Origin: Thiosulfatimonas sediminis
GTDB lineage: Bacteria > Pseudomonadota > Gammaproteobacteria > Thiomicrospirales > Thiomicrospiraceae
Length of the DNA stretch: 64,000 nt
Direction: 5' to 3'
Assembly (NCBI RefSeq): GCF_011398355.1
Contig: NZ_AP021889.1
Span: forward strand, 1,612,001-1,676,000
Every line of letters begins with the position of its first letter. Position 1 is the stretch's first letter. Below are positions 1 to 64,000 of the stretch, piece after piece. The position numbers were made by a program, and so were the translations under genes. Below the pieces are notes generated by a model. That model did no database searches. It was not told the DNA's origin and saw only the letters and a program-made list of their open reading frames with translations.

Positions 1-1
1 T

Positions 2-577
2 GTGCTGTTCGATTTAGACTGGCTGCGCGCCCAAGGCTGGGAAGATTATCTCGCCAAGCATTTACGCTACGGCGGTAAATTAATCGGCATTTGCGGCGGT
101 TTACAAATGCTCGGACAAACATTGCTTGATCCGCAAGGTTTGGAATCGGATTGCCGAGAAGCTCGGGGGTTAGGATTCATGCCTTATCAGACCGAATTTA
201 AGCCGCACAAACGCCTTTGCCGTAAGCAGGGGATGCTCAATTTTGCCGACAAAGTGCCGGCTTGCGGGTATGAAATTCATCAAGGGCAAAGTAATTTTAG
301 CGACTTTGCGCACCTCAGTCCGGCGATTGCATTCAACGACGGCAGTTTTGACGGTCTGATCAGCGCCGACCAGCAAATTCTGGTGACTTACTTGCACGGT
401 CTGTTTGATACCCCGCACGCCTTACAAGCCCTGATGTGCTGGGCGGGGTTAGCCAATGCCGACCCTTTTGACGTCAATCAGCAACGCGAACAACAACTCA
501 ACCGACTCGCCGATTGTTTTGAAGCGCATCTGCAAATCGACAAAATCTTAGCCATTTTACAGGCATCAAACCGATGA
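2..577 (+). CDS. cobQ: Cobyric acid synthase, C-terminal part (cut by window edge)
   Basis: This is the glutamine-amidotransferase half of cobyric acid synthase (CobQ/CbiP), which amidates four side chains of adenosyl-cobyrinic acid a,c-diamide in the cytoplasm. The frame is open at the window edge, so only about 191 of the usual 480-500 residues are present; the GTG at base 2 is not the real start. The class-I GATase signature is visible: GICGG with the nucleophile Cys, the YEIHQG motif, and TYLHGLFD carrying the catalytic His. The stop overlaps the next ATG (ATGA at 574-577), so it is translationally coupled to the following BtuF-like gene. Confidence 0.9.
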   Translation: MLFDLDWLRAQGWEDYLAKHLRYGGKLIGICGGLQMLGQTLLDPQGLESDCREARGLGFMPYQTEFKPHKRLCRKQGMLNFADKVPACGYEIHQGQSNFSDFAHLSPAIAFNDGSFDGLISADQQILVTYLHGLFDTPHALQALMCWAGLANADPFDVNQQREQQLNRLADCFEAHLQIDKILAILQASNR

Positions 578-1392
578 GAAGCTTAGCCGTTCTACTCCTG
601 GCTTTTAGCCTCAACAACGCGGCGCAAGCCGATTGCCCAAGAATCATTAGCCAGTCACCCTATATCACCCATCAACTTGATTACTTAGGGTTAAAAACTT
701 GTCTGGTCGGCACCAGCCGCTATGATCAATCCCTCGGTTTACCGACAACCGGCGGACTGCTCGACCCGGATAGTGAGGCCATCCTCGCGCTGCAACCCGA
801 CCTCTGGATCACCTCCGATTGGACAGACCTCGACATATTCCGTGCCATTCAGGCCAAGAGTCAATTCGCTTTGCGCCTCCACAGCTTTGCCTCGATGCGG
901 CAAATTGAAAACAACTTACTTGAAATTGCACAACATAGCCGACAGCCGGCCGCTTTAGAGCGCGCGCACGCTTTCGCCGCCACTTGGCGCGCCAAAGCCG
1001 CACTAATCAAAGCGGTAAATACCGCCAAGCCCAAAGTCCTGCTGATCTCTTCCTGTTCCGGTCTGCCCTATGCGTTCGGTCAAGACGCTTATCTAAGCGA
1101 TTTGTTTATTCAGATGGGTTTTACCGTGGTCGGCAACCCCCAGCGCATCACCCACTTGCCAATAACACCGCAAGCAAACCCTCTCGAAAAACTGATCGGC
1201 AGCACCCTGCCCGATTTCGTTTTGTTGTTTGAACGCAATGTGACCGAAGCCTGTCGGTTGATGCAACTGCCCAAACAAACCCGCTTGATTAGCTTGGATG
1301 GAGCGCTGTTTTTACAGCCCGCGCCGACCTTATTGCAGGCCATGGAAACGCTTAAAAACCATCCAACGCTATTTGAGCCCCCAAACAAGTGA
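574..1392 (+). CDS. BtuF-like periplasmic metal/corrinoid-binding protein
   Basis: A 272-residue protein of the helical-backbone metal-receptor class (TroA/BtuF fold) that in ABC systems delivers cobalamin or a metal chelate to an inner-membrane permease. The first ~19 residues are a signal peptide ending near AQA-D. The PRIISQSPYITHQLDYLGL start and the LALQPDLWIT segment match the usual order for this fold. It is coupled by ATGA to cobQ, which favours a corrinoid ligand, but the substrate is an inference. A second, clearer BtuF lies at 11668-12525, and no permease or ATPase gene is in the window. Confidence 0.72.
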   Translation: MRSLAVLLLAFSLNNAAQADCPRIISQSPYITHQLDYLGLKTCLVGTSRYDQSLGLPTTGGLLDPDSEAILALQPDLWITSDWTDLDIFRAIQAKSQFALRLHSFASMRQIENNLLEIAQHSRQPAALERAHAFAATWRAKAALIKAVNTAKPKVLLISSCSGLPYAFGQDAYLSDLFIQMGFTVVGNPQRITHLPITPQANPLEKLIGSTLPDFVLLFERNVTEACRLMQLPKQTRLISLDGALFLQPAPTLLQAMETLKNHPTLFEPPNK

Positions 1393-1398
1393 ACATCT

Positions 1399-1448
1399 AA
1401 AAAAATACCGCGACAAATCCATTAAGATTACATCCTCGGTATTTTTTT
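1399..1448 (+). terminator. Terminator-like inverted repeat after the cobQ operon
   Basis: AAAAATACCG (1401-1410) is exactly complementary to CGGTATTTTT (1437-1446), extendable by two A/T pairs and ending in a T run. The loop is long (26 nt), so it is weaker than a textbook hairpin. Confidence 0.55.
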
Positions 1449-1520
1449 GACTTCGCTGGGTGACGAGCGTGCAAAAAAGTTGATAATGATTTCATACTTA
1501 CTTTAGGCTCTTTGAACGCT

Positions 1521-2927
1521 ATGCCAGGCACACATTACGACAACGACCACTCTTTTATCGACGTTTTACCGTTTGAGTTAAAACACGCCGCTTATTTAAT
1601 GCTGCGTCAAGATGCCTTAGCGACCATCTTGAATAACCTAGCGACCAATCAAAGCCCTATTTTTGAGCAAAATCCAAGCCCCTACTTTACCGATGAACGT
1701 AAACAACAAATCTTGCAAGCCTGTATCGTCGCCAAAATCACCTCTTTTGATAAAACCCTATTTATCAACGCCGATCACCAGACATTTTTAAACCAGACGT
1801 TGAACGCAGCCTTGCATTTTTTAGCGCGCCACGCACTGGCCGGCAGTGATCACAGCGATGCGGCTTTACAAGCTTATTTAAAAATTTCACACCCGCGCAC
1901 ATACCACTGGCTGAAACGATCAGATTTAGAAAGCCGACATCGCTTGGCAATTCGACCGCGTTATAAGAACACGCGACGTTATTTTCGCTACAAAGCCAAA
2001 ATCAAATACCACTTTATTCGCATTGGTTCGCACGAGGGTGTGGTGGAATTACAGGGGGATATTTACACCAATGGCATCCAACACTTTACCGAAATCGTGA
2101 ATGAGAAACTCGATCGTTTAACTCAGGATTATCATCTCAATATAGAAAAAGCTTTAGCGTCCTCTTTTCCGCAAGCATATCAACTGTTTATGGTGGTTAT
2201 TAAACAGATGGAATATCTGCGTGATGTACTCAGTGGCATTTCCATCGGCATTATTCCAATCGCCGACGCTAAAGCGACTTTACGTAAAGCATTGCAAAAT
2301 CGACTGGATTACGCCGCTTTATCCGGTAATATCCGTACCGAAAGCCTGCTACGCGATTTTGAAGCCAAAATCGACCAAATCAGCTCTCACACACTCACTC
2401 TATTGGAAAAGTCCACACCGCATCAGCTCTATCAAGGGCCAATACTGCAACAGCTAAAAATCGATAACGAAATCGATTCTTACAAAGAAAAACGCAAAAA
2501 AAACAGCTCCTGCCTGCTGACCTCATTTATTGATTTATATGAGTATGCACAGCAATTAGAACGCATATACAACAACATCTCAGCCAGCAACTTTATTATT
2601 ATTTTCCCAGAGTACTGGTCAGAAGATTATTACAATGCCTCACCAGGAGGCTTCTCATTTCACAGCGAATTTTTAGTCAACTTAAATGACATTTTGGAAG
2701 TTTTTCTGCAAATCGACACCTCCCCAGATGCCAACAAAAACAGCGATCAAATGCTCCATCAGCGAGTCAAAGTCGTGCGTATCGATAAAGTAGTCGAACA
2801 AGGCGTGTATCGTATCTCTTGCCAATTTTTAGCACCTGAAGAAGAAACCATGAACTTAATTCGCAAAAGCTTACAGTCACAAGAAATCATTGATGCTTTT
2901 GATGCTGCTGCTTTTATTGATGAATGA
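1521..2927 (+). CDS. Unknown protein with PilZ-like C-terminal domain
   Basis: A 468-residue soluble protein with no signal peptide or membrane segment. I do not recognise the first ~330 residues, which are helical and rich in Lys/Arg. Near the C-terminus N372-A-S374-P-G376-G377 fits the [D/N]xSxxG signature of PilZ (cyclic-di-GMP receptor) domains. It is followed by LNDILEVFLQI, RVKVVRIDKVV and YRISCQFL, which have the strand pattern of a PilZ barrel. A clear upstream RxxxR was not found, so c-di-GMP binding is inferred only. ATG 1521 was chosen; an in-frame TTG at 1512 is the alternative. It is convergent with dabA across a bidirectional terminator and so is not part of that operon. Confidence 0.75.
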   Translation: MPGTHYDNDHSFIDVLPFELKHAAYLMLRQDALATILNNLATNQSPIFEQNPSPYFTDERKQQILQACIVAKITSFDKTLFINADHQTFLNQTLNAALHFLARHALAGSDHSDAALQAYLKISHPRTYHWLKRSDLESRHRLAIRPRYKNTRRYFRYKAKIKYHFIRIGSHEGVVELQGDIYTNGIQHFTEIVNEKLDRLTQDYHLNIEKALASSFPQAYQLFMVVIKQMEYLRDVLSGISIGIIPIADAKATLRKALQNRLDYAALSGNIRTESLLRDFEAKIDQISSHTLTLLEKSTPHQLYQGPILQQLKIDNEIDSYKEKRKKNSSCLLTSFIDLYEYAQQLERIYNNISASNFIIIFPEYWSEDYYNASPGGFSFHSEFLVNLNDILEVFLQIDTSPDANKNSDQMLHQRVKVVRIDKVVEQGVYRISCQFLAPEEETMNLIRKSLQSQEIIDAFDAAAFIDE

Positions 2928-2981
2928 ATGCTAAGACCCCAGCAGTAGTGCTTTGCGGCAAGCGGCAAGCCGCAAACAAAA

Positions 2982-3018
2982 AAACCGACAATCCTCACGA
3001 ATTGTCGGTTTATTTTTT
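2982..3018 (+). terminator. Bidirectional terminator between convergent genes
   Basis: Perfect 11-bp stem AAACCGACAAT (2982-2992) / ATTGTCGGTTT (3001-3011) with an 8-nt loop, T-rich on the right and A-rich on the left, so it can stop both the PilZ-like gene and dabA transcripts. Confidence 0.88.
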
Positions 3019-3036
3019 AGCATTCTACAACGTCAA

Positions 3037-5544
3037 TTACTGAATCGGTTTTTTTGCCGGGATCCACTGACGTTGGTAGAAACGTTCGATGGTGCCCGTC
3101 CGCCCCCAACGATAGAGATATAGCCAATCATTATCAATTAAGTCGCGCACGACATCATGCTGTGCGGCGACCCCTTCTATCGCTTCACGCGGCGCATCAA
3201 TATAGACACTCAAACGCAGCGGTTCATGGACCCAATCTTCGCCGTTATGCAGTGACTGCATCGGCAGACCAATGCGTAAATCACCGCCGTTACCTTCAAA
3301 CACGCCGACTCCGCCTTCGACCACATTATGCAATACCTTGTTGCCACTGCCGTATACATGGTTATCACACACCGACGCGTAATACTGCATATTAATCCAG
3401 TTTCCGACCACCATCGGTGCCGTCATGATTAAGGTCAAAAGACTGCAATCGGGGTCTTCAAAATGATCATAATCGTGTAAAAAAGCGCGTCCGTCAAAGT
3501 CCACGCTGCGGGTACGCCAGCGCGGTGCCACAATAAAGGCCGCATTATTTGACAAGCCCCACTCTGGACGAACTTGCGACCAATCTTTACCGCGCCGTTT
3601 AATCGCCGCATGCAACGATTTGCCTTGCAAATGCGTCAAGCCTAAGCGTGTAGAACGCTCTTGACGACAAAGATCAGAGGCTTGATCAAACCAAATACGT
3701 AAAGTCGAATCCGCTACATCGCCGTAAAACGTCATCTCATCTGTCGTGGTGTTGTGCATCGCAGCAATAAACACGGTTTCAGCTGGAATCAGCAAACCGC
3801 TTTGCGCCAAACCGTCACGTACTTCGCTTTGATTAAGCAGATGTGCCAAAACGCGTACATTCACTTCACCGGTCTGGCCGCCGCATGCCCCACAATCTAA
3901 ACCGGCAGCGTGTGGATTATTACAAGAGCTGGAGCCGTGTCCAATCAACAGCACTTTGGGTGCTAAGTCTTTATCTAATCCCATCGCATGCAGAATGGTA
4001 CTGGCGAGTTCAACTTTGCGATCTAAGCTCAATGGCTGATTGGCTTCGGTCAGTTCAAATTCTTCGCTCAGCGGCAAATCATTGACCGGGTGGCGATGTT
4101 CGTCTGGAAATAAGCTGTTTTTTAACAGTTTAAAGGCGTACATTACGCCAGTTGCCTCGACCATTGAAAAAGTCGCCGGCGGCGCATAACCCCACTCAGC
4201 CCAACGCGCTTTGAAATTCAACTTGGCGGCGGTTTTTTTCAATTTTTCTTTGCCGGTTAAAGGCGTCACTTTAATCGCCGACTTTAACAATCCCGGAAGT
4301 TGCGGACGCGACACTTCGGTGCCCACAGGTTGATACTCAATCGGCAGACCAAAGAAACCGGCAAACCCTAAGGTTTGAATACGCGGATGCTGGGCTTCTA
4401 AAGCACGACGATATACCTCGGAACGCACGTCGATACAGAAAGCGGCCTGTACCAATGGCGAAGCGCTCGTAGGGTCTTCGACTGGCTTGATTTCACCATC
4501 AACTTGGTCATCACCCTGATGTAAATTGGTGCTCGCAAAGCGCAAACGCTCGTGCAGGTGCGATTGATAAGCGATTTCTGCTGCGCGCTGCCATACCCAG
4601 GCTTTTTGCTGCGTTTCTTTGTGCGCTGAAATCAATTTTGGCAACATTGCCAACTGAGTACGCCACATCACTTTAAGCTCGTTAAACACCGAACGGTCGG
4701 TGATGCGTTGATGACGCCAGAGAACCAATTCCCAAGCAAAACGAATCGCCAAGAAATCCAACATCAGATGGTTTTCCGTACCGTTTAAACGGTCTTGCCA
4801 ACGCAAATACGAAACCCATGAAGCCCAACCGTTCACGTCCAGCAACAGTGCGTGCGAATAGTCCGATAACTGCTTATCAACCACCCCTAGCGTGGCAATC
4901 GCTTCAGCTAATAAGTCTTCAGCATTCTCCGGCAGGTCTTCAAACATTTCAGTCAGACCGTCTTCCGCCATCAAGATTTCAATCCCGTGGTCGTGACGCG
5001 TGGTGTCTAACCACGCTTGATAAAGCCCTTTGTAGTATTCATCGTACTTAACGCCTTGTGGACGTTGGCGGAAAAAATCGGCACAGAATTGCGAAATCTG
5101 ATGCGTAATTTCATCACGCCACGCCATTTTATATTTACGGTCACGCCCCCCATCAACAAAGTCGCTGACGTTGTGCCAGTGGGTGTAATCATCATCTTCT
5201 ACTAGATAGCGTTCAAGTTGAGCTACAGTCAAATCTTGATGTCCCAACTCTGCTTTGGCTTGCTCTAAATGCACCGGTTGAATCTCTTCTAACCAGACAT
5301 TTTGAAAGTAGGTTTTTGGCATCAGACAGTACGCTTGCCCCAAGGCTTCTAACTTCGCAGACACATCTGCAATGCTATGCTGGCGCATCTCCCACCAAGG
5401 GTTAACCGCAATCAGTTCATCTAGCGGCCAGGTCGGCGCGATACGCCCACAGGCTTCATACAACAGTTCGCGCTGCGTGTCGTTCAAACTCGGAGACAAA
5501 GCCTGTGCTTGGATATTTAAGGTCGAATTTTGTTTTTTCATCAT
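3037..5544 (-). CDS. dabA: DabA, inorganic-carbon transporter subunit (DUF2309)
   Basis: DabA is the carbonic-anhydrase-like cytoplasmic subunit of the DAB system, an energy-coupled accumulator of dissolved inorganic carbon in autotrophs. The 835 residues include the zinc-site pattern C370-x-D372 (FCIDVRSE), H536 (LIGHGSS) and C551 (DCGACGG). The 2-residue and 15-residue spacings equal those of the characterised Halothiobacillus protein (C351/D353/H524/C539), so the subunit looks intact. Its start overlaps the dabB stop (ATGA, 5541-5544), so the two are co-translated. A strong terminator follows. There is no carboxysome or RuBisCO gene and no LysR-type regulator in the window. Confidence 0.97.
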   Translation of the reverse strand: MMKKQNSTLNIQAQALSPSLNDTQRELLYEACGRIAPTWPLDELIAVNPWWEMRQHSIADVSAKLEALGQAYCLMPKTYFQNVWLEEIQPVHLEQAKAELGHQDLTVAQLERYLVEDDDYTHWHNVSDFVDGGRDRKYKMAWRDEITHQISQFCADFFRQRPQGVKYDEYYKGLYQAWLDTTRHDHGIEILMAEDGLTEMFEDLPENAEDLLAEAIATLGVVDKQLSDYSHALLLDVNGWASWVSYLRWQDRLNGTENHLMLDFLAIRFAWELVLWRHQRITDRSVFNELKVMWRTQLAMLPKLISAHKETQQKAWVWQRAAEIAYQSHLHERLRFASTNLHQGDDQVDGEIKPVEDPTSASPLVQAAFCIDVRSEVYRRALEAQHPRIQTLGFAGFFGLPIEYQPVGTEVSRPQLPGLLKSAIKVTPLTGKEKLKKTAAKLNFKARWAEWGYAPPATFSMVEATGVMYAFKLLKNSLFPDEHRHPVNDLPLSEEFELTEANQPLSLDRKVELASTILHAMGLDKDLAPKVLLIGHGSSSCNNPHAAGLDCGACGGQTGEVNVRVLAHLLNQSEVRDGLAQSGLLIPAETVFIAAMHNTTTDEMTFYGDVADSTLRIWFDQASDLCRQERSTRLGLTHLQGKSLHAAIKRRGKDWSQVRPEWGLSNNAAFIVAPRWRTRSVDFDGRAFLHDYDHFEDPDCSLLTLIMTAPMVVGNWINMQYYASVCDNHVYGSGNKVLHNVVEGGVGVFEGNGGDLRIGLPMQSLHNGEDWVHEPLRLSVYIDAPREAIEGVAAQHDVVRDLIDNDWLYLYRWGRTGTIERFYQRQWIPAKKPIQ

Positions 5545-7097
5545 TTGAACAACTCCTCTTTTGGAATTTTCAAGTGCTTAGGTTTAAAACGCACTGGCAA
5601 TCGGGTTGGGTAAAAACGCAGGTTTAAACGCGTAACGAATTCGTCCAGATAAAAGCCTGCGTAAAAAGAGCGCCATACCGATACCATGGCCGGATTATCA
5701 CGGTGATAGCGCAACAAAATATAGCCAGCAAGGAAAGCAATAAAGAGCACTGCCATCCAGATATCACCAGCCATGCCCACTGTGGTTACTTGAGGTTCAA
5801 CGATAAAATGAATGCCCATTTTTTGCAGCGTGTAAGTTGCTAATAAAACCGCAGCCAGAGCCAACATAGAAATGACCGATGCAGTGCTTAAACGTCCGCG
5901 ACGCTCAGCAATCAATAGGGTTAAGGCAATCGCCAACAATACCCAAGGACTGTAAGGCGCGGGTAGTTGAGCAACCACGATTAAAGCAATCACCAATGCG
6001 GATGCCAATACGCCTCCTAACCACCAGTCAGCACGTGTCGGTGCGACCGATTTAGCCAAACGTTTTTTCATCGTCGCTTCCACTTCCGTACCGGAGTTTA
6101 GGAAGGCATACGCTTTGTAACATGAGTGCGCAATCAAATGCAGTAAGGCTAATTCAAACAACCCAAGCGCGCACTCCACCAACATCAATCCCATTTGCGA
6201 CATGGTTGACCATGCGAGACGCACTTTGACCGTGGCGCGCGTCATCATCACCAAAGCGGCTAACACCGTAGTCAAACCGCCGATGACCAACAACAACCAT
6301 TGGGCGGCGCTAGACAAAACCAAAAGGGGTGCGAACACAATCATCAAGAAACCACCAAGATTGATGATACCGGCGTGTAACAACGCAGAAACCGGTGTTG
6401 GTGCTTCAACAACTTGAATCAACCAACCGTGCAATGGCAATTGCGCACACTTCACCAGTGCCGCAACGGCCAGTAAAATCGCCGCAATTTGATCGGCGTT
6501 CGACAGTACATCGGCTTGGCTTAAATTGCGGTAGACGTCCGAAATTAACCAACTATCATGTTGCACATACAAGATTAACACGCCGCCAAACAGACAGATT
6601 TCGGCAATACGGGCAAAGATATATTTTTTATGCGCCGCCAAAACCGCACGTTGACGCTCTGGGTAGAAAATCAACAGCTGATGCAGCGCGACCGAAATCC
6701 CGATCCATGCCACCAACATCATTAGCATATGATTTGACACCACCACCAAAGTCACAAAACCAAGGGTAATTGACAACCAGCGGATATAGCGCTTTTCCTC
6801 TTCGCGGTTACCCGACATATAAGAACGCGAATAGCGCACATTAATATATGAGATAAAACTGATTAAGCTAAGCATCACCAAACTGACTGGCTCATGCGTC
6901 ACCCAGCTAAAGCCATGACCGAACTCAACAATTCCAGCAATGGCTAAAAAACCGGATGCCGAACTGATTAATAAACCGATCAACGCCACCCCCATGGTGA
7001 CATTCCAGTTGGCCCGCTTTTCATGCGCCCATGCGGTTATAAAAAACAATCCCGGTATTGCCAACAGCAATAGAGATCCTATCCATGCACTTGTCAT
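5541..7097 (-). CDS. dabB: DabB, membrane subunit of the DAB carbon transporter
   Basis: A 518-residue polytopic membrane protein of the NuoL/MrpA proton-antiporter family, which couples a cation gradient to DabA. Many hydrophobic helices are visible, and the antiporter core includes LPLHGWLIQVVEAPTPVSAL and LLHLIAHSCYKAYAF, typical of NuoL-like proteins. It is shorter than true NuoL, as expected for DabB, and no other complex I genes are nearby. AGGAG/AGAGG precedes ATG 7097. It is first in the dabB-dabA operon; its promoter should lie in 7098-7300. Confidence 0.95.
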   Translation of the reverse strand: MTSAWIGSLLLLAIPGLFFITAWAHEKRANWNVTMGVALIGLLISSASGFLAIAGIVEFGHGFSWVTHEPVSLVMLSLISFISYINVRYSRSYMSGNREEEKRYIRWLSITLGFVTLVVVSNHMLMMLVAWIGISVALHQLLIFYPERQRAVLAAHKKYIFARIAEICLFGGVLILYVQHDSWLISDVYRNLSQADVLSNADQIAAILLAVAALVKCAQLPLHGWLIQVVEAPTPVSALLHAGIINLGGFLMIVFAPLLVLSSAAQWLLLVIGGLTTVLAALVMMTRATVKVRLAWSTMSQMGLMLVECALGLFELALLHLIAHSCYKAYAFLNSGTEVEATMKKRLAKSVAPTRADWWLGGVLASALVIALIVVAQLPAPYSPWVLLAIALTLLIAERRGRLSTASVISMLALAAVLLATYTLQKMGIHFIVEPQVTTVGMAGDIWMAVLFIAFLAGYILLRYHRDNPAMVSVWRSFYAGFYLDEFVTRLNLRFYPTRLPVRFKPKHLKIPKEELFK

Positions 7098-7123
7098 AAC
7101 GCCTCTTCTCCTTTGTTCCCGTC

Positions 7124-7138
7124 ACTCGATCATCGAGT
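7124..7138. promoter_or_regulatory. 15-bp inverted repeat in the dabB leader
   Basis: ACTCGAT-C-ATCGAGT has perfect 7-base arms and lies about 27 bases before the dabB start, between the candidate promoter and the ribosome-binding site. It is an operator candidate; no known regulator motif was recognised. Confidence 0.4.
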
Positions 7139-7197
7139 AAGTTACATTGATGCCGACAGGCGAACGTCGGTGGTTAAAATGAATTGTCAGTAAAAAT

Positions 7198-7240
7198 TTA
7201 CTTATTGGCATTATAACCATCTGTTTAAAAAGTTCTTATT
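7198..7240 (-). promoter_or_regulatory. Candidate dabB promoter
   Basis: On the minus strand a perfect TATAAT (7210-7215) lies about 110 bases upstream of the dabB ATG. The -35 position (around TAAGAA) is a poor match to TTGACA, which would suit an activator-dependent promoter. Inferred from sequence only. Confidence 0.4.
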
Positions 7241-7257
7241 GAAGCTTTCTAGCCAAC

Positions 7258-7312
7258 CTATAGAGAGTTTAACCATTTACTTGTCATAAAAATGTCATAT
7301 AACTATAGAGAG
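7258..7312. repeat. Spaced direct repeat CTATAGAGAG x2 upstream of dabB
   Basis: CTATAGAGAG occurs at 7258-7267 and again at 7303-7312, start-to-start 45 bases. If the TATAAT at 7210 is the -10, the copies sit near -55 and -100, where activator sites are common. Confidence 0.45.
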
Positions 7313-7420
7313 CGAAATTTATGACAACAAATTCTAAAAAAATCGCCGAATAATACTCACTGCCTATTTTTTAATCAGGGATGGAGAACCCCTTTATATA
7401 TCAAGCTTTTAAGGATTTAA

Positions 7421-7448
7421 TATCCAGATTATCCATGAGTTATCCACA
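7421..7448 (+). promoter_or_regulatory. DnaA-box-like cluster
   Basis: TATCCA occurs at 7421, 7430 and 7441. The last copy is within a perfect TTATCCACA consensus DnaA box (7440-7448) and the middle one in TTATCCATG. The stretch to the left is AT-rich. No origin genes (dnaA, rpmH, mnmG) are nearby, so a regulatory or titration site is as likely as anything. Confidence 0.35.
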
Positions 7449-7792
7449 AAAATTGTGAATTGCTGTGTGCAACTTAGTTAACTAGAAAAAGTGTTTAAGA
7501 TTGACTCAATCGGATAGAATTACCTTCCCAAACATACTAAAAACAGCGTACTCAATGAACCAAAACAGACAAACTCATGCCACCTTAACTGCGCCGACAT
7601 TCCCTCCAAACAAACATAGAGGCCATCAGTTCATTATCGTAGAGTGGTTTGTCGCTGCAACCAACGCGGAATACCGCACACAAAAAACAGCGCGACAAAG
7701 TCTTCGTTTTCGGCCCACAAGAACCGTTTTTAGTAAACTATGCGGAACTTTGACCGCGGCTGTTTAAGCGGATTTCTGAGTAACAAGGAACG

Positions 7793-8944
7793 ATGATGCA
7801 AACCAACGACTCACTTTGGCAATCCGCCACACAATTCATTAATCATTTAATTGAACAGAACTCTGTCTGGATCGATGTAGGGATTATCGTCATAGCCGCG
7901 CTCGCGGTGCTCTTAGTGATTAACTTGATATTAAGCTATCTCTGCACGCATCGTTTTTCAGCAACCAACACGCCGACCGGAAACTTTGTGACGCGTGCGA
8001 TTCGCTATCCAATTAACATTTCAATTGTGCTGTTTTCGCTTGGCAATATTTTTAACCTATTCGCCCTGAGCGCAGACAAAGTCACACTCATCCATGATTT
8101 ATTCCGCAGTATCGACATTGTGGTTTGGGGACAATTCTTTTTCCGTAGTGCTAAATTCTACCTAAAACGCTTTTCGGCGTTTGATACCGAAGGGTCGTTT
8201 ATCAAACCGCAAACACTGCCATTGTTAGAAAATGCCTCTGCAGTTGTGATTGTATTGTTCACCGGCTACCTACTGTTTATCACTTGGGATATTGACATGA
8301 CTGCGTGGTTGGCTTCAGCCGGGATTATCGGTATCGCGGTCGGTTTCGCGGCGAAAGATACGGTTGCAAATCTATTATCTGGGGTATTTATTTTGGCCGA
8401 TTCGCCTTATAAAATCGGCGACTATATCGTTCTCGACTCTGGTGAACGTGGTAAAGTGACCAATATCGGCTTGCGCTCAACACGGATTCTAACGCGCGAC
8501 GATTTGGAAATTAATATTCCAAACTCGATTATTGCGAATGGCAAAATCATCAACGAAAGCGCTGGACGCGATATCCGCTCACGTGTTCGTGTACCAGTTG
8601 GCGTTGCTTACGGTACCGATATCGACAAGGTCCGCGATGTTTTAGTCGAAGTCGGCAATCAAGAACCCGAAGCCTGTAAAGACCCTGCTCCCCGAGCGCG
8701 CTTCCGTCAATTTGGTGCTTCCAGCTTGGATTTTGAACTATTGGTTTGGATTGATAATCCAGAATTTCGCGGCCGAATTATTGATAACCTCAACTGTGCA
8801 ATTTACAAAAGCTTTCACCAACATGGAATTGAAATTCCATTCAGTCAGCACGATATTTATATTAAATCCTTGCCGCAAGAACTTTTGCCGCAACCCGCAG
8901 AGCCAGTCAAGGCCGTAAACCCAGATTTTAATGCAGAAAAGTAA
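7793..8944 (+). CDS. MscS-family mechanosensitive channel
   Basis: A 383-residue inner-membrane channel of the small-conductance mechanosensitive family, opening under membrane tension in osmotic downshock. Hydrophobic segments lie at about residues 20-50, 78-98 and 145-165. They lead into the pore helix and beta domain: IGIAVGFAAKDTVANLLSG, then DSPYKIGDYIV, then NIPNSIIANGKIIN. AAGGA precedes ATG 7793 (ATG 7796 is equally possible). Its stop lies just before the cobO start, so it may be transcribed with the cobalamin genes, but no functional link is evident. Confidence 0.9.
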   Translation: MMQTNDSLWQSATQFINHLIEQNSVWIDVGIIVIAALAVLLVINLILSYLCTHRFSATNTPTGNFVTRAIRYPINISIVLFSLGNIFNLFALSADKVTLIHDLFRSIDIVVWGQFFFRSAKFYLKRFSAFDTEGSFIKPQTLPLLENASAVVIVLFTGYLLFITWDIDMTAWLASAGIIGIAVGFAAKDTVANLLSGVFILADSPYKIGDYIVLDSGERGKVTNIGLRSTRILTRDDLEINIPNSIIANGKIINESAGRDIRSRVRVPVGVAYGTDIDKVRDVLVEVGNQEPEACKDPAPRARFRQFGASSLDFELLVWIDNPEFRGRIIDNLNCAIYKSFHQHGIEIPFSQHDIYIKSLPQELLPQPAEPVKAVNPDFNAEK

Positions 8945-8948
8945 ACAC

Positions 8949-9584
8949 ATGATTGATAAGACCGACTTACTAAATCTAAGCCCAGAAGCCAAACGCGAGC
9001 ATTATCACAAAGTGCGAATGGCACGTAAAAAAACGCAAATCGACGCCGCTATCGCACGTGCCGACACCGAGAAAGGACTCTTATTGGTCATTACCGGCAA
9101 TGGCAAAGGCAAATCCACCTCGGCGTTCGGCATGGTTGGGCGCGCCTTGGGGCACGGCAAAAAAATCGGAGTCTGCCAATTTATTAAAAGCCGAACCGAC
9201 ACCGGCGAAGAAGCGTTTTTCGGGCAACAAGAAAACTGTGAATGGCATGTTTTAGGAGACGGCTTTACTTGGGATACTCAAGACCGCAGCTCTGACATCG
9301 CCACCTCAGAAAGAGGCTGGCAGGTGGCGACCAAAATGCTAACAGACCCAAGTTACGACTTGGTCATTTTAGATGAGTTAACCTATCTTCTAAGTTATGA
9401 TTATCTGGACAAGGACGCGGTGTTAAACACCCTTTCGGAACGTCCAGAAATGCAACACGTTGTGGTCACGGGGCGCTCGGCCATCGCCGAATTGCGCGAA
9501 CTAGCGGATACGGTTTCCGACGTCAAGGATGAAAAACACGCTTATAAAAGCGGCATCAAAGCACAAAAAGGAATCGACTTTTGA
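8949..9584 (+). CDS. cobO: Cob(I)yrinic acid a,c-diamide adenosyltransferase
   Basis: The CobO/BtuR/CobA-type adenosyltransferase attaches the 5'-deoxyadenosyl group of ATP to cob(I)alamin or precursors in the cytoplasm. It contains the family P-loop GNGKGKST, the block GRALGHGKKIGVCQFIK, and LVILDELTYLLSYDYLD. With ATG 8949 it is 211 residues, slightly longer than E. coli BtuR (196); an upstream ATG at 8931 would overlap mscS. It starts a tight run cobO-cobD-cbiB-btuF. Confidence 0.93.
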   Translation: MIDKTDLLNLSPEAKREHYHKVRMARKKTQIDAAIARADTEKGLLLVITGNGKGKSTSAFGMVGRALGHGKKIGVCQFIKSRTDTGEEAFFGQQENCEWHVLGDGFTWDTQDRSSDIATSERGWQVATKMLTDPSYDLVILDELTYLLSYDYLDKDAVLNTLSERPEMQHVVVTGRSAIAELRELADTVSDVKDEKHAYKSGIKAQKGIDF

Positions 9585-10690
9585 ATATGCAGCACGCGAA
9601 CGCGGACGAGCATGCGGACTTGCCCATCGAACACGGTGGGCAATCTTTTGCTTTCGCCCAATCTCATGAACTGTGTATTAGTCAAGTACATGACTTCTCT
9701 GCCAGCATCAATCCGTTACAACCCCAGATTGATTGGCAACAACTGTCCCACGATGCCCAGCAGCAAATACCACATTATCCTGAAGAATTTAACGCGCGTA
9801 GCCATTCAACTTTACTGCCTTTTTTGGCCAAAACCTTTGACCTACCGCAAGCGCACATTACTCTATGCAATGGCATTAGTCAGGCGATTTGGCAACTGTT
9901 TGCCACCTTACCGATTTCCGAAATTTTTCTGTTTTCACCAATTTATGCCGAATACCAAAACGCTGCACAACAGAACGCCGCCGGTTATACGAAAATCCAT
10001 AGCACACCCAAAGAATGGTTGAAAAATAAACCAACCATGGCGAAATACTCGGTTGTCGTGCTGGTCAATCCCTCAACACCGCAAGGTTCTTTTTTAACCG
10101 TTGAAGAGCTGCAGCCGCTATTAAAATTTTGCGCGCAACAAGAGTCTTGGCTGCTGATTGATGAATCCTTTTTACCGTTTATCACGCTCGACAAAGCGCA
10201 CAGTTTGCGCCAATTTGTCGACGCCTATCCGCAACTCATTGTGTTGCAATCACTCAGTAAATTCTATGCTTGTCCAGGCGTACGCATCGGCGCACTCTTT
10301 AGCCGTGCTAAACAGGTCAAAAATCTGCCGGATATTTGGACAATCTCCACGCTCGACCGCCTGTATTTACAACAAGCCTTACAAGATGACGAGCACCCAA
10401 GCAAAACCCATCTATGGCTGAAAAATAGCAAACAAGATTTCTACAACTCGCTTAGCCAACTCCACTGCGTCCATCACATGGAAGAGAGCCATGTGAACTT
10501 CATTTTATTAGCCTTCGACCGACCTGTCGCCGATGTGCAGCGCCATTTGGACGCGTATCATATACTGATTCGTCCAGCCTCCAGTTTTGGGTTTGCCTCA
10601 AACTATGCGCGCCTCGCAATTAGGTTACCTGAAGAGAATCAACAACTACTCGATGCGTTACAAGCCCTTCCGGTGCATGACATAAAATAA
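9581..10690 (+). CDS. cobD: L-threonine-O-3-phosphate decarboxylase
   Basis: A PLP enzyme of the fold-I aminotransferase superfamily that makes (R)-1-aminopropan-2-ol phosphate, the linker attached by CbiB. Seen here are the N-terminal HGGQ region, VVLVNPSTPQGSF, the LLIDESFLPF aspartate segment, and LSKFYACPGVRIG with the Schiff-base Lys and phosphate-binding Arg. It has 369 residues, normal for the family. TTG 9581 overlaps the cobO stop and has AAGGA at 8-nt spacing; ATG 9587 is the alternative. Confidence 0.9.
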   Translation: MNMQHANADEHADLPIEHGGQSFAFAQSHELCISQVHDFSASINPLQPQIDWQQLSHDAQQQIPHYPEEFNARSHSTLLPFLAKTFDLPQAHITLCNGISQAIWQLFATLPISEIFLFSPIYAEYQNAAQQNAAGYTKIHSTPKEWLKNKPTMAKYSVVVLVNPSTPQGSFLTVEELQPLLKFCAQQESWLLIDESFLPFITLDKAHSLRQFVDAYPQLIVLQSLSKFYACPGVRIGALFSRAKQVKNLPDIWTISTLDRLYLQQALQDDEHPSKTHLWLKNSKQDFYNSLSQLHCVHHMEESHVNFILLAFDRPVADVQRHLDAYHILIRPASSFGFASNYARLAIRLPEENQQLLDALQALPVHDIK

Positions 10691-11655
10691 TGCCCGGGTA
10701 CATCGACTTTTCAAGCACCTCTTGGCCTGAAAGCATCGGCCTGTGGTTTACACTAAACTCGCTACTAGCCGCTGGCGCACTTCTGCTCGACCGCCTCTTT
10801 GGCGAGTTTTTAAACCGCTGGCATCCGGTAGTATTAATAGGCGCGTGGATTAACGGTTTTAACCGCTATTTTTATGCTGATTCGATTCAGCGTGGCGGTC
10901 TTTTATTACTCAGCACGCTAGCCATTACTCTGCTCGTAAGCATGGTGATATGCACCCTTCTGAATTTTTTACCATTCTGGCTCAGCGTGCCTCTTGCTAT
11001 GATTGCTGCCTCAACGTTACTCGCGCATCGTATGCTTTACGACAGTGTCAGTGCCGTGTTACACAGTGAACACCCAGCAAGCGCGGTTGCCGTTTTAGTC
11101 AGTCGTGATACTGAGCAGCTGTCCGATGCGGATGCCTATAAAGCGGCTATGGAAAGCTACGCCGAAAACCTATCCGATGGCGTAGTCGCCCCCTTACTGT
11201 TTTTATTGTTGTTTGGCTTACCCGGCATTGCACTTTATAAAGCGATTAATACCCTAGATTCGATGGTTGGCTATCGTACTGAACGCTTTGAAAATTACGG
11301 TAAAATTTCCGCCAAAGTCGATGACATTGCCAATTGGTTACCAGCCCGTCTAAGTGCTATTTTACTCATGCTGGTTTTCAAACAATGGCGCTTCTGGGCG
11401 TTTTATTCGTATGGTCGCGCCCATGCAAGCCCGAATGCAGGCCATCCGATTGCGGCAATGGCCTTAGCCTGTCACTGCCGTCTAGGCGGCGCAACGCGCT
11501 ACTTTGGACGCTGGCAGGATAAAGCTTACTTTGGCCGCGCTGAAGAGACTCAACACATTCAAGCACATCATTTAGCCTGCAGCCTGAGTCAACGTGATTT
11601 AATCGACTGTCTGTTAATTACCGGCTGCGTGCTTCCAACATTATGGCTGTTTTAG
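10690..11655 (+). CDS. cbiB: Adenosylcobinamide-phosphate synthase
   Basis: CbiB is an integral membrane enzyme that joins aminopropanol phosphate to adenosyl-cobyric acid. The 321 residues contain DRLFGEFLNRWHPVVLIG near the N-terminus, SYAENLSDGVVAPLL, and NTLDSMVGYRTERFENYGK, all conserved in the family, with several hydrophobic helices. Its ATG overlaps the cobD stop by one base (TAATG), so the producer and user of the linker are translationally coupled. Confidence 0.95.
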   Translation: MPGYIDFSSTSWPESIGLWFTLNSLLAAGALLLDRLFGEFLNRWHPVVLIGAWINGFNRYFYADSIQRGGLLLLSTLAITLLVSMVICTLLNFLPFWLSVPLAMIAASTLLAHRMLYDSVSAVLHSEHPASAVAVLVSRDTEQLSDADAYKAAMESYAENLSDGVVAPLLFLLLFGLPGIALYKAINTLDSMVGYRTERFENYGKISAKVDDIANWLPARLSAILLMLVFKQWRFWAFYSYGRAHASPNAGHPIAAMALACHCRLGGATRYFGRWQDKAYFGRAEETQHIQAHHLACSLSQRDLIDCLLITGCVLPTLWLF

Positions 11656-11667
11656 GAGGCCGCTATT

Positions 11668-12525
11668 TTGTCTTATCAAAAACACTTTACTCTTATCTTT
11701 ACTTCATTGATTTTTCAGCTTTTATTCATCCATTTCGCACACGCTGAAACACCGGCACAACGTATTATCACTCTCGCCCCCCATCTCACCGAAATGGTTT
11801 ACAGCGCTGGTGCAGGGGAAAAATTGGTCGGCGTGGTCAATTATTCAGATTATCCAGCAGAGGCAAAAAGCAAACCTATTGTCGGCAGTTATAACGCCAT
11901 TAATATCGAACGGATTGTTGAACTCAAGCCCGACTTGGTTTTAAGCTGGCGCTCAGGAAACCGCCTACAGGATTACCAACGCTTAGAACAGCTCCAACAG
12001 AAACTTGGGTTTAGGTTAATTGAATCAGAAATCAACACACTGGACGATATTCCAGCGCTGATTCGTCAAATTGGCATCTTAGCAGGGAGCGCCACAAAAG
12101 CGAATGCCGAAGCACATGAATTACAGACACAACTGACCCAGTTACGCCAGCAGTTTGCCACCGCAAAACCGGTCACAGTGTTTTATCAAATCTGGAACAA
12201 CCCTTTGATTACCATGGGAAAAAATCAGTTCATCAGCCAAGGTATTGAATTATGCGGTGGACGCAATATTTTTGAAGATTTAGGTAGTCTCACCGGACAA
12301 GTAGCGGTGGAAACCGTATTAATTCGAGATCCAGAAGTGATTTTATTGGGCGGAACTCGCGCGATGCAACAAGATTGGTTGCAGACTTGGCAGGCATTTG
12401 GCACCCTACAAGCGGTACAAAACAACACCATATTTTTACTTAATAACGATTTGTACCAACGTTCAAGTGCCCGCTTTATTCGCGCTTTGCCTGCTCTATG
12501 CGCGCAGATTGGACAAGCGCGCTAA
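11668..12525 (+). CDS. btuF: Periplasmic cobalamin-binding protein
   Basis: BtuF captures vitamin B12 in the periplasm for the BtuCD transporter. The 285-residue product has a signal peptide (~26 residues, ending AHA-E) and the BtuF/TroA pattern: RIITLAPHLTEMVYSAGAG, LVGVVNYSDYPAEA, IVELKPDLVLSWRSGN. The start is TTG 11668, supported by AGGAGG at 11654-11659 with 8-nt spacing. It closes the cobO-cobD-cbiB-btuF run. No btuC or btuD is in the window, so its partners must be elsewhere. Confidence 0.9.
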   Translation: MSYQKHFTLIFTSLIFQLLFIHFAHAETPAQRIITLAPHLTEMVYSAGAGEKLVGVVNYSDYPAEAKSKPIVGSYNAINIERIVELKPDLVLSWRSGNRLQDYQRLEQLQQKLGFRLIESEINTLDDIPALIRQIGILAGSATKANAEAHELQTQLTQLRQQFATAKPVTVFYQIWNNPLITMGKNQFISQGIELCGGRNIFEDLGSLTGQVAVETVLIRDPEVILLGGTRAMQQDWLQTWQAFGTLQAVQNNTIFLLNNDLYQRSSARFIRALPALCAQIGQAR

Positions 12526-12543
12526 GCAATATTAAGCCGCAGC

Positions 12544-12849
12544 TTAAGCAAACTCGACCCGATTTTTAAGCATTTTTGCTTTAAAAACAAAAGTGCCTAC
12601 CGGAATCAAAGACGCGACAAATCCAGTCAGGGTTGTCAAAAAGCCAAGGTGTCCACGAAATGCGTGACTCAACAACACTGCGTTAAACACAATAAACAAC
12701 ACGCCATGCGCTGGGCCAATAATCTTCACCGCCTCCGGAATACCCATCATGTATTTCAATGGCATCGCGACTAAAAGTAGCAATAACAACGAAGTCCCTT
12801 CTAATAAAGCGACCAGTTTAAGCAGTGAAAAATTTGGAGTTGTTTGCAT
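12544..12849 (-). CDS. DUF3817 small membrane protein
   Basis: A 101-residue protein with three hydrophobic stretches and the MGIPEAVKIIGPAHGVLF block typical of DUF3817. GAAGG lies 7 nt before the ATG. The function of the family is not known. It is convergent with btuF with an 18-base gap and stands apart from the genes upstream on its own strand. Confidence 0.8.
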   Translation of the reverse strand: MQTTPNFSLLKLVALLEGTSLLLLLLVAMPLKYMMGIPEAVKIIGPAHGVLFIVFNAVLLSHAFRGHLGFLTTLTGFVASLIPVGTFVFKAKMLKNRVEFA

Positions 12850-12975
12850 AATGTTGCCTTCAGCGCGAGCCTTGTTAAAAATAATCTAACCATTATCGAG
12901 AGATTGCGGTAAATACCAAGCGATAAAGCTGAAGAAAGAATGGATAAATATTCTTAATATAGCAAGACGCAGTCT

Positions 12976-13182
12976 TTAAACGTCTCCACCACGCAACACA
13001 TAGTAAAGCAGATAGCCGCCATAAATCACCAACAAAACAATGCTCAAAATGGTTACCGGACGCAACCCTTGCTGCGCTTCGATTTTATAACCTTGCGCCT
13101 CTAGCTTACGCTGCCGCACTTTGTGCTTTATCAGCCAGAAAAAGAAATAGATAATCGCAAGCAGAGTCAGATATTTCAGCAT
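12976..13182 (-). CDS. Small two-helix membrane protein, unknown
   Basis: 68 residues: a hydrophobic helix (about 4-18), a basic amphipathic linker with KHKVRQRKLEAQGYKIE, and a second helix (about 46-64). I do not recognise it. It starts 11 bases after the kdsB stop and is probably the last gene of the comEC-lpxK-Trm112-kdsB unit. Confidence 0.6.
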   Translation of the reverse strand: MLKYLTLLAIIYFFFWLIKHKVRQRKLEAQGYKIEAQQGLRPVTILSIVLLVIYGGYLLYYVLRGGDV

Positions 13183-13193
13183 AATCTCAGCCG

Positions 13194-13964
13194 TTACAAT
13201 TCGGCTTGCAGCAAGTGCCGAACACGCGCCAAATCGTCTGCAGTGTCAACGCCAACGCCCGCATCCATCAAAGCATCCAACACCAAAATTGGTTCACCAT
13301 GCCACAACACACGCAACTGCTCCAATTTTTCGACCTGTTCAAGCTGACATTCCGGCCACTGCACATAGCGTTTTACGAAACCGGCACGGTAGGCATAGAG
13401 ACCGATATGGCGTCGATACAATCCTAAGGCGCTGACCGGAAGCTGTTCACGAGTGTGCGCAAATTCATCTCGCGCCCACGGTATTGGCGCCCGGGAAAAC
13501 GTTAAGGCGATATTGTTGGCATTGCAACTTACTTTAACGGTGTTGGGATTAAATAAAGCAGCAGCGTCTTCAATTGGTTCGCACAAAGTAGACATTGGAA
13601 TTTGCGGATTGTCTTGCAACCCCTGTGCCACTTGATGAATCAACTCTGGCGGTAACATCGGCTCATCGCCCTGCACATTCACAATAATCTGTTCATCCGC
13701 AATTAAGCTCAACTCAATCACCTCTGCAATGCGTTCGGTGCCCGATTGATGATGGTCACCAGTCAAACAGACTTCCGCGCCAAACGCGTGACAAGCGTCG
13801 GCCACCTCTTGCGATTCTGTGGCAATAATAATCCGACTCGCCCCCGACTTTTTAGCTTGTTGCCAAGTCCAATACACCATCGGATAACCGTGAATCTCCA
13901 TCAGTGGTTTACGCGGCAAACGACTGGAATGTAGACGGGCTGGAATAATCACAACAAATGACAT
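13194..13964 (-). CDS. kdsB: CMP-KDO synthetase
   Basis: 3-deoxy-manno-octulosonate cytidylyltransferase activates KDO with CTP for lipopolysaccharide inner-core synthesis. The 256-residue protein begins MSFVVIIPARLHSSRLPRKPL, the nucleotide-binding signature, and has VNVQGDEPMLPPELI and the AGVGVDTADDL tail. ATG 13964 with GAGGA just upstream is preferred over an in-frame TTG at 13979. It is 18 bases downstream of the Trm112 gene. Confidence 0.95.
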   Translation of the reverse strand: MSFVVIIPARLHSSRLPRKPLMEIHGYPMVYWTWQQAKKSGASRIIIATESQEVADACHAFGAEVCLTGDHHQSGTERIAEVIELSLIADEQIIVNVQGDEPMLPPELIHQVAQGLQDNPQIPMSTLCEPIEDAAALFNPNTVKVSCNANNIALTFSRAPIPWARDEFAHTREQLPVSALGLYRRHIGLYAYRAGFVKRYVQWPECQLEQVEKLEQLRVLWHGEPILVLDALMDAGVGVDTADDLARVRHLLQAEL

Positions 13965-13982
13965 ACTTTTCCTCAGCAATAT

Positions 13983-14183
13983 TTAAGCTTTATGTTTATG
14001 GAAAGCGTCCGCTTCCTCGGCACTAATGGCACGCGCCTCGTCTTCCAATAAAATTGGAATGCCGTCACGAATCGGATACGCAAGATGGGCCGAGGTTGAA
14101 ATTAACTCTTGTTTCTCTTTATCAAAAATCAATTTGGTTTTGCTCACAGGGCAAACTAAAATTTCCAGAAGTTTCGGATCCAT
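13983..14183 (-). CDS. Trm112-family small protein (YcaR-like)
   Basis: 66 residues starting [21 protein letters not shown] and containing [13 protein letters not shown], the typical Trm112/UPF0434 layout; only one Cys remains of the zinc ligands seen in some homologues. It sits between lpxK and kdsB, a conserved position in gammaproteobacteria. Its role in bacteria is unclear. Confidence 0.9.
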
Positions 14184-14258
14184 ACTGTTCTCTCAACTAG
14201 GGTCTATAAAGATTGGTTATTCGGCGCACTTAACAAGCCGTTCTCAGCGATGCGGGAT

Positions 14259-15284
14259 TTAATTTTGTAATTTTTGCAGTATCAACGTCATTAACTCTGG
14301 CGCCACTATGGTTTCGACTTCCAGCGCCCAAAAGTTTTTTGCCTGTCGCTGCTGAGCAAACGCTTGGCATTTTACCGCATCTTTCGCCGTCATAATCAGC
14401 GGTTTATCGCCCACAAACCCTTGCAACTGGGTTTCGGTATAGGCGTGATGATCGGCCAAAGGCTGAGTATCTTGTTCAGCCACATAGGGCTGCAACGTAT
14501 CAAAAAAACGTTGTGGATTACCGATGCCGGCAATGCTGCTCACCGCCGAATCAGAAAAATAATCCACCGCTTGCGTCATCTGCGGGCTATGCAGATTACG
14601 GAAAACGCTTGGGCGTAACTCCATCGCAAACCTGGGCGGTAACTCTCCCGCAAAACGGCGCCGCCACTTTTGACTTAATTCCAGCTGATTTCCACCATTT
14701 ATCACCACCGCATCGACATTCGACAGACGCCCTAAAGGTTCTCGCAAAGGACCGGCAGGCAGACAATATTGATTACCAAACTGGCGTTGCGCATCCACCA
14801 CAACTATTTCAATATCTCTTGCCATAGCGTAATGCTGTAATCCGTCATCGCTGATAATCACATCGCAGGCTTGTCGGTTTTCAATTAACGCAATCGCCTC
14901 CGCGCGTTTAGGCGACACCGCCACCGGAACTTGCAGCGTTTGCGCCAATAACAGCGGTTCATCACCCACAAGACGTGCATCGCTTTCCGCATCCACCCAC
15001 TGCGGCCATTGACTCGCTTGCCCACCATAACCACGGCTCACAATCCCCACCTGCAACCCTTGCTGTTGGAGTGCTTTTGTCAACCAGATAATCAACGGCG
15101 TTTTTCCACTGCCCCCCACCACCAGATTACCGACCACAATCACTTTGGCCGCACTGATACGCGCTGGCGGCGTGCGTTGAAACTTATTTAAACGGCGGAG
15201 TGCTTCCCACGCCACCAGTTTGGATAAAGGCCATAACAGCCGCGCTTGCCAATTTTTTTTCGTCCAAAATGTCGGCCAGCTCAC
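14259..15284 (-). CDS. lpxK: Tetraacyldisaccharide 4'-kinase
   Basis: LpxK phosphorylates the 4' position of the lipid A disaccharide at the inner membrane. The Walker A is GNLVVGGSGKTPLI, followed by GIVSRGYGG, GDEPLLLA and VIISDDGLQHYAMARD. The start is taken at GTG 15284 because AAAGGAG lies just 5 nt upstream and VSWPTFW aligns with the usual LpxK N-terminus; this gives 341 residues. The longer frame to TTG 15347 lacks support. It is followed by Trm112 and kdsB, which also serve the lipopolysaccharide core. Confidence 0.94.
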   Translation of the reverse strand: MSWPTFWTKKNWQARLLWPLSKLVAWEALRRLNKFQRTPPARISAAKVIVVGNLVVGGSGKTPLIIWLTKALQQQGLQVGIVSRGYGGQASQWPQWVDAESDARLVGDEPLLLAQTLQVPVAVSPKRAEAIALIENRQACDVIISDDGLQHYAMARDIEIVVVDAQRQFGNQYCLPAGPLREPLGRLSNVDAVVINGGNQLELSQKWRRRFAGELPPRFAMELRPSVFRNLHSPQMTQAVDYFSDSAVSSIAGIGNPQRFFDTLQPYVAEQDTQPLADHHAYTETQLQGFVGDKPLIMTAKDAVKCQAFAQQRQAKNFWALEVETIVAPELMTLILQKLQN

Positions 15285-15371
15285 TGGCTCTCCTTTATTC
15301 GCGAGTTCATTAGATAAGGCGTTAGAAATTTTGATTAGCCTATGCAAAAGCCGATTAATGCGACAAGCATT

Positions 15372-17993
15372 CTATTTTATGTCCTGTTTGCAGCGCTGAT
15401 AATACCATTTTGAACGGGCTTTGCGAGTCTCTTGGCGCATTTCAATCTTCTGTGGCGTAAGATTCAACTGCATGGCTCCGGAACAAGCGGTATTCCATAA
15501 GCGCGCCTCGGGCGTATTGAGCGCAATGCGTTGCAACACCGCTTGATTCGGAAAGTCAAAGTGATTTTGATAAGCCGCCGAAAACAAAATGATGGAGGGT
15601 GCAACGGCTTGTAAAAAGGCCGCACTACTCGAATTACGGCTACCATGGTGTCCGGCTAATAGAACATCGGCCTGTAAACTATGGGGCGCCGCAGACAAAG
15701 CGGCAATTAAAGCCGCTTCGCCTTTGGAACCCAAATCTCCGGTAATTAAAACCGAGTGCTGACTGACCGATTCCTGCGTCGTAATTTTTAAAACACAAGA
15801 AAAATCATTGTCATTATTAATTCGTGCAAAATCCGATGCAGACGGTGCAAGTACTTCAAAACGCACACCATCCCATAACCAATTTTGACCTTGCACACAT
15901 TGCTGAATGTACGGTGCCTTGGGCACTTGCGTGGCTAGCTTTTGTGGCTGACCGGACAGCAGTTTATGCACCCTTAAATCGCTAAGTAAATCCCCTAGGC
16001 CGCCGGCGTGATCGTTATCGCTATGGCTAATCATCAGCAAATCCACTGGAGGACTTCCTTGTCGTTGCCAATAAGGAATAATCGAAAATTGCGCCGCCGA
16101 CATCGAACCCCATTTGGGGCCAGCATCATAAATCATACGGTGGTTCGCCGTTTCGATGCTTAAAGCCAACCCCTGACCCACATCAAACAGCGTAAGCCGA
16201 AAAGTGCCATAAGCCGGAGCTTGCCAGGTTTTAAAACTGCCGAACATCATCAAACAAGCGAAAATCGTCACCAATCCAAACGCCGTAGACGCTCTCGGTC
16301 GACTCGACTTAAGACTTTGCCACCATTTAAAAGATGCAAACACGAGTACATAAACCGAAACTAACCAAATCACACTCTGTTGGGTAAAACCACTGTTCAC
16401 TGACAATTCGGCTTCAGCTGCGGCTAAAGTGTTTAGATAACGCCACAATCCATGCCATAAAAAGTCGTTTAGCGGCAATAACCAAACAAACAACGCATCC
16501 CAAACCAAAGCACTTAACGCACTGATAAACAACAGCGGCAGCGCCACAAAACTGACCAGTGGTATCGCCAACAGATTGGCAAAGAAAGAAAATAACGGAA
16601 CATAGGAAAACTGCCATATCAATAAGGGCGCTAACCCAAGAGTTAACACCAACTGCATAATGAATAACTGCTGCCACCAAGCCCGCCCTTTAAGCCATGG
16701 CAAACTCAAAAATATCAAAGCGACCGCCCCAAACGACAACCAAAATCCCGGCGCTAAAACCGCGCGTGAATCAATCAATAACACCGTAAAAACCGCTAAG
16801 GCTAAGGCGCTCCAAGGTTGAAATTTTCGCCGAATCAGCATGAACAAAATAAAGGCCATCACCATAATCCAAGCGCGCTGAGTTGGAATCGCCATACCTG
16901 AAATCAATAGGTAGCCACTGGCCAAAAGCGCCGCGCCAAAAGCACTAAACATAGGCAAATTAATCGCTTCTAAGCGATAGGCACCTAGCCACCAAATAGC
17001 ACTAAAAAGCGCTGCACCGAGTGCGGCCATAATCGCCAAATGCAACCCCGAAATCGCCATTAAATGGCTTGTGCCAGTTTGTTGAAACAAGCGCCAATCG
17101 TCAGCAGTCATCTGATTTCGCTCGCCTAACAAAAGGGCTTGATAAATCCGCCAAAATTGCGCGTTCGCAAAAGCATCTTGCCAGCGCGATTGCAAGGCGC
17201 TTCGCCAAATACGCCAATCCCAATAAGAAGCATCGGCTAACTTAACCGCAAATACAGTTTTATTAGAAAGCGCATCGCCTTCGGGAAATACCACGTTGGT
17301 ATAAAATGTTTGCGCTGTTCGTCTAATGGCTTGGTAAGAATCTGGCGCGTAGCTGGGTAAATAGCCTTTAGCCTGAATACCCTGCTGAAAGAGATAGGTT
17401 TCATGATCATTATTAAACGGGTTCTGCGATGCCACTGGCGCTTTGAGTTTGACGGCTAATAACCAAGTTTCACCGCTATTTAACACTGGCATTTGCTCGG
17501 GCAAAAGATACAAAGAAAGTTGGACTTTGGGTTTAAGCCAAGTCGTTTGATAGTGTATTTTAGGAACTTGTTGACCGGATGCACTAGCAGGCAAATACAC
17601 TTTCTGCAACGCCACATAGGATTTTTGACGTAACTGTCGTTCATCTAGCGTTCTTGAAGTACTGCTATTGAGTACCTGCACTTCGAGCAAAATGTGTTGA
17701 TTTAGCACATCTGGAGGTAAATTTTGTGTGAAATAACTCTGCCCTCCAGCCCATGCCCAGCCTATAATAGCGCCCACAAATAGATTACTTAATTTTATGG
17801 CCCATGGCGTCGATTGTATTCCCTTTAAGAATCGAATCGGTGTAGGATATAAAACCTGCCAAAAAAGCATGTAAACGAGCAGCACAAAAACGACCGCAAG
17901 CGTAAGCATCGCCGCCGTTTCGCTGGGGCGATTATCCAATTGATAGTAATAGCTAATCGCAAAAAGCCAACCGATAACAAAATAGTGAAACAT
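15372..17993 (-). CDS. comEC: ComEC/Rec2 DNA-uptake channel
   Basis: ComEC is the inner-membrane channel that takes single-stranded DNA into the cytoplasm during transformation. The 873 residues show an N-terminal membrane and OB-like region, and a Competence core from about residue 285 (LLLGERNQM, TGTSHLMAISGLHLAIMA). A C-terminal metallo-beta-lactamase-like domain follows (DVGQGLALSIE, MISHSDNDHAGGLG, LAGHHGSRNSSS). All parts are present, so it appears functional. The ATG overlaps the start of the divergent DUF2062 gene (CATG, 17991-17994). It heads the lpxK-kdsB unit; exbBD or msbA, often found here, are absent. Confidence 0.95.
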   Translation of the reverse strand: MFHYFVIGWLFAISYYYQLDNRPSETAAMLTLAVVFVLLVYMLFWQVLYPTPIRFLKGIQSTPWAIKLSNLFVGAIIGWAWAGGQSYFTQNLPPDVLNQHILLEVQVLNSSTSRTLDERQLRQKSYVALQKVYLPASASGQQVPKIHYQTTWLKPKVQLSLYLLPEQMPVLNSGETWLLAVKLKAPVASQNPFNNDHETYLFQQGIQAKGYLPSYAPDSYQAIRRTAQTFYTNVVFPEGDALSNKTVFAVKLADASYWDWRIWRSALQSRWQDAFANAQFWRIYQALLLGERNQMTADDWRLFQQTGTSHLMAISGLHLAIMAALGAALFSAIWWLGAYRLEAINLPMFSAFGAALLASGYLLISGMAIPTQRAWIMVMAFILFMLIRRKFQPWSALALAVFTVLLIDSRAVLAPGFWLSFGAVALIFLSLPWLKGRAWWQQLFIMQLVLTLGLAPLLIWQFSYVPLFSFFANLLAIPLVSFVALPLLFISALSALVWDALFVWLLPLNDFLWHGLWRYLNTLAAAEAELSVNSGFTQQSVIWLVSVYVLVFASFKWWQSLKSSRPRASTAFGLVTIFACLMMFGSFKTWQAPAYGTFRLTLFDVGQGLALSIETANHRMIYDAGPKWGSMSAAQFSIIPYWQRQGSPPVDLLMISHSDNDHAGGLGDLLSDLRVHKLLSGQPQKLATQVPKAPYIQQCVQGQNWLWDGVRFEVLAPSASDFARINNDNDFSCVLKITTQESVSQHSVLITGDLGSKGEAALIAALSAAPHSLQADVLLAGHHGSRNSSSAAFLQAVAPSIILFSAAYQNHFDFPNQAVLQRIALNTPEARLWNTACSGAMQLNLTPQKIEMRQETRKARSKWYYQRCKQDIK

Positions 17994-18546
17994 GCCTAAA
18001 AAGCTTATAAAACGCTATCTCCCAACCCCAGAAAAAATCAAAAATCTCAAAGGTTTAGGATGGCTTGGCAGTTGGTTGCACAACCCCAATATCTGGCACT
18101 TGCATCGCCATTCCGTCGCCAAAGCCTTTTTAATTGGCTTGTTCTTTATGGCGATTCCAATTCCGTCACAGATGATTTTTGCCGCTCTATTTGCTGTCGC
18201 CTTTCGTGCCAACTTGCCGTTAAGCGTCGCTTTAGTCTGGATATCCAACCCTTTAACCATGGCGCCGATTTTCTATTTCAACTATGAAATTGGCGCTTTG
18301 ATTTTAGGCCATGCGGTCGATCCAAACCTACACTTTGAACTCAGTTGGCATTGGCTAACCAACGTACTCGGCGAACTTTGGAAACCACTCTATTTAGGCA
18401 GCGTTGTTGTTGGCTTAGTACTCGGCGTCGTCGCGTATTTTGCCATTCACATTATCTGGCGCTTGCACGTCATCAAACGCTGGCAAGAGCGCTGCGTCAG
18501 AAAACGTTTACAAAAAATCGCTAAACAACAGCAAAAAAAACCATAA
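17992..18546 (+). CDS. DUF2062 membrane protein
   Basis: 184 residues with the DUF2062 pattern: PKKLIKRYLPTPEKIKNLKG, then NPNIWHLHRHSVAKAFLIGLF and AIPIPSQM, two or three transmembrane helices and a very basic tail. The start matches the family. Function is unknown, though the family is often found near comEC or lipopolysaccharide genes. Its start codon overlaps that of comEC on the other strand. Confidence 0.88.
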   Translation: MPKKLIKRYLPTPEKIKNLKGLGWLGSWLHNPNIWHLHRHSVAKAFLIGLFFMAIPIPSQMIFAALFAVAFRANLPLSVALVWISNPLTMAPIFYFNYEIGALILGHAVDPNLHFELSWHWLTNVLGELWKPLYLGSVVVGLVLGVVAYFAIHIIWRLHVIKRWQERCVRKRLQKIAKQQQKKP

Positions 18547-18659
18547 ACCTTTACTTTTTAAACTCTAAACCCTTAACTTATTGCCGTCTAATCAATTCTA
18601 TCAATCGGACTAAACTACCGATTGCAGTTAATCGTTTTTTGCGCCATTTTCATGACCCG

Positions 18660-18691
18660 AAAAAAAAGCCCGATTAAATCCAATCGGGCTT
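18660..18691 (-). terminator. Terminator of the Lon-type protease gene
   Basis: Perfect 10-bp stem AAGCCCGATT (18666-18675) / AATCGGGCTT (18682-18691) with a 6-nt loop. On the minus strand it ends in eight or more T. It lies 30 bases past the protease stop. Confidence 0.88.
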
Positions 18692-18720
18692 ATAGGGACT
18701 TGCGCTAAGGTGTCTTCGCC

Positions 18721-21102
18721 TTAACTGTCGTCTTTCTCGTTCATTTTCTCAAGTGCTTGGGCGACAAGGCAATTCGCTTCCTCAGGCTGTTTGCCACTCA
18801 AAATTCCAAAAGCCTCATCAATATGCTTAATGGTATAAATCGAGAATTTCCCCTCGGCAACCGCTTGGCGAACTTGCTGGTTAAGCATCAAATGGCTGGC
18901 ATTGGATTGCGGAATAATCACGCCTTGATGGCCAGTTAAACCACGCATTGCGCAAATTTTATAGAAACCTTCAATTTTTTCATTAACACCACCAATCGGC
19001 TGAACCTCGCCAAATTGATTAATGGATCCGGTAATCGCAATATCCTGGCGCATTGGCAATTCCGCAATGGATGACAACAGTGCCAACAGCTCTGCTGAAG
19101 ATGCCGAATCGCCTTCCACGCCGTTATACGACTGCTCCATCACAATTGACCCACTAAAGCCCATCGCTTTGCGTTTCATAAAACGGCCACGCATATAACC
19201 CGACAAAATCAACATACCTTTGGAGTGAATCGGTCCAGCCATATCAACTTCACGTTCAATATCCACCACCCCTTCATCCCCTGGTGAGGCTTGTGCGGTA
19301 ATCCGTACTGGTTGTCCGAAAGACTGGCGGCCAACGGTTAAAACGGTCAAACCATTAACCATCCCAATATGCGTCCCCTCGGTGGAAATTAAGACTTGCT
19401 GGTCGGTAATCGCACGGTGGTAGTACTCTTCCATCAACCCAGTATGAAAATCACGCTGTTCAATGGTTTTTTCAATCACTTCTCGGTCAACCACACCCTT
19501 ATCACTGGCACGCGCAAACGCATTCGCTTCCGCCAAGACATCGCGCAATATCGCTTTATTGGTATAAAGACGATTTTCATCTTCTGCCATACGTGATGCA
19601 TATTCAATCAAGCGTTCATAGGCGCTAATGTCGATATCCAAATCATTCCAGTCGTCAATTTCCGAAGCCAACTGTCTGGCTAATGCCAGCTCATGCTCTT
19701 GAGTACGGTTTAACTCCGCCTCAAATTCCACCTGTACTTTAAAGAGTCGGCTAAATTGCGCGTCTAACTCTTGCAACGCATAAAAATGCGCCGCTTGACC
19801 AAGCAGAACCAACGTCACACTAAGCGGAAAATCCGGCAGATGATAAGGCACAACCGCACTGGACGATGGCACTTCAAAACTGATTTTCTTACTCATTAAA
19901 GCGGCTTTTAAATGCGACCAAATTTCCGGTTCTTTTAGAACCGATTGAATATTTAGTAATAAATAACCGCCGTTGGCTTGCTGCAATAAACCCGCTTGGT
20001 GATTCATCGCCAAACTGACCGGGTCCGTCGCCGAAGCGGCAGCAGAGTTAATCGCATAACCAAACAGTTTTGGCATGGTCGCGTTCTGTTCATAAATAAT
20101 TGGTGCGTGTTTTAAACCACGATGATTTACCAATAAATTCACCTCAAAGCGCGACATTCCTTGCTGTTCACTGATCATCTCATCCAAGGTGTTAGCCACT
20201 GACGAAGAAGAATCTGAAGTGACCTGATCAGAACTCTGATCCCAGAAAAGATGCAACTTACCAATCACCGCATTCGCCAAATCATCCAAATATTTACAGA
20301 TTTCAGGACTTTTACCAAATTCCATTTTTAAGGTCTGCAACATCGGTTCCATATGGTCTTTAGCAAACTTGGTGTTCATCCGTTTGCCTTCGTCCATAAA
20401 CTCGTGTTGCATCGCAGGGAAATGGGTCAATGCCGAATTAAGCGCTTCTTCAACCTCTTGAAATGCCTGCTCAAAATGCTTTTGAACCGAGCTTTCCATA
20501 CTTTTCAGTTCGCTACTGCGATAGCGCTTGCCCTCAATAATCGCGGTGAGCATAAAACTGTTTTCGTTTTGCGCGATATCAATGCTTCGTTCTTCAGCAA
20601 TCGCATAAGCCTCTTCCAACTTAGCCTGCTGTTTATCAGCCAATTTGGCTTCCAACTGCTGGGTTTTTAACTGATAAGTGTGACCATCAAACAAAATCGG
20701 TAGCTGGGTTTTAAGTGATGAGATAAAGCGTTCTATTTCCGCCTTAAACGCATACCCTTGGCCCGCATCAAGATACAAATATTGAGTCTTATTTGGCTCT
20801 GAAAAATCTGAAACCAACAACAAATCTTGCGGAATTTCACGTTGCCGAGCCATTTTCTTAAGCATCGCTTTGGTCATTCCAATGCGCCCAACGCCCGGCT
20901 CACCCATAATAAAAATATGGTTATGATTGCGTTTTAAGTGCAAGCCAAAATTTAATGACTGATAAGCGCGCGGATGAAAATGTTGCATAAACTGCAAAAT
21001 ATTTTTTTCGCGGGACGTTTCATTGGATTCATTCGGTAACGAAAATTGTTCGGTATTCAGGTGGGTATATCGGTAAAGCTTAGAAGCAGAAAGTTTTTCC
21101 AT
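18721..21102 (-). CDS. Lon-type ATP-dependent protease (LonB/YcbZ-like)
   Basis: A 793-residue AAA+ protease. The Walker A-like segment GEPGVGRIGMTK has Arg where Lys is usual, a variant found in the AAA_32 Lon-like family. The C-terminal Lon protease domain has the catalytic Ser666 (EGDSASS) and Lys709 (VNEKIEGFY), 43 residues apart as in E. coli Lon. Between them, MNHQAGLLQQANGGYLLLN is typical of LonB-like proteins. It is monocistronic, ending at a clear terminator. It lacks the N-terminal substrate domain of classical Lon. Confidence 0.9.
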   Translation of the reverse strand: MEKLSASKLYRYTHLNTEQFSLPNESNETSREKNILQFMQHFHPRAYQSLNFGLHLKRNHNHIFIMGEPGVGRIGMTKAMLKKMARQREIPQDLLLVSDFSEPNKTQYLYLDAGQGYAFKAEIERFISSLKTQLPILFDGHTYQLKTQQLEAKLADKQQAKLEEAYAIAEERSIDIAQNENSFMLTAIIEGKRYRSSELKSMESSVQKHFEQAFQEVEEALNSALTHFPAMQHEFMDEGKRMNTKFAKDHMEPMLQTLKMEFGKSPEICKYLDDLANAVIGKLHLFWDQSSDQVTSDSSSSVANTLDEMISEQQGMSRFEVNLLVNHRGLKHAPIIYEQNATMPKLFGYAINSAAASATDPVSLAMNHQAGLLQQANGGYLLLNIQSVLKEPEIWSHLKAALMSKKISFEVPSSSAVVPYHLPDFPLSVTLVLLGQAAHFYALQELDAQFSRLFKVQVEFEAELNRTQEHELALARQLASEIDDWNDLDIDISAYERLIEYASRMAEDENRLYTNKAILRDVLAEANAFARASDKGVVDREVIEKTIEQRDFHTGLMEEYYHRAITDQQVLISTEGTHIGMVNGLTVLTVGRQSFGQPVRITAQASPGDEGVVDIEREVDMAGPIHSKGMLILSGYMRGRFMKRKAMGFSGSIVMEQSYNGVEGDSASSAELLALLSSIAELPMRQDIAITGSINQFGEVQPIGGVNEKIEGFYKICAMRGLTGHQGVIIPQSNASHLMLNQQVRQAVAEGKFSIYTIKHIDEAFGILSGKQPEEANCLVAQALEKMNEKDDS

Positions 21103-21250
21103 GGGGTATCTTTATATCGAATGTGCCGACAAGAACAGCAGTTAAAGTAAGGGCGCCAACCAAAGTTGAATATCACACCTACTTTTTCCACCAATGCACA
21201 AAATGGTGAACTCTATCAATTGACTGCCAAAATTTTAGCATGTAATCCAA

Positions 21251-21276
21251 AAAAAAACCCACTTCGCAGTGGGTTT
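21251..21276 (-). terminator. Terminator of amtB
   Basis: Perfect 9-bp stem AAACCCACT (21255-21263) / AGTGGGTTT (21268-21276) with a 4-nt loop; on the minus strand it is followed by a long T run. Confidence 0.88.
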
Positions 21277-21305
21277 ACGCGACTATCGCAATAGAAATCG
21301 GCCAG

Positions 21306-22523
21306 TTAAAATTCATCTTTTGGCGGATTAGCGTGGGTTTTATGGTACACCAAATCGGCTCCACGATACTGCTCATCTTCATCCATTGTCATAGGGGATA
21401 GTTTATTGATTACCCAATAAACAATAAAACCGCCAATAAACGCAATACTCACGCCAAGTAGTACACCGATAATCTGTGACATTAAAGCGACTCCGCCCAG
21501 ACCACCTAATGCGGTCGAACCAAAAATACCCGCCGCAATCGCCCCCCACATTCCGCACAAACCGTGCAGTGGCCAGACACCGAGAACGTCATCAATTTTG
21601 AGATTACGCTGTGTCCAAGTAAAGGCTTTAACAAACAGCGCGCCAGCCACCAAACCAATCACCAAAGCACCCAGTGGATTGACGACATCGGAACCGGCAC
21701 AGATGGCGACCAAACCGGCCAGCGGACCATTGTGCACGAAGCCCGGATCCTTATCGGAAATAAAGGTTGCCGCCAAGATGCCACCGACCATAGCCATCAG
21801 AGAGTTCATTGCGACCAGACCTTGAATGCCTTCCACCGCTTGTGCAGACATGACGTTAAAGCCAAACCAGCCGACAGCTAGAATCCACGAACCTAAGGCT
21901 AAAAATGGAATACTCGAAGGCGGATAAACATGACGAATGCTTCCATCGCGGTTATAGCGATTATGTCGCGCACCAATCACAATAATCGCCGCTAAAGCAA
22001 TCCATCCACCCACAGCGTGAACCACTATCGAGCCAGCAAAATCATGGAATCCCGCACCAAACTGGTTTTCTAGCCACGCTTGCAGCCCAAAATTGCCATT
22101 CCATGTAATCCCCTCGAAAAGAGGATAAACCAAAGCAACCGTAAAAAAAGTCGCAGCAAGTACCGGGTAAAAACGCGCCCGTTCGGCAATACCACCAGAC
22201 ACAATGGCAGGAATCGCCGCTGCGAAAGTCATTAAAAAGAAAAACTTAACCAGGTCATAACCGGAATTTTCGGTCATCGCTTGCATCAATTGGCCATCAA
22301 TATTGAAGCCTAAAAACACCCCGTATGCGATACCGTAACCAACGAAAAAATACGCAACGGTTGACACCGCTAAATCACTCATAATTTTGACCAAGGCATT
22401 AACTTGGTTTTTATGCTGTACCGTACCTACTTCTAAAAACGCGAAACCGGCGTGCATAAACAACACCAAAATCGCTCCAAGTAGAATAAACAGTACATCC
22501 AAACTGGTCGTAAGTTGTTCCAT
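21306..22523 (-). CDS. amtB: Ammonium transporter
   Basis: AmtB conducts ammonia across the inner membrane. The 405 residues form about 11 transmembrane helices with family motifs: FAFLEVGTVQHKNQ, FAGSIVVHAVGGWIALAA (His of the conducting pore), and WPLHGLCGMWGAIAAG (second pore His). No glnK lies next to it, so PII control would come from a distant gene. No sigma-54 promoter was recognised upstream. Confidence 0.95.
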   Translation of the reverse strand: MEQLTTSLDVLFILLGAILVLFMHAGFAFLEVGTVQHKNQVNALVKIMSDLAVSTVAYFFVGYGIAYGVFLGFNIDGQLMQAMTENSGYDLVKFFFLMTFAAAIPAIVSGGIAERARFYPVLAATFFTVALVYPLFEGITWNGNFGLQAWLENQFGAGFHDFAGSIVVHAVGGWIALAAIIVIGARHNRYNRDGSIRHVYPPSSIPFLALGSWILAVGWFGFNVMSAQAVEGIQGLVAMNSLMAMVGGILAATFISDKDPGFVHNGPLAGLVAICAGSDVVNPLGALVIGLVAGALFVKAFTWTQRNLKIDDVLGVWPLHGLCGMWGAIAAGIFGSTALGGLGGVALMSQIIGVLLGVSIAFIGGFIVYWVINKLSPMTMDEDEQYRGADLVYHKTHANPPKDEF

Positions 22524-22649
22524 TTATGCAAATCCTAAGAGTATCCAATTGTTCAATTTCATCGAGTATTCAGTTATTCTGTTTTCTTTACTCGCCAATG
22601 CAAGCGACAAAACCCGCTTACAAATTGGGAATAATTTTAGCAGAAACTC

Positions 22650-23690
22650 ATGCCGTTTAAACAACTAACTACGCCTTTGCAAGCCCTACATCACCCACTA
22701 TTTGAAGCGCAAAAACTACAAGTCTGGATGAAACGTGAAGAACAGAATAACGCGTTAATTCAAGGCAATAAGCTCTATAAACTAGAACTTAACTTAACAG
22801 AACACCTTAAATCTGATAAAAAAATTCTATTAACTTTTGGTGGTGCTTACTCCAACCATTTGGCTGCCACTGCGGCGGCCTGTCATCTTCTTAAGACTCC
22901 AGTGATTGGTATAGTTCGCGCTGCCGAATTGGCAAACAACCCAGCAAAATGGAGTCACACACTAAACCACTGCAAGCAAAACGGCATGCAGTTAATGTTT
23001 GTTAGCCGCGCCGATTATCGCTTAAAAGAACACCCCAACTTTATAGAACACTTGTTAGAAAAAGACGGTGCGCAATTGAGCCAAGCTCAATACCACGCTT
23101 TGCAGCATGCTTGGCAGCAAAAGCAGATTACCATCTTACCTGAAGGTGGCTCGAATGATTTAGCTGTACGCGGCTTTGCGCCACTGACTGCGGAATTACA
23201 ACAACAATGCCCAGACTGGAGCGACCTATTTTGCGCCGTTGGCACAGGAGCGACCTTGGCCGGTTTGGTAGCCAACAGCGAATACCGCGCAGAACGAACT
23301 CTGTATGGCGTCGCCGTGTTACAGCAAAGCGAGCATCTATGGCCGCAAATTAACGATTGGATTCTGCGCAATCAAACCTCGAAAACCACCAATAACTGGC
23401 AGCTTCTAAACCAATACCACCATGGTGGATATGCAAAAAAATCTGAACAACTTCAACACTTTATTAAGAAAACTTGGCAAGAAATCAACACTGAAAAAGC
23501 AATTCCGATTGAACCGATATACACCGCTAAAGCGTTTTACGCTTTTTGGCAAAAACTGATGGCCGGTGACTTTCGTGCCGGCGCAAAGATTATTCTATTG
23601 CACAGTGGAGGATTACAAGGCCTTGGCCCAGATGCTGCCCCTTGTAATCCCGCGCTCGAGTCAATAGAGACGGGTTCTGTGGCGCCTTAG
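22650..23690 (+). CDS. PLP-dependent D-cysteine desulfhydrase / ACC deaminase family protein
   Basis: A 346-residue fold-II PLP enzyme. The Schiff-base Lys is probably K41 in IQGNKLYKLE, followed by LLTFGGAYSNHLAATAAA and the phosphate-binding CAVGTGATLAGLV. The family includes D-cysteine desulfhydrase and ACC deaminase. In a sulfur-oxidising marine bacterium the desulfhydrase role is more likely, but the sequence does not decide it. It is tail-to-tail with cobS with a one-base gap. Confidence 0.85.
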   Translation: MPFKQLTTPLQALHHPLFEAQKLQVWMKREEQNNALIQGNKLYKLELNLTEHLKSDKKILLTFGGAYSNHLAATAAACHLLKTPVIGIVRAAELANNPAKWSHTLNHCKQNGMQLMFVSRADYRLKEHPNFIEHLLEKDGAQLSQAQYHALQHAWQQKQITILPEGGSNDLAVRGFAPLTAELQQQCPDWSDLFCAVGTGATLAGLVANSEYRAERTLYGVAVLQQSEHLWPQINDWILRNQTSKTTNNWQLLNQYHHGGYAKKSEQLQHFIKKTWQEINTEKAIPIEPIYTAKAFYAFWQKLMAGDFRAGAKIILLHSGGLQGLGPDAAPCNPALESIETGSVAP

Positions 23691-23691
23691 A

Positions 23692-24555
23692 TTAGACAAG
23701 CGTTCGCAACAGGGCAACCAGCGCAAATAACAAAAGCAATTCGCTCATCTCAATACTCATACCCAGTAAATCGCCATTCACCCCTTGCAGCAATCGCATC
23801 GCAAAACGGCGCATCCACCACCAAGCCACAAACATCAGGACAATCAACAACAAAGCAGCAGTCATCGATAGCGCATAAGCCAACCACAAAGATAACAACA
23901 GCGCACTACTCAAATAAACAATAACAACCCTACTCGACAAGGCAGCAAACAATTGTTGATGCGGTACCGATTGGGTCGCACAAGGACAGGTTTTTACCAA
24001 CAATAACGGCATAATTCGGGCGACAAAAGGCAGTAACCCTAACAAACCCAAAGCGAAAATTTGCCATCTCAGCGTCTCTTGTTCGGCCAGCCAAACAAAA
24101 ACCGAACTTAATGCGAGCCATTTACCTAACAACAGCAAACTCAGCGCAACCGCACCGCCTGTGCCAACCCGACTATCATGCATAATCTGTTGCGCTTTCT
24201 GCGGATTGGCAATCGTCCCTAGCGCGGCATCGGCCGCATCCGCCAAACCATCTAAATGCAACGCACCACTGAGCCAGACCGTCCAAACTAACACAACAAA
24301 CGCCCACTCATGCGGACCTAACAGATGCCAAACGGAAATTTTTGGCCAAAATACTTGCAACACTTCAGGCAGGGCGACAAACAGCAACAGACTCAAGCCG
24401 GAAAACACCAAACCAACCAGCGGCAAATACCCAAGTAAACGTTGTTGGCGACGTGCGCTATAAACCGCAAATGGCAGTGGCAGCCGGCTAAAAAACTGCA
24501 ACGCCAGTAACAACCCCATAAACCACTCACGAGACCCGTGCCAAAACCGTTTCAT
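23692..24555 (-). CDS. cobS: Adenosylcobinamide-GDP ribazoletransferase
   Basis: CobS joins GDP-cobinamide and alpha-ribazole (phosphate), the last step of nucleotide-loop assembly, in the inner membrane. The 287 residues include FFSRLPLPF near the start and the metal-binding ALHLDGLADAADAALG, with many hydrophobic helices. The ATG overlaps the cobC stop (ATGA 24552-24555). It is last in the cobU-cobT-cobC-cobS operon. Confidence 0.95.
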   Translation of the reverse strand: MKRFWHGSREWFMGLLLALQFFSRLPLPFAVYSARRQQRLLGYLPLVGLVFSGLSLLLFVALPEVLQVFWPKISVWHLLGPHEWAFVVLVWTVWLSGALHLDGLADAADAALGTIANPQKAQQIMHDSRVGTGGAVALSLLLLGKWLALSSVFVWLAEQETLRWQIFALGLLGLLPFVARIMPLLLVKTCPCATQSVPHQQLFAALSSRVVIVYLSSALLLSLWLAYALSMTAALLLIVLMFVAWWWMRRFAMRLLQGVNGDLLGMSIEMSELLLLFALVALLRTLV

Positions 24556-25139
24556 GACAGCTTAACCTGAGCGATTTCGACCAACTGAGTAAAATACCCT
24601 TGCGAGGTTTTCTGAACGTCCAATCGAATCCGAGCCGCATAACCTATTTTTAAATTAAACAATGACTTGTTTGGAAAACCTAAAATTTTTTTTAACAACA
24701 CACGCTGTACACCGGAATGGCTAAATAGCAATATCGACTCGACGGGTAAACCGCAGAGATACAACCATCCAGCCGCGATGCGTTTTTCAAAATCGACCAA
24801 GGATTCGCTGTTGGGAATGACATCGGCAAATGGATTTTGTAAATAAAGTTCCAGACGCTCAGCATCGGTCTGCTGCACCGCTTGAAAACTCAAACCGTCC
24901 CAATCACCAAAATCTCTTTCAGCAAAGGCCTCCAGCACCTGTACATCGGGATAATGTGCACGCGCGAAATGCAGGTTGCGTTGTGCTGGCGCACTAAACA
25001 CCAAATCGGCCGGAACGACATCACTCAACGCTTGACGCATTTGCTGCTCGCCCAACGCCGTTAAAGGCGAATCGCAACGACCACGTAAAAAAGCGCTATC
25101 AGCACATTCGCCATGCCGCACAATATCAATGAGCACCAC
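24552..25139 (-). CDS. cobC: Alpha-ribazole phosphatase, histidine-phosphatase family
   Basis: Removes phosphate from alpha-ribazole-5'-phosphate or cobalamin-5'-phosphate. The branch-I histidine phosphatase motif IDIVRHGEC is at the N-terminus, and LLFSHSGVQRVLL holds the second catalytic His. The start is taken at GTG 25139 (or the adjacent GTG 25136), overlapping the cobT stop by 11-14 bases with GAGG just upstream; this gives 195 residues, the normal size. A longer open frame to 25247 would overlap cobT by 122 bases and lies outside the domain. Confidence 0.9.
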   Translation of the reverse strand: MVLIDIVRHGECADSAFLRGRCDSPLTALGEQQMRQALSDVVPADLVFSAPAQRNLHFARAHYPDVQVLEAFAERDFGDWDGLSFQAVQQTDAERLELYLQNPFADVIPNSESLVDFEKRIAAGWLYLCGLPVESILLFSHSGVQRVLLKKILGFPNKSLFNLKIGYAARIRLDVQKTSQGYFTQLVEIAQVKLS

Positions 25140-26274
25140 TGACCTCGGCTTGTTCAAATGTGGCCATCTGATTGTGTAACGCACAAGCTTGTTGCAACAA
25201 CGGAATGACCAGCGCTGCGCCAGAAGCCTCGCCCAAACGCATCTCAAAATTCAGCATCGGAGTCACGCCTAATGCTTCTAAAATCACTGCATGTGCCGGC
25301 TCGACCGATTGATGCGCAAAGAAGCACCATTCTGTAATCCGAGGCAGAGAGCCGCAAGTGCAGAAAAGCGTTTCCGGCAGCGAATATTTACCTAACTCCA
25401 TCATCTGCTCCACCGAAGTACAGCCTGCCAGTTGGTCATTGCGGGCGATAAAATCGGCTACCCAAACCGCGACTGAGGCGATGACGCCATCAACGACCAT
25501 TGGCATACCAAGCTGCGCACCACGTAAATAAGCACCGGTCATCGCGGCAATTTCAAAACCACCTAAGTATTGCAAAACACGTAATGGCGATGTTAAGTGC
25601 GCTTGGTGAAGTTCAATCGCTTGCTCAATAGATTGCACTTTCTGTTTTTTCTGACGAAAACCGATGCCAGTACCCTCCCCGACCAAAGCCGACACACTTT
25701 GGCCACTTAATACCGCAGTGATTGCACTCGCTGCGGTGGTATTGCCTATGCCCATTTCCCCACAGATAAACAGATCCGCACCGCTCTGCTTTGCACGATT
25801 AACGGCATCTGCACCAACTTGCAAAGCTTGCAACAGCTGTGCTTGACTCATCGCCGGCTGCTCTAAAAAATTTTGCGTACCGGCCGCAACGCGAGCACTC
25901 ACTAAATGAGCTAAGGGAGCTACGTCTTGAATCACCCCCACATCCACCACTTCAAAATTCGCATGTGCAAAACAGGCTAAGACATTAATTGCCGCGCCAC
26001 CGCGACAAAAGTTTTTCACCATCTCTTGAGTCACGACTTGTGGAAAAGCCGATACGCCAGTTGCGGCAATTCCGTGGTCGGCAGCAAACACACTCACCCA
26101 TGGCTGTTTGATTTGCGGATTGGCCGTACCCTGCATTCCAGCAAGACGTACAGCAATCTCTTCCAACAATCCTAAAGCGCCTTGCGGCTTGGTTAAAATC
26201 GCTTGTCGCGCATAGGCGTCCAGTTGAGTTTGCTCATCAGGCTGGCAAACAGATGCAAAAAATTCTTGGGTCAC
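25126..26274 (-). CDS. cobT: Nicotinate-nucleotide:dimethylbenzimidazole phosphoribosyltransferase
   Basis: CobT makes alpha-ribazole phosphate from nicotinate mononucleotide and DMB. The 382 residues include VFAADHGIAATGVSAFPQ, FCRGGAAINVLA, CGEMGIGNTTAASAI, and a C-terminal EASGAALVIPLLQQA, the catalytic-Glu region. GTG 26274 is preferred because AAAGGA lies exactly 6 nt upstream; TTG 26280 would sit against it. It is 35 bases after cobU. Confidence 0.95.
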   Translation of the reverse strand: MTQEFFASVCQPDEQTQLDAYARQAILTKPQGALGLLEEIAVRLAGMQGTANPQIKQPWVSVFAADHGIAATGVSAFPQVVTQEMVKNFCRGGAAINVLACFAHANFEVVDVGVIQDVAPLAHLVSARVAAGTQNFLEQPAMSQAQLLQALQVGADAVNRAKQSGADLFICGEMGIGNTTAASAITAVLSGQSVSALVGEGTGIGFRQKKQKVQSIEQAIELHQAHLTSPLRVLQYLGGFEIAAMTGAYLRGAQLGMPMVVDGVIASVAVWVADFIARNDQLAGCTSVEQMMELGKYSLPETLFCTCGSLPRITEWCFFAHQSVEPAHAVILEALGVTPMLNFEMRLGEASGAALVIPLLQQACALHNQMATFEQAEVSGAH

Positions 26275-26309
26275 AATCAATCCTTTAACGTGAATTTAAA
26301 ATACGCCGC

Positions 26310-26885
26310 TTATTTTAACCGCATGGGCAAGCCAGCAGTAACAAAGTTGACCGCTTCGACGCGTTGCGCCACCGCTTGATGCAAACGCCCTAGTTCATCA
26401 ACAAATTCACGGCTTAATTTACCCATTGGCACCACCCCCAAGCCGACTTCATTGCTGACAACAATGAGTTTCAAATTCGTGCTTTCCAGATAATCCAAAA
26501 AGGCATGTGTCTGCGCTTCACGGCAATCGGCTTCGATAAGGTTAAGCATCCACAAAGTTAAACAGTCCAGTAACACCGCCGTTTTTTTGGATGACGTTGC
26601 CGCAAATTGCTCAACTTCTTGCAATGCCTTAGCTAAATAAAGCGGCTCCTCAAGCGTCTGCCAGTTAGAAGGACGTTGCAGCTGATGTTGCGCGATACGC
26701 TGTAACATTTCTGTGTCCGTCTGGCCATCGGCTTGCTGCAAAGGGTAAGTACGCGGGGCGGTTGCCAAATAATAAACTACGCCATCATTTTGCGCTTGCC
26801 ATGCACACATTTGCTTTTCGGCATAGGCGCTTTTACCGGAACGCGCACCACCAAGAATCAAGTGCGTTTGTACTTGCTGTGTCAT
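26310..26885 (-). CDS. cobU: Adenosylcobinamide kinase / guanylyltransferase
   Basis: CobU phosphorylates adenosylcobinamide and transfers GMP to it, preparing the substrate of CobS. P-loop GGARSGKSAYAE; VLLDCLTLWMLNL; SNEVGLGVVPMG; all are family hallmarks. ATG 26885 with AGGGA upstream gives 191 residues; a TTG at 26915 would add ten. It is the first gene of the cobU-cobT-cobC-cobS operon. No B12 riboswitch core was recognised in the 200 bases upstream. Confidence 0.95.
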   Translation of the reverse strand: MTQQVQTHLILGGARSGKSAYAEKQMCAWQAQNDGVVYYLATAPRTYPLQQADGQTDTEMLQRIAQHQLQRPSNWQTLEEPLYLAKALQEVEQFAATSSKKTAVLLDCLTLWMLNLIEADCREAQTHAFLDYLESTNLKLIVVSNEVGLGVVPMGKLSREFVDELGRLHQAVAQRVEAVNFVTAGLPMRLK

Positions 26886-27087
26886 GTTTAATCTATTCCC
26901 TGCAATGCTCGTCAAAAAACACCGCTCATTCTAAAGCATTCAGCCGAACCTAAACCGCGCAATAACATTTTTAAAAACGCGTGATTAATTATTTTTAAAA
27001 CAAGTCATAATTTATTTAAATAACCAGATTAATATTTTTAATTTAAACTGTTTTTATTACTTCCCCACTTTAAACAGAGATTTTTCC

Positions 27088-28224
27088 ATGTCCACACATC
27101 CTAAAATAACCGTTCTCGGCAGTGGTTTTGCCGCCTTGACCGCGGTTAAACAACTTCGTAAAAAAAATCCTTTAGCGCAGATCACGGTCATTTCACCGTC
27201 TGCAGAGTTTATCTACCTGCCCAGTCTTATTTGGATTCCGGCCGGATTGCGAAACGCCGTCGATTTGCGGGTCGACTTAGGCTCTTTTTTTCGCAAAAAT
27301 CGAATTCAACATATTGCTGCACAGGTGACCGGCATATCAGCAGATGGCCGTGAAGTACATACTGATAATGGAACCTATGCCAATGACGGACTGATTATCG
27401 CTTCCGGCGGACGCTTTATGAAAAAACTGCCCGGAATCGAACACGCCATTACTCCGTGTGAAGGGATTGCCGCGGCCGAAAAGATTCGTGATCGCTTAGC
27501 GCAAATGGAAGGTGGCACCATTGCAATCGGGTTTGGCGGCAATCCGCAAGAGCCATCGGCAATGCGCGGAGGGCCAATGTTTGAATTTCTATTTGGTATA
27601 GACACACTTTTACGCCAACAAGGCAGACGCGATAAATTTAAACTTGTTTTCTTTAATCCAGCATCGGAACCAGGCAAACGTCTGGGTGAAAACGTGCCCC
27701 ACAACATCTTGCGGATGATGCTAAAACAGAACATTGAAACGCGTTTGGGACAAAAAATACTTGGTTTTGAAGCCAACCTAGTGAAAACTGAAAATGCGCA
27801 ATTTGGCGCCGATTTAATTCTATTTATGCCGGGTATGACTGGCCCAGCATGGCTGCCACAAAGTAGCTTACCGCAATCTCCAGGTGGTATGATTGTTGCC
27901 AACATGTTTGCGCAAGTTACTGAAATGTCAAAAGTTTATGTCGCTGGCGACGCGGGCAGCTTCCCCGGCCCGGATTGGCAAGCTAAACAGGCGCACGCCG
28001 CAGACCTACAAGCGAAAACGGCGGCAGACAATCTCACTAAAGAACTCAACGGACAAAGCGACTTTGTTGAGTTTAAACACGAGCTGGTCTGCATTATTGA
28101 CACCCTAAGCCACGGCATTTTTATCAAGCGCAGCGCTAAAGGTACAACGCTACTGCCACCTTGTCGACTATTTCACTGGGCGAAGCGAATTTTCGAAGGC
28201 TGGTATTTACGCCAATATCGCTAA
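27088..28224 (+). CDS. Sulfide:quinone oxidoreductase-like flavoprotein
   Basis: A 378-residue FAD/NAD(P)-type oxidoreductase. The FAD-binding VLGSGFAALTAV is at residues 9-20 and the second FAD motif VYVAGDAGSFPGP near 284-295. FEFLFGIDTLLR and the C-terminal amphipathic tail resemble sulfide:quinone reductases and related flavocytochrome c subunits. It has three Cys (124, 335, 359). C124 and C335 fall near two redox Cys of classical SQR, but the position of the middle one reads NPQEPSAMRGGP with no Cys. Hence SQR activity is uncertain. It is preceded by a very AT-rich 120-base stretch that probably holds its promoter. Confidence 0.78.
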   Translation: MSTHPKITVLGSGFAALTAVKQLRKKNPLAQITVISPSAEFIYLPSLIWIPAGLRNAVDLRVDLGSFFRKNRIQHIAAQVTGISADGREVHTDNGTYANDGLIIASGGRFMKKLPGIEHAITPCEGIAAAEKIRDRLAQMEGGTIAIGFGGNPQEPSAMRGGPMFEFLFGIDTLLRQQGRRDKFKLVFFNPASEPGKRLGENVPHNILRMMLKQNIETRLGQKILGFEANLVKTENAQFGADLILFMPGMTGPAWLPQSSLPQSPGGMIVANMFAQVTEMSKVYVAGDAGSFPGPDWQAKQAHAADLQAKTAADNLTKELNGQSDFVEFKHELVCIIDTLSHGIFIKRSAKGTTLLPPCRLFHWAKRIFEGWYLRQYR

Positions 28225-28336
28225 TCAAATAGGCCGACATGATAACCAACTGACGACGGACTGGGGAATTTGTCAAAGCCGTGATTTTCTTGAATAATAG
28301 AACTCTTTATTCAACAGTCAACGCGGTCACTTAACC

Positions 28337-28957
28337 ATGTTCAGCACCCTCTTCCGTCTCGTTGTCATCAGCTTACTTTTGCTGTTAAGCGCTTGTTCAC
28401 GCCCACCGCTTTCTCCTCTGCCTCTCGATGCACAAATCGTCGCTTTTGGCGACAGCTTGACCGCCGGTTATGGCGTCTCGCAAGCGCAAGCTTACCCTGC
28501 AATTTTGGCAGAACTTTCTGGTCGGAACGTGTTAAATCTTGGGGTTTCCGGCGAAACCACCGCTGAAGGTTTGACGCGCTTAACCGCCCTGTTGCAAGAC
28601 TCTTCCACGCGTATTGATTTGCTGATTTTGTTTGAAGGCGGTAATGATATTCTACAAAACAAACCAGTTACGCAAACCGAAGCCAATTTGGCGCAAATGC
28701 TCAGTTTGCTAGAAAACAGACAAATTCCGGTTTTATTGATTGGGGTACCAGAAAAAAAACTCTTTTCTGACAGTGCGCCGTTTTATCAAACCCTGGCGCA
28801 GCGATTTTCCATTCCGCTTGAAGACGAAATTGTCAGCGATATTATGCTACGCCCCTCCCTAAAGTCTGATTATGTGCATTTTAATCAGCAAGGCTATCGT
28901 GTATTAGCGGAAGCCATTTATCAAAAATTAGTCGCGAGCGGCGCTTTAGCCGATTAG
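28337..28957 (+). CDS. SGNH-family esterase / lysophospholipase (TesA-like) lipoprotein
   Basis: A 206-residue GDSL/SGNH hydrolase related to TesA arylesterase. The lipobox LSAC puts the lipidated Cys at residue 20, so the mature protein is membrane-anchored in the periplasm. The catalytic Ser40 is in FGDSLTAGYG, block III is GGNDIL, and D178-x-x-H181 (DYVHFNQQGY) completes the triad. The substrate is not evident. It is followed at 34 bases by greB. Confidence 0.9.
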   Translation: MFSTLFRLVVISLLLLLSACSRPPLSPLPLDAQIVAFGDSLTAGYGVSQAQAYPAILAELSGRNVLNLGVSGETTAEGLTRLTALLQDSSTRIDLLILFEGGNDILQNKPVTQTEANLAQMLSLLENRQIPVLLIGVPEKKLFSDSAPFYQTLAQRFSIPLEDEIVSDIMLRPSLKSDYVHFNQQGYRVLAEAIYQKLVASGALAD

Positions 28958-28991
28958 AATGCCTGTTTCTTAACCAACCGATGCAACCACG

Positions 28992-29468
28992 ATGAAAAGC
29001 CACTTAATTACCAAACAAGGTTTTATCAAACTCCAACAAGAGCTCGACCAACTGTGGCGCAAAGAGCGCCCAGAAGTGACGAAAATTGTTGCTTGGGCAG
29101 CCAGCTTGGGAGACCGTTCGGAAAACGCTGATTATCAATATAATAAAAAGAGATTGCGCGAAATTGACCGTCGAGTCCGCTTCTTGCGCAAGACACTTGA
29201 GAGCATCACCATTGTCGAATATCACCCTCAACAAGAAGGCAAAATCTTTTTCGGCGCCTGGGTCGATTTAGAAGATATAGACGGCAATTCTCTGCGATTT
29301 CGGATTGTTGGACCAGAAGAAATTTATGGTGTAGAAAACTACATTTCGGTCGATTCCCCAATGGCACGAGCTTGCCTGCAAAAAAGCATGGATGACGAGG
29401 TCATCGTGCCGATTCCCGCCGGCAAAAAACATTGGTATGTCATCAACATCACTTACGAAAAACCGTAA
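28992..29468 (+). CDS. greB: Transcription elongation factor GreB
   Basis: GreB rescues backtracked RNA polymerase by stimulating transcript cleavage. The 158 residues have the coiled coil with the ERPEVTKIV and LGDRSENADYQYNKKRLREID tip, including the conserved acidic residues, and the C-terminal FKBP-like domain (VDLEDIDGNSLRFRIVGPEE). GreB is preferred over GreA because of the RVRFL segment after the coil. Confidence 0.94.
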   Translation: MKSHLITKQGFIKLQQELDQLWRKERPEVTKIVAWAASLGDRSENADYQYNKKRLREIDRRVRFLRKTLESITIVEYHPQQEGKIFFGAWVDLEDIDGNSLRFRIVGPEEIYGVENYISVDSPMARACLQKSMDDEVIVPIPAGKKHWYVINITYEKP

Positions 29469-29539
29469 ATGCCGAGCGACGAACCCTGACAATCCGATAT
29501 CGATCAAAGTGGCGTCGATAAAATAGATTTCAACCGCAA

Positions 29540-30088
29540 CTAATAACGCTCGATTGTCGGATACCATTCAGCGCTTTCCGCCTGACTAAACAAATCTTTA
29601 AATTCATCCAGCATCTGCTTATCCCACTGTTGCTCTTTGGCTTGATCACATCCACCTTTTTGCGCTAACACACGACTGAACTGATGCTCAAAATCCACTT
29701 TGTAACTGCGGTAATCTGAAGCAATATAGGTATCGATGTAATTGTTGACGCTGGTCGAATATTTGGTGATGAATAACCGATTCACCTGACTGAAATACTT
29801 GGCCACACTGCGCCCACGGCAACGCTTACCATAAGCGTCATTTAATAAGGCCGATTTCACCAAATTAGAATGTAACACCACTTGTGGATCTTGGGTGTTT
29901 TCACTGGCTAATGCGGTGCTAGGCATCGCACTCAATGCAGCCTGCAAGGCAGTTTTTTCGGGTATTTGATCCGCCATAAGCGGCGCTGAAAAACTCAAGA
30001 CGGCAACCATTCCACCAACCGCAAAAAGGTGTTTGCTAAGGCGAACTGCGCTGGCGGTAAAGGGAGCTTGGGTAGCACTTTGATTCAT
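29540..30088 (-). CDS. Exported protein of unknown function
   Basis: 182 residues; a long N-terminal region followed by a hydrophobic stretch (about 24-40) ending PLMA-D, consistent with a signal peptide, so probably periplasmic. The mature part is helical and contains two Cys (KRCRGR and GGCDQA) that might form a disulfide. I do not recognise the family. It is convergent with greB and has a leader with no clear terminator on either side. Confidence 0.6.
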   Translation of the reverse strand: MNQSATQAPFTASAVRLSKHLFAVGGMVAVLSFSAPLMADQIPEKTALQAALSAMPSTALASENTQDPQVVLHSNLVKSALLNDAYGKRCRGRSVAKYFSQVNRLFITKYSTSVNNYIDTYIASDYRSYKVDFEHQFSRVLAQKGGCDQAKEQQWDKQMLDEFKDLFSQAESAEWYPTIERY

Positions 30089-30260
30089 CCGTTATAAAAC
30101 CTTTGTAAGACTTGCCTTAAGATAACACAGTACAAATTCCCATTGATTTTAGCGCGGGATTGGTCTGAATTTTCTTAAATAAAGTGTTGAAATCTACGCT
30201 ATTTGCGTCATTATCACTGCTTAATATATTCGTTTTAATCGTTTTTCAATGTAAACTTCG

Positions 30261-31169
30261 TTATTTGTCTTTACGCTGCCAATAAGCAGCAAATAAAATT
30301 CCAGATAGATTATGCCACAAACTGAACAAGGCGCCGGGTAAGGCACTGGCGGCACTAAAATACTTCAAGGCTAATGCCACACTTAGTCCGGAATTTTGCA
30401 TCGCAACTTCAATGGCCACGGTACGCGCTACCACCGAATCATACCCCAACCAGCGACTCAAGGCATAACCGGCAGCCAAACCACCCAAATTGTGCAATAT
30501 CACCGCTAAGACGAGTAACAGACTCAAAGCAGATAAATTGGTTTGATTTAGAGCCACAACAATCGCAATAATCAAGGCAATCGCCAAAATTGCGAAATAC
30601 GGTAAAACAGGGCTAAACAAAGTCACCGATTGACTGGCAAAATGGCGTAAAAGCATCCCTAAGACAATTGGCACAAGCACGATTTTAAGCAAGCTCAACA
30701 GCATTCCTAATGCGGGTATATCAATGCTATTTTGCAAATACAACCAAGTAATCCAAGGCATTAAGAGTACCGCTAACAAAGTAGAAAAGAGTGTCATCGA
30801 GACAGATAACGCGACACTACCACCAGCCAGATAGGTCATCACATTCGACGCCGTACCTCCAGCCGTTGCACCGACTAAAATCATGCCAATTAACCACTCT
30901 TGCGGAAGTTGAAAGGTGAACGCCAATACAAAAGCCAATAAAGGCATCCAGACAAACTGTAATACAACAGCCCAAAAAACCAGCTTGCGCAGTAACCAAG
31001 CCTGCTTAAAATCACGCCATGACAAGGTTAAGCCCATGAAAAACATAATCAACATCAGTAAGGGGACAATCCAAGACTTAAGGCTCACCAACCAATCTGC
31101 AGCGACAAGTCCTAGCAAGGCGCCACTGATTGCCAATAATGGGAAAAGGAAAAAATTAACGGATTGCAC
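30261..31169 (-). CDS. BASS-family (bile acid:sodium symporter-like) transporter
   Basis: About 302 residues with roughly nine or ten transmembrane helices, in the bile acid:Na+ symporter superfamily. Conserved parts are FFMGLTLSWRDFKQAW, GATAGGTASNVMTYLAGG and VAIEVAMQNSGLSVALALKYF. Bacterial members move sodium with organic anions such as pantoate or pyruvate; the substrate here is unknown. GTG 31169 is proposed as start; an upstream TTG at 31196 would add nine residues. Confidence 0.82.
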   Translation of the reverse strand: MQSVNFFLFPLLAISGALLGLVAADWLVSLKSWIVPLLMLIMFFMGLTLSWRDFKQAWLLRKLVFWAVVLQFVWMPLLAFVLAFTFQLPQEWLIGMILVGATAGGTASNVMTYLAGGSVALSVSMTLFSTLLAVLLMPWITWLYLQNSIDIPALGMLLSLLKIVLVPIVLGMLLRHFASQSVTLFSPVLPYFAILAIALIIAIVVALNQTNLSALSLLLVLAVILHNLGGLAAGYALSRWLGYDSVVARTVAIEVAMQNSGLSVALALKYFSAASALPGALFSLWHNLSGILFAAYWQRKDK

Positions 31170-31224
31170 TGTGTGTAGCCTGTCATTTATTAACAATTAG
31201 AACCCATTGTAACAACTGTCTCGC

Positions 31225-31275
31225 AAGGGAGACACAGAACAAGCCCCATTAACTTCAAAGCAGGATGGCAAGGCG
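31225..31275 (-). repeat. Dispersed repeat, B-type end (copy 1)
   Basis: Starts AAGGGAGACACAGAACAAG followed by CCCCATT. About 50 bases match the reverse complement of the right end of the element at 40397-40613, including the inner segment around GCAGGA-GG-AA-GCG. Only one end is seen at this spot. Confidence 0.65.
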
Positions 31276-31513
31276 CAAACTCTAATCTTGCTTCTAGCTT
31301 CTTTACTTAGTGACTAAGGAAATCAACGTGAAATTAATGTCGGTTAATTATTGCCGTAAATTAACCCCATCTTTTGTGAATACATTACCGTTTGCTCATC
31401 ATTAGTCCTATACTTTTCCTTAGCAAGCTCAGACACGCCCAAATGAGATTAAACAACGCAAAATTTAGGTAAACGGAGTAATCAGGGTTATTAAGTTGAG
31501 ACCCGTGACACCT

Positions 31514-31621
31514 AGGGAGACACAGAATAAGTCCAAATGGCTGGGCATTTCGAAGCAAGCCTAGAATTTGCACCTTGCAAGGCCCCGCTTAAATCAATGG
31601 GGACTTATTCTATGTCTCTTT
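31514..31621 (+). repeat. Palindromic repeat element, 108 bp (copy 2)
   Basis: The left end GGGAGACACAGAATAAGTCC (31515-31534) and right end GGACTTATTCTATGTCTCTT (31601-31620) are imperfect inverted repeats. The left end continues AAATGGC (A type) and the right end is preceded by CAATGG (B type). No coding potential. It resembles a REPIN/MITE-like element of a RAYT transposase, which is not in the window. Confidence 0.75.
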
Positions 31622-31717
31622 AGGCACTTGTGCCTAAGCTCATTTTTTGCAAAGCGTTTATCGAACTTATTTTGGCTTCCCTTACTTAATTAACCAGCAA
31701 ATTGCTAGGCTTACAAA

Positions 31718-33436
31718 ATGCGTGTATTAAGAAAACAAAAATTCGAAAACATTAGTTTCAAGTACCAAATCCTGCTGTTTTCATTTATTTTCTTGTTGAT
31801 TATGGGTGTCATCGCGGCCAATTTTTCCAGCTGGTACATTGGACAGAGCAAGCAAGAGTTTGCCAGCAATTTGGCACGTGAAAGCCTATCCCTGCAAATT
31901 TATCAAAACGAAATCAGTAAAGAATACGATTCCGTGATTGCGGATTTAAATATTCTAGGCAGCTTGCCATTACTTGAATCGACAGAAAGCCCCATTGAAA
32001 ACGCGCAAATAAAAAATAAACTACAAAAAATTTACCTAAAATTTGCGGAAATGCGCCAACGATATCACCAAATTCGCTATCTAGACAATGACGGTAACGA
32101 AGTGATTCGTATCAACTACGAAAACGGGATTGCTACAACCGTAGCAGATAACGAGTTACAACCTAAACAAGATCGCTACTATGTTAAGGAGATTAACCAA
32201 CTCGAGTCTGGACAAATTTATGTGTCACCTTTTGACTTAAATATCGAATATAACGTCATAGAAGCGCCATTTCGTCCGATGATACGGCTGGGTAAACGCT
32301 TATTTGACAAAAACAATATGCCTCAAGGGATGCTCATCATCAATTACGAAGGCAAATTTGTCTTAGATCTTTTGGAACACCAACACAGCGTTATTGAAGA
32401 AGACTCAAAACTAATGCTACTCAATAAAGACGGCTACTGGTTAAAAGCCAGTAAACCAGAATTTGAGTGGGGTTTTATGTTTGAACGCAAAAAAGAACTT
32501 ACCTATAAGGTGCTCTATCCAGATGTTTGGCAAGCGATACAAAAAAGCACCTCCGGGCAATATGAAAATGCCAATGGTCTCTATACTTTCTTAAAATTTG
32601 ATCCTTTACGCCCCTCTCAACTCAGTAAAGAGAACATGAGCAATCAGCAAACGCTCATAACCACAAAAGAGAACAAAAGTGCCACCTGGATTTTGATTAG
32701 CTATTTACCTAAAGAAAACTACTACCATTCAACCCATGAAACCTTACAGCAAAATTCACCCTATTTCGTCCTGCTCATCCTCAGCAGCTTTGTGGTCGCC
32801 TATTTATTAGCCCGTAATCAATTGGAACGTCAAAAACTGATTAACCGGAATCATTTCCTTGCCAATCATGACACCCTAACCGGCTTATATAATCGCGCCA
32901 TACTCGACCATCAATTACCGAAGAAACTTCTTGAGGCGACGCAAACGAATCAATCCTGCTGTATTTACTATCTGGATTTAGACAACTTCAAACCAATTAA
33001 CGATACTTATGGTCATAACGTTGGTGATGAGGTGCTTAAATTGGTGGCTCTGCGTTTGCAAGGAATCAGTCGTGAAGACGATGACCTAGTGATTCGTTTA
33101 GGCGGCGATGAAATTCTCATTATTATCTGCGGTTTAAATTCCGATTTACAACGCAGTCAATATGGCATCAAACTGCTCAATCTATTTAAAAGTTCATTAC
33201 ACGTTAACCAAAATAGCTTAAGAGTCAGTGCATCTATCGGATGTGCCACTTATCCGCGAGACTCGAGCGATCTCGACAAGCTAATTAATATGGCCGATGC
33301 GGCACTCTATTACGCCAAAAAAGAGCGTAAGGGATCGCTAAAAATGTTCTCCGAACTATCCGACGACATGAAAGAAAAAATTGCCAAATCAGACCCTGTT
33401 CTGCCACAACAAGAACCTTCGGAAAGGTCAGAGTAA
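31718..33436 (+). CDS. Membrane sensor with GGDEF (diguanylate cyclase) domain
   Basis: 572 residues: a transmembrane helix (about 22-44), a periplasmic Cache-like sensor region (about 45-340, with YLDNDGNEVIRINYENG and DRYYVKEI), a second helix (about 348-365), and a GGDEF domain (about 370-550). In the cyclase domain HDTLTGLYNRAILD and DLDNFKPINDTYGHNVGDEV are normal. The signature is GGDEI (462-466) in place of GGDEF; the metal-binding Asp/Glu are kept, so activity is plausible. No EAL domain. It is flanked on both sides by ends of the dispersed palindromic repeat. Confidence 0.9.
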   Translation: MRVLRKQKFENISFKYQILLFSFIFLLIMGVIAANFSSWYIGQSKQEFASNLARESLSLQIYQNEISKEYDSVIADLNILGSLPLLESTESPIENAQIKNKLQKIYLKFAEMRQRYHQIRYLDNDGNEVIRINYENGIATTVADNELQPKQDRYYVKEINQLESGQIYVSPFDLNIEYNVIEAPFRPMIRLGKRLFDKNNMPQGMLIINYEGKFVLDLLEHQHSVIEEDSKLMLLNKDGYWLKASKPEFEWGFMFERKKELTYKVLYPDVWQAIQKSTSGQYENANGLYTFLKFDPLRPSQLSKENMSNQQTLITTKENKSATWILISYLPKENYYHSTHETLQQNSPYFVLLILSSFVVAYLLARNQLERQKLINRNHFLANHDTLTGLYNRAILDHQLPKKLLEATQTNQSCCIYYLDLDNFKPINDTYGHNVGDEVLKLVALRLQGISREDDDLVIRLGGDEILIIICGLNSDLQRSQYGIKLLNLFKSSLHVNQNSLRVSASIGCATYPRDSSDLDKLINMADAALYYAKKERKGSLKMFSELSDDMKEKIAKSDPVLPQQEPSERSE

Positions 33437-33488
33437 GTCAAATTTCTTCTGTACCTAAGGCCATTTCGACTTATTCTGTATTTTCTGT
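33437..33488 (-). repeat. Dispersed repeat, A-type end (copy 3)
   Basis: Read on the minus strand it gives CAGAATAAGTCGAAATGGCC followed by a segment containing ACAGAAGAAATTTG. This matches about 45 bases of the left end of the 40397 element with scattered substitutions. It abuts the stop of the GGDEF gene. Confidence 0.6.
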
Positions 33489-33495
33489 ATTGCCC

Positions 33496-33906
33496 CTAGA
33501 GTTCGTCTGACGTTGAAAGCGCCCCAAAGGCGGTTAAATCAAACACTAAATTGCGATTGGTCTGCAACGTAAAACGGACTTTATCCCTAAAATCACCTTG
33601 TTCGAAGTGACCTAAACAGGCTTGAGAAAGAATCCATTGATATTCAAAATGCATCACATAATCCTCACCGCCCAACCATTCAACCGACCGCACTTGCATC
33701 CCTTTTTGGTAATGGGCTGCGGCACTGATATAACCCAAATCACGAATTAATTTTCGGTCAATCCATTCGATATGTTGCTGGATAAAATCGGCTAAAAATT
33801 GGCAAGATGAGCTTCTCGAAGACGATTGAGAGAGTTCTTGTAGCTCCTGTTGGCTTAAGCACGCTACATGGCCTGCCGGCAGAGCAATCGGAAAAGTATA
33901 TTTCAT
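33496..33906 (-). CDS. Hypothetical protein
   Basis: 136 residues, apparently cytosolic, without signal peptide or membrane segment. It has a Ser-rich stretch (QSSSRSSS) and two blocks that look folded, VRSVEWLGGEDYVMHFEYQWIL and KVRFTLQTNRNLVFDL. I do not recognise it. It starts about 75 bases beyond the acpS stop on the same strand and may be the tail of that operon. Confidence 0.6.
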   Translation of the reverse strand: MKYTFPIALPAGHVACLSQQELQELSQSSSRSSSCQFLADFIQQHIEWIDRKLIRDLGYISAAAHYQKGMQVRSVEWLGGEDYVMHFEYQWILSQACLGHFEQGDFRDKVRFTLQTNRNLVFDLTAFGALSTSDEL

Positions 33907-33980
33907 ATTAGTATGATGGGGTAAAGATGATTAATTAACAGGAATTAAATGGCATTAACTCTAAACCAAAAAACAGGCAC

Positions 33981-34370
33981 TCAAGATTGTGGGATGGACT
34001 GCGCTATCACATAAGCAACCGAATAATATTTCTCGTCACTCACGCTTATCTGCCAGTCCTGTGCTCCAATTTTTTGCGCCCGAATCTGCGCTTCGCCACT
34101 TAAAAGCAAATACGGCTTACCGCTAGGTTGATGCGCGATGGTCATTTGTTTAAAGGAAACCCCATGAGCGATTCCCGTACCTAACGCTTTCGCCACCGCT
34201 TCTTTTAACGCCCATCGCTTTGCCAAAAAAGGTTCAGGCAACTTAACCAGTTCAAACTCTTGCAACTCTTGCGTCGACAACAGGCGCTGCGCAAAACGCA
34301 ACCCCTGTTTCGCGTAGAGTTGTGCAATGCGTTCGATCTCGACAATGTCTGTTCCAACACCAACAATCAT
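33981..34370 (-). CDS. acpS: Holo-[acyl-carrier-protein] synthase
   Basis: AcpS transfers the 4'-phosphopantetheine arm from CoA to ACP. The 129 residues show GVGTDIVEIERI with the Mg-binding Asp, and FLAKRWALKEAVAKALG with the second acidic ligand. It is five bases after pdxJ, in the gammaproteobacterial order recO-pdxJ-acpS. Confidence 0.95.
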   Translation of the reverse strand: MIVGVGTDIVEIERIAQLYAKQGLRFAQRLLSTQELQEFELVKLPEPFLAKRWALKEAVAKALGTGIAHGVSFKQMTIAHQPSGKPYLLLSGEAQIRAQKIGAQDWQISVSDEKYYSVAYVIAQSIPQS

Positions 34371-34375
34371 GCCGC

Positions 34376-35122
34376 CTAAACCAGATAAGCTTGTTGACGA
34401 GCACTAACCATCAAACGCTTCATTTCTCGAGTTGCCTCAGGCAAACCGGAAAATACAGCTTGAGCGATAATCGCATGGCCAATATTGAGTTCTTCAATCT
34501 CTTTAATGGCGGCAATCGCTTCAACATTGTGGTAGTGAAGACCATGCCCAGCATTAACAATTAAGCCTAAATCCGCAGCATAGGCGGCGGCGCGTTGAAT
34601 ACGCGCCAGTTCAACTGCGACCTGTACCGGGTTTTCTAATTCTGAATAAGTCCCTGTGTGTAACTCGATAACCGGCGCGCCAACCCGTTTAGCCGATAAA
34701 ATTTGGTCTTTATCTGGATCAATAAACAGTGAAACCCGACAACCAGCAATCGCCAAACGCTCGCAGACTTCTGTTAACCACTTCTGCTGGCCAAGAACAT
34801 CCAAGCCACCTTCGGTGGTTAATTCTTCACGTTTTTCCGGCACTAAGCAAACATCTTCGGGCTTGATTACGCAAGCAAGTTTAACCATTTCATCGGTTGC
34901 CGCCATTTCCAAGTTCACCTTGGTTTGGCGCATCTGCACAATGCGTAATACATCTTCATCTTGGATATGGCGTCGGTCTTCACGTAAGTGCAAGGTAATC
35001 GAATCCGCACCTGCCATTTCCGCATCCAAAGCCGCCTTAATCGGATCTGGATAACGTGTTCCACGCGCTTGGCGTAGGGTAGCAACATGATCAATATTTA
35101 GACCAAGATATATTGGATTCAT
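34376..35122 (-). CDS. pdxJ: Pyridoxine 5'-phosphate synthase
   Basis: PdxJ condenses 1-deoxyxylulose 5-phosphate and aminoacetone phosphate to pyridoxine phosphate. It begins [20 protein letters not shown], exactly as in the family; [11 protein letters not shown] and [11 protein letters not shown] are the catalytic segments. ATG 35122 is chosen since AGGAA lies 7 nt upstream; ATG 35128 sits on the ribosome-binding site. Confidence 0.96.
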
Positions 35123-35190
35123 AATCATTTCCTATGGTTGATGTGAAGAAAATCAGATTCTACCAAACTACAGATAAACGTAGGTGGTTA

Positions 35191-35979
35191 TCAAACCGAA
35201 TCTTGCGCTGGCACGATCGATTTTTGCAATAGCGCACGTGCCGCAATCGGTTTATTGCCAAGAATAGGCTGCAAAGCACTGCTAAGCAACAAACGCAACG
35301 GCTTAAGACATTGGCTACATAAGGTCACTTGCGGCAATGGTTGTACAAGTAAATCCTGTAATTGCAAAATACAACTGCCACTAATACGCAGCGCATAAGA
35401 AGGAATCGGCTGTTCAAGATGTAAGATTTCAAAACCGTGCTGCGGATAAAAAAGATAGTCTTGCTCAGCAAGGATTTCTTGCCCAGCCAGATCGTAATCA
35501 AACTGAAAACCATGCCCCAAGGTACTGAGTAATTGCAGTTCAAACCAACGTAAGGCCTGCGACTGCTGTCGAGCCTGTTGCTGCTCGTCTTGTAATTGCA
35601 GCTGGGTTAAATGCAATAAAAGAGAACCGTAATCTTGATAAAGATGTTCAAAAGAGACATTCGGATAAAGCAGACGATAGAGCAGTTCATTGGCGTAGAG
35701 ACCGCATACCGCAGCTTGCCCGTCCAAAGGCAGACGAATCGAAACCGCATCAAGGCTTCGTAAAGAGACTAAGTCAGAATGAGCTTTCTCTTTCCAACTT
35801 AACTGCAATTCTTGAAATGGCTGCAGCAGCGCGGCCTTAAGATGGGCTTTTTTTGAACCGCGGACCCCGCTTATAATGGCGTTAAATTTGCCGCGTTGCG
35901 CACAAAAAAAAGTGACTAAAGCCCCTGTTTCTTTATAAGGCCGACTGTGCAGTACAAAAGCATCAGCTTGATGTTCCAA
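35191..35979 (-). CDS. recO: DNA repair protein RecO
   Basis: RecO loads RecA on SSB-coated DNA in gap repair. It contains the N-terminal OB fold (AFVLHSRPYKETGALVTFF, GVRGSKK) and the helical C-domain with one Cys pair (LCSQCLKPL). TTG 35979 is proposed as start because AGGAG lies 4 nt upstream, giving 262 residues. It sits 33 bases after era. Confidence 0.9.
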   Translation of the reverse strand: MEHQADAFVLHSRPYKETGALVTFFCAQRGKFNAIISGVRGSKKAHLKAALLQPFQELQLSWKEKAHSDLVSLRSLDAVSIRLPLDGQAAVCGLYANELLYRLLYPNVSFEHLYQDYGSLLLHLTQLQLQDEQQQARQQSQALRWFELQLLSTLGHGFQFDYDLAGQEILAEQDYLFYPQHGFEILHLEQPIPSYALRISGSCILQLQDLLVQPLPQVTLCSQCLKPLRLLLSSALQPILGNKPIAARALLQKSIVPAQDSV

Positions 35980-36012
35980 TTGTCTCCTGCCCAACCACTA
36001 CGCGATTAACGA

Positions 36013-37002
36013 CTACGAACTGTAATTGTCGTCATAACCCAGACTCGCCAAAGCACGCGCGTCATCCGACCAGTTTTCTTTGATTTTCACCCAAAGTTCT
36101 AAGTGAACTCGGCCATCAACCAAATTATTCAAATCACGTCGTGCCTGAGTACCAATATTTTTAATCACTTGGCCCCCTTTACCTATCACAATCTGTTTCT
36201 GCCCAGGACGCTCAACCAAAATCAGTGCGTGTATCAACCAACGCCCCTCTTCTTCGACATACTTAAATTGTTCAATCTCAACTGTGGCGCCATACGGCAC
36301 TTCTTCACCCAAGGTACGCATCAATTTTTCACGGATAATCTCCGCAGCCAAGAAACGTGTCGAACGATCAGTCACATAATCTTCCGGAAAAATCGCGTTG
36401 CGATTCGGAAGGTATTTCAAGACTTCGTCTTGTATCGCTGAAAGGTTAATTTTTTTGTAAGCCGACACCGGAATCATTGCAGTGAAAGAGAGTTCTTGCG
36501 AAACCTGCTGAATAAACGGCATCAACTCTTCCTTATTCGGGAATTTATCAACCTTATTCACGATCACCAATACCGGCTGTTCGGAATTCTGTAATTTCTT
36601 GGCAACCGCTTTGTCTTCTTTTGTCCAGCGCCCCGCCTCAACCACAAACAAAATCACATCCACATCGGCAAATGCACTGTTTGCCGTACGATTCATGTAA
36701 TCGTTGATGCTCTTCTTACCGCCAAGGTGCATCCCAGGAGTATCAACATACACAATCTGGTGCAACGCAGTGGTATGAATACCATGAATACGGTGGCGAG
36801 TGGTTTGCGGTTTATGAGAGGTGATACTCAGCTTTTGACCCAGCATCTCGTTCATAATGGTCGATTTACCGACATTTGGGCGGCCGATAACGGCAACATA
36901 ACCGGCTTGATAATCGGTAACTACGTTTTGATCTTGTTCCGCCTGCGCCAAAATGTGCTCTAGGGACAAGCTTCTGCTATTGTCTGATGAATCTTGGCTC
37001 AT
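36013..37002 (-). CDS. era: GTPase Era
   Basis: Era binds 16S rRNA during 30S assembly. GTPase motifs GRPNVGKST, DTPGMHL, and NKVD are present, and the C-terminal KH domain has VIGKGGQVIKNIG. At 329 residues it has a roughly 35-residue polar N-terminal extension (SLSLEHILAQAEQDQN) compared with E. coli Era. It follows rnc by about 22 bases. Confidence 0.96.
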   Translation of the reverse strand: MSQDSSDNSRSLSLEHILAQAEQDQNVVTDYQAGYVAVIGRPNVGKSTIMNEMLGQKLSITSHKPQTTRHRIHGIHTTALHQIVYVDTPGMHLGGKKSINDYMNRTANSAFADVDVILFVVEAGRWTKEDKAVAKKLQNSEQPVLVIVNKVDKFPNKEELMPFIQQVSQELSFTAMIPVSAYKKINLSAIQDEVLKYLPNRNAIFPEDYVTDRSTRFLAAEIIREKLMRTLGEEVPYGATVEIEQFKYVEEEGRWLIHALILVERPGQKQIVIGKGGQVIKNIGTQARRDLNNLVDGRVHLELWVKIKENWSDDARALASLGYDDNYSS

Positions 37003-37024
37003 GGATTTTTCCTAAAAGTTAACA

Positions 37025-37744
37025 TTAAGCGTGCGTTTTTTCCAACGTTTGAATCGCGGTTTCAGCAGCTTTCTGCTCGGCTTTACGGCGACTGGAGGCA
37101 GTGGCTTCAAATTTGGTTTTTAAAATATCCACATAACAGCTTACCGTAAACTCTTGCGCGTGCGCAGCACCATTTACACTAATAATACTGTATTGCGGCA
37201 GTTCTTGATTAAGTGCCTGTAACATCTCTTGCAAACGGGTTTTAGGGTCTTTACCGACTTTTTTCGGATCCAACTCTTGCAGACGCTGCTCATACAATCG
37301 ATGTACCAGTTGACGCGTTGGCTCTAAGCCGCCATCTTCATATACCGAGGCGATAATCGCCTCAACCGTATCGGCAATAATCGAATCTCGACGAAAACCA
37401 CCGCTTTTCAATTCGCCCGGCCCCAATACCAGATAATCGCTTAAATGATATTCGCGCCCAATAATGGCCAAGGTGTCACCCTTAACAAGATGCGCCCGAA
37501 CACGGCTCATATCACCTTCAGGCAACTTGCTAAACTGGTGAAACAACGCATCAGCGATAATGTAATTCACCAAACTGTCACCTAAAAACTCCAAGCGCTC
37601 ATTATTTCGCGCGCCGACACTGCGGTGCGTTAAAGCACGCTGTAACAGCTGTATGTCGTGGTATTGGTAACCTAATTTAGCAGAAAGTTGATTGAGTTTC
37701 GCAATCCGTTCAACATCCAGCTTTGGCAGAGTATTTGCAGCCAT
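37025..37744 (-). CDS. rnc: Ribonuclease III
   Basis: Cleaves double-stranded RNA, including rRNA precursors. The signature NERLEFLGDSLVNYIIAD, with catalytic Glu and Asp, is in the N-terminal endonuclease domain, and a C-terminal double-stranded-RNA-binding domain ends ASSRRKAEQKAAETAI. 239 residues, normal size. It lies three bases after lepB. Confidence 0.97.
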   Translation of the reverse strand: MAANTLPKLDVERIAKLNQLSAKLGYQYHDIQLLQRALTHRSVGARNNERLEFLGDSLVNYIIADALFHQFSKLPEGDMSRVRAHLVKGDTLAIIGREYHLSDYLVLGPGELKSGGFRRDSIIADTVEAIIASVYEDGGLEPTRQLVHRLYEQRLQELDPKKVGKDPKTRLQEMLQALNQELPQYSIISVNGAAHAQEFTVSCYVDILKTKFEATASSRRKAEQKAAETAIQTLEKTHA

Positions 37745-37747
37745 AAC

Positions 37748-38518
37748 TTAATCGATTCCCTTACCGATACGGTTAAAATGCACCCCGTTATCCCAATTCA
37801 TCCAAATTCCAAACGCTTTACCTTTTAGGTTTTCTTCAGGTACAAACCCCCAAAAACGACTGTCGTTTGAATGGTCACGATTGTCGCCAACCATGAAATA
37901 ATGCCCTTCTGGAACCGTAACCGGCTGCATATCAATTGCGTGCTTATCGGTATCTAATAAAATCTGATGACTTTCGCCGTTATCAAATGTCTCTTGCACG
38001 ACTTTAGCATCATTCATCACCGCACCAGAATCATTACCACGATACACGCCCATCGCTTTATGCTCCACCGGCTTGCCATTGATAAACAAAGTACGGCCAA
38101 GATAAGCCACTTGGTCACCCGGTAAACCGACTACACGCTTGATATAGTCAACATCCGGATCATTCGGGTATTTAAACACCACCACATCGCCACGCTCTGG
38201 CTCACCAAGTGGAATAATCTTAGTCTGTACCACCGGCAATTTTATGCCATATGCGAACTTGTTCACCGCGATAAAGTCACCGATTTCCAAAGTCGGATAC
38301 ATCGAACCGGATGGAATACGAAACGGCTCGATAATAAAAGAACGCAAAATCAAAACGACCAAAAACACCGGAAATAAGGAACGTGCATATTCAACAATAA
38401 TCGGCTCTTTGACACTGGTTGTCGATTTTTTGCGTATCGGACGCCAGACCAGATGGTCAACATACCAGACAACCCCAGTAACCAGCGTAACTAACACTAA
38501 GATAAGTTCAAAATTCAT
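37748..38518 (-). CDS. lepB: Signal peptidase I
   Basis: Removes signal peptides at the outer face of the inner membrane. Two N-terminal hydrophobic segments precede the catalytic domain, with Ser72 in RIPSGSMYPTL and Lys127 in DYIKRVVGLPGD, and box E GDNRDHSNDSRFWG. 256 residues. It starts two bases after the lepA stop. Confidence 0.97.
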   Translation of the reverse strand: MNFELILVLVTLVTGVVWYVDHLVWRPIRKKSTTSVKEPIIVEYARSLFPVFLVVLILRSFIIEPFRIPSGSMYPTLEIGDFIAVNKFAYGIKLPVVQTKIIPLGEPERGDVVVFKYPNDPDVDYIKRVVGLPGDQVAYLGRTLFINGKPVEHKAMGVYRGNDSGAVMNDAKVVQETFDNGESHQILLDTDKHAIDMQPVTVPEGHYFMVGDNRDHSNDSRFWGFVPEENLKGKAFGIWMNWDNGVHFNRIGKGID

Positions 38519-38520
38519 GC

Positions 38521-40326
38521 TTAGGATTCTCCCGTATCCAGTATCGCTAAGAACGCTTCTTGCGGTAGTTCAACACTGCCGATTGACTTCATGCGCTTCT
38601 TACCTTCTTTCTGTTTCTGCAACAGTTTCTTCTTACGTGATACGTCACCGCCATAACACTTCGCGGTCACGTTTTTACGCAAAGCTTTCACATTCGTTCG
38701 GCCGATAATCTTAGCACCGATTGCCGCTTGGATGGCAACATCAAACATTTGACGTGGAATGACTTTCTGCAGCTTTTCAATAATTACTTTACCGCGCTGC
38801 ACAGCAAACGAACGATGCACGATAATCGCTAAAGCATCGACCTTTTCACCATTAATCATAAAATCCATCCGCACTAAATCATCGGCTTGGAAGCGTTTAA
38901 ACTCGTAATCCATTGACGCATAGCCGCGCGAACATGATTTAAGGCGATCAAAGAAATCCAAAACCACTTCGTTTAACGGCATTTCGTAGTTAATCGAAAC
39001 TTGTCCACCGGAATACAACATATCGCGCTGCACACCACGTTTTTCAATACAGAGTTTCATCACAGCCCCGACATATTCATCGGGTACCAAAATATTGGCC
39101 TGGATAATCGGCTCGCGGATCTCATCAATTGTCGCCGGATCCGGCAGTTCCGAAGGATTATCAATTCGAACGACATCCCCCTTTTTAGTCAAAACTTCAT
39201 ACACAACCGTTGGTGCGGTGGTGATTAAATCCAAGTCGTATTCGCGCTCCAGACGCTCTTGGATAATCTCCATATGCAACATACCCAAGAAGCCGCAACG
39301 GAAACCAAACCCAAGGGCCTCTGAGGTTTCCGGCTCAAAGTGTAAAGCGGCATCGTTAAGACGCAATTTACGCAGCGACTCTCGAAGATCTTCATACTCT
39401 TCCGAACTAATTGGGAAAAGCCCGGCAAAAACACGCGGCTGTGCCGGTTTAAAGCCTGGTAACGCATCAACATTTGGCTTAGACGCATCCGTTAAGGTAT
39501 CACCAACTGGTGCGCCGTCAATGTCTTTGATTCCCGAAATGACATACCCGACTTCACCGGCGCCCAAAAAGTCTTTGGACGTTCGTTTCGGAGTAAAAAT
39601 ACCAACATCATCAACCAAGTATTCTTCTTTGGTGGACATCACTCGCATCTTGGTTTTTCTGGCGATTTTGCCATCAACGACTCGCACCAATGAGACCACG
39701 CCAAGGTAGTTATCAAACCAAGAATCAATAATCAAGGCTTTTAAAGGCGCTTCTAAATCACCAACCGGCGGTGGAATTTTTTTCACAATTTCTTCTAGCG
39801 TCTCTTCAATGCCAATTCCCGCTTTAGCGGAAGCGCGCACCGCATCAACCGCTTCAATGCCGATAATTTCTTCAATCTCTTCAATTACGCGCTCTGGATC
39901 TGCGGCCGGCAAATCAATCTTGTTAAGCACCGCTAAGACCTCTAGCCCTTGCTCGATGGCGGTATAACAGTTGGCTACCGTCTGGGCTTCGACGCCTTGT
40001 GATGCATCAACGACTAAAAGCGCGCCTTCACAGGCCGCTAAAGAACGCGACACTTCATAAGAAAAATCCACGTGCCCAGGGGTATCAATAAAGTTTAATT
40101 GATAAGTTTTGCCATCTTTCGCAGTGTAATGCAACGTAACACTTTGCGCCTTAATGGTAATCCCGCGTTCACGTTCGATGTCCATCGAATCGAGTACTTG
40201 GTTATCCATTTCGCGATCGGTCAAACCGCCACACAAGTGAATAAAGCGGTCGGCAATCGTCGATTTACCATGGTCGATATGGGCGATAATTGAAAAGTTA
40301 CGAATTAAAGATAAATCGCTAGACAT
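38521..40326 (-). CDS. lepA: Elongation factor 4
   Basis: LepA/EF4 is a ribosomal GTPase. The 601 residues contain [13 protein letters not shown] (G1), [10 protein letters not shown] (G2), DTPGHVDF (G3) and NKIDLPAAD (G4), and the LepA-specific C-terminal domain ending [22 protein letters not shown]. Its leader contains a 217-bp palindromic repeat element and, beyond it, a terminator, so it appears transcribed separately from mucD. Confidence 0.97.
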
Positions 40327-40396
40327 TTAAGCTCCGAAATTAGATTTAGCTATGCAGCCGTGTTTCTGGGTTTACGCTTTTTATAAACCGCAAGCT

Positions 40397-40613
40397 AAGG
40401 AGAACGCAGAATAAGTCCAAATGACTTCAGGCACAGAAGAATTTGGCTGAGCAAGGCGGCTGTTTGCCGTCATGTCTAGACCTGACAAAAACAGGCAATG
40501 CAGCGCAGTTAAATTCTTCAAAGCCTCTAAGGGCGAGGCTTGCAAGCGCAACTTCGTTGTTTCGCTTTACCGTCCTGCGCTGAATTCAATGGGGACTTGT
40601 TCTCTGTCTCCCT
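40397..40613 (+). repeat. Palindromic repeat element, 217 bp (copy 4)
   Basis: Left end AGAACGCAGAATAAGTCC (40401-40418) and right end GGGGACTTGTTCTCTGTCTC (40591-40610) are imperfect inverted repeats. The left end goes on AAATGACTTCAGGCACAGAAG (A type); the right is preceded by TGAATTCAAT (B type). This is the most complete member of the family in the window and lies just upstream of lepA. Confidence 0.78.
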
Positions 40614-40616
40614 AAT

Positions 40617-40642
40617 AAAAAAGGGGCCCATAGCCCCTTTTG
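40617..40642 (-). terminator. Rho-independent terminator downstream of mucD / candidate RNA
   Basis: On the minus strand AAAAGGGGC pairs with GCCCCTTTT across a 5-nt loop, followed by TTATT. It lies 270 bases past the mucD stop, at the border of the palindromic repeat element. Confidence 0.8.
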
Positions 40643-40812
40643 AGAATTTTTAACAACGCCGTGCGCTTGTCGCCATCCATTCATTAAGTGTGCGCAGCAG
40701 GAATATCCTGTCGTTTGGCTTAACTGCACTGAGCCAGAGTCCTAATAGACGCTGTTGATACCCTCTTCTGCACTTGCTTAACTACCCTAGATGGGCAGGC
40801 TTTCAAAAGTTA
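40617..40812 (-). ncRNA. Candidate small RNA between mucD and lepA
   Basis: The roughly 295 bases between mucD and the terminator have no open frame of note. On the minus strand a TAAAAT (40819-40824) could be a -10 with start near 40812, and the transcript would end at the GC-rich terminator near 40617, giving about 195 nt. Inside are the hairpin CAGGA-TAT-TCCTG, a repeated AGTTAAGC, and a possible AACAGCG/CGTTGTT pairing. It could also be simply the mucD 3' untranslated region. No known RNA family was recognised. Confidence 0.35.
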
Positions 40813-40913
40813 GGCGGTATTTTACGATAAATTTCTATTGGTTACATTATTTATCGCTCATTCCCCATATCTTCGTCAAAAGCCTGCTGGCTTTAAGCAC
40901 TCAACCCGATTGA

Positions 40914-42362
40914 TTAATCAAGTACCAAAGGTAAGAACACCGAACGTCCGTTGCGAATCACACGCACAGGCAAGGAGCGCTTTTTCGGTAAACTCTTCAG
41001 TAATTGATTAAATTCACGCACGCTTTTGATCGGCTTAAAGTCAATGGTAACAATGACGTCACCACTGCGCATCCCAGCCTGTTCCGCCGGACCAGAAACA
41101 ACATCCAAGACGCGAACACCGTAAGGTAAGCCATTGGATTTCAACCACTCTTTATCAAGGTCTTCTAAAGTAGCGCCAAGCTGATTGCTGTTTAACTGTC
41201 CGTCCCCAGAGCTCATCGCCAAATCTTTCGACTTATCTAATGAGGTAAGTTTAACCGTCAAAATCTTCTCTTTACCTTGGCGAATCAACTTAACCGACAC
41301 TTTTTTATTAATCGGTGTCATACCAACAATTGGCGGTAAGTCAGATGACTTCTCAATCAACTTGCCATCAAATTCCAAAATAACGTCACCCGCTTCAATG
41401 CCATACTCTTTCGCTGGCGTATTGTCGTACACCTCGCCCACTAAAGCGCCCATTGGCTTACTTAAACCAAACGATTCCGACAAATCACTGGTGACTTCTT
41501 GAATTTGCACCCCAAGAAAACCACGTACCACTTTACCGTTGGCTTTCAATTGATCAGCCACATTCATCGCAATATCAATCGGGATTGAGAAAGACAATCC
41601 CATAGAACCGCCACTTTTCGAATAAATTTGGGAGTTGATTCCGACAACTTGACCGTCCAAATTAAACAAAGGACCGCCCGAGTTACCCGGATTAATCGGC
41701 ACATCGGTCTGAATAAACGGTACATAAGTGTCTTCTGGTAACGAGCGACCTAAAGCGGAAATGATGCCGTGCGTCACGGTGTAATCCAAACCAAACGGTT
41801 CACCAATCGCCAACACCCACTGCCCTACTTTCAGGGTTTTACTGGTGCCAATTTTGGCGTAAGGTAATCCAGTCGCATTAATCTTAATCAAAGCCACATC
41901 GGTGCGTGGGTCGGTGCCAATCAGTTCGGCTTTTAGCTCTTTGCGATCACGCATACGCACAATGATTTCATCGGCGTCTTCAATCACATGATTATTGGTC
42001 AAAATATACCCATCGGCACTGATTATAAAACCGGAACCGAGTGAACTGACCTGCTGCTTATCTTCGCCCGGTTCTTGCTGTTGCTGAAACATCTCCGGTG
42101 GCACACCGAAAAAGTGGCGGAACAGCTCTTCGGGCATACCACGAAACTGTTCTGGGATTTGCTGTTGCCCAGATTTAGCGGATTTCTTGTGAATGGTGGA
42201 AATATTCACCACCACTTTATTATTTTGTTCGACCAACTCAGTAAAATCCGGCAGGCCATACTCATTTGTTTTGGCATAACTTAAACTTGGTTGCAATAGC
42301 ATCACTGCCAAGACCAGCATCATCGCGACCAAGGAGTTTTTAGATACGAAACTCAATCTCAT
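40914..42362 (-). CDS. mucD: Periplasmic serine protease, DegP/MucD type
   Basis: An HtrA-family protease/chaperone. It has a signal peptide (about 30 residues, ending SYA-K), the catalytic triad His125 (LTNNHVIED), Asp155 (DPRTDVALI) and Ser228 (NPGNSGGPL), and two C-terminal PDZ domains (GVQIQEV and GVRVLDVV). ATG 42362 with AGGTGG upstream gives 482 residues; the longer open frame would run into rseC. It stands next to rseC, as in the usual rpoE-rseABC-mucD locus, but rpoE, rseA and rseB are missing here. Confidence 0.93.
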   Translation of the reverse strand: MRLSFVSKNSLVAMMLVLAVMLLQPSLSYAKTNEYGLPDFTELVEQNNKVVVNISTIHKKSAKSGQQQIPEQFRGMPEELFRHFFGVPPEMFQQQQEPGEDKQQVSSLGSGFIISADGYILTNNHVIEDADEIIVRMRDRKELKAELIGTDPRTDVALIKINATGLPYAKIGTSKTLKVGQWVLAIGEPFGLDYTVTHGIISALGRSLPEDTYVPFIQTDVPINPGNSGGPLFNLDGQVVGINSQIYSKSGGSMGLSFSIPIDIAMNVADQLKANGKVVRGFLGVQIQEVTSDLSESFGLSKPMGALVGEVYDNTPAKEYGIEAGDVILEFDGKLIEKSSDLPPIVGMTPINKKVSVKLIRQGKEKILTVKLTSLDKSKDLAMSSGDGQLNSNQLGATLEDLDKEWLKSNGLPYGVRVLDVVSGPAEQAGMRSGDVIVTIDFKPIKSVREFNQLLKSLPKKRSLPVRVIRNGRSVFLPLVLD

Positions 42363-42396
42363 CCTTACCACCTTTGTTCTATAGATTGTTTGTAAT

Positions 42397-42957
42397 TTAT
42401 TTTTTTTCATGGTGTTGCTCATCATTGATAACCATTTTGTGCATTTCCGGCAACACCGGTTGATAAAATTTACGGGTAATCCACCAGCCGGAAAACATCC
42501 CGCAAGCGGCGCCCAACACCGTGACCAATTCAACCAACGCAGGCGTTTTATGGGACACCGACAAATCCGAGGAAAACCCGCCGTTTACAAGGGTTTGCGC
42601 GCAAATTGCGCCCAGTAAAAGTCCAATTAATGGTAAGCCATACGCCATAAAAGAATATTTAATCAATCGTGACTCATCCATTGAGACCAACACCTCTTCG
42701 CCAAGCTGCGCGCCAATACGGTTAGGCACCCGAATTGGCTTACCCTTGACCGAAACAAATAACTTTGCCAAAGCCGAAGTACCGCAACTGCCGCTGGATG
42801 CACAACCACTGCAACCGTTTTTTGGCGTAATCTGCAAAAGTGCAAAATGCTCACCTTGCTCATTCTCTTGCAGTTCAACCACCTGAGCCGCTTCTGTCAA
42901 CACAGACGATGATGAGGCATCACCATTCAACGCCTGCGTCCGATTACTTTGTTTCAT
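42397..42957 (-). CDS. rseC: SoxR-reducing / sigma-E regulatory protein RseC
   Basis: A 186-residue membrane protein of the RseC/MucC family. The cysteine cluster GCSGCASSGSCG fits the family's N-terminal CxxCxxxxxC pattern, and two hydrophobic helices (about 110-130 and 140-165) span the inner membrane. ATG 42957 follows AGGGTGG. Family members modulate sigma-E or reduce SoxR. It is followed at 34 bases by mucD, and diverges from nadB. Confidence 0.92.
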   Translation of the reverse strand: MKQSNRTQALNGDASSSSVLTEAAQVVELQENEQGEHFALLQITPKNGCSGCASSGSCGTSALAKLFVSVKGKPIRVPNRIGAQLGEEVLVSMDESRLIKYSFMAYGLPLIGLLLGAICAQTLVNGGFSSDLSVSHKTPALVELVTVLGAACGMFSGWWITRKFYQPVLPEMHKMVINDEQHHEKK

Positions 42958-43125
42958 ATCCACCCTGCAACCTATCAAACGCCGAAACAGCGTCTCCTTA
43001 GCAAATTGTCACCCTAAATTGTCATTTTGATGCTTGAATTATTAACGACTAAGCCTATAGTAAGCGCCCAATAATCGCTATCATAGCAGCCTTAATCCCG
43101 ATTTTTTTGCAGCCGGAGACTTAAA

Positions 43126-44751
43126 ATGAGTAGCACCAGCCCCGATTCTTTCGCCAAACACACCGAAGTGCTGGTTATCGGCAGCGGCATTGCCGGCCTA
43201 TCGATTGCCCTCAAAATGGCCAAACAACACCGAGTCATTGTGCTCGCAAAATCCTCCTTACAAGAAGGCAGCACCACTTACGCTCAAGGCGGCATTGCCG
43301 GAGTGCTTGACCCTTTTGACAGCATTGATGCGCATATCAAAGACACACAAATTGCCGGCGCGGGATTATGCGACGAAAAAGCGGTCGCCGTGGTCGCCAC
43401 GCATGCCGCTGAAAGCATTCTGGAACTGGTGGAAATGGGCGTAAATTTCACAACTCAAGGTGCCGACAAAGAAAACTTTCCATACCACTTAACCCAAGAA
43501 GGCGGCCACAGCCATCGTCGAGTTATCCATGTCGCCGACCATACCGGACAATCGGTTGCCGATGCGTTGATTCGTCAAGTGCACAAGCATCCAAACATCG
43601 AACTGTTACCAGAACATATCTCTATCGACTTGATTCTTAATAAAAAACGTAATCGCTGCATGGGCGCTTATGTCCTCAATAAAGAGGAAAAGCAAGTCTA
43701 CTCGATTACCGCGCATTTTACCGTTTTGGCCACCGGAGGCGCATCCAAAGCCTACCTATACACCAGCAATCCCGACACCTCGACCGGGGATGGGATTGCC
43801 ATGGCATGGCGCGCCGGATGCCGAGTTGCTAACTTGGAATTTAATCAATTCCACCCTACCTGTTTATACCATCCGCAAGATCGCTCGTTTTTAATCACCG
43901 AAGCACTACGCGGTGAAGGTGGTATTTTGCGCTTGCCGGACGGCCACGCCTTTATGCAAGACTACGACAGTCGTGCCGACCTTGCGCCACGCGATATTGT
44001 CGCCCGCGCGATTGATCAAGAGATGAAAAAACACGGCATAGATTGCGTCTACCTGGATATTTCACACAAACCAGAAACCTTTACCAAGCAGCATTTTCCG
44101 ACCATCTATCAACGCTGTAAAAAAGTCGGCATAGACATTACCAAACAGTGGATCCCCGTTGTGCCTGCTGCGCATTACACCTGCGGCGGCATTATCACCA
44201 ACCTGGAAGGCAAAACCGATTTGGAAGGCTTATATGCCATTGGCGAAACGGCCTATACCGGTTTACACGGTGCAAATCGTTTAGCCAGTAACTCGCTGGC
44301 CGAAGGCTTGGTGTTTGCCAAAATGGCCTATCAAAGCATCGAAAATGCCTTTGGCGCCCTAAGCGAACATGAATTTAATGCCAAAACATGGGATGTCAGT
44401 GGCATTACAGAACCCAAAGAAAAAGTTATGGTCAGCCATGATTGGGACGAATTACGCCGTGTAATGTGGGATTATGTCGGCATCGTTCGGACCGATAAAC
44501 GCTTAAAACGAGCGCGTAAACGAATTAAGACACTGCAAGCGGAAGTGAGTGAATACTATCGCCAGCATTTCATTACCAGCGACCTGTTGGAACTGCGTAA
44601 TTTAACGATGGTGGCCGAATTGATGGTCATGTGCGCGCAACGCCGCAAAGAGAGCCGCGGCTTGCATTACAATTTAGATTATCCGCATCTGAGTAAAAAT
44701 GCCAAACCAACCATACTTAAACCGAAAGGGCCGCAAAAGCTAAAAAGTTAA
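43126..44751 (+). CDS. nadB: L-aspartate oxidase
   Basis: The first step of de novo NAD synthesis, oxidising L-aspartate to iminoaspartate. The 541 residues contain the FAD-binding VLVIGSGIAGLSIAL, STTYAQGGIAGV, EGGHSHRRVIHVADHTG, and TGLHGANRLASNSLAEGLVF, all diagnostic. It diverges from rseC. In many gammaproteobacteria nadB is next to rpoE; here it lies directly beside rseC. Confidence 0.97.
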   Translation: MSSTSPDSFAKHTEVLVIGSGIAGLSIALKMAKQHRVIVLAKSSLQEGSTTYAQGGIAGVLDPFDSIDAHIKDTQIAGAGLCDEKAVAVVATHAAESILELVEMGVNFTTQGADKENFPYHLTQEGGHSHRRVIHVADHTGQSVADALIRQVHKHPNIELLPEHISIDLILNKKRNRCMGAYVLNKEEKQVYSITAHFTVLATGGASKAYLYTSNPDTSTGDGIAMAWRAGCRVANLEFNQFHPTCLYHPQDRSFLITEALRGEGGILRLPDGHAFMQDYDSRADLAPRDIVARAIDQEMKKHGIDCVYLDISHKPETFTKQHFPTIYQRCKKVGIDITKQWIPVVPAAHYTCGGIITNLEGKTDLEGLYAIGETAYTGLHGANRLASNSLAEGLVFAKMAYQSIENAFGALSEHEFNAKTWDVSGITEPKEKVMVSHDWDELRRVMWDYVGIVRTDKRLKRARKRIKTLQAEVSEYYRQHFITSDLLELRNLTMVAELMVMCAQRRKESRGLHYNLDYPHLSKNAKPTILKPKGPQKLKS

Positions 44752-44785
44752 TCGATTTGACAGGATTCATCCTCGCTGCGCGACC

Positions 44786-45334
44786 TTAAGGCAAATCAGA
44801 GGTAATTTCCTCGATTAAGCCCTCGTTAACCAAGCGGTCAATATTGACCAACACCACCATGCGTGAAGCTTTGACTTTCGCCGCACTATCGGCAGCACGA
44901 CTCTGCTCTGTGGATTCAATACTCGCCAAGCCGATAATAAACTGCGCCTTAATATCAGTCGAGGTATCTGGCGGCGGCTGCAAGCTGTTAATATCAAATG
45001 TCTTAACATCACTCACCGCATCAACCACCAAGCCCACTGTCCGCTCGCCCTGTGAAGTCAGCACGTGCACCACAATGACGACCGTCGTGGGCTTATACTC
45101 CGCTTTTAAGCGAAAGCGTTCACGTAAATCGATAATCGGCACAATATTGCCACGTAAATCCACCACCCCTTTAACAAACGGTGGCACATTCGGAAGTGGA
45201 TTGGGTCGCTCCCAACCGCGAATTTCTTGTACACGCTGAATTTCTACGCCGAACTGCTCACGACCGATAATAAAAGTTAAAAATTCTTGTTTACTGGTCA
45301 CCGCCATCTCCATTTGACTTTGCTGCAAGGCCAC
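44786..45334 (-). CDS. cheW: CheW-type coupling protein (orphan)
   Basis: A 182-residue CheW domain that links chemoreceptors to CheA: FLTFIIGREQFGVEIQRVQEI, then PPFVKGVVDLRGNIVPIIDLR, then VVDAVSDV. No CheA, receptor or other chemotaxis gene lies in the window, so its partners are elsewhere. A short extra loop (SIESTEQSRAADSAAKVKAS) precedes the last strand. It is convergent with nadB. Confidence 0.92.
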   Translation of the reverse strand: MALQQSQMEMAVTSKQEFLTFIIGREQFGVEIQRVQEIRGWERPNPLPNVPPFVKGVVDLRGNIVPIIDLRERFRLKAEYKPTTVVIVVHVLTSQGERTVGLVVDAVSDVKTFDINSLQPPPDTSTDIKAQFIIGLASIESTEQSRAADSAAKVKASRMVVLVNIDRLVNEGLIEEITSDLP

Positions 45335-45559
45335 TCAAAAAGGTGGTCTCAATTAACAATGGACTCATCTTAGCGAAATCACCATAGCGCAACAATAAGA
45401 GTTTGGCCCTGACACGCTTTTGTTGCTCACAAATTTCTTCAAATCAAGAGATTGTGCGCTTGAATTTCCGCCAAAGGGAACTATATTACAGTCAGTAATT
45501 TCTATTGCCCTCCCCATTTGGGCAAACAAACTCCAAATTTAAGGCTTAAAGGATTTTTT

Positions 45560-46645
45560 ATGCAAACAGCGGCGGCAATGGATTCAACTTGGCAGACGTT
45601 TTTACTTTCTCAAAATGCGCAGTTTGACGAAACCGGAAAAATCCAAACATTTGGTACCCCCGAGCTGGAACGCTACTTAATTAAACATGGCCCGGTTTTA
45701 ACCAGCTTAAGTCACCAAGCATTGCTTAAGGTAAGTGGCGATGATGCTCAAGCCTTTTTACAAGGACAACTGACCAGCGACATCAATCAAGTCAGTGATA
45801 CTCAGGCACAAATGTCCGCCTACTGCGATCCCAAAGGCAACGTTCTGGCGATTTTCACCGTCTTTAAATACCAAGGGGATTTTTACCTCAGTTTTGACGG
45901 CTCGCTATCGCAAAGCATTCAAAAACGTCTACAGATGTTTGTTATGCGTTCCGCCGTTAAAATTGAAGATGTTGCCAATCAGCTGATTCAAATTGGTTTT
46001 GCCGGCGAGTTCGCCGATATTGATGTGCAGCGTCGCTTGGAAAGCAAAGTGAAAACCGTTTTTGAAACCGCACTTTCAAAAGACCCTAGCATCGCTGATG
46101 TTCTGATTATCAAAGTCCCCGGTCCTTATCATAAATATGCGATTTTCGGTCCTGCCGAGCAGATGCAAACCGTTTGGACAAAGCTACGCGTTAATTGCGA
46201 TGTCACCAACCATAACGATTGGCAGTTGCTGGATATTGCGGCCGCGGTCCCGAATGTCACCGATAAAACCAGCGGACAGTTCACTGCGCAGTTTTTAAAC
46301 CTCGACAAATTCTCGGCAATCAGCTTTAAAAAAGGCTGTTTCCCAGGGCAAGAAATCATCGCACGGATTCACTATCGCGGCAAAATCACAAAGCGTATGC
46401 TGCGTATCCGCCTGCAAGAAAATCTAGATTTACACGCTGGTGACGTTCTAGCCTTAACCGACTCACAAGGTAAAATCCATAAACTGGATGTCATTAACTG
46501 TCGAGCGGACATTTTCAATGGTTGCCTATGCAATGCCATCGGTACCTTAAAATCGCTGGATGCAGTAGAAGGCGAATTACAAAGTTCAGAGGGGCAAAGC
46601 GCGATTATTGAACCACTGCCATACTCTATCCTAGAAGAAAAATAA
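45560..46645 (+). CDS. ygfZ: YgfZ/GcvT-like iron-sulfur cluster assembly factor
   Basis: A folate-binding YgfZ protein that aids repair or assembly of Fe-S proteins. The signature KKGCFPGQEIIAR has Phe where the family has Tyr, and keeps the key Cys. ALLKVSGDDAQAFLQGQLTSD is the typical N-terminal block. ATG 45560, with AAAGGA 6 nt upstream, gives 361 residues and is preferred over TTG 45518. A dispersed repeat end follows its stop. Confidence 0.92.
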   Translation: MQTAAAMDSTWQTFLLSQNAQFDETGKIQTFGTPELERYLIKHGPVLTSLSHQALLKVSGDDAQAFLQGQLTSDINQVSDTQAQMSAYCDPKGNVLAIFTVFKYQGDFYLSFDGSLSQSIQKRLQMFVMRSAVKIEDVANQLIQIGFAGEFADIDVQRRLESKVKTVFETALSKDPSIADVLIIKVPGPYHKYAIFGPAEQMQTVWTKLRVNCDVTNHNDWQLLDIAAAVPNVTDKTSGQFTAQFLNLDKFSAISFKKGCFPGQEIIARIHYRGKITKRMLRIRLQENLDLHAGDVLALTDSQGKIHKLDVINCRADIFNGCLCNAIGTLKSLDAVEGELQSSEGQSAIIEPLPYSILEEK

Positions 46646-46650
46646 GCGCT

Positions 46651-46683
46651 AATTCAAAGGGGATTTGTTCAGTGGCCCCTTAA
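46651..46683 (+). repeat. Degenerate dispersed repeat, B-type end (copy 5)
   Basis: AATTCAAAGGGGATTTGTTC followed by a CCCCTTAA matches the right end of the 40397 element (AATTCAATGGGGACTTGTTC) with several changes. It lies just after the ygfZ stop; no partner end was found. Confidence 0.5.
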
Positions 46684-46732
46684 TCAACGTAAGGCAATGG
46701 CAACGAAACTTATTACAGCGTAACCGGCCGTT

Positions 46733-46780
46733 AACTAATCGCAATCAAAAACCGACTAACCGCGGCTTTTGATTGCGTTA
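46733..46780. promoter_or_regulatory. Inverted repeat upstream of the hybrid kinase
   Basis: CGCAATCAAAA (46740-46750) is exactly complementary to TTTTGATTGCG (46767-46777), with inner CCG/CGG and outer GTTAA/TTAAC matches. No T run follows, so an operator or structured leader is more likely than a terminator. Confidence 0.45.
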
Positions 46781-46844
46781 ACTGCGTAAATTCATTATTC
46801 TGATTTCCGACCTGTTTACCCAACTCTGCAGCGGAGACCGTGTA

Positions 46845-49800
46845 ATGAAACAAAGCAGCGCCCTGCGTTATAGCCTGCTGATTGGCTTAGCAACCCTCTC
46901 TCTCGGAGTGCTCATCTCCTTCACAATGCTGGGTTTTTTCGTACACTCGCAATATCAACAAGACAACCAAAAAAATCAACAACTACTGAATAACGAAAGT
47001 CGTTTTGTTGAGCATTTAATGACGCAACGCTTGCGTAGTTTTCAACAACATCTCGCTCTGCTGCAAAAAAATCTCAGCACAAATCAACAACTGATCGATC
47101 AAGAAGCATCCGCTGAAATCGCTAAACAACTGCAAACTTTGCAGTACCAACAACTGCAAACCTTTATCCAAACCCACCCGCATTTTAGTGAAATCATTTT
47201 GTTTGATAAGCAGATGCGTAATCGTGCAGAAATATTTTCCCACAGCATTCAAAATGCTGCACAAAGTACTTTTCAGCTAAATCCTGAGTTTTCGAATGAA
47301 ATCCAACAATTGCAACCCAACGACATCTTTCTGTCAAAACTGCAATTAGATACACTTAACGCGATGCAGGAAAACCGAACCTTTATCCTGATGGCAACGC
47401 CTTATACAAACAATGCTAAACCCTCGGTCACCCAAGGATACATTGCGGTCAAAATATCCTTACAGGAACTACTCTTACCGCTGTATCCATTTAATAATGA
47501 CAAAACACCCATCAATCATCTGATGAACTTATGGATTTTGGAGCGCAATCTGAGCGCCCTTTCAATCAACCCAATCACCCCTCTTTGGGAACAAATGAAC
47601 AGTCTAAGTACCGCCAGTAGTGATGTGTTTACTGGCCTCAGTGAAATGCTGACGCGCGCGCAAAAAGAGGGCACGCAAACTCGTCCGATTGAAAATCATC
47701 AATATCAAGTACGCGCCATACAGCTTCAACAAGTACCGGTTAAGAATACACACAATGCGCTACCGCACACCGTCATTGACCATTTCACCCCTCTGTACTT
47801 AATTGGTCGCAGCGCCTATTCGGCAGATATAACCACTTATATTTTGCAGACTCCGCAACTCCGCCCAATGATTTACGGCATCTTGCTGCTCAATTTATTA
47901 CTCACAATCTTAATCACCGTTTTTGCTTGGCGCCATGCCAAAAATAAAATCGCTCGCGATAAAGACAACAATTTATTACATCACTTTATCCAAAAGGCGC
48001 CGCAAGCGGTGATGGTGGCCAATGCCAATGGCGAAGTTCAGCTCAGTAACCAAAGCGCGCTTAACTTAATACCTCGCCTACTGGCCGAGCAGAATGCGCA
48101 AAAAAAACACAGTCATTCGGCGAGCATTGAAAAACCAGAAAACTTTAATTTACTATCACAGCTCAGCTCGGACGAACAATACAAACTGTTCCAACTAGAA
48201 ACCCTCTTCAAGCGCATCTATCTACCTGCGGACAACCGCTACTCGGGCAAATATTTTTACTGCAAGATTTTTGCAATAGAACACAATCATGAACTCTTGG
48301 CAATTGGCGCAACCTACTCCGACCAGACGCAAATTGAGGAAGCACAACAACACCTTAAAGAGACACAAGAACGAATTAGCGCGATTTTTGACTCCGCTGC
48401 CGATGCAATTTTAGTCGTCAACCAACAAGGCACGATTATTGAACACAATGTCACTGCAGAGCAGATGTTTGGCTACAGTGCAGAGGAGTTTAAAGGCCTT
48501 AAAGTGGAACAACTGATGCCCGAGCGCTTCCGTCACAATCATGTACAAGTGCGCGAAAACTATATGCACCGTCCGCGAATGCGGTTAATGCAAGATGCCG
48601 CACTACTGAGCGCACAAAACAAAAATGGCGAAGTGTTTCCTATCGAAGCCAGCTTAAATGCAGTGAAAAGTGACGATAAACTGGTGGTCTGTACAGTGCG
48701 AGACATTCGCGAGCGGCAACGTATCCAACAACAACTAAACCAAGCGCAAAAGATGGATGCGATTGGCAAGCTGACCGGTGGAATCGCCCATGACTTTAAT
48801 AATTTAATTGCCATTATTGTCGGCAATCTCGACCTTTCGGAAGTGTATTTAGAAAAAAACAACGTCAGCCAAGCGCACCAATCGATTAAAAAAGCACAAC
48901 AAGTGACTGAACGCGCCACCAATTTAACCAAACGTCTCTTAGCTTTTGCGCGTAAACAGACGCTTGCTCCAGAAAAGATTCACTTAAAAACCCTGCTTGA
49001 AGCCGAGTTAGAAATGATTGAACGCGTCGTCTCTAAACAAGTACGATTACACTTGCAAGTAAATGATAACTTACCGGACATCACCGCCGATCGCCTCGAA
49101 TTTCAAACCGCGCTACTGAACTTAGCGATTAACGCCAACGATGCCATGCCAGATGGCGGTGATATTTTTATTCAAGCCAGCATGAGTGAAATCAGCGAAG
49201 AACAGAGCTTTTTAGGCGAATCCCTCAAAGCCGGTGAATACGTTGTGGTCAGCGTTACGGATACCGGAAGCGGCATTGCCAAGGCAGAACAAGACCGTAT
49301 TTTTGAACCTTTCTATACCAACAAACCTGTCGGCAAAGGCACGGGCTTAGGCCTTTCGATGGTCTACGGCTTTATGAAACAAAGTAACGGACAAGTAAAA
49401 CTTTATTCCGAAGTGGGGATTGGCAGTAGCTTCTCGCTGTTTTTCCCGGCGGTAAATACGCCACAAAAAGGCGCTGAACAGTTGCTTTACGAACCTACCC
49501 CAGTACAACATCAAGCCAACCAAATGTCGCGTGCAAACCACAAACGCTATCGCCTACTCTTGGTAGACGACGAATACGAACTACTCAGCTTAGCCCAAAA
49601 ATGCCTCGAAAGTGTCGGTTATCATGTAATCTGCGCCAACAGCTCACAAGCCGCTATCCATGAAATTGAAAACCACGGCTCGCAGATTGACTTGGTCTTT
49701 AGTGATGTCATTATGCCCGAGAAAAACGGCTTACAACTGGCAGAACAAATTCATAACTTATTTCCAGATATTCCGGTTATCTTCTCCTCAGGTTTTCCTG

Positions 49801-49913
49801 AAGAAGCCTTGCAACAACATCAACAAACCGATTATCCGATCAAGATTCTCAAAAAACCGTACCGCAAAGCGGAACTGCTCGACTACATCGAACAACACCT
49901 ACCAAAGAAATAA
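46845..49913 (+). CDS. Hybrid sensor histidine kinase with PAS and receiver domains
   Basis: 1022 residues. TM1 (about 12-33), a large periplasmic sensor region (about 35-343) and TM2 (about 345-363) lead to a degenerate PAS-like region. A clear PAS domain follows (about 509-630: ISAIFDSAADAILVV, FGYSAEEFKG). The HisKA box has His649 (GGIAHDFNNL). The ATPase domain has NLAINANDAMPDGG, DTGSGIA and GKGTGLGLSMVYG. A C-terminal receiver domain (about 900-1022) has phosphoacceptor Asp954 (VFSDVIMPE) and a late Lys (LKKPYRK). The kinase looks complete; no separate response regulator is adjacent. GGAGA precedes the ATG. Confidence 0.94.
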   Translation: MKQSSALRYSLLIGLATLSLGVLISFTMLGFFVHSQYQQDNQKNQQLLNNESRFVEHLMTQRLRSFQQHLALLQKNLSTNQQLIDQEASAEIAKQLQTLQYQQLQTFIQTHPHFSEIILFDKQMRNRAEIFSHSIQNAAQSTFQLNPEFSNEIQQLQPNDIFLSKLQLDTLNAMQENRTFILMATPYTNNAKPSVTQGYIAVKISLQELLLPLYPFNNDKTPINHLMNLWILERNLSALSINPITPLWEQMNSLSTASSDVFTGLSEMLTRAQKEGTQTRPIENHQYQVRAIQLQQVPVKNTHNALPHTVIDHFTPLYLIGRSAYSADITTYILQTPQLRPMIYGILLLNLLLTILITVFAWRHAKNKIARDKDNNLLHHFIQKAPQAVMVANANGEVQLSNQSALNLIPRLLAEQNAQKKHSHSASIEKPENFNLLSQLSSDEQYKLFQLETLFKRIYLPADNRYSGKYFYCKIFAIEHNHELLAIGATYSDQTQIEEAQQHLKETQERISAIFDSAADAILVVNQQGTIIEHNVTAEQMFGYSAEEFKGLKVEQLMPERFRHNHVQVRENYMHRPRMRLMQDAALLSAQNKNGEVFPIEASLNAVKSDDKLVVCTVRDIRERQRIQQQLNQAQKMDAIGKLTGGIAHDFNNLIAIIVGNLDLSEVYLEKNNVSQAHQSIKKAQQVTERATNLTKRLLAFARKQTLAPEKIHLKTLLEAELEMIERVVSKQVRLHLQVNDNLPDITADRLEFQTALLNLAINANDAMPDGGDIFIQASMSEISEEQSFLGESLKAGEYVVVSVTDTGSGIAKAEQDRIFEPFYTNKPVGKGTGLGLSMVYGFMKQSNGQVKLYSEVGIGSSFSLFFPAVNTPQKGAEQLLYEPTPVQHQANQMSRANHKRYRLLLVDDEYELLSLAQKCLESVGYHVICANSSQAAIHEIENHGSQIDLVFSDVIMPEKNGLQLAEQIHNLFPDIPVIFSSGFPEEALQQHQQTDYPIKILKKPYRKAELLDYIEQHLPKK

Positions 49914-49974
49914 ACAATCCGGCTGCAACGCCTTTGGTTATGTACCATTCAAAAGCATGACTGGAAGCTTAGAT

Positions 49975-50646
49975 TTAACGCTTCCAATCTACGCCTCTCT
50001 TCACCACTTTTGCTGGTGAACCGGCAATAATCGTGTTCTCCTCCGTAAACGCTTTATTGACAAAGGAACAGGCACCAATCACGCAATTATTCGGAATAAC
50101 CGTATTTTTTGACAAAAACGCTCGGGCGGCAATCCAAACATGATCCCCGACGATTAAAGGGTTGGCCTCATTGACCCGCTGCCCCGTCTCCAACAAATAG
50201 ATTTTGTGTACATCCGTAGAACGAATTTCAATTTCACGCGAAATCATGCAATTCTTACCAATTGTCACATTCTGATCACGACTCAAAAGATAAACGCTTT
50301 CTGCGGTGGTATTCTCACCAATTCGAACCTCCAGACCACAACCATCGACCAAAATACGGCCTGACCATTTCACGTTATCGCCAATGATGACCTGATTATT
50401 TTGCCCTTTAAAAATAATTTGCAATTTACGGGCTCGAAAATTATCACCAATCTCAATACGGTTATTGACCGCACCTGGCTTAAAAACAAACGCATTAAGC
50501 CCTTTAAACGCAGAATTTTTACCAATATTTATTTGATTCTGATCCAGTGCCCCCAGAACAACATACTGGTGAAGATGACGTGCTTTAACTAGCCAACTCC
50601 ATAGCTTTTTAAACTTTTGTTTAAACCAATCCATAATATCAATCAT
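49975..50646 (-). CDS. Hexapeptide-repeat acyltransferase
   Basis: 223 residues forming a left-handed beta-helix of the LbetaH acetyl/acyltransferase family: repeated I-G-x-N/D-x turns (INIGKNSAF, IEIGDNFRA, VIIGDNVKW, VTIGKNCM), then NPLIVGDHVWIAARAFLSKN and IIAGSPAKVVKRG, the classical end. It probably acetylates a sugar of the surface polysaccharide. The start overlaps the stop of the upstream gene (ATGA 50643-50646). Last gene of the glycan operon. Confidence 0.9.
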   Translation of the reverse strand: MIDIMDWFKQKFKKLWSWLVKARHLHQYVVLGALDQNQINIGKNSAFKGLNAFVFKPGAVNNRIEIGDNFRARKLQIIFKGQNNQVIIGDNVKWSGRILVDGCGLEVRIGENTTAESVYLLSRDQNVTIGKNCMISREIEIRSTDVHKIYLLETGQRVNEANPLIVGDHVWIAARAFLSKNTVIPNNCVIGACSFVNKAFTEENTIIAGSPAKVVKRGVDWKR

Positions 50647-51629
50647 AAAGCCTTTGATTTATTACACGCCAGACTCGCCAAGCGAACTTGTGCTTGCTCA
50701 AGCATTAATTGACGTCGCTCAACGTCATCAGCTAATTCCAAAATCGCTTCTATCCATAATGCCGGTTCCAGTGGTAATACCAAACCCGCGGGAATAACGC
50801 CTGAGGAACATATTGACGCAACAAACCCAGCACTTTCGCTATTTACAGAATAAATACCCACCGCACCAGCTTGCGTAATGTCGAACACCTTGGTGTATGA
50901 ACGTGCAGCATTAAAAGCCGAATCCAGCAAAGGTGCTAGACCAATATGCCGCCCAGGTTGCTTAATAAAATGCTGATACGCCTCCCATCCCATTGGATGG
51001 ATAACCTGAACTCTGGGCAAACCTTTAAAAGCTTGATAAACCGATGGTCCACCGATTATTTCAAAACAAACGTTCTTATTGCGCGCTAATACGGCTGTCA
51101 TAACCGGCAAAAGCCACTCGATTTCCGCTTTATGAGAGGCGGAACCATGGTAAAAGACTTTCACCGAATTATGTAGCGCTTGAACCGGTTTAGGTGTCAT
51201 CAAATCAGGAGAATAAGCATGATACTTATTTAGTAGATAGGGAGTAGAAACCCAAAATTCCGCTTGCTGTTGTAGTAACCAGTTTTTATGCAGAGCAGCT
51301 AATGTTAATAACTTCCAACGATAGCGCAGCGGCATTCCTTTGGAAGCCTTCAAATCAAGCAAATCATCATCCATAAAAAAATAGAGAGACTTTAAAACAA
51401 CTCTATTTTCAGCAACTAGTTGACGCCATTTTTTCGGCAAATAACGTACAAAAACGACAATTGCATCCGTTAAAAGATCCGCTGAAATCCCTTGATTAAA
51501 AGTGCAGCGTTTAACATCAAATTTAGTCAATGGAAATTGCGGCAGAACAAAATAATCGGTAGATGGGTTTTCTCGCTCTTCAATGATAATCACCTGTGTT
51601 TTAGATTGCGCCTTATCGGTAACACTCAT
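50643..51629 (-). CDS. Putative glycosyltransferase, GT-B-like
   Basis: About 328 residues. FYHGSASHKAEIEWLLPVM and ENPST-type N-terminal parts resemble glycosyl transferases of the family 1/4 type, with the donor-site region HIGLAPLLDSAFNAARSYTKVFDITQAGAVGIYS. Its acceptor is unknown. ATG 51629 overlaps the upstream stop (ATGA 51626-51629). It is the second last gene of the operon. Confidence 0.72.
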   Translation of the reverse strand: MSVTDKAQSKTQVIIIEERENPSTDYFVLPQFPLTKFDVKRCTFNQGISADLLTDAIVVFVRYLPKKWRQLVAENRVVLKSLYFFMDDDLLDLKASKGMPLRYRWKLLTLAALHKNWLLQQQAEFWVSTPYLLNKYHAYSPDLMTPKPVQALHNSVKVFYHGSASHKAEIEWLLPVMTAVLARNKNVCFEIIGGPSVYQAFKGLPRVQVIHPMGWEAYQHFIKQPGRHIGLAPLLDSAFNAARSYTKVFDITQAGAVGIYSVNSESAGFVASICSSGVIPAGLVLPLEPALWIEAILELADDVERRQLMLEQAQVRLASLACNKSKAL

Positions 51630-53752
51630 CGCTTTAACCAAGGTTTTTTAACCATCGGATAACGGCTCAGTTCAAAATTGGGTCTGGCATAGTTAAGATT
51701 TGGATTATAAAACGGATCATTTTTAAGAACATGTCCCCACCTTGAACGAATATAGTCCGCCTCTTTTTTAGCTCTAGCTATTTTCTCAGGATTATCATCT
51801 TTGCCACGCGAGACCGATTCGTGATGATACATCTTTACATAAGGGGTAAAGACTACACGCATGCCTTTTTCACGTACTCTTAAACAATAGTCGACGTCAT
51901 TAAACGCCACCGACAAATGCCTTTCATCTAACCCGTTTAAACTCTCAAATACATCACGTTGCGTTAAAAGACAGGCCGCAGTGACCGCCGACAAGTCTTG
52001 GGCAACTATCGCACGCCCCATGTAACCAGCCTGCTCTTCTTCAAACCCAGAAAAGAAATGATCGGCGCAACCCCCAGGGCCAACCGCATCGCCTGCGTGC
52101 TGAACCGTGCCGTCAGGAAACAACAATTTAATACCAACAGCCCCAACATTAGACTGTTGTAACTGTCCCAACATCACTTCTAACCAATCTGGAGAAATCA
52201 CTTCGGTATCATTGTTTAACAAACAAAAAACTTCGCCATTACAATATTTGGCGGCGTAATTGTTAATGGCAGAGTAATTAAATGGCTTGTTGTATTCAAC
52301 CACGTTAACATTCTGTAACGCACTGACCTTGGCAAAATACGCTGAGGTCTCGAGCTCTTCTGACTGATTATCAACAATGATAATTTCAAAATGATCGTAG
52401 CTTGTTTTGGTCAACAAACTTTCAACACAACGTTCAAGGTGGTGCAACATATCACGTGTTGGGATAATGATGCTCACTAAAGGCCTCGCTTTTACAGCGT
52501 AAACAATCTTTTTATAGATCAAATGGTAATCAGATATATCAGCAATAATTTCGTGCTTGTTAAAAAATTTTGTTAATAACTCGGTTTCCTGCACACCCTC
52601 AGCCAACAATCGCTTTTGATTATTCGCTAATAAAGGCTTGGAAAACAACAACGCAGGAATACGACATACCTCTAAGCCATCAGACTGATAAGGCTTTAAT
52701 CGACTGAATAACCGAAGAATTACTGCATAAATAGTGAGATTTTTACAACTTTCTAAATCCAAATAATCTGTGTTGACCATTAACACGCCACCAATAAAAT
52801 TTTGGCTTAAAAAGAACTCAGGTGACCATTCAGGTTTTAAAACAGGCGAACAACGTTCACCATTCTCATCAATATAATCATGATCGCTATAAATCATCGC
52901 CGCATTCGGCTTTAAACAGGCCTGGTGTGCAAACCAATAAAGCGCATGAGGACGTAGCTGACAACCCTCTTCAACCAACATCAACCAGCGGGTATTTCGA
53001 TGCTGATAAAACTCATAGCTCAAATCGGATTTTTTAACGATTTTAAAACGTGAATAAAGCTGTTCAGACAAGCCATTTTGGATGGCACGACTCGAAATCG
53101 CTTCAGTTTGGTGACCAAGTTCAAGTAACTCAATTTCAGGCAGCTGCGAGTTCTTCTTAATTAACCGCTTAATTTTGAAAATATCTTTATGGTTCAACTG
53201 ATCAAACAGCTTTAACCACTCTTTATATTCAATCTTAGGGCTATAGGCTCTAAATCGACCCGCAATTTCATAAGCTTTCGATAAATCGAAAATAAACTGA
53301 TGCCACCGAATACCTGCCTTATAAATCACATCTTGATTTTGACTTTTATAAAGCAGATAAAGCCGTTTTGACATTAAGTAGTTTCGCTCAAACCAAGAGA
53401 TAGATTTGAACTGAAAATCTTGCATTTGAAAACGGCCTTTTGAGCTCATTGGTTCAAAGTAGATTTTTTCAATATTGGCTGGGAAGTGAACTACCTCAAA
53501 AATTTTACCTTTCAAAGTAATGGGCAATTTGTAAGTGAAGGTTTTACCACCTTTCAACTTAAACACCAACTTAGCGTCATAACCGGTGCACTGTCTAAGT
53601 AATAGACCTTTTACAACGACCCATCTTTTAGGCCACTTAGTGCCGGACTCTGCATAACATTTAAAATAGGCAGGGGTATCTTCCACCCTCCAAGACTGAA
53701 CGGTATCGTGCTTATTTAAGTGCGAGTGAAGTGGCTTTAGCGAGATATTCAT
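51626..53752 (-). CDS. Family 2 glycosyltransferase (O-antigen/RfbC-like)
   Basis: 708 residues. The N-terminal ~400 residues hold a first, weakly conserved transferase-like region (AAMIYSDHDYIDENGER). The C-terminal half is a clear GT-A family 2 domain with VSIIIPTRDMLHHLERCVESL, LLNNDTEVISPDWLEVML and FNDVDYCLRVREKGMRVV. This matches large O-antigen biosynthesis transferases that carry two GT domains. The start overlaps the upstream stop (ATGA 53749-53752). Confidence 0.87.
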   Translation of the reverse strand: MNISLKPLHSHLNKHDTVQSWRVEDTPAYFKCYAESGTKWPKRWVVVKGLLLRQCTGYDAKLVFKLKGGKTFTYKLPITLKGKIFEVVHFPANIEKIYFEPMSSKGRFQMQDFQFKSISWFERNYLMSKRLYLLYKSQNQDVIYKAGIRWHQFIFDLSKAYEIAGRFRAYSPKIEYKEWLKLFDQLNHKDIFKIKRLIKKNSQLPEIELLELGHQTEAISSRAIQNGLSEQLYSRFKIVKKSDLSYEFYQHRNTRWLMLVEEGCQLRPHALYWFAHQACLKPNAAMIYSDHDYIDENGERCSPVLKPEWSPEFFLSQNFIGGVLMVNTDYLDLESCKNLTIYAVILRLFSRLKPYQSDGLEVCRIPALLFSKPLLANNQKRLLAEGVQETELLTKFFNKHEIIADISDYHLIYKKIVYAVKARPLVSIIIPTRDMLHHLERCVESLLTKTSYDHFEIIIVDNQSEELETSAYFAKVSALQNVNVVEYNKPFNYSAINNYAAKYCNGEVFCLLNNDTEVISPDWLEVMLGQLQQSNVGAVGIKLLFPDGTVQHAGDAVGPGGCADHFFSGFEEEQAGYMGRAIVAQDLSAVTAACLLTQRDVFESLNGLDERHLSVAFNDVDYCLRVREKGMRVVFTPYVKMYHHESVSRGKDDNPEKIARAKKEADYIRSRWGHVLKNDPFYNPNLNYARPNFELSRYPMVKKPWLKR

Positions 53753-54969
53753 GTAAGTTGTTGGGCATTCGCCACACGACCCTCTTCTAGGCCAAATTTA
53801 AGGTAATGAACAAATGGGTTCATCGAAGACTTTGATACGTCTTGGTAGCGGTTGATATAGAACTTCAAATCAAAAAACTCTGTCGGGTCACGTTTTTCAA
53901 TTACGCCAAAACGCAAAAAATGCTCAATCGGATCAATCCCAGCATTGGCAACATCCGGATATCGTAAAAGATACCAAGTTTTATCAAACGTTCCAGATGC
54001 TTCAATAATTTGTTTATCGCGTTTTTGCAATTTGTTTAATTTAGACTTTTTAAACCAGGGTTTTGTTACCTCAGCAGATTCTATTTTAGGTAAAACTGTC
54101 GTCAAGGTGTTTAACGTTTCATGTACCTGTTTTATTAATTCGTCTGGATAAGACCAAACCTCTTCATTCCGGTCATGACTTTTAAAGTAATCTTTATGCT
54201 TTACCCTGCCCTTAGAGGCGGCACTGCCTTTGCGAGACTTACCTAAGACAAATTCTTCTAACGACTTAACAACGTAATGATTAACGCGTAAGTTTTCCCA
54301 TATCGGAGTAACCGCAACACCAAGTTTCTCAGCCACCATAGCCACATCTTCGCCTAACGTATTGACATAGCGACCAGATTTCAAACTCACATAATGCGGG
54401 TTTCTAAAGGCCTTAATCGTATTTGGTCGCACCATAGTCTTGTAGTTTTTATTGGCCGTAAATTTCATCGCCGATTGACGGGTAAAACGCTCAATGACCA
54501 TCCCGTCCTCTTTAAACAGCTGTCCTGCTGAACCAAAGCAAGCCCACTGCATCGCCAAAGCAGAAATATTCTGGTCTGCAAATATACGGTCAATAAAAGG
54601 GGTAATGGTCAACTCGCCATCTAATGGCGTTAAATATTCATCCGCATCAATAAAAGCAATCAAATCAATATCGTTTGGACACAGCGAAACCAGCTTTTTA
54701 TAAGCCGGCAGTTGCGGCTTGACATCACCCACCGTTGGAAAATCAACAAACGTTACCAAACCTAATTTGACCAACTTTTGCAAAATCTCACTGGTTTCAT
54801 CCGTACTGTCATTACTGGCAATTAAAAAATGCCGAACACCCACTACCCAGTGATACGCGATCCACTCCAGCAAATAATCCGCCTCGTTTTTAACGATAGC
54901 ACCGATAGCAATTTTCAATTTTTTATTTACCAACTCATTCGACCTATTTAATTTCTGGCGTATTTTCAA
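53749..54969 (-). CDS. Glycosyltransferase (Glyco_tranf_2_4 type) with C-terminal FDxxWYLxxYPDV repeats
   Basis: 406 residues. The N-terminal domain KIAIGAIVKNEADYLLEWIAYH, NDSTDETSEIL and LIAFIDADEYL (acidic metal-binding DxD) is of the Glyco_tranf_2_4 kind. The C-terminus (about 330-400) carries two repeats: FDKTWYLLRYPDVANAGIDP and FDLKFYINRYQDVSKSSMNP, each followed by an H-x-L-x-x-G motif. The same repeat begins the large protein encoded at 55281-58580. The start is uncertain: TTG 54969, or TTG 54933 with AGG upstream. Confidence 0.82.
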   Translation of the reverse strand: MKIRQKLNRSNELVNKKLKIAIGAIVKNEADYLLEWIAYHWVVGVRHFLIASNDSTDETSEILQKLVKLGLVTFVDFPTVGDVKPQLPAYKKLVSLCPNDIDLIAFIDADEYLTPLDGELTITPFIDRIFADQNISALAMQWACFGSAGQLFKEDGMVIERFTRQSAMKFTANKNYKTMVRPNTIKAFRNPHYVSLKSGRYVNTLGEDVAMVAEKLGVAVTPIWENLRVNHYVVKSLEEFVLGKSRKGSAASKGRVKHKDYFKSHDRNEEVWSYPDELIKQVHETLNTLTTVLPKIESAEVTKPWFKKSKLNKLQKRDKQIIEASGTFDKTWYLLRYPDVANAGIDPIEHFLRFGVIEKRDPTEFFDLKFYINRYQDVSKSSMNPFVHYLKFGLEEGRVANAQQLT

Positions 54970-55294
54970 TATAAAGTGGCTCAGACTTCTGCCTTACTGA
55001 CCAATGCTTTTCTTTCGATGCGCCATTATAACTAGCGGAAATTCGACTCATCCATCCATTACTATCTTCATGCTGCCAAGCAACTTTTGATGGAATAATG
55101 CTAATTGCGCTCGGTTCTTTCAAACAACTTAAGGCCTTTTTCCATACCACCAAGCCGGTGACGTTCACAACCCCTTGATTAGGGATTTTATAGTGAACAT
55201 TTTCTATAATCATTTTCAACAGCTGTTCGGTATTCTCAGATGCCGGTTCACTGACAATAAAAGAATTGATTAACTGTCCATCAGGCGTCTGCAC
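54944..55294 (-). pseudogene. Displaced C-terminal part of the multidomain glycosyltransferase
   Basis: 116 codons in another frame than the gene just upstream. INSFIVSEPASENTEQLLKMII is the expected continuation of a DXD-type sugar transferase (Gly_transf_sug) whose first half ends at 55281. Only a GTG is available as start and no ribosome-binding site is visible. In this frame a stop (TAG near 55301) closes it upstream, so the frame change must be within about 20 bases (55284-55303). Confidence 0.7.
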
Positions 55295-58200
55295 CGTTGT
55301 CTAATATGGTTGTTCCGCCAACATCAATCAACTCATTCAGAAACGCCATTTTAGGCACATTTTTTAAATCTGAATAGACACCGCCCTCTCGATTAATAAT
55401 CGCAACACGAGCGATATCCGATTTCATCGCTTCAAAACGGCTTGTCTCTATGGCGTCTATTACCCGAAGGGAATCACTAAAAACTTGCTCAATTAACCGT
55501 TTAGACCACACTTTTATTTCAAAATCAGGAAACATCTCAGCCCATTGGCCAATATTATTGCGAATATCAAGCGGTAAATCGTCAAGCCCGTCATGCCCAC
55601 TGGGCGAAAACCAAACAAAGTGAATTTTTTTAGGAATACCAGCTGTCGCTGTAAAAGTCGTCTTCTGCTTAGAATCGCTTAACAAACCATCAACTTCAGT
55701 TTTCAAACGCGAATGCCAAGTAAATTGTTCTAAAAAAGCAAAATCATGCGATTGATTGGCGTCGAGAGCGGAGTGAATCTGCATGATAAATTCGTCATGC
55801 GATTTAACAGTAATCACCGCGGATGCATCAGGTAGGTTTTTCACTTCTGTTGCCACCACCGGCACGCGGTTAGCCAGATACACAAACACCTTTAAAGGGT
55901 TCATGTTATCGGTCATGTCCATTTTAAGATGCGGCACAATCCCAACATCAAACTGAGACACGATCGCATTGATATTTTCGTAAGGCACCACACCGAACAT
56001 ACGAATATTCGAGTGTTTTTGCAAGGCTCTCACCATTGGGTTTGCATGCGTAGAGCCAACCAAAACAATCAAAGCGTCGGAAAACTCATCGGCAATTCTC
56101 TCTATGAGAGGAATATCTATTTTCGCTTCCAGATTCCCGACAAAACCGATTACCTTACCTTTAAAGCCCTTCAACTCTTCGTAAAGCGGATTATTGATCG
56201 GCTCAACCATTTTCGGTGAGGCTTCGCAGCCGTTTGCAACCAATCGAATATCTGGATTAAACACCTGCATCGAATCAATTACCGGCTGACAATTCGCCAT
56301 TGCTAAATCGGCATGCCCAAGCAAATTTTGGTAATGCTCGGTTAACCAAGCCTTCTCAACCTGCGAAACATGCGGCCAAGCGCGATGATCGTCCACCACA
56401 TCCACTACCACTTTTTGCGGCTTAAAGACATCCAATATTTTTTCCGCTAATGGAATTTTCGGATAGAGCCAAAATACCGATTTATCCGCACTCACTCCCT
56501 CTCGGTCAAAAACATCCTGCAAATATTGTGCGTAACCGTCAAACAGCGAAATTCTCTGTCCATCGCCATCCTCTCGCATGGTGTAAACACCTGCTGGATG
56601 CGCAAACACATTGTAAGAAATCTTCGGCGTATCTAGCTTGCCGAGTAGCTTCTCATAAATCTTGATATAGATATTTCGGCTCTGGGTTAGCTCGTCCGCA
56701 GAACGCAGGCGCGCGATATCAAATTCGGAGATCGGTGCATCAAAAATCACTACTTTACGCACATCATCTCGACTTGCCAAATACTCTATAACCATATCCG
56801 AGCGCCGCCCATAAAGCCCGGTATCGTTCTGCTTCCAAAAAACAACAATATCAATGCCTGTTGCTTCATTTGCTCTAACGATTGGAAACAAACGATGTTG
56901 CAACCGCTTTAAATCATCAAATCCTGTTAGTGGCTTAAGGGGGGTGCTGAGAGTTGTCTCAATAAGTGCTTTAAGCTTTAAAGCCGCTGAATGATAGCTA
57001 TAGTTCAACAAAAACTGTTTTCGCAGCGCGAGTGAATCCGAGTGAGAAAGCGTTTTTTTCAAGGCTTGCGCAATCACCTTATCTAAAGGCTCATCCGGCA
57101 ATAAACGCGCCACACCATCCTTAACTAATTGCAACATCGGCTCAGTTGCCGAAACCAATAATGGTATACCCATCCCAATCGCGTCAATCGCTTTCGCCGG
57201 CAACTGAAATTTAGAAATAGGATGATTGACATCCTGTGGCAAGATCACTAAGTCCGCCATCACAATAATTTCAGGAATGGCTGAAAACGGCTGATTAGGT
57301 AAATAAAGAACCTTACCATAAGCCAGTTGACTTACCTGAGCAGTCACACTTTTATCAGGTGCTTCACCGACTACAACCAACAGAATATTTGCATCATTTA
57401 GCTTACCAACCGCCTCGGCAATCTCACCCACGCCTTTATGAACGCGAGGCGTACCAAAAAACATCACCACTTTCGCATCAACAGGGATGGAATATTTTTC
57501 ACGCTGGCGTACTTTAGAAAAAAGTGCCGGATCAAACGCATTTTCATCACGCACATGCGGAATCACTGTACCGCCAAATTCTCCCTCTAACGCCACATTA
57601 GACGTAATTAAAGCATCCGCACAATCGCGCGTTAGGCTATCCGTTAAACGTGACCAAATCTCGCCAAACGGCTCCGTCTCTTTTTGCAAAACTGCGTCCG
57701 GCATACTGAGCACCTCAGCAAGCGAATAAGGTTGCGCATGTCTAAAAAAAGCCAATTCATGATCGTCCACATCGACAATCAACGGAATACCATATTTTTC
57801 TTTAAATAAAATCCCCAGTTCAACCGAAGGCATTCTCGGCTTACAAGCAATCACCACATCCGGCTTAAATTTTTTAACCGCCTGTTCGCATGCAGCCAGC
57901 CATTCACTCATTTCACCGCCCGGCAAAGCAATCACCGGCAAACGGCTATGACGTAACGGCTGCCAAATATCATTGCCATAGCGTGAAAACTGAAAACCGC
58001 ACACCACCACATTATCAACCGCTTGCTCCAAAGCTTCAGCAAGCATATACGAGCGCCCGAGCGGATTATGCCCTACGTCCCAAGTAATCACCAAAGCGGT
58101 CATTTTTAACTTCTTGATCGGTTCTAAAATCGGTAGAACGAGCGGCTTTCCGGTAGATTTCTCAGCCAAACGCAATAAACGTTGATAAAACGGACTGAAC

Positions 58201-58580
58201 TTTAACAGCTGTTTTTGAAAACCGGACACTTCGCGATGAGAAAAGGCCCGGTGCTCAGGATAAGGCTTTAAACCGGCACTTTTACCAACCTGCAAAAAAT
58301 GCAACAAAGGATTGCCTACCATTTGCTGATTCTCTGGCAAACGAGTAATTTGAGAAAGATAATAAACCGAATCAAATCGAGGCCCTGGCTCTCGCCCCTC
58401 TTCAAAACCATGATTCAAATAATGAACAATCGGATCCATACCCGCTGCCGCAACATCGGGATACGCTTTTAGATACCAAGACTGATCAAAAAGGGAAGAC
58501 GAAGCAAGCAACTTATAGTTGCGCGCTTGAACCGCGTTTTTAGAGGATTTTTTAAAGAATCGTTTGAGCGTTTTTTTCAT
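55281..58580 (-). CDS. Three-domain glycosyltransferase, truncated at C-terminus by a frameshift
   Basis: 1099 residues, first gene of the glycan operon. Residues about 30-115 are FDQSWYLKAYPDVAAAGMDP repeats. About 150-550 is a GT-B family 4 transferase (IPLIVDVDDHEL, MFFGTPRVHKGVGEIAEAV). About 570-960 is a second GT-B domain (VVDVVDDHRAWPHV, IGFVGNLEAKIDIPLIERIA). From about 978 a third, Gly_transf_sug-like domain starts (IPKKIHFVWFSPSGHDG, INREGGVYSDLKNVP, where the second Asp of DxD is Lys). The third domain is cut by a stop, and its remainder is at 54944-55294 in another frame. Confidence 0.82.
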   Translation of the reverse strand: MKKTLKRFFKKSSKNAVQARNYKLLASSSLFDQSWYLKAYPDVAAAGMDPIVHYLNHGFEEGREPGPRFDSVYYLSQITRLPENQQMVGNPLLHFLQVGKSAGLKPYPEHRAFSHREVSGFQKQLLKFSPFYQRLLRLAEKSTGKPLVLPILEPIKKLKMTALVITWDVGHNPLGRSYMLAEALEQAVDNVVVCGFQFSRYGNDIWQPLRHSRLPVIALPGGEMSEWLAACEQAVKKFKPDVVIACKPRMPSVELGILFKEKYGIPLIVDVDDHELAFFRHAQPYSLAEVLSMPDAVLQKETEPFGEIWSRLTDSLTRDCADALITSNVALEGEFGGTVIPHVRDENAFDPALFSKVRQREKYSIPVDAKVVMFFGTPRVHKGVGEIAEAVGKLNDANILLVVVGEAPDKSVTAQVSQLAYGKVLYLPNQPFSAIPEIIVMADLVILPQDVNHPISKFQLPAKAIDAIGMGIPLLVSATEPMLQLVKDGVARLLPDEPLDKVIAQALKKTLSHSDSLALRKQFLLNYSYHSAALKLKALIETTLSTPLKPLTGFDDLKRLQHRLFPIVRANEATGIDIVVFWKQNDTGLYGRRSDMVIEYLASRDDVRKVVIFDAPISEFDIARLRSADELTQSRNIYIKIYEKLLGKLDTPKISYNVFAHPAGVYTMREDGDGQRISLFDGYAQYLQDVFDREGVSADKSVFWLYPKIPLAEKILDVFKPQKVVVDVVDDHRAWPHVSQVEKAWLTEHYQNLLGHADLAMANCQPVIDSMQVFNPDIRLVANGCEASPKMVEPINNPLYEELKGFKGKVIGFVGNLEAKIDIPLIERIADEFSDALIVLVGSTHANPMVRALQKHSNIRMFGVVPYENINAIVSQFDVGIVPHLKMDMTDNMNPLKVFVYLANRVPVVATEVKNLPDASAVITVKSHDEFIMQIHSALDANQSHDFAFLEQFTWHSRLKTEVDGLLSDSKQKTTFTATAGIPKKIHFVWFSPSGHDGLDDLPLDIRNNIGQWAEMFPDFEIKVWSKRLIEQVFSDSLRVIDAIETSRFEAMKSDIARVAIINREGGVYSDLKNVPKMAFLNELIDVGGTTILDNGADA

Positions 58581-58594
58581 TTATCGACAATCTT

Positions 58595-58640
58595 ACATTC
58601 GCTATTCAGGCCATTATATTATTAAAATAAGCGACAATTT
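58595..58640 (-). promoter_or_regulatory. Candidate promoter of the glycan operon
   Basis: On the minus strand a perfect TATAAT (58613-58618) lies 33 bases before the start codon; the -35 position is a weak match (AAATTG at 16-base spacing). It lies between the insertion sequence and the operon. Confidence 0.4.
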
Positions 58641-58648
58641 ACCCACAC

Positions 58649-58662
58649 CCTAGTTTTCTAGG
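58649..58662. repeat. Short perfect hairpin beside the insertion sequence
   Basis: CCTAG-TTTT-CTAGG with outer ACACC...GGTGT matches (58645-58671). It lies between the glycan-operon promoter and the IS66 end; role unknown. Confidence 0.35.
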
Positions 58663-58712
58663 ATGCGGTGTGATTCCACGGCAGAAGTGCTTCGAACGTA
58701 AGCGTCCGGCAA

Positions 58713-60266
58713 TCACCGGTTGCTAGGTTGCCAGTTATGCGGTAGGAGTTGGTCGATTTGACTGGCTTTATGGGTGGGCAAGCGTTCAAGCACATCTTTG
58801 AGATAGGCGTAAGGATCCAGACCATTATTTTTAGCTGATTGAATCAAGCTCATAATATTCGCCGCACGTTGACCACTGCGTAGACTGCCGGCAAACAGCC
58901 AGTTCTTGCGACCTAACGCCCAAGGTCGGATTTGATTTTCTACCCAGTTATTATCGATGGGCAGGCGGCCATCTCCAAGGTATCGGCTTAAGGCATCCCA
59001 ACGTTTCAGGCTATAGTGAATCGCTTTTTCCGTTGCCCCACCTTTGGGCACTTTTTCTCGATGGACCTGCAACCATTTGAGTAACAGGTCCATGATCGGT
59101 TTGGATTTCTGCTTCCGGATTTCCTGTCGCTCATCGGGTGGCAAGGATTGGCTGTCTTTTTCAATGGCGTAAAGTTGCCCCATTAGTTCAATGGCTTGAA
59201 TGGCAATCGTGCTTTTGCCGCTTTCATGCAGTTCCACGAACTTACGACGGGCATGCGCCATGCAACCGACTTCGCTCACGCCTTGCTTAAAACTGGCTTT
59301 GTACCCTGAATAGTCATCGCACACCAACAATCCTTTCCAATCCTGTAGCACCTCTCTTGCGAACTTGCCGTTTCGTCCTTCACTAAAGTGGTAATACACC
59401 GCCTTATGTTGTGCATTGGCTGGATTGGTGTAGGCCCACAGATAGGCTTTATGGGTTTTCTTATTCCCCGGCTTGAGCATGGGCACTGGGGTTTCATCGG
59501 CGTGCAAGACCGGTTGCGTCAGCAAAAAGTCTTTGAGTGCTTGAGCCACCGGTTCAAGTTGAACACCACAGACGCCGACCCATTCGGCTAAAGTGGAACT
59601 GGGTAATTTAACACCGGCCCGTTCAAAGATCTGAGCTTGACGATACAGCGGTAAGTGATCAGCGTATTTGGCGATGAGCAGATGTGCGAGTAACCCAGAG
59701 GTGGGCAGACCTTTGTCAATGATTTGTGGGGGCATCGGTTTTTGAACCAGAGTTTCACAGGCATCGCACGCCCATTTGGAGCGAATATGACGTTCCACTT
59801 GAGAGCTACCGGGCAGATAATCCAGCTTCTCACTGACGTCTTCACCAATATGGCGTAATTGACAGCCACATGAACAGGTGGTGGATTCGGGATCATGACG
59901 GATTTCAAGACGAGGTAGGTTTTCGGGTAGCGGCTGACGCTTAGGTTTTTTCTTTGGTTGCGCTGTGTCGGTTTTGTCTTTGAGAGATTCCAGTTCCGAT
60001 TCAATCGCGGCAATGTCGGCATCGGTCACTTCATCCAACAGTGTCATCTGTAAGGCGCTGATCTGTTCACTTTTGTGTGAGAATTTTAGACGTCTGAGAT
60101 AGGCTAACTCATAGGTGAGTTGATCGATTTTAAGCTCTTTTTGTTGAATGGCTTTGGCATTGGCCGCAATGCGTTGGTCTTTTTCTTCAACCTGAACCAA
60201 CAACTGCGCCGCCAGTGTTCGTAACTGGTCAGCAGAGAGTTGATGGAGGTTTGGCATTGTTTTCAT
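58713..60266 (-). CDS. tnpC: IS66 transposase TnpC
   Basis: The DDE transposase of copy 1, 517 residues from ATG 60266 (the open frame up to 60347 overlaps tnpB and is not used). It has an N-terminal coiled coil, a zinc-binding part with CSCGC and CDAC, and the catalytic acidic residues in LHADETPVPML, LLVCDDYSGYKA and NNWVENQIRPWALGRKNW. It looks intact. Confidence 0.94.
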   Translation of the reverse strand: MKTMPNLHQLSADQLRTLAAQLLVQVEEKDQRIAANAKAIQQKELKIDQLTYELAYLRRLKFSHKSEQISALQMTLLDEVTDADIAAIESELESLKDKTDTAQPKKKPKRQPLPENLPRLEIRHDPESTTCSCGCQLRHIGEDVSEKLDYLPGSSQVERHIRSKWACDACETLVQKPMPPQIIDKGLPTSGLLAHLLIAKYADHLPLYRQAQIFERAGVKLPSSTLAEWVGVCGVQLEPVAQALKDFLLTQPVLHADETPVPMLKPGNKKTHKAYLWAYTNPANAQHKAVYYHFSEGRNGKFAREVLQDWKGLLVCDDYSGYKASFKQGVSEVGCMAHARRKFVELHESGKSTIAIQAIELMGQLYAIEKDSQSLPPDERQEIRKQKSKPIMDLLLKWLQVHREKVPKGGATEKAIHYSLKRWDALSRYLGDGRLPIDNNWVENQIRPWALGRKNWLFAGSLRSGQRAANIMSLIQSAKNNGLDPYAYLKDVLERLPTHKASQIDQLLPHNWQPSNR

Positions 60267-60283
60267 GCCGCGGATTATAAAGA

Positions 60284-60613
60284 CTAACTCAGTGATAAGG
60301 AAGTCTCGAGCCGTTGCCAAGGCAAGCCTTGCACCAGTGCCAGACATTGTTCAGGGGAGAGTGTCACGGAATCGCCCCGCCACAGTTCAGCCCAATGGAA
60401 TTTACCTTGATTCAAACGTCGAGCACACAGCCAGATGCCTAAGCCATCGTGGATCAGTATCTTCATTCGATTGCCACGCTTATTGGCAAACAGATACGCA
60501 TGATGGGGTTTGGCCTCACCAAACACGGCAATGACACGAGCTAATGCGGTATCGGGTCCTGCACGCATATCCATGGGTTCAGTCGCCAGCCAATAATGAT
60601 CAATGCGAATCAT
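60284..60613 (-). CDS. tnpB: IS66 protein TnpB
   Basis: 109 residues, Orf2 family. LATEPMDMRAGPDTALA and HHAYLFANKRGNRMKIL and the WLCARRLNQGKFHW block are hallmarks. It overlaps tnpA by four bases (ATGA 60610-60613) and is followed closely by tnpC. It is required for transposition in some IS66 members. Confidence 0.93.
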   Translation of the reverse strand: MIRIDHYWLATEPMDMRAGPDTALARVIAVFGEAKPHHAYLFANKRGNRMKILIHDGLGIWLCARRLNQGKFHWAELWRGDSVTLSPEQCLALVQGLPWQRLETSLSLS

Positions 60614-60960
60614 GACTGCACCGACTTGACAAAGGCGCTTAATTTGGCCAATTCTGTGACAGGCCAGTGCACAGCAATCTTGCCTTGAGGTGCAGGCAGT
60701 TCGACCAAGAGCGTTTGAGGCGATGACGGCGGCAGATCGTTCAAGACCAGCGGAATAAATGCCGCTTGGGAAGCATGGCGCTTTTTAAGCTGACGCTTCC
60801 AGTTCTGTATTTGATTGGCATTGATGCCGTAGTCTCGAGCCACTTGTGCAATCGAGGTGTTAGGGTCGTCGCAAGCGGTCAAAACCTGCTGTTTGAATTC
60901 CCGTGAGTAGCGACGGCGAATCTTTTTGACTGTGGGAAGCGTTGATAGTGTGTCTGTCAT
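60610..60960 (-). CDS. tnpA: IS66 protein TnpA
   Basis: 116 residues from ATG 60960. KKIRRRYSREFKQQVLTACD, then SIAQVARDYGINANQIQNWKRQ, is the helix-turn-helix of the Orf1 (IS3/IS66 type) family. The 83 bases upstream, to the IS end, contain the inverted repeat GTGCCCA...TGGGCAC (about 60966-60989) near the expected promoter. Confidence 0.93.
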   Translation of the reverse strand: MTDTLSTLPTVKKIRRRYSREFKQQVLTACDDPNTSIAQVARDYGINANQIQNWKRQLKKRHASQAAFIPLVLNDLPPSSPQTLLVELPAPQGKIAVHWPVTELAKLSAFVKSVQS

Positions 60961-61043
60961 AATAAGTGCCCATTTAAAATACGTGGGCACCTAATTATTC
61001 ACAGATAAGTGTGGTTGGTAAGAGGTGTTTACCGGATAGTTAC

Positions 61044-61137
61044 GCTGGTCTTTTTCCTCAACCTGAACCAACAACTGTGCCGCCAGTGTTCGTAACTGGT
61101 GGGCAGAGAGTTGATGGAGGTTTGGCAGCGTTTTCAT
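61044..61137 (-). pseudogene. tnpC: tnpC fragment of IS66 copy 2
   Basis: About 31 N-terminal codons (MKTLPNLHQLSAHQLRTLAA onward), then the frame runs into the end of copy 1 and stops. Homologous to the first codons of the copy 1 gene. Confidence 0.82.
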
Positions 61138-61154
61138 GCCGCGGATTATAAAGA

Positions 61155-61484
61155 CTAACTCAGTGATAAGGAAGTCTCGAGCCGTTGCCAAGGCAAGCCC
61201 TGCACCAGTGCCAGACATTGTTCAGGGGAGAGTGTCACGGAATCGCCCCGCCACAGCTCAGCCCAATGGAATTTACCTTGATTCAAACGTCGAGCACAGA
61301 GCCAGATGCCTAAGCCATCGTGGACCAATAACTTCATTCGATTGCCGCGCTTATTGGCAAACAGATACGCATGATGGGGTTTGGCCTCACCAAACACGGC
61401 AATGACACGAGCTAATGCGGTATCGGGTCCTGCACGCATATCCATGGGTTCAGTCGCCAGCCAATAATGATCAATGCGAATCAT
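61155..61484 (-). CDS. tnpB: IS66 protein TnpB (copy 2, intact frame)
   Basis: 109 residues from ATG 61484, differing from the copy 1 protein only at a couple of positions (MKLLVHDG in place of MKILIHDG). The frame stays open beyond the ATG to 61739 only because of the junction with copy 3. It has lost its normal partners. Confidence 0.85.
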   Translation of the reverse strand: MIRIDHYWLATEPMDMRAGPDTALARVIAVFGEAKPHHAYLFANKRGNRMKLLVHDGLGIWLCARRLNQGKFHWAELWRGDSVTLSPEQCLALVQGLPWQRLETSLSLS

Positions 61485-61642
61485 GACTGCACCGACTTGA
61501 CAAAGGCGCTTAATTTGGCCAATTCTGTGACAGGCCAGTGCACAGCAATCTTGCCTTGAGGTGCAGGCAGTTCGACCAAGAGCGTTTGAGGCGATGACGG
61601 CGGCAGATCGTTCAAGACCAGCGGAATAAATGCCGCTTGGGA
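61481..61642 (-). pseudogene. tnpA: tnpA fragment of IS66 copy 2
   Basis: The last ~53 codons of tnpA, identical in layout to 60610-60771, interrupted by the start of IS66 copy 3 at 61643. The helix-turn-helix part is lost. Confidence 0.8.
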
Positions 61643-61671
61643 GTAAGCGTTCATTCCAAGACGTGGTTGAA

Positions 61672-61941
61672 TCAGCTTGCCTCATGAAGTGGGCGTAATA
61701 ATACCGGTGCAACCTTGTATTGTTTGGCACCATCTTCATCCAGTACGATCACCGTCTTTCGATTGATTTTTGTGACGATGCCAAACACTTGTCCATAGCG
61801 ACCCTCAAACGTCACTTTCATCCCCAATCGCAATTGCATCAGCGCTTCCATGGTTTCACGCTCCTGCAACTGGTCAATGCGCTGGCAGATAAGCGTGTTC
61901 AGTTCCATTAACTGATCCAATGTCATGTCTTCAATGCGCAT
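61672..61941 (-). CDS. Small IS66 accessory protein, unknown
   Basis: 89 residues from ATG 61941, overlapping the tnpC stop by 11 bases. The N-terminal half is a helical coiled-coil (DQLMELNTLICQRIDQLQER). The C-terminal half looks like a small beta barrel (MKVTFEGRYGQVFGIVTKIN, KTVIVLDEDGAKQYKVAPVLL). Its role is unknown; its location inside the element, downstream of tnpC, suggests a passenger or accessory gene. Confidence 0.65.
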   Translation of the reverse strand: MRIEDMTLDQLMELNTLICQRIDQLQERETMEALMQLRLGMKVTFEGRYGQVFGIVTKINRKTVIVLDEDGAKQYKVAPVLLRPLHEAS

Positions 61942-63598
61942 GAGCGTAAACCTCTGTCGCTGTGTTTTGACGGTACGGGTGGCGTGGATCAATCAGTGCA
62001 CGCAGAGGGGCATCAGCGAACCGAGTTTTCCAGACGCGCGGTGTTAAATCCACAACGTCTTTGGCCGGGTGTCGGCCAATGCGTTGCAATACATCCACCA
62101 GGTAAGTGTAGGGGTTAACCTCATGTAACTTGCAGGTGCTGATCAGGCTTTGAATCAGACCCAGGTGCTCGGCCCCCAGTTCTGTCCAGCAGAACATCCA
62201 GTTTTTCCTACCCATTGGAATGGGCCGCAAGGCCCGTTCCAGGTGATTGGTGTCCGGTTGCACTTGCGGATCTTTTAAAAACACTTTCAGACTCGCTGTA
62301 CGACCCAGCACATAGTTCAGCGCTTTTGCCAGCGGATCACTGGGAACCAGTTGTGGGTTATCGAGTTGCTCCTCACACCATGTGAAGAAGTGATCGACCA
62401 CTGGCTTTGAATGATCCAGTCGGTACTGACGTTTTTTCTCGTCTGTCAGGCCCTGTGTCTGAATGACTTCTTCATTCCGGTAGATCTGTGCGATCTGCTG
62501 CAAGGCATCGGTCGCTCGTTCAGGGTGCGCTTTTTGTGCGTCAATAAAGTAGCGGCGTGCATGCACCCAGCATTGAGCATGCGTAACACCCTGTTGTGTC
62601 TCAACGTAGCGCGCATAGGCCGAATACCCATCACTGAGCAGGGTGCCATTAAATTGGTCCTTGAGAACGGTTTCTATGTGCAACCGCCCTCGGGAGCTGG
62701 CATAGGTAAACACCACTTCGTCAGCATCACCATACAGCGGCCAGAACCAGCCGGATTTCATTTTACCCTTTTGTGAGCCTGCCCGGACTTGATGGCCGGC
62801 TTTGATTGGGGTCTCATCCATGGCCAGTACTCGCGAGCGCAACACATTGTCTGTCTGGGCATCGACAATCGGTTTGAGTAGATCAATGGACCGCTTGACC
62901 AGATTGGTCAGGGTGCTGCGACTGACGGTAATGCCAGCCTGCATAAGCCGTTGATGCTGTCGATACAGGGGCAGATGGAATTGGAATTTGTCGACCAACA
63001 CTCCGGCGAGCAGACTGACGTCAGCCAGAGAGTTGTCGAGCACGTTCAACGGTGCGGGCGTTGTGATCAATTTTGGGTTGCAGCCCTTGCGACGGATCAC
63101 CGGGCGCTCAAACTTGAGTACCACATAGCTTGAGGCGCGCTGCGCCAGACGATAAGTGGTTTTGATGGCAATGATATCGTACAGGTCCGCATCGGGACCA
63201 CTGAGTTCTGGCGGTTGCTGTTCGATGACTTCCACGGGCACATCGGCGCTGAAGCGCAGACCGGTGTCGTTGAGACAATCGTCGTCACGCTGTTTTTTGC
63301 CTGTGCCGCGCTGATAGGCCTGAATGGTGCGTTTGGGTTCATCCACTGATGTGTCCGGTCGCATTGCCTGTTCACTCTGGAGCAGACTGGCCTGCTGGGG
63401 CAGGTCAAACACCTGCTTTTCTGACTTGAGACCGAACAGTTGTTTTTTGAACCAGTCGAGCTGGTGTTCGAGCTTAGCAATGGTTTCTGCTTGCAAGGCT
63501 AACTGTTCACGTAGCAGCGCATTTTGCTGAGCCAGGTCTGTGGCGTCAGACGAGGCGCATAGTGCTGTGGCAGGTGATGTTGAGCGCATTGAAATCAT
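61931..63598 (-). CDS. tnpC: IS66 transposase TnpC (copy 3)
   Basis: 555 residues from ATG 63598. An N-terminal coiled coil (ALLREQLALQAETIAKLEHQ) precedes the DDE core: LAMDETPIKAGH, LLSDGYSAYARYV and NHLERALRPIPMGRKNWMF hold the three acidic residues. The frame is intact. Confidence 0.94.
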   Translation of the reverse strand: MISMRSTSPATALCASSDATDLAQQNALLREQLALQAETIAKLEHQLDWFKKQLFGLKSEKQVFDLPQQASLLQSEQAMRPDTSVDEPKRTIQAYQRGTGKKQRDDDCLNDTGLRFSADVPVEVIEQQPPELSGPDADLYDIIAIKTTYRLAQRASSYVVLKFERPVIRRKGCNPKLITTPAPLNVLDNSLADVSLLAGVLVDKFQFHLPLYRQHQRLMQAGITVSRSTLTNLVKRSIDLLKPIVDAQTDNVLRSRVLAMDETPIKAGHQVRAGSQKGKMKSGWFWPLYGDADEVVFTYASSRGRLHIETVLKDQFNGTLLSDGYSAYARYVETQQGVTHAQCWVHARRYFIDAQKAHPERATDALQQIAQIYRNEEVIQTQGLTDEKKRQYRLDHSKPVVDHFFTWCEEQLDNPQLVPSDPLAKALNYVLGRTASLKVFLKDPQVQPDTNHLERALRPIPMGRKNWMFCWTELGAEHLGLIQSLISTCKLHEVNPYTYLVDVLQRIGRHPAKDVVDLTPRVWKTRFADAPLRALIDPRHPYRQNTATEVYAHAH

Positions 63599-63627
63599 GG
63601 GCTGTATTATACCAAATACTAACGTAC

Positions 63628-63972
63628 TTATACCCTTTTGAAACGCTTGAATTGGCGGTATTTTTGCACTTCAATACCATCGATGAGCAGCTGCAGATCG
63701 GCAAGCGTCAGCGCATGATGGGACGCATTGGATTTGGGCACTGGGAACTGTCCCTGTTGCAGTTGTTTGGCCCACAGGCAGTAGCCGGTTCCGGTAAAAT
63801 ACAGCATCTTCATCTGGGTTTTACGGCGATTGATGAAGACAAAGTAGTGACCGCTGAGCGGATCTTGTTTGAGTTGGTTGCGAACCAGGGCGCTGAGGCC
63901 TTGGAAGGATTTTCGCATGTCGGTGGGCTGGGTGCACAGCCAGATACGCGCTTGACTATCGAGCCCGATCAT
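63628..63972 (-). CDS. tnpB: IS66 protein TnpB (copy 3)
   Basis: 114 residues. IWLCTQPTDMRKSFQGLSALVR, HYFVFINRRKTQMKMLYF and YCLWAKQLQQGQF are typical of IS66 Orf2. Its ATG overlaps the tnpA stop by four bases (ATGA 63969-63972). Confidence 0.93.
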   Translation of the reverse strand: MIGLDSQARIWLCTQPTDMRKSFQGLSALVRNQLKQDPLSGHYFVFINRRKTQMKMLYFTGTGYCLWAKQLQQGQFPVPKSNASHHALTLADLQLLIDGIEVQKYRQFKRFKRV

Positions 63973-64000
63973 CCGTTCTGGCTCAGTCGCAGTTCAACAC
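63969..64000 (-). CDS. tnpA: IS66 TnpA, last codons only (cut by window edge)
   Basis: Ten codons in the frame ending VELRLSQNG with TGA at 63969-63971, coupled to tnpB. Assigned from position and the IS66 gene order only. Confidence 0.45.
   Translation of the reverse strand, partial: VELRLSQNG

What the first reader, a model, noticed from the sequence alone, without database searches (positions are those of the whole stretch)
55281..55303. Frameshift splits the third domain of a large glycosyltransferase
The 1099-residue protein stops in the middle of a Gly_transf_sug-like domain, and the expected remainder continues in another frame. The switch must fall in about 20 bases. There is no homopolymer, so a simple slippage error is less obvious. 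It could be a real inactivation (phase-variable or strain-specific glycan), a programmed shift, or an assembly error.
Basis: partly seen in the sequence, partly recalled or inferred. Interest (0 to 1): 0.5.

Follow-up and report, generated by a model that had tools for sequence, protein, structure and literature searches.

The report
Frameshifted third glycosyltransferase domain
A bacterial gene for a three-part sugar-transferring enzyme carries a shift of reading frame that cuts off half of its third part; the relatives found end before that part, so the first two parts probably still work, and the case is mostly ordinary.

Summary
On the minus strand a 1099-aa ORF (58580-55281) stops inside a GT32-type (Gly_transf_sug) domain. 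The remainder, 118 codons, runs on in the +1 frame to 54944. Both frames are open together only in 55281-55303.

The tail scores as coding, matches the C-terminal half of GT32 proteins by itself, and its stop abuts the next gene. In 31 of 31 loci where I could measure it, a GT32-type frame runs on for at least 119 residues after GGxYxD; this ORF has 28.

Relatives give a split answer. The GT32 domain is normally one reading frame, but the fusion is not the norm among the relatives found: proteins like the first two (GT4-type) domains, on 17 of 20 phage contigs (3 are cut), a Sphingobium plasmid and another gammaproteobacterium, end near residue 959-966 without it. The break removes an added third module and leaves a normal-looking GT4-GT4 enzyme.

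A real chromosomal frameshift is most likely (0.65); assembly error is the main rival (0.22), since no reads were available. Repeat slippage and programmed shifting have no support. No related genome searched has the fused gene, so strains could not be compared.

The parts
55281..58580 (-). 1099-aa ORF: N-terminal WYLxxYPDVA-type module, two GT4-type domains, first half of a GT32-type domain
56946..58103 (-). first GT4-type glycosyltransferase domain (about residues 160-545, limits approximate)
   Evidence: Pfam PF13692/PF00534; aligned with relatives
55683..56858 (-). second GT4-type domain (about residues 575-966, limits approximate); the relatives found end here
   Evidence: PF13692 reports two stretches; NCBIfam matches at 779-913
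55284..55643 (-). first half of GT32-type (Gly_transf_sug) domain, with GGVYSDLKN in the DXD position
   Evidence: PF04488, 31.6 bits, cut-off 23
55281..55303 (-). stretch where both frames are open; the frame switch lies here
54944..55300 (-). tail: second half of the GT32-type domain, +1 frame (118 codons; first possible start GTG at 55294)
53749..54969 (-). next gene of the operon, GT2/GT92-like glycosyltransferase; possible starts TTG 54969, 54933, 54918, next to the tail's stop
51626..53752 (-). GT2-type glycosyltransferase, overlaps the gene before it by 4 bases
50643..51641 (-). 332-aa protein without a family match
49975..50646 (-). hexapeptide-repeat acyltransferase-like protein
58713..63598 (-). 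block of IS66 elements (TnpC 58713-60347, TnpB 61155-61739, TnpC 61931-63598) directly upstream of the GT gene

Best explanation
A gene for a three-module surface-polysaccharide glycosyltransferase (GT4-GT4-GT32) has suffered a small insertion or deletion that shifts the frame inside its last module. Translation makes a 1099-aa protein with both GT4 modules complete and a stub of the GT32 module that ends 28 residues after GGVYSD. In the stretch next to the break the tail has one possible start, a GTG without a Shine-Dalgarno motif, and is probably not made in useful amounts. Shown: the frame break, the coding character and homology of the tail, and that the relatives found of the GT4-GT4 part end before the GT32 module. 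Inferred: that the change is a real chromosomal mutation, is recent (the tail keeps an open frame), ends only the third sugar transfer, and leaves the two GT4 activities.
For: Frame switch in codon scores and coding-like tail. The tail alone matches the C-terminal half of GT32 proteins (28.2 bits, best of 4791 reported shuffles 10.3; with 8 members found by PF04488 alone 17.2, best of 4414 reported shuffles 7.3). 31 of 31 measured GT32 loci (29 distinct places) have at least 119 residues after GGxYxD against 28 here. 21 of 21 matches in other genomes spanning the break have no stop. The tail's stop at 54944 lies beside the next gene's possible starts (54969, 54933, 54918), while the premature stop leaves about 310 bases; the other junctions of the operon overlap by 4, 16 and 4 bases, taking the first possible starts. 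Relatives of domains 1-2 end at 959-966; in 4 of 4 plasmid records opened the GT32-type gene is one CDS of about 233-239 aa on its own. For real mutation against assembly error: no homopolymer or tandem repeat at the site, 14 of 14 IS66 transposase copies read without a frame break, listed completeness 100%, IS66 elements directly upstream.
Against: No reads and no second strain, so an assembly error stays possible. No intact three-module homologue was found, so the ancestral fused protein is inferred. The tail's homology is distant: hhalign gives 83% probability with the full set but only 32% with the 8 independent members, and tblastn did not reproduce the break-crossing match of L009, though it did for L008 and L010. 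The second acidic residue of the DXD motif is Lys here, so activity of an intact third module is itself not certain, although 3 of 26 relatives share the Lys. The IS66 control read only the 14 best of 50 listed matches, so decayed copies were not looked at. No activity of the GT4 modules was tested.
Confidence: 0.65

Rival explanations
1. The frame break is an error of sequencing or assembly and the living cell has one intact gene of about 1210 codons.
For: The tail still has coding character and a fully open frame, as an intact gene would. A single frame break in one assembly with no second record cannot be told from an error.
Against: No homopolymer at the site; 14 of 14 IS66 transposase copies read keep frame; one contig, listed completeness 100%, contamination 0.15.
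Confidence: 0.22
2. Programmed +1 ribosomal frameshifting at or before the TGA makes two products, GT4-GT4 with a stub and GT4-GT4-GT32.
For: The direction is +1 and the main frame ends in TGA, formally like prfB (recalled); the tail is kept open.
Against: No slippery run in the 23-base overlap, its longest run being 2. No unusual RNA fold (z -0.46; 58 of 200 shuffles fold at least as well). No relative with the same arrangement was found.
Confidence: 0.05
3. The tail is translated from its own GTG (55294) by coupling and assembles with the stub as a two-chain GT32 domain.
For: A GTG lies 14 bases inside the end of the main ORF, and the survey lists 111 candidate overlapping or adjoining pairs in 464 kb, so close gene pairs are common here.
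Against: No Shine-Dalgarno motif before it by the scan (SD 0). Among 141 other related genomes the tail alone gave one weak match, with stops inside. GT32 relatives are single chains.
Confidence: 0.05
4. Phase-variable gene switched by slippage of a repeat.
For: Surface glycan genes are often phase-variable (established knowledge; papers seen in a search listing only).
Against: No run above 2 in the overlap and no tandem repeat at the site; the only array in 54900-58800 is 2.1 copies of 9 bases at 55580.
Confidence: 0.02

Closest known systems
GT32 / Gly_transf_sug (PF04488) glycosyltransferases
   Same: PF04488 match above cut-off; GGxYxD block; tail aligned with the N-x-F and TGP-like stretches of relatives
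   Different: domain split by a frame break; Lys in the second DXD place; fused behind two GT4 domains, whereas in the 4 plasmid records opened the GT32-type gene stands alone
Two-domain GT4-GT4 glycosyltransferases (Sphingobium sp. RAC03 plasmid pBSY17_1 WP_069063890.1; 817-aa protein of phage contig L094)
   Same: 33-34% identity over residues 149/164-959/966, same order of the two domains
   Different: end after the second GT4 domain; no GT32 domain found
820-aa protein of unnamed gammaproteobacterium G595 (L118)
   Same: 47% identity over residues 578-959
   Different: no match to the first GT4 domain at E 0.001; no GT32 domain found

Membership tests
GT4-type (Glycos_transf_1 / Glyco_trans_1_4) | Pfam match above the curated cut-off | tested here: met
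   PF13692 69.7 bits (cut-off 27), two stretches; PF00534 63.7 (cut-off 26.4)
GT32 / Gly_transf_sug | PF04488 match above the curated cut-off | tested here: met
   31.6 bits, cut-off 23
GT32 / Gly_transf_sug | complete domain in one chain (at least about 119 residues after GGxYxD in relatives) | tested here: not met
   28 residues here; 31 of 31 measured loci have 119 or more; 8 of 39 loci lacked the pattern and were not measured
GT32 / Gly_transf_sug | DXD motif with two acidic residues | tested here: inconclusive
   reads SDLK here; 3 of 26 relatives also have Lys there (read from the alignment)
Large clostridial toxin GT domain (PF12919) | Pfam match above the curated cut-off | tested here: inconclusive
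   17.6 bits against 23.6 for the 1099-aa ORF; 23.6 against 23.6, as printed, for both pieces with X between; weak PDB matches to such toxins at E 0.017-0.24. Superfamily kinship only; not filed there
Phase-variable contingency gene | homopolymer or short tandem repeat at the switch | tested here: not met
Programmed +1 frameshift | slippery codon and stimulatory element | tested here: not met
   no run above 2, ordinary RNA fold; the rest by reading the 23-base overlap
Programmed +1 frameshift | conserved arrangement in relatives, spanning product | not testable with these tools
   no close relative of the fused gene found

The most novel reading that the evidence does not exclude
The frame switch is kept on purpose: low-level +1 shifting or coupled restart yields a major GT4-GT4 enzyme and a minor form with an active GT32 module, setting how often a side sugar is added. 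It would be a recoding switch recently built next to a module fusion.
Probability: 0.05. Interest if true: 0.55.

Novelty: new member of a known kind. Interest (0 to 1): 0.2.

Why it matters
It shows how surface-glycan enzymes are built from and lose modules: the shift returns a three-module fusion to something close to the two-module form seen in other bacteria and phages. For annotation, the 1099-aa product should be described as a GT4-GT4 protein with a broken GT32 module. Beyond that it is an ordinary frame break.

Tried and rejected
A scan of genome contigs with domain 3 plus tail gave one match, in a Bacteroidales ORF for an ABC-transporter substrate-binding protein, which I rejected as spurious. 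Searches of plasmid DNA and of phage records gave nothing. A codon-based survey of 464 kb for further frame breaks returned 111 overlapping or adjoining pairs, most of which look to me like ordinary operon junctions (not checked one by one), so it gives no error rate. The first null set counted stop codons; I use, which leaves them out. The scores for the part of domain 3 before the break were taken out of frame and are not used. One search lists residues 162-1003 for L105; one search shows that the last part runs past a stop codon and is a chance extension. Plasmid rows with two glycosyltransferase features under one match looked like a split GT32 gene; in the two opened they are a 4-base overlap with the gene before. 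Two literature searches (listings with abstract beginnings only, no paper opened) showed nothing on this gene. The full GT32 profile was partly gathered with the joined query; the 8 members found by PF04488 are the fairer test. I ran no structure prediction.

Full report
Observation. The window is 1612001-1676000 of a single-contig genome of 2,722,826 bases listed as 100% complete. On the minus strand an ORF of 1099 codons runs from 58580 to 55281 and ends ...GGTTILDNGADA*. In the +1 frame a second open frame runs from 55300 to 54944. The codon score, trained on 111 ORFs of at least 400 codons from 464 kb of this genome (window plus 20 stretches), leaves the main frame and enters the +1 frame between 55300 and 55270; this scan counts stop codons. 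With stops left out, the tail's 118 codons score 0.20 bits per codon. Of real segments of that length 54 of 473 score as low or lower; of spurious open frames of 100-200 codons inside long ORFs 1 of 111 scores as high.

What the pieces are. Pfam finds GT4-type domains (PF13692, two stretches) and, at residues 1007-1075, Gly_transf_sug (PF04488, 31.6 bits, cut-off 23); the tail matches no Pfam or NCBIfam family by itself. Against a profile of 26 distinct GT32-type ORFs the tail scores 28.2 bits; of 5000 shuffles 4791 were reported, the best at 10.3. With only 8 members that PF04488 alone also finds, the tail scores 17.2 and the best of 4414 reported shuffles 7.3. hhalign is less certain: 83% probability with the full set, 32% with the 8. 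The tail aligns behind the first part, in the right order. Of 39 loci with GT32-type matches, 31 (29 distinct places) had a GGxYxD pattern in a long frame, and in all 31 the frame runs on for at least 119 residues; in the 1099-aa ORF 28 remain. The 8 without the pattern were not measured. All 21 matches in other genomes that cross the break point have no stop inside (3, 18). Most are weak (E up to 0.01), and a tblastn check reproduced the crossing for L008 and L010 but not for L009.

Operon geometry. Genes downstream overlap by 4, 16 and 4 bases if the first possible starts are used (53752/53749, 51641/51626, 50646/50643). The tail's stop at 54944 lies beside the possible starts of the next gene, TTG 54969, 54933 or 54918, whereas the premature stop at 55281 would leave about 310 bases. 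The original end of the gene is thus most likely 54944.

Is the fusion normal? Two scans of IMG/VR gave 20 distinct contigs with relatives of residues 145/164-966 (three contigs were fetched twice). In 17 the frame stops 2-4 residues after the match ends at residue 964 or 966; L102, L114 and L116 are cut by the contig end. No frame of these loci, nor of L118 and L119, matches the first part of the GT32 domain at E 0.01. Among 17 viral ORFs compared 12 were distinct. For L105 one search lists a match up to residue 1003; one search shows it runs past the stop. A Sphingobium sp. RAC03 plasmid protein of 1007 aa matches residues 149-959 at 33%, the only one of the 15 listed of 99 plasmid records to cover over 40%. 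An 820-aa protein of an unnamed gammaproteobacterium matches residues 578-959 at 47%, without the first domain. Both end within 10 residues. Conversely, in 4 of 4 plasmid records opened (Lactococcus, Limosilactobacillus) the GT32-type gene is one separate CDS of about 233-239 aa. So the GT32 module was joined to a GT4-GT4 enzyme in this lineage or in one not sampled. No three-module relative was found among 141 other related genomes, 368 others of the class, 397 and 338 others of the phylum, 31 others of the genus and 61 of the family, in plasmids or phages. These are overlapping samples with fixed thresholds, so absence is not proven.

Cause. There is no homopolymer above 2 in the overlap and no tandem repeat at the site, so slippage-based phase variation is unlikely. 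I see no slippery motif; the RNA around the site folds no better than shuffles (z -0.46, 58 of 200 at least as well). As a check on the assembly, the 14 best IS66 matches of 50 listed were read: 13 transposases cover residues 1-544 and one 19-544, at 92-100% identity, none with a frame break. The partial copies were not read. This argues against an indel-prone assembly but cannot exclude a single error. IS66 elements lie directly upstream (58713-63598), and beyond the window's end are genes like rhamnose-precursor genes and more glycosyltransferases (L051), so the break lies in a surface-polysaccharide region disturbed by insertion elements.

How it works, as far as can be said. The 1099-aa protein has both GT4 modules complete and of the length seen in relatives. 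The GT32 stub lacks the half behind the DXD-like block. Inference: the first two transfers remain possible and the third is lost. The Lys in the DXD place is shared by 3 of 26 relatives (alignment), so it does not by itself show decay.

Verdict. A real frameshift mutation is most likely (0.65), assembly error next (0.22). Interest is low.

Noticed in passing
L094-L113, L115 (IMG/VR contigs): Phage contigs carry a GT4-GT4 glycosyltransferase of about 820 aa, 34% identical to residues 162-966. In L094 a terminase large subunit lies 3 kb away and the glycosyltransferase matches no PHROG family; no record of the phage collection matched P0001.
   Followed up: partly
window 58713-63598 and other places of the genome: IS66 elements in many copies: 50 matches listed, 13 full-length transposases of 92-100% identity (the window's own included) and partial or nested copies.
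   Followed up: partly
genome 70653-75725 and 1687741-1692814: Two distant places share the same series of full and partial IS66 copies with nearly the same match limits, which suggests a duplicated or jointly moved block.
   Followed up: no
window 58251-58517 and 53749-53990: A WYLxxYPDVAxxGxDPxxHY-type module stands at the N-terminus of the GT gene and twice (FDKTWYL, FDLKFYI) near the C-terminus of the next gene; the same part of P0001 matches several plasmid records, some annotated as glycosyltransferase.
   Followed up: no
window 50643-51641: 332-aa protein inside the glycan operon without a Pfam or NCBIfam match.
   Followed up: no
L051:4050-6014: 654-aa protein between rhamnose-type genes and glycosyltransferases with only weak FkbM-methyltransferase and coiled-coil-type matches below cut-off.
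   Followed up: no
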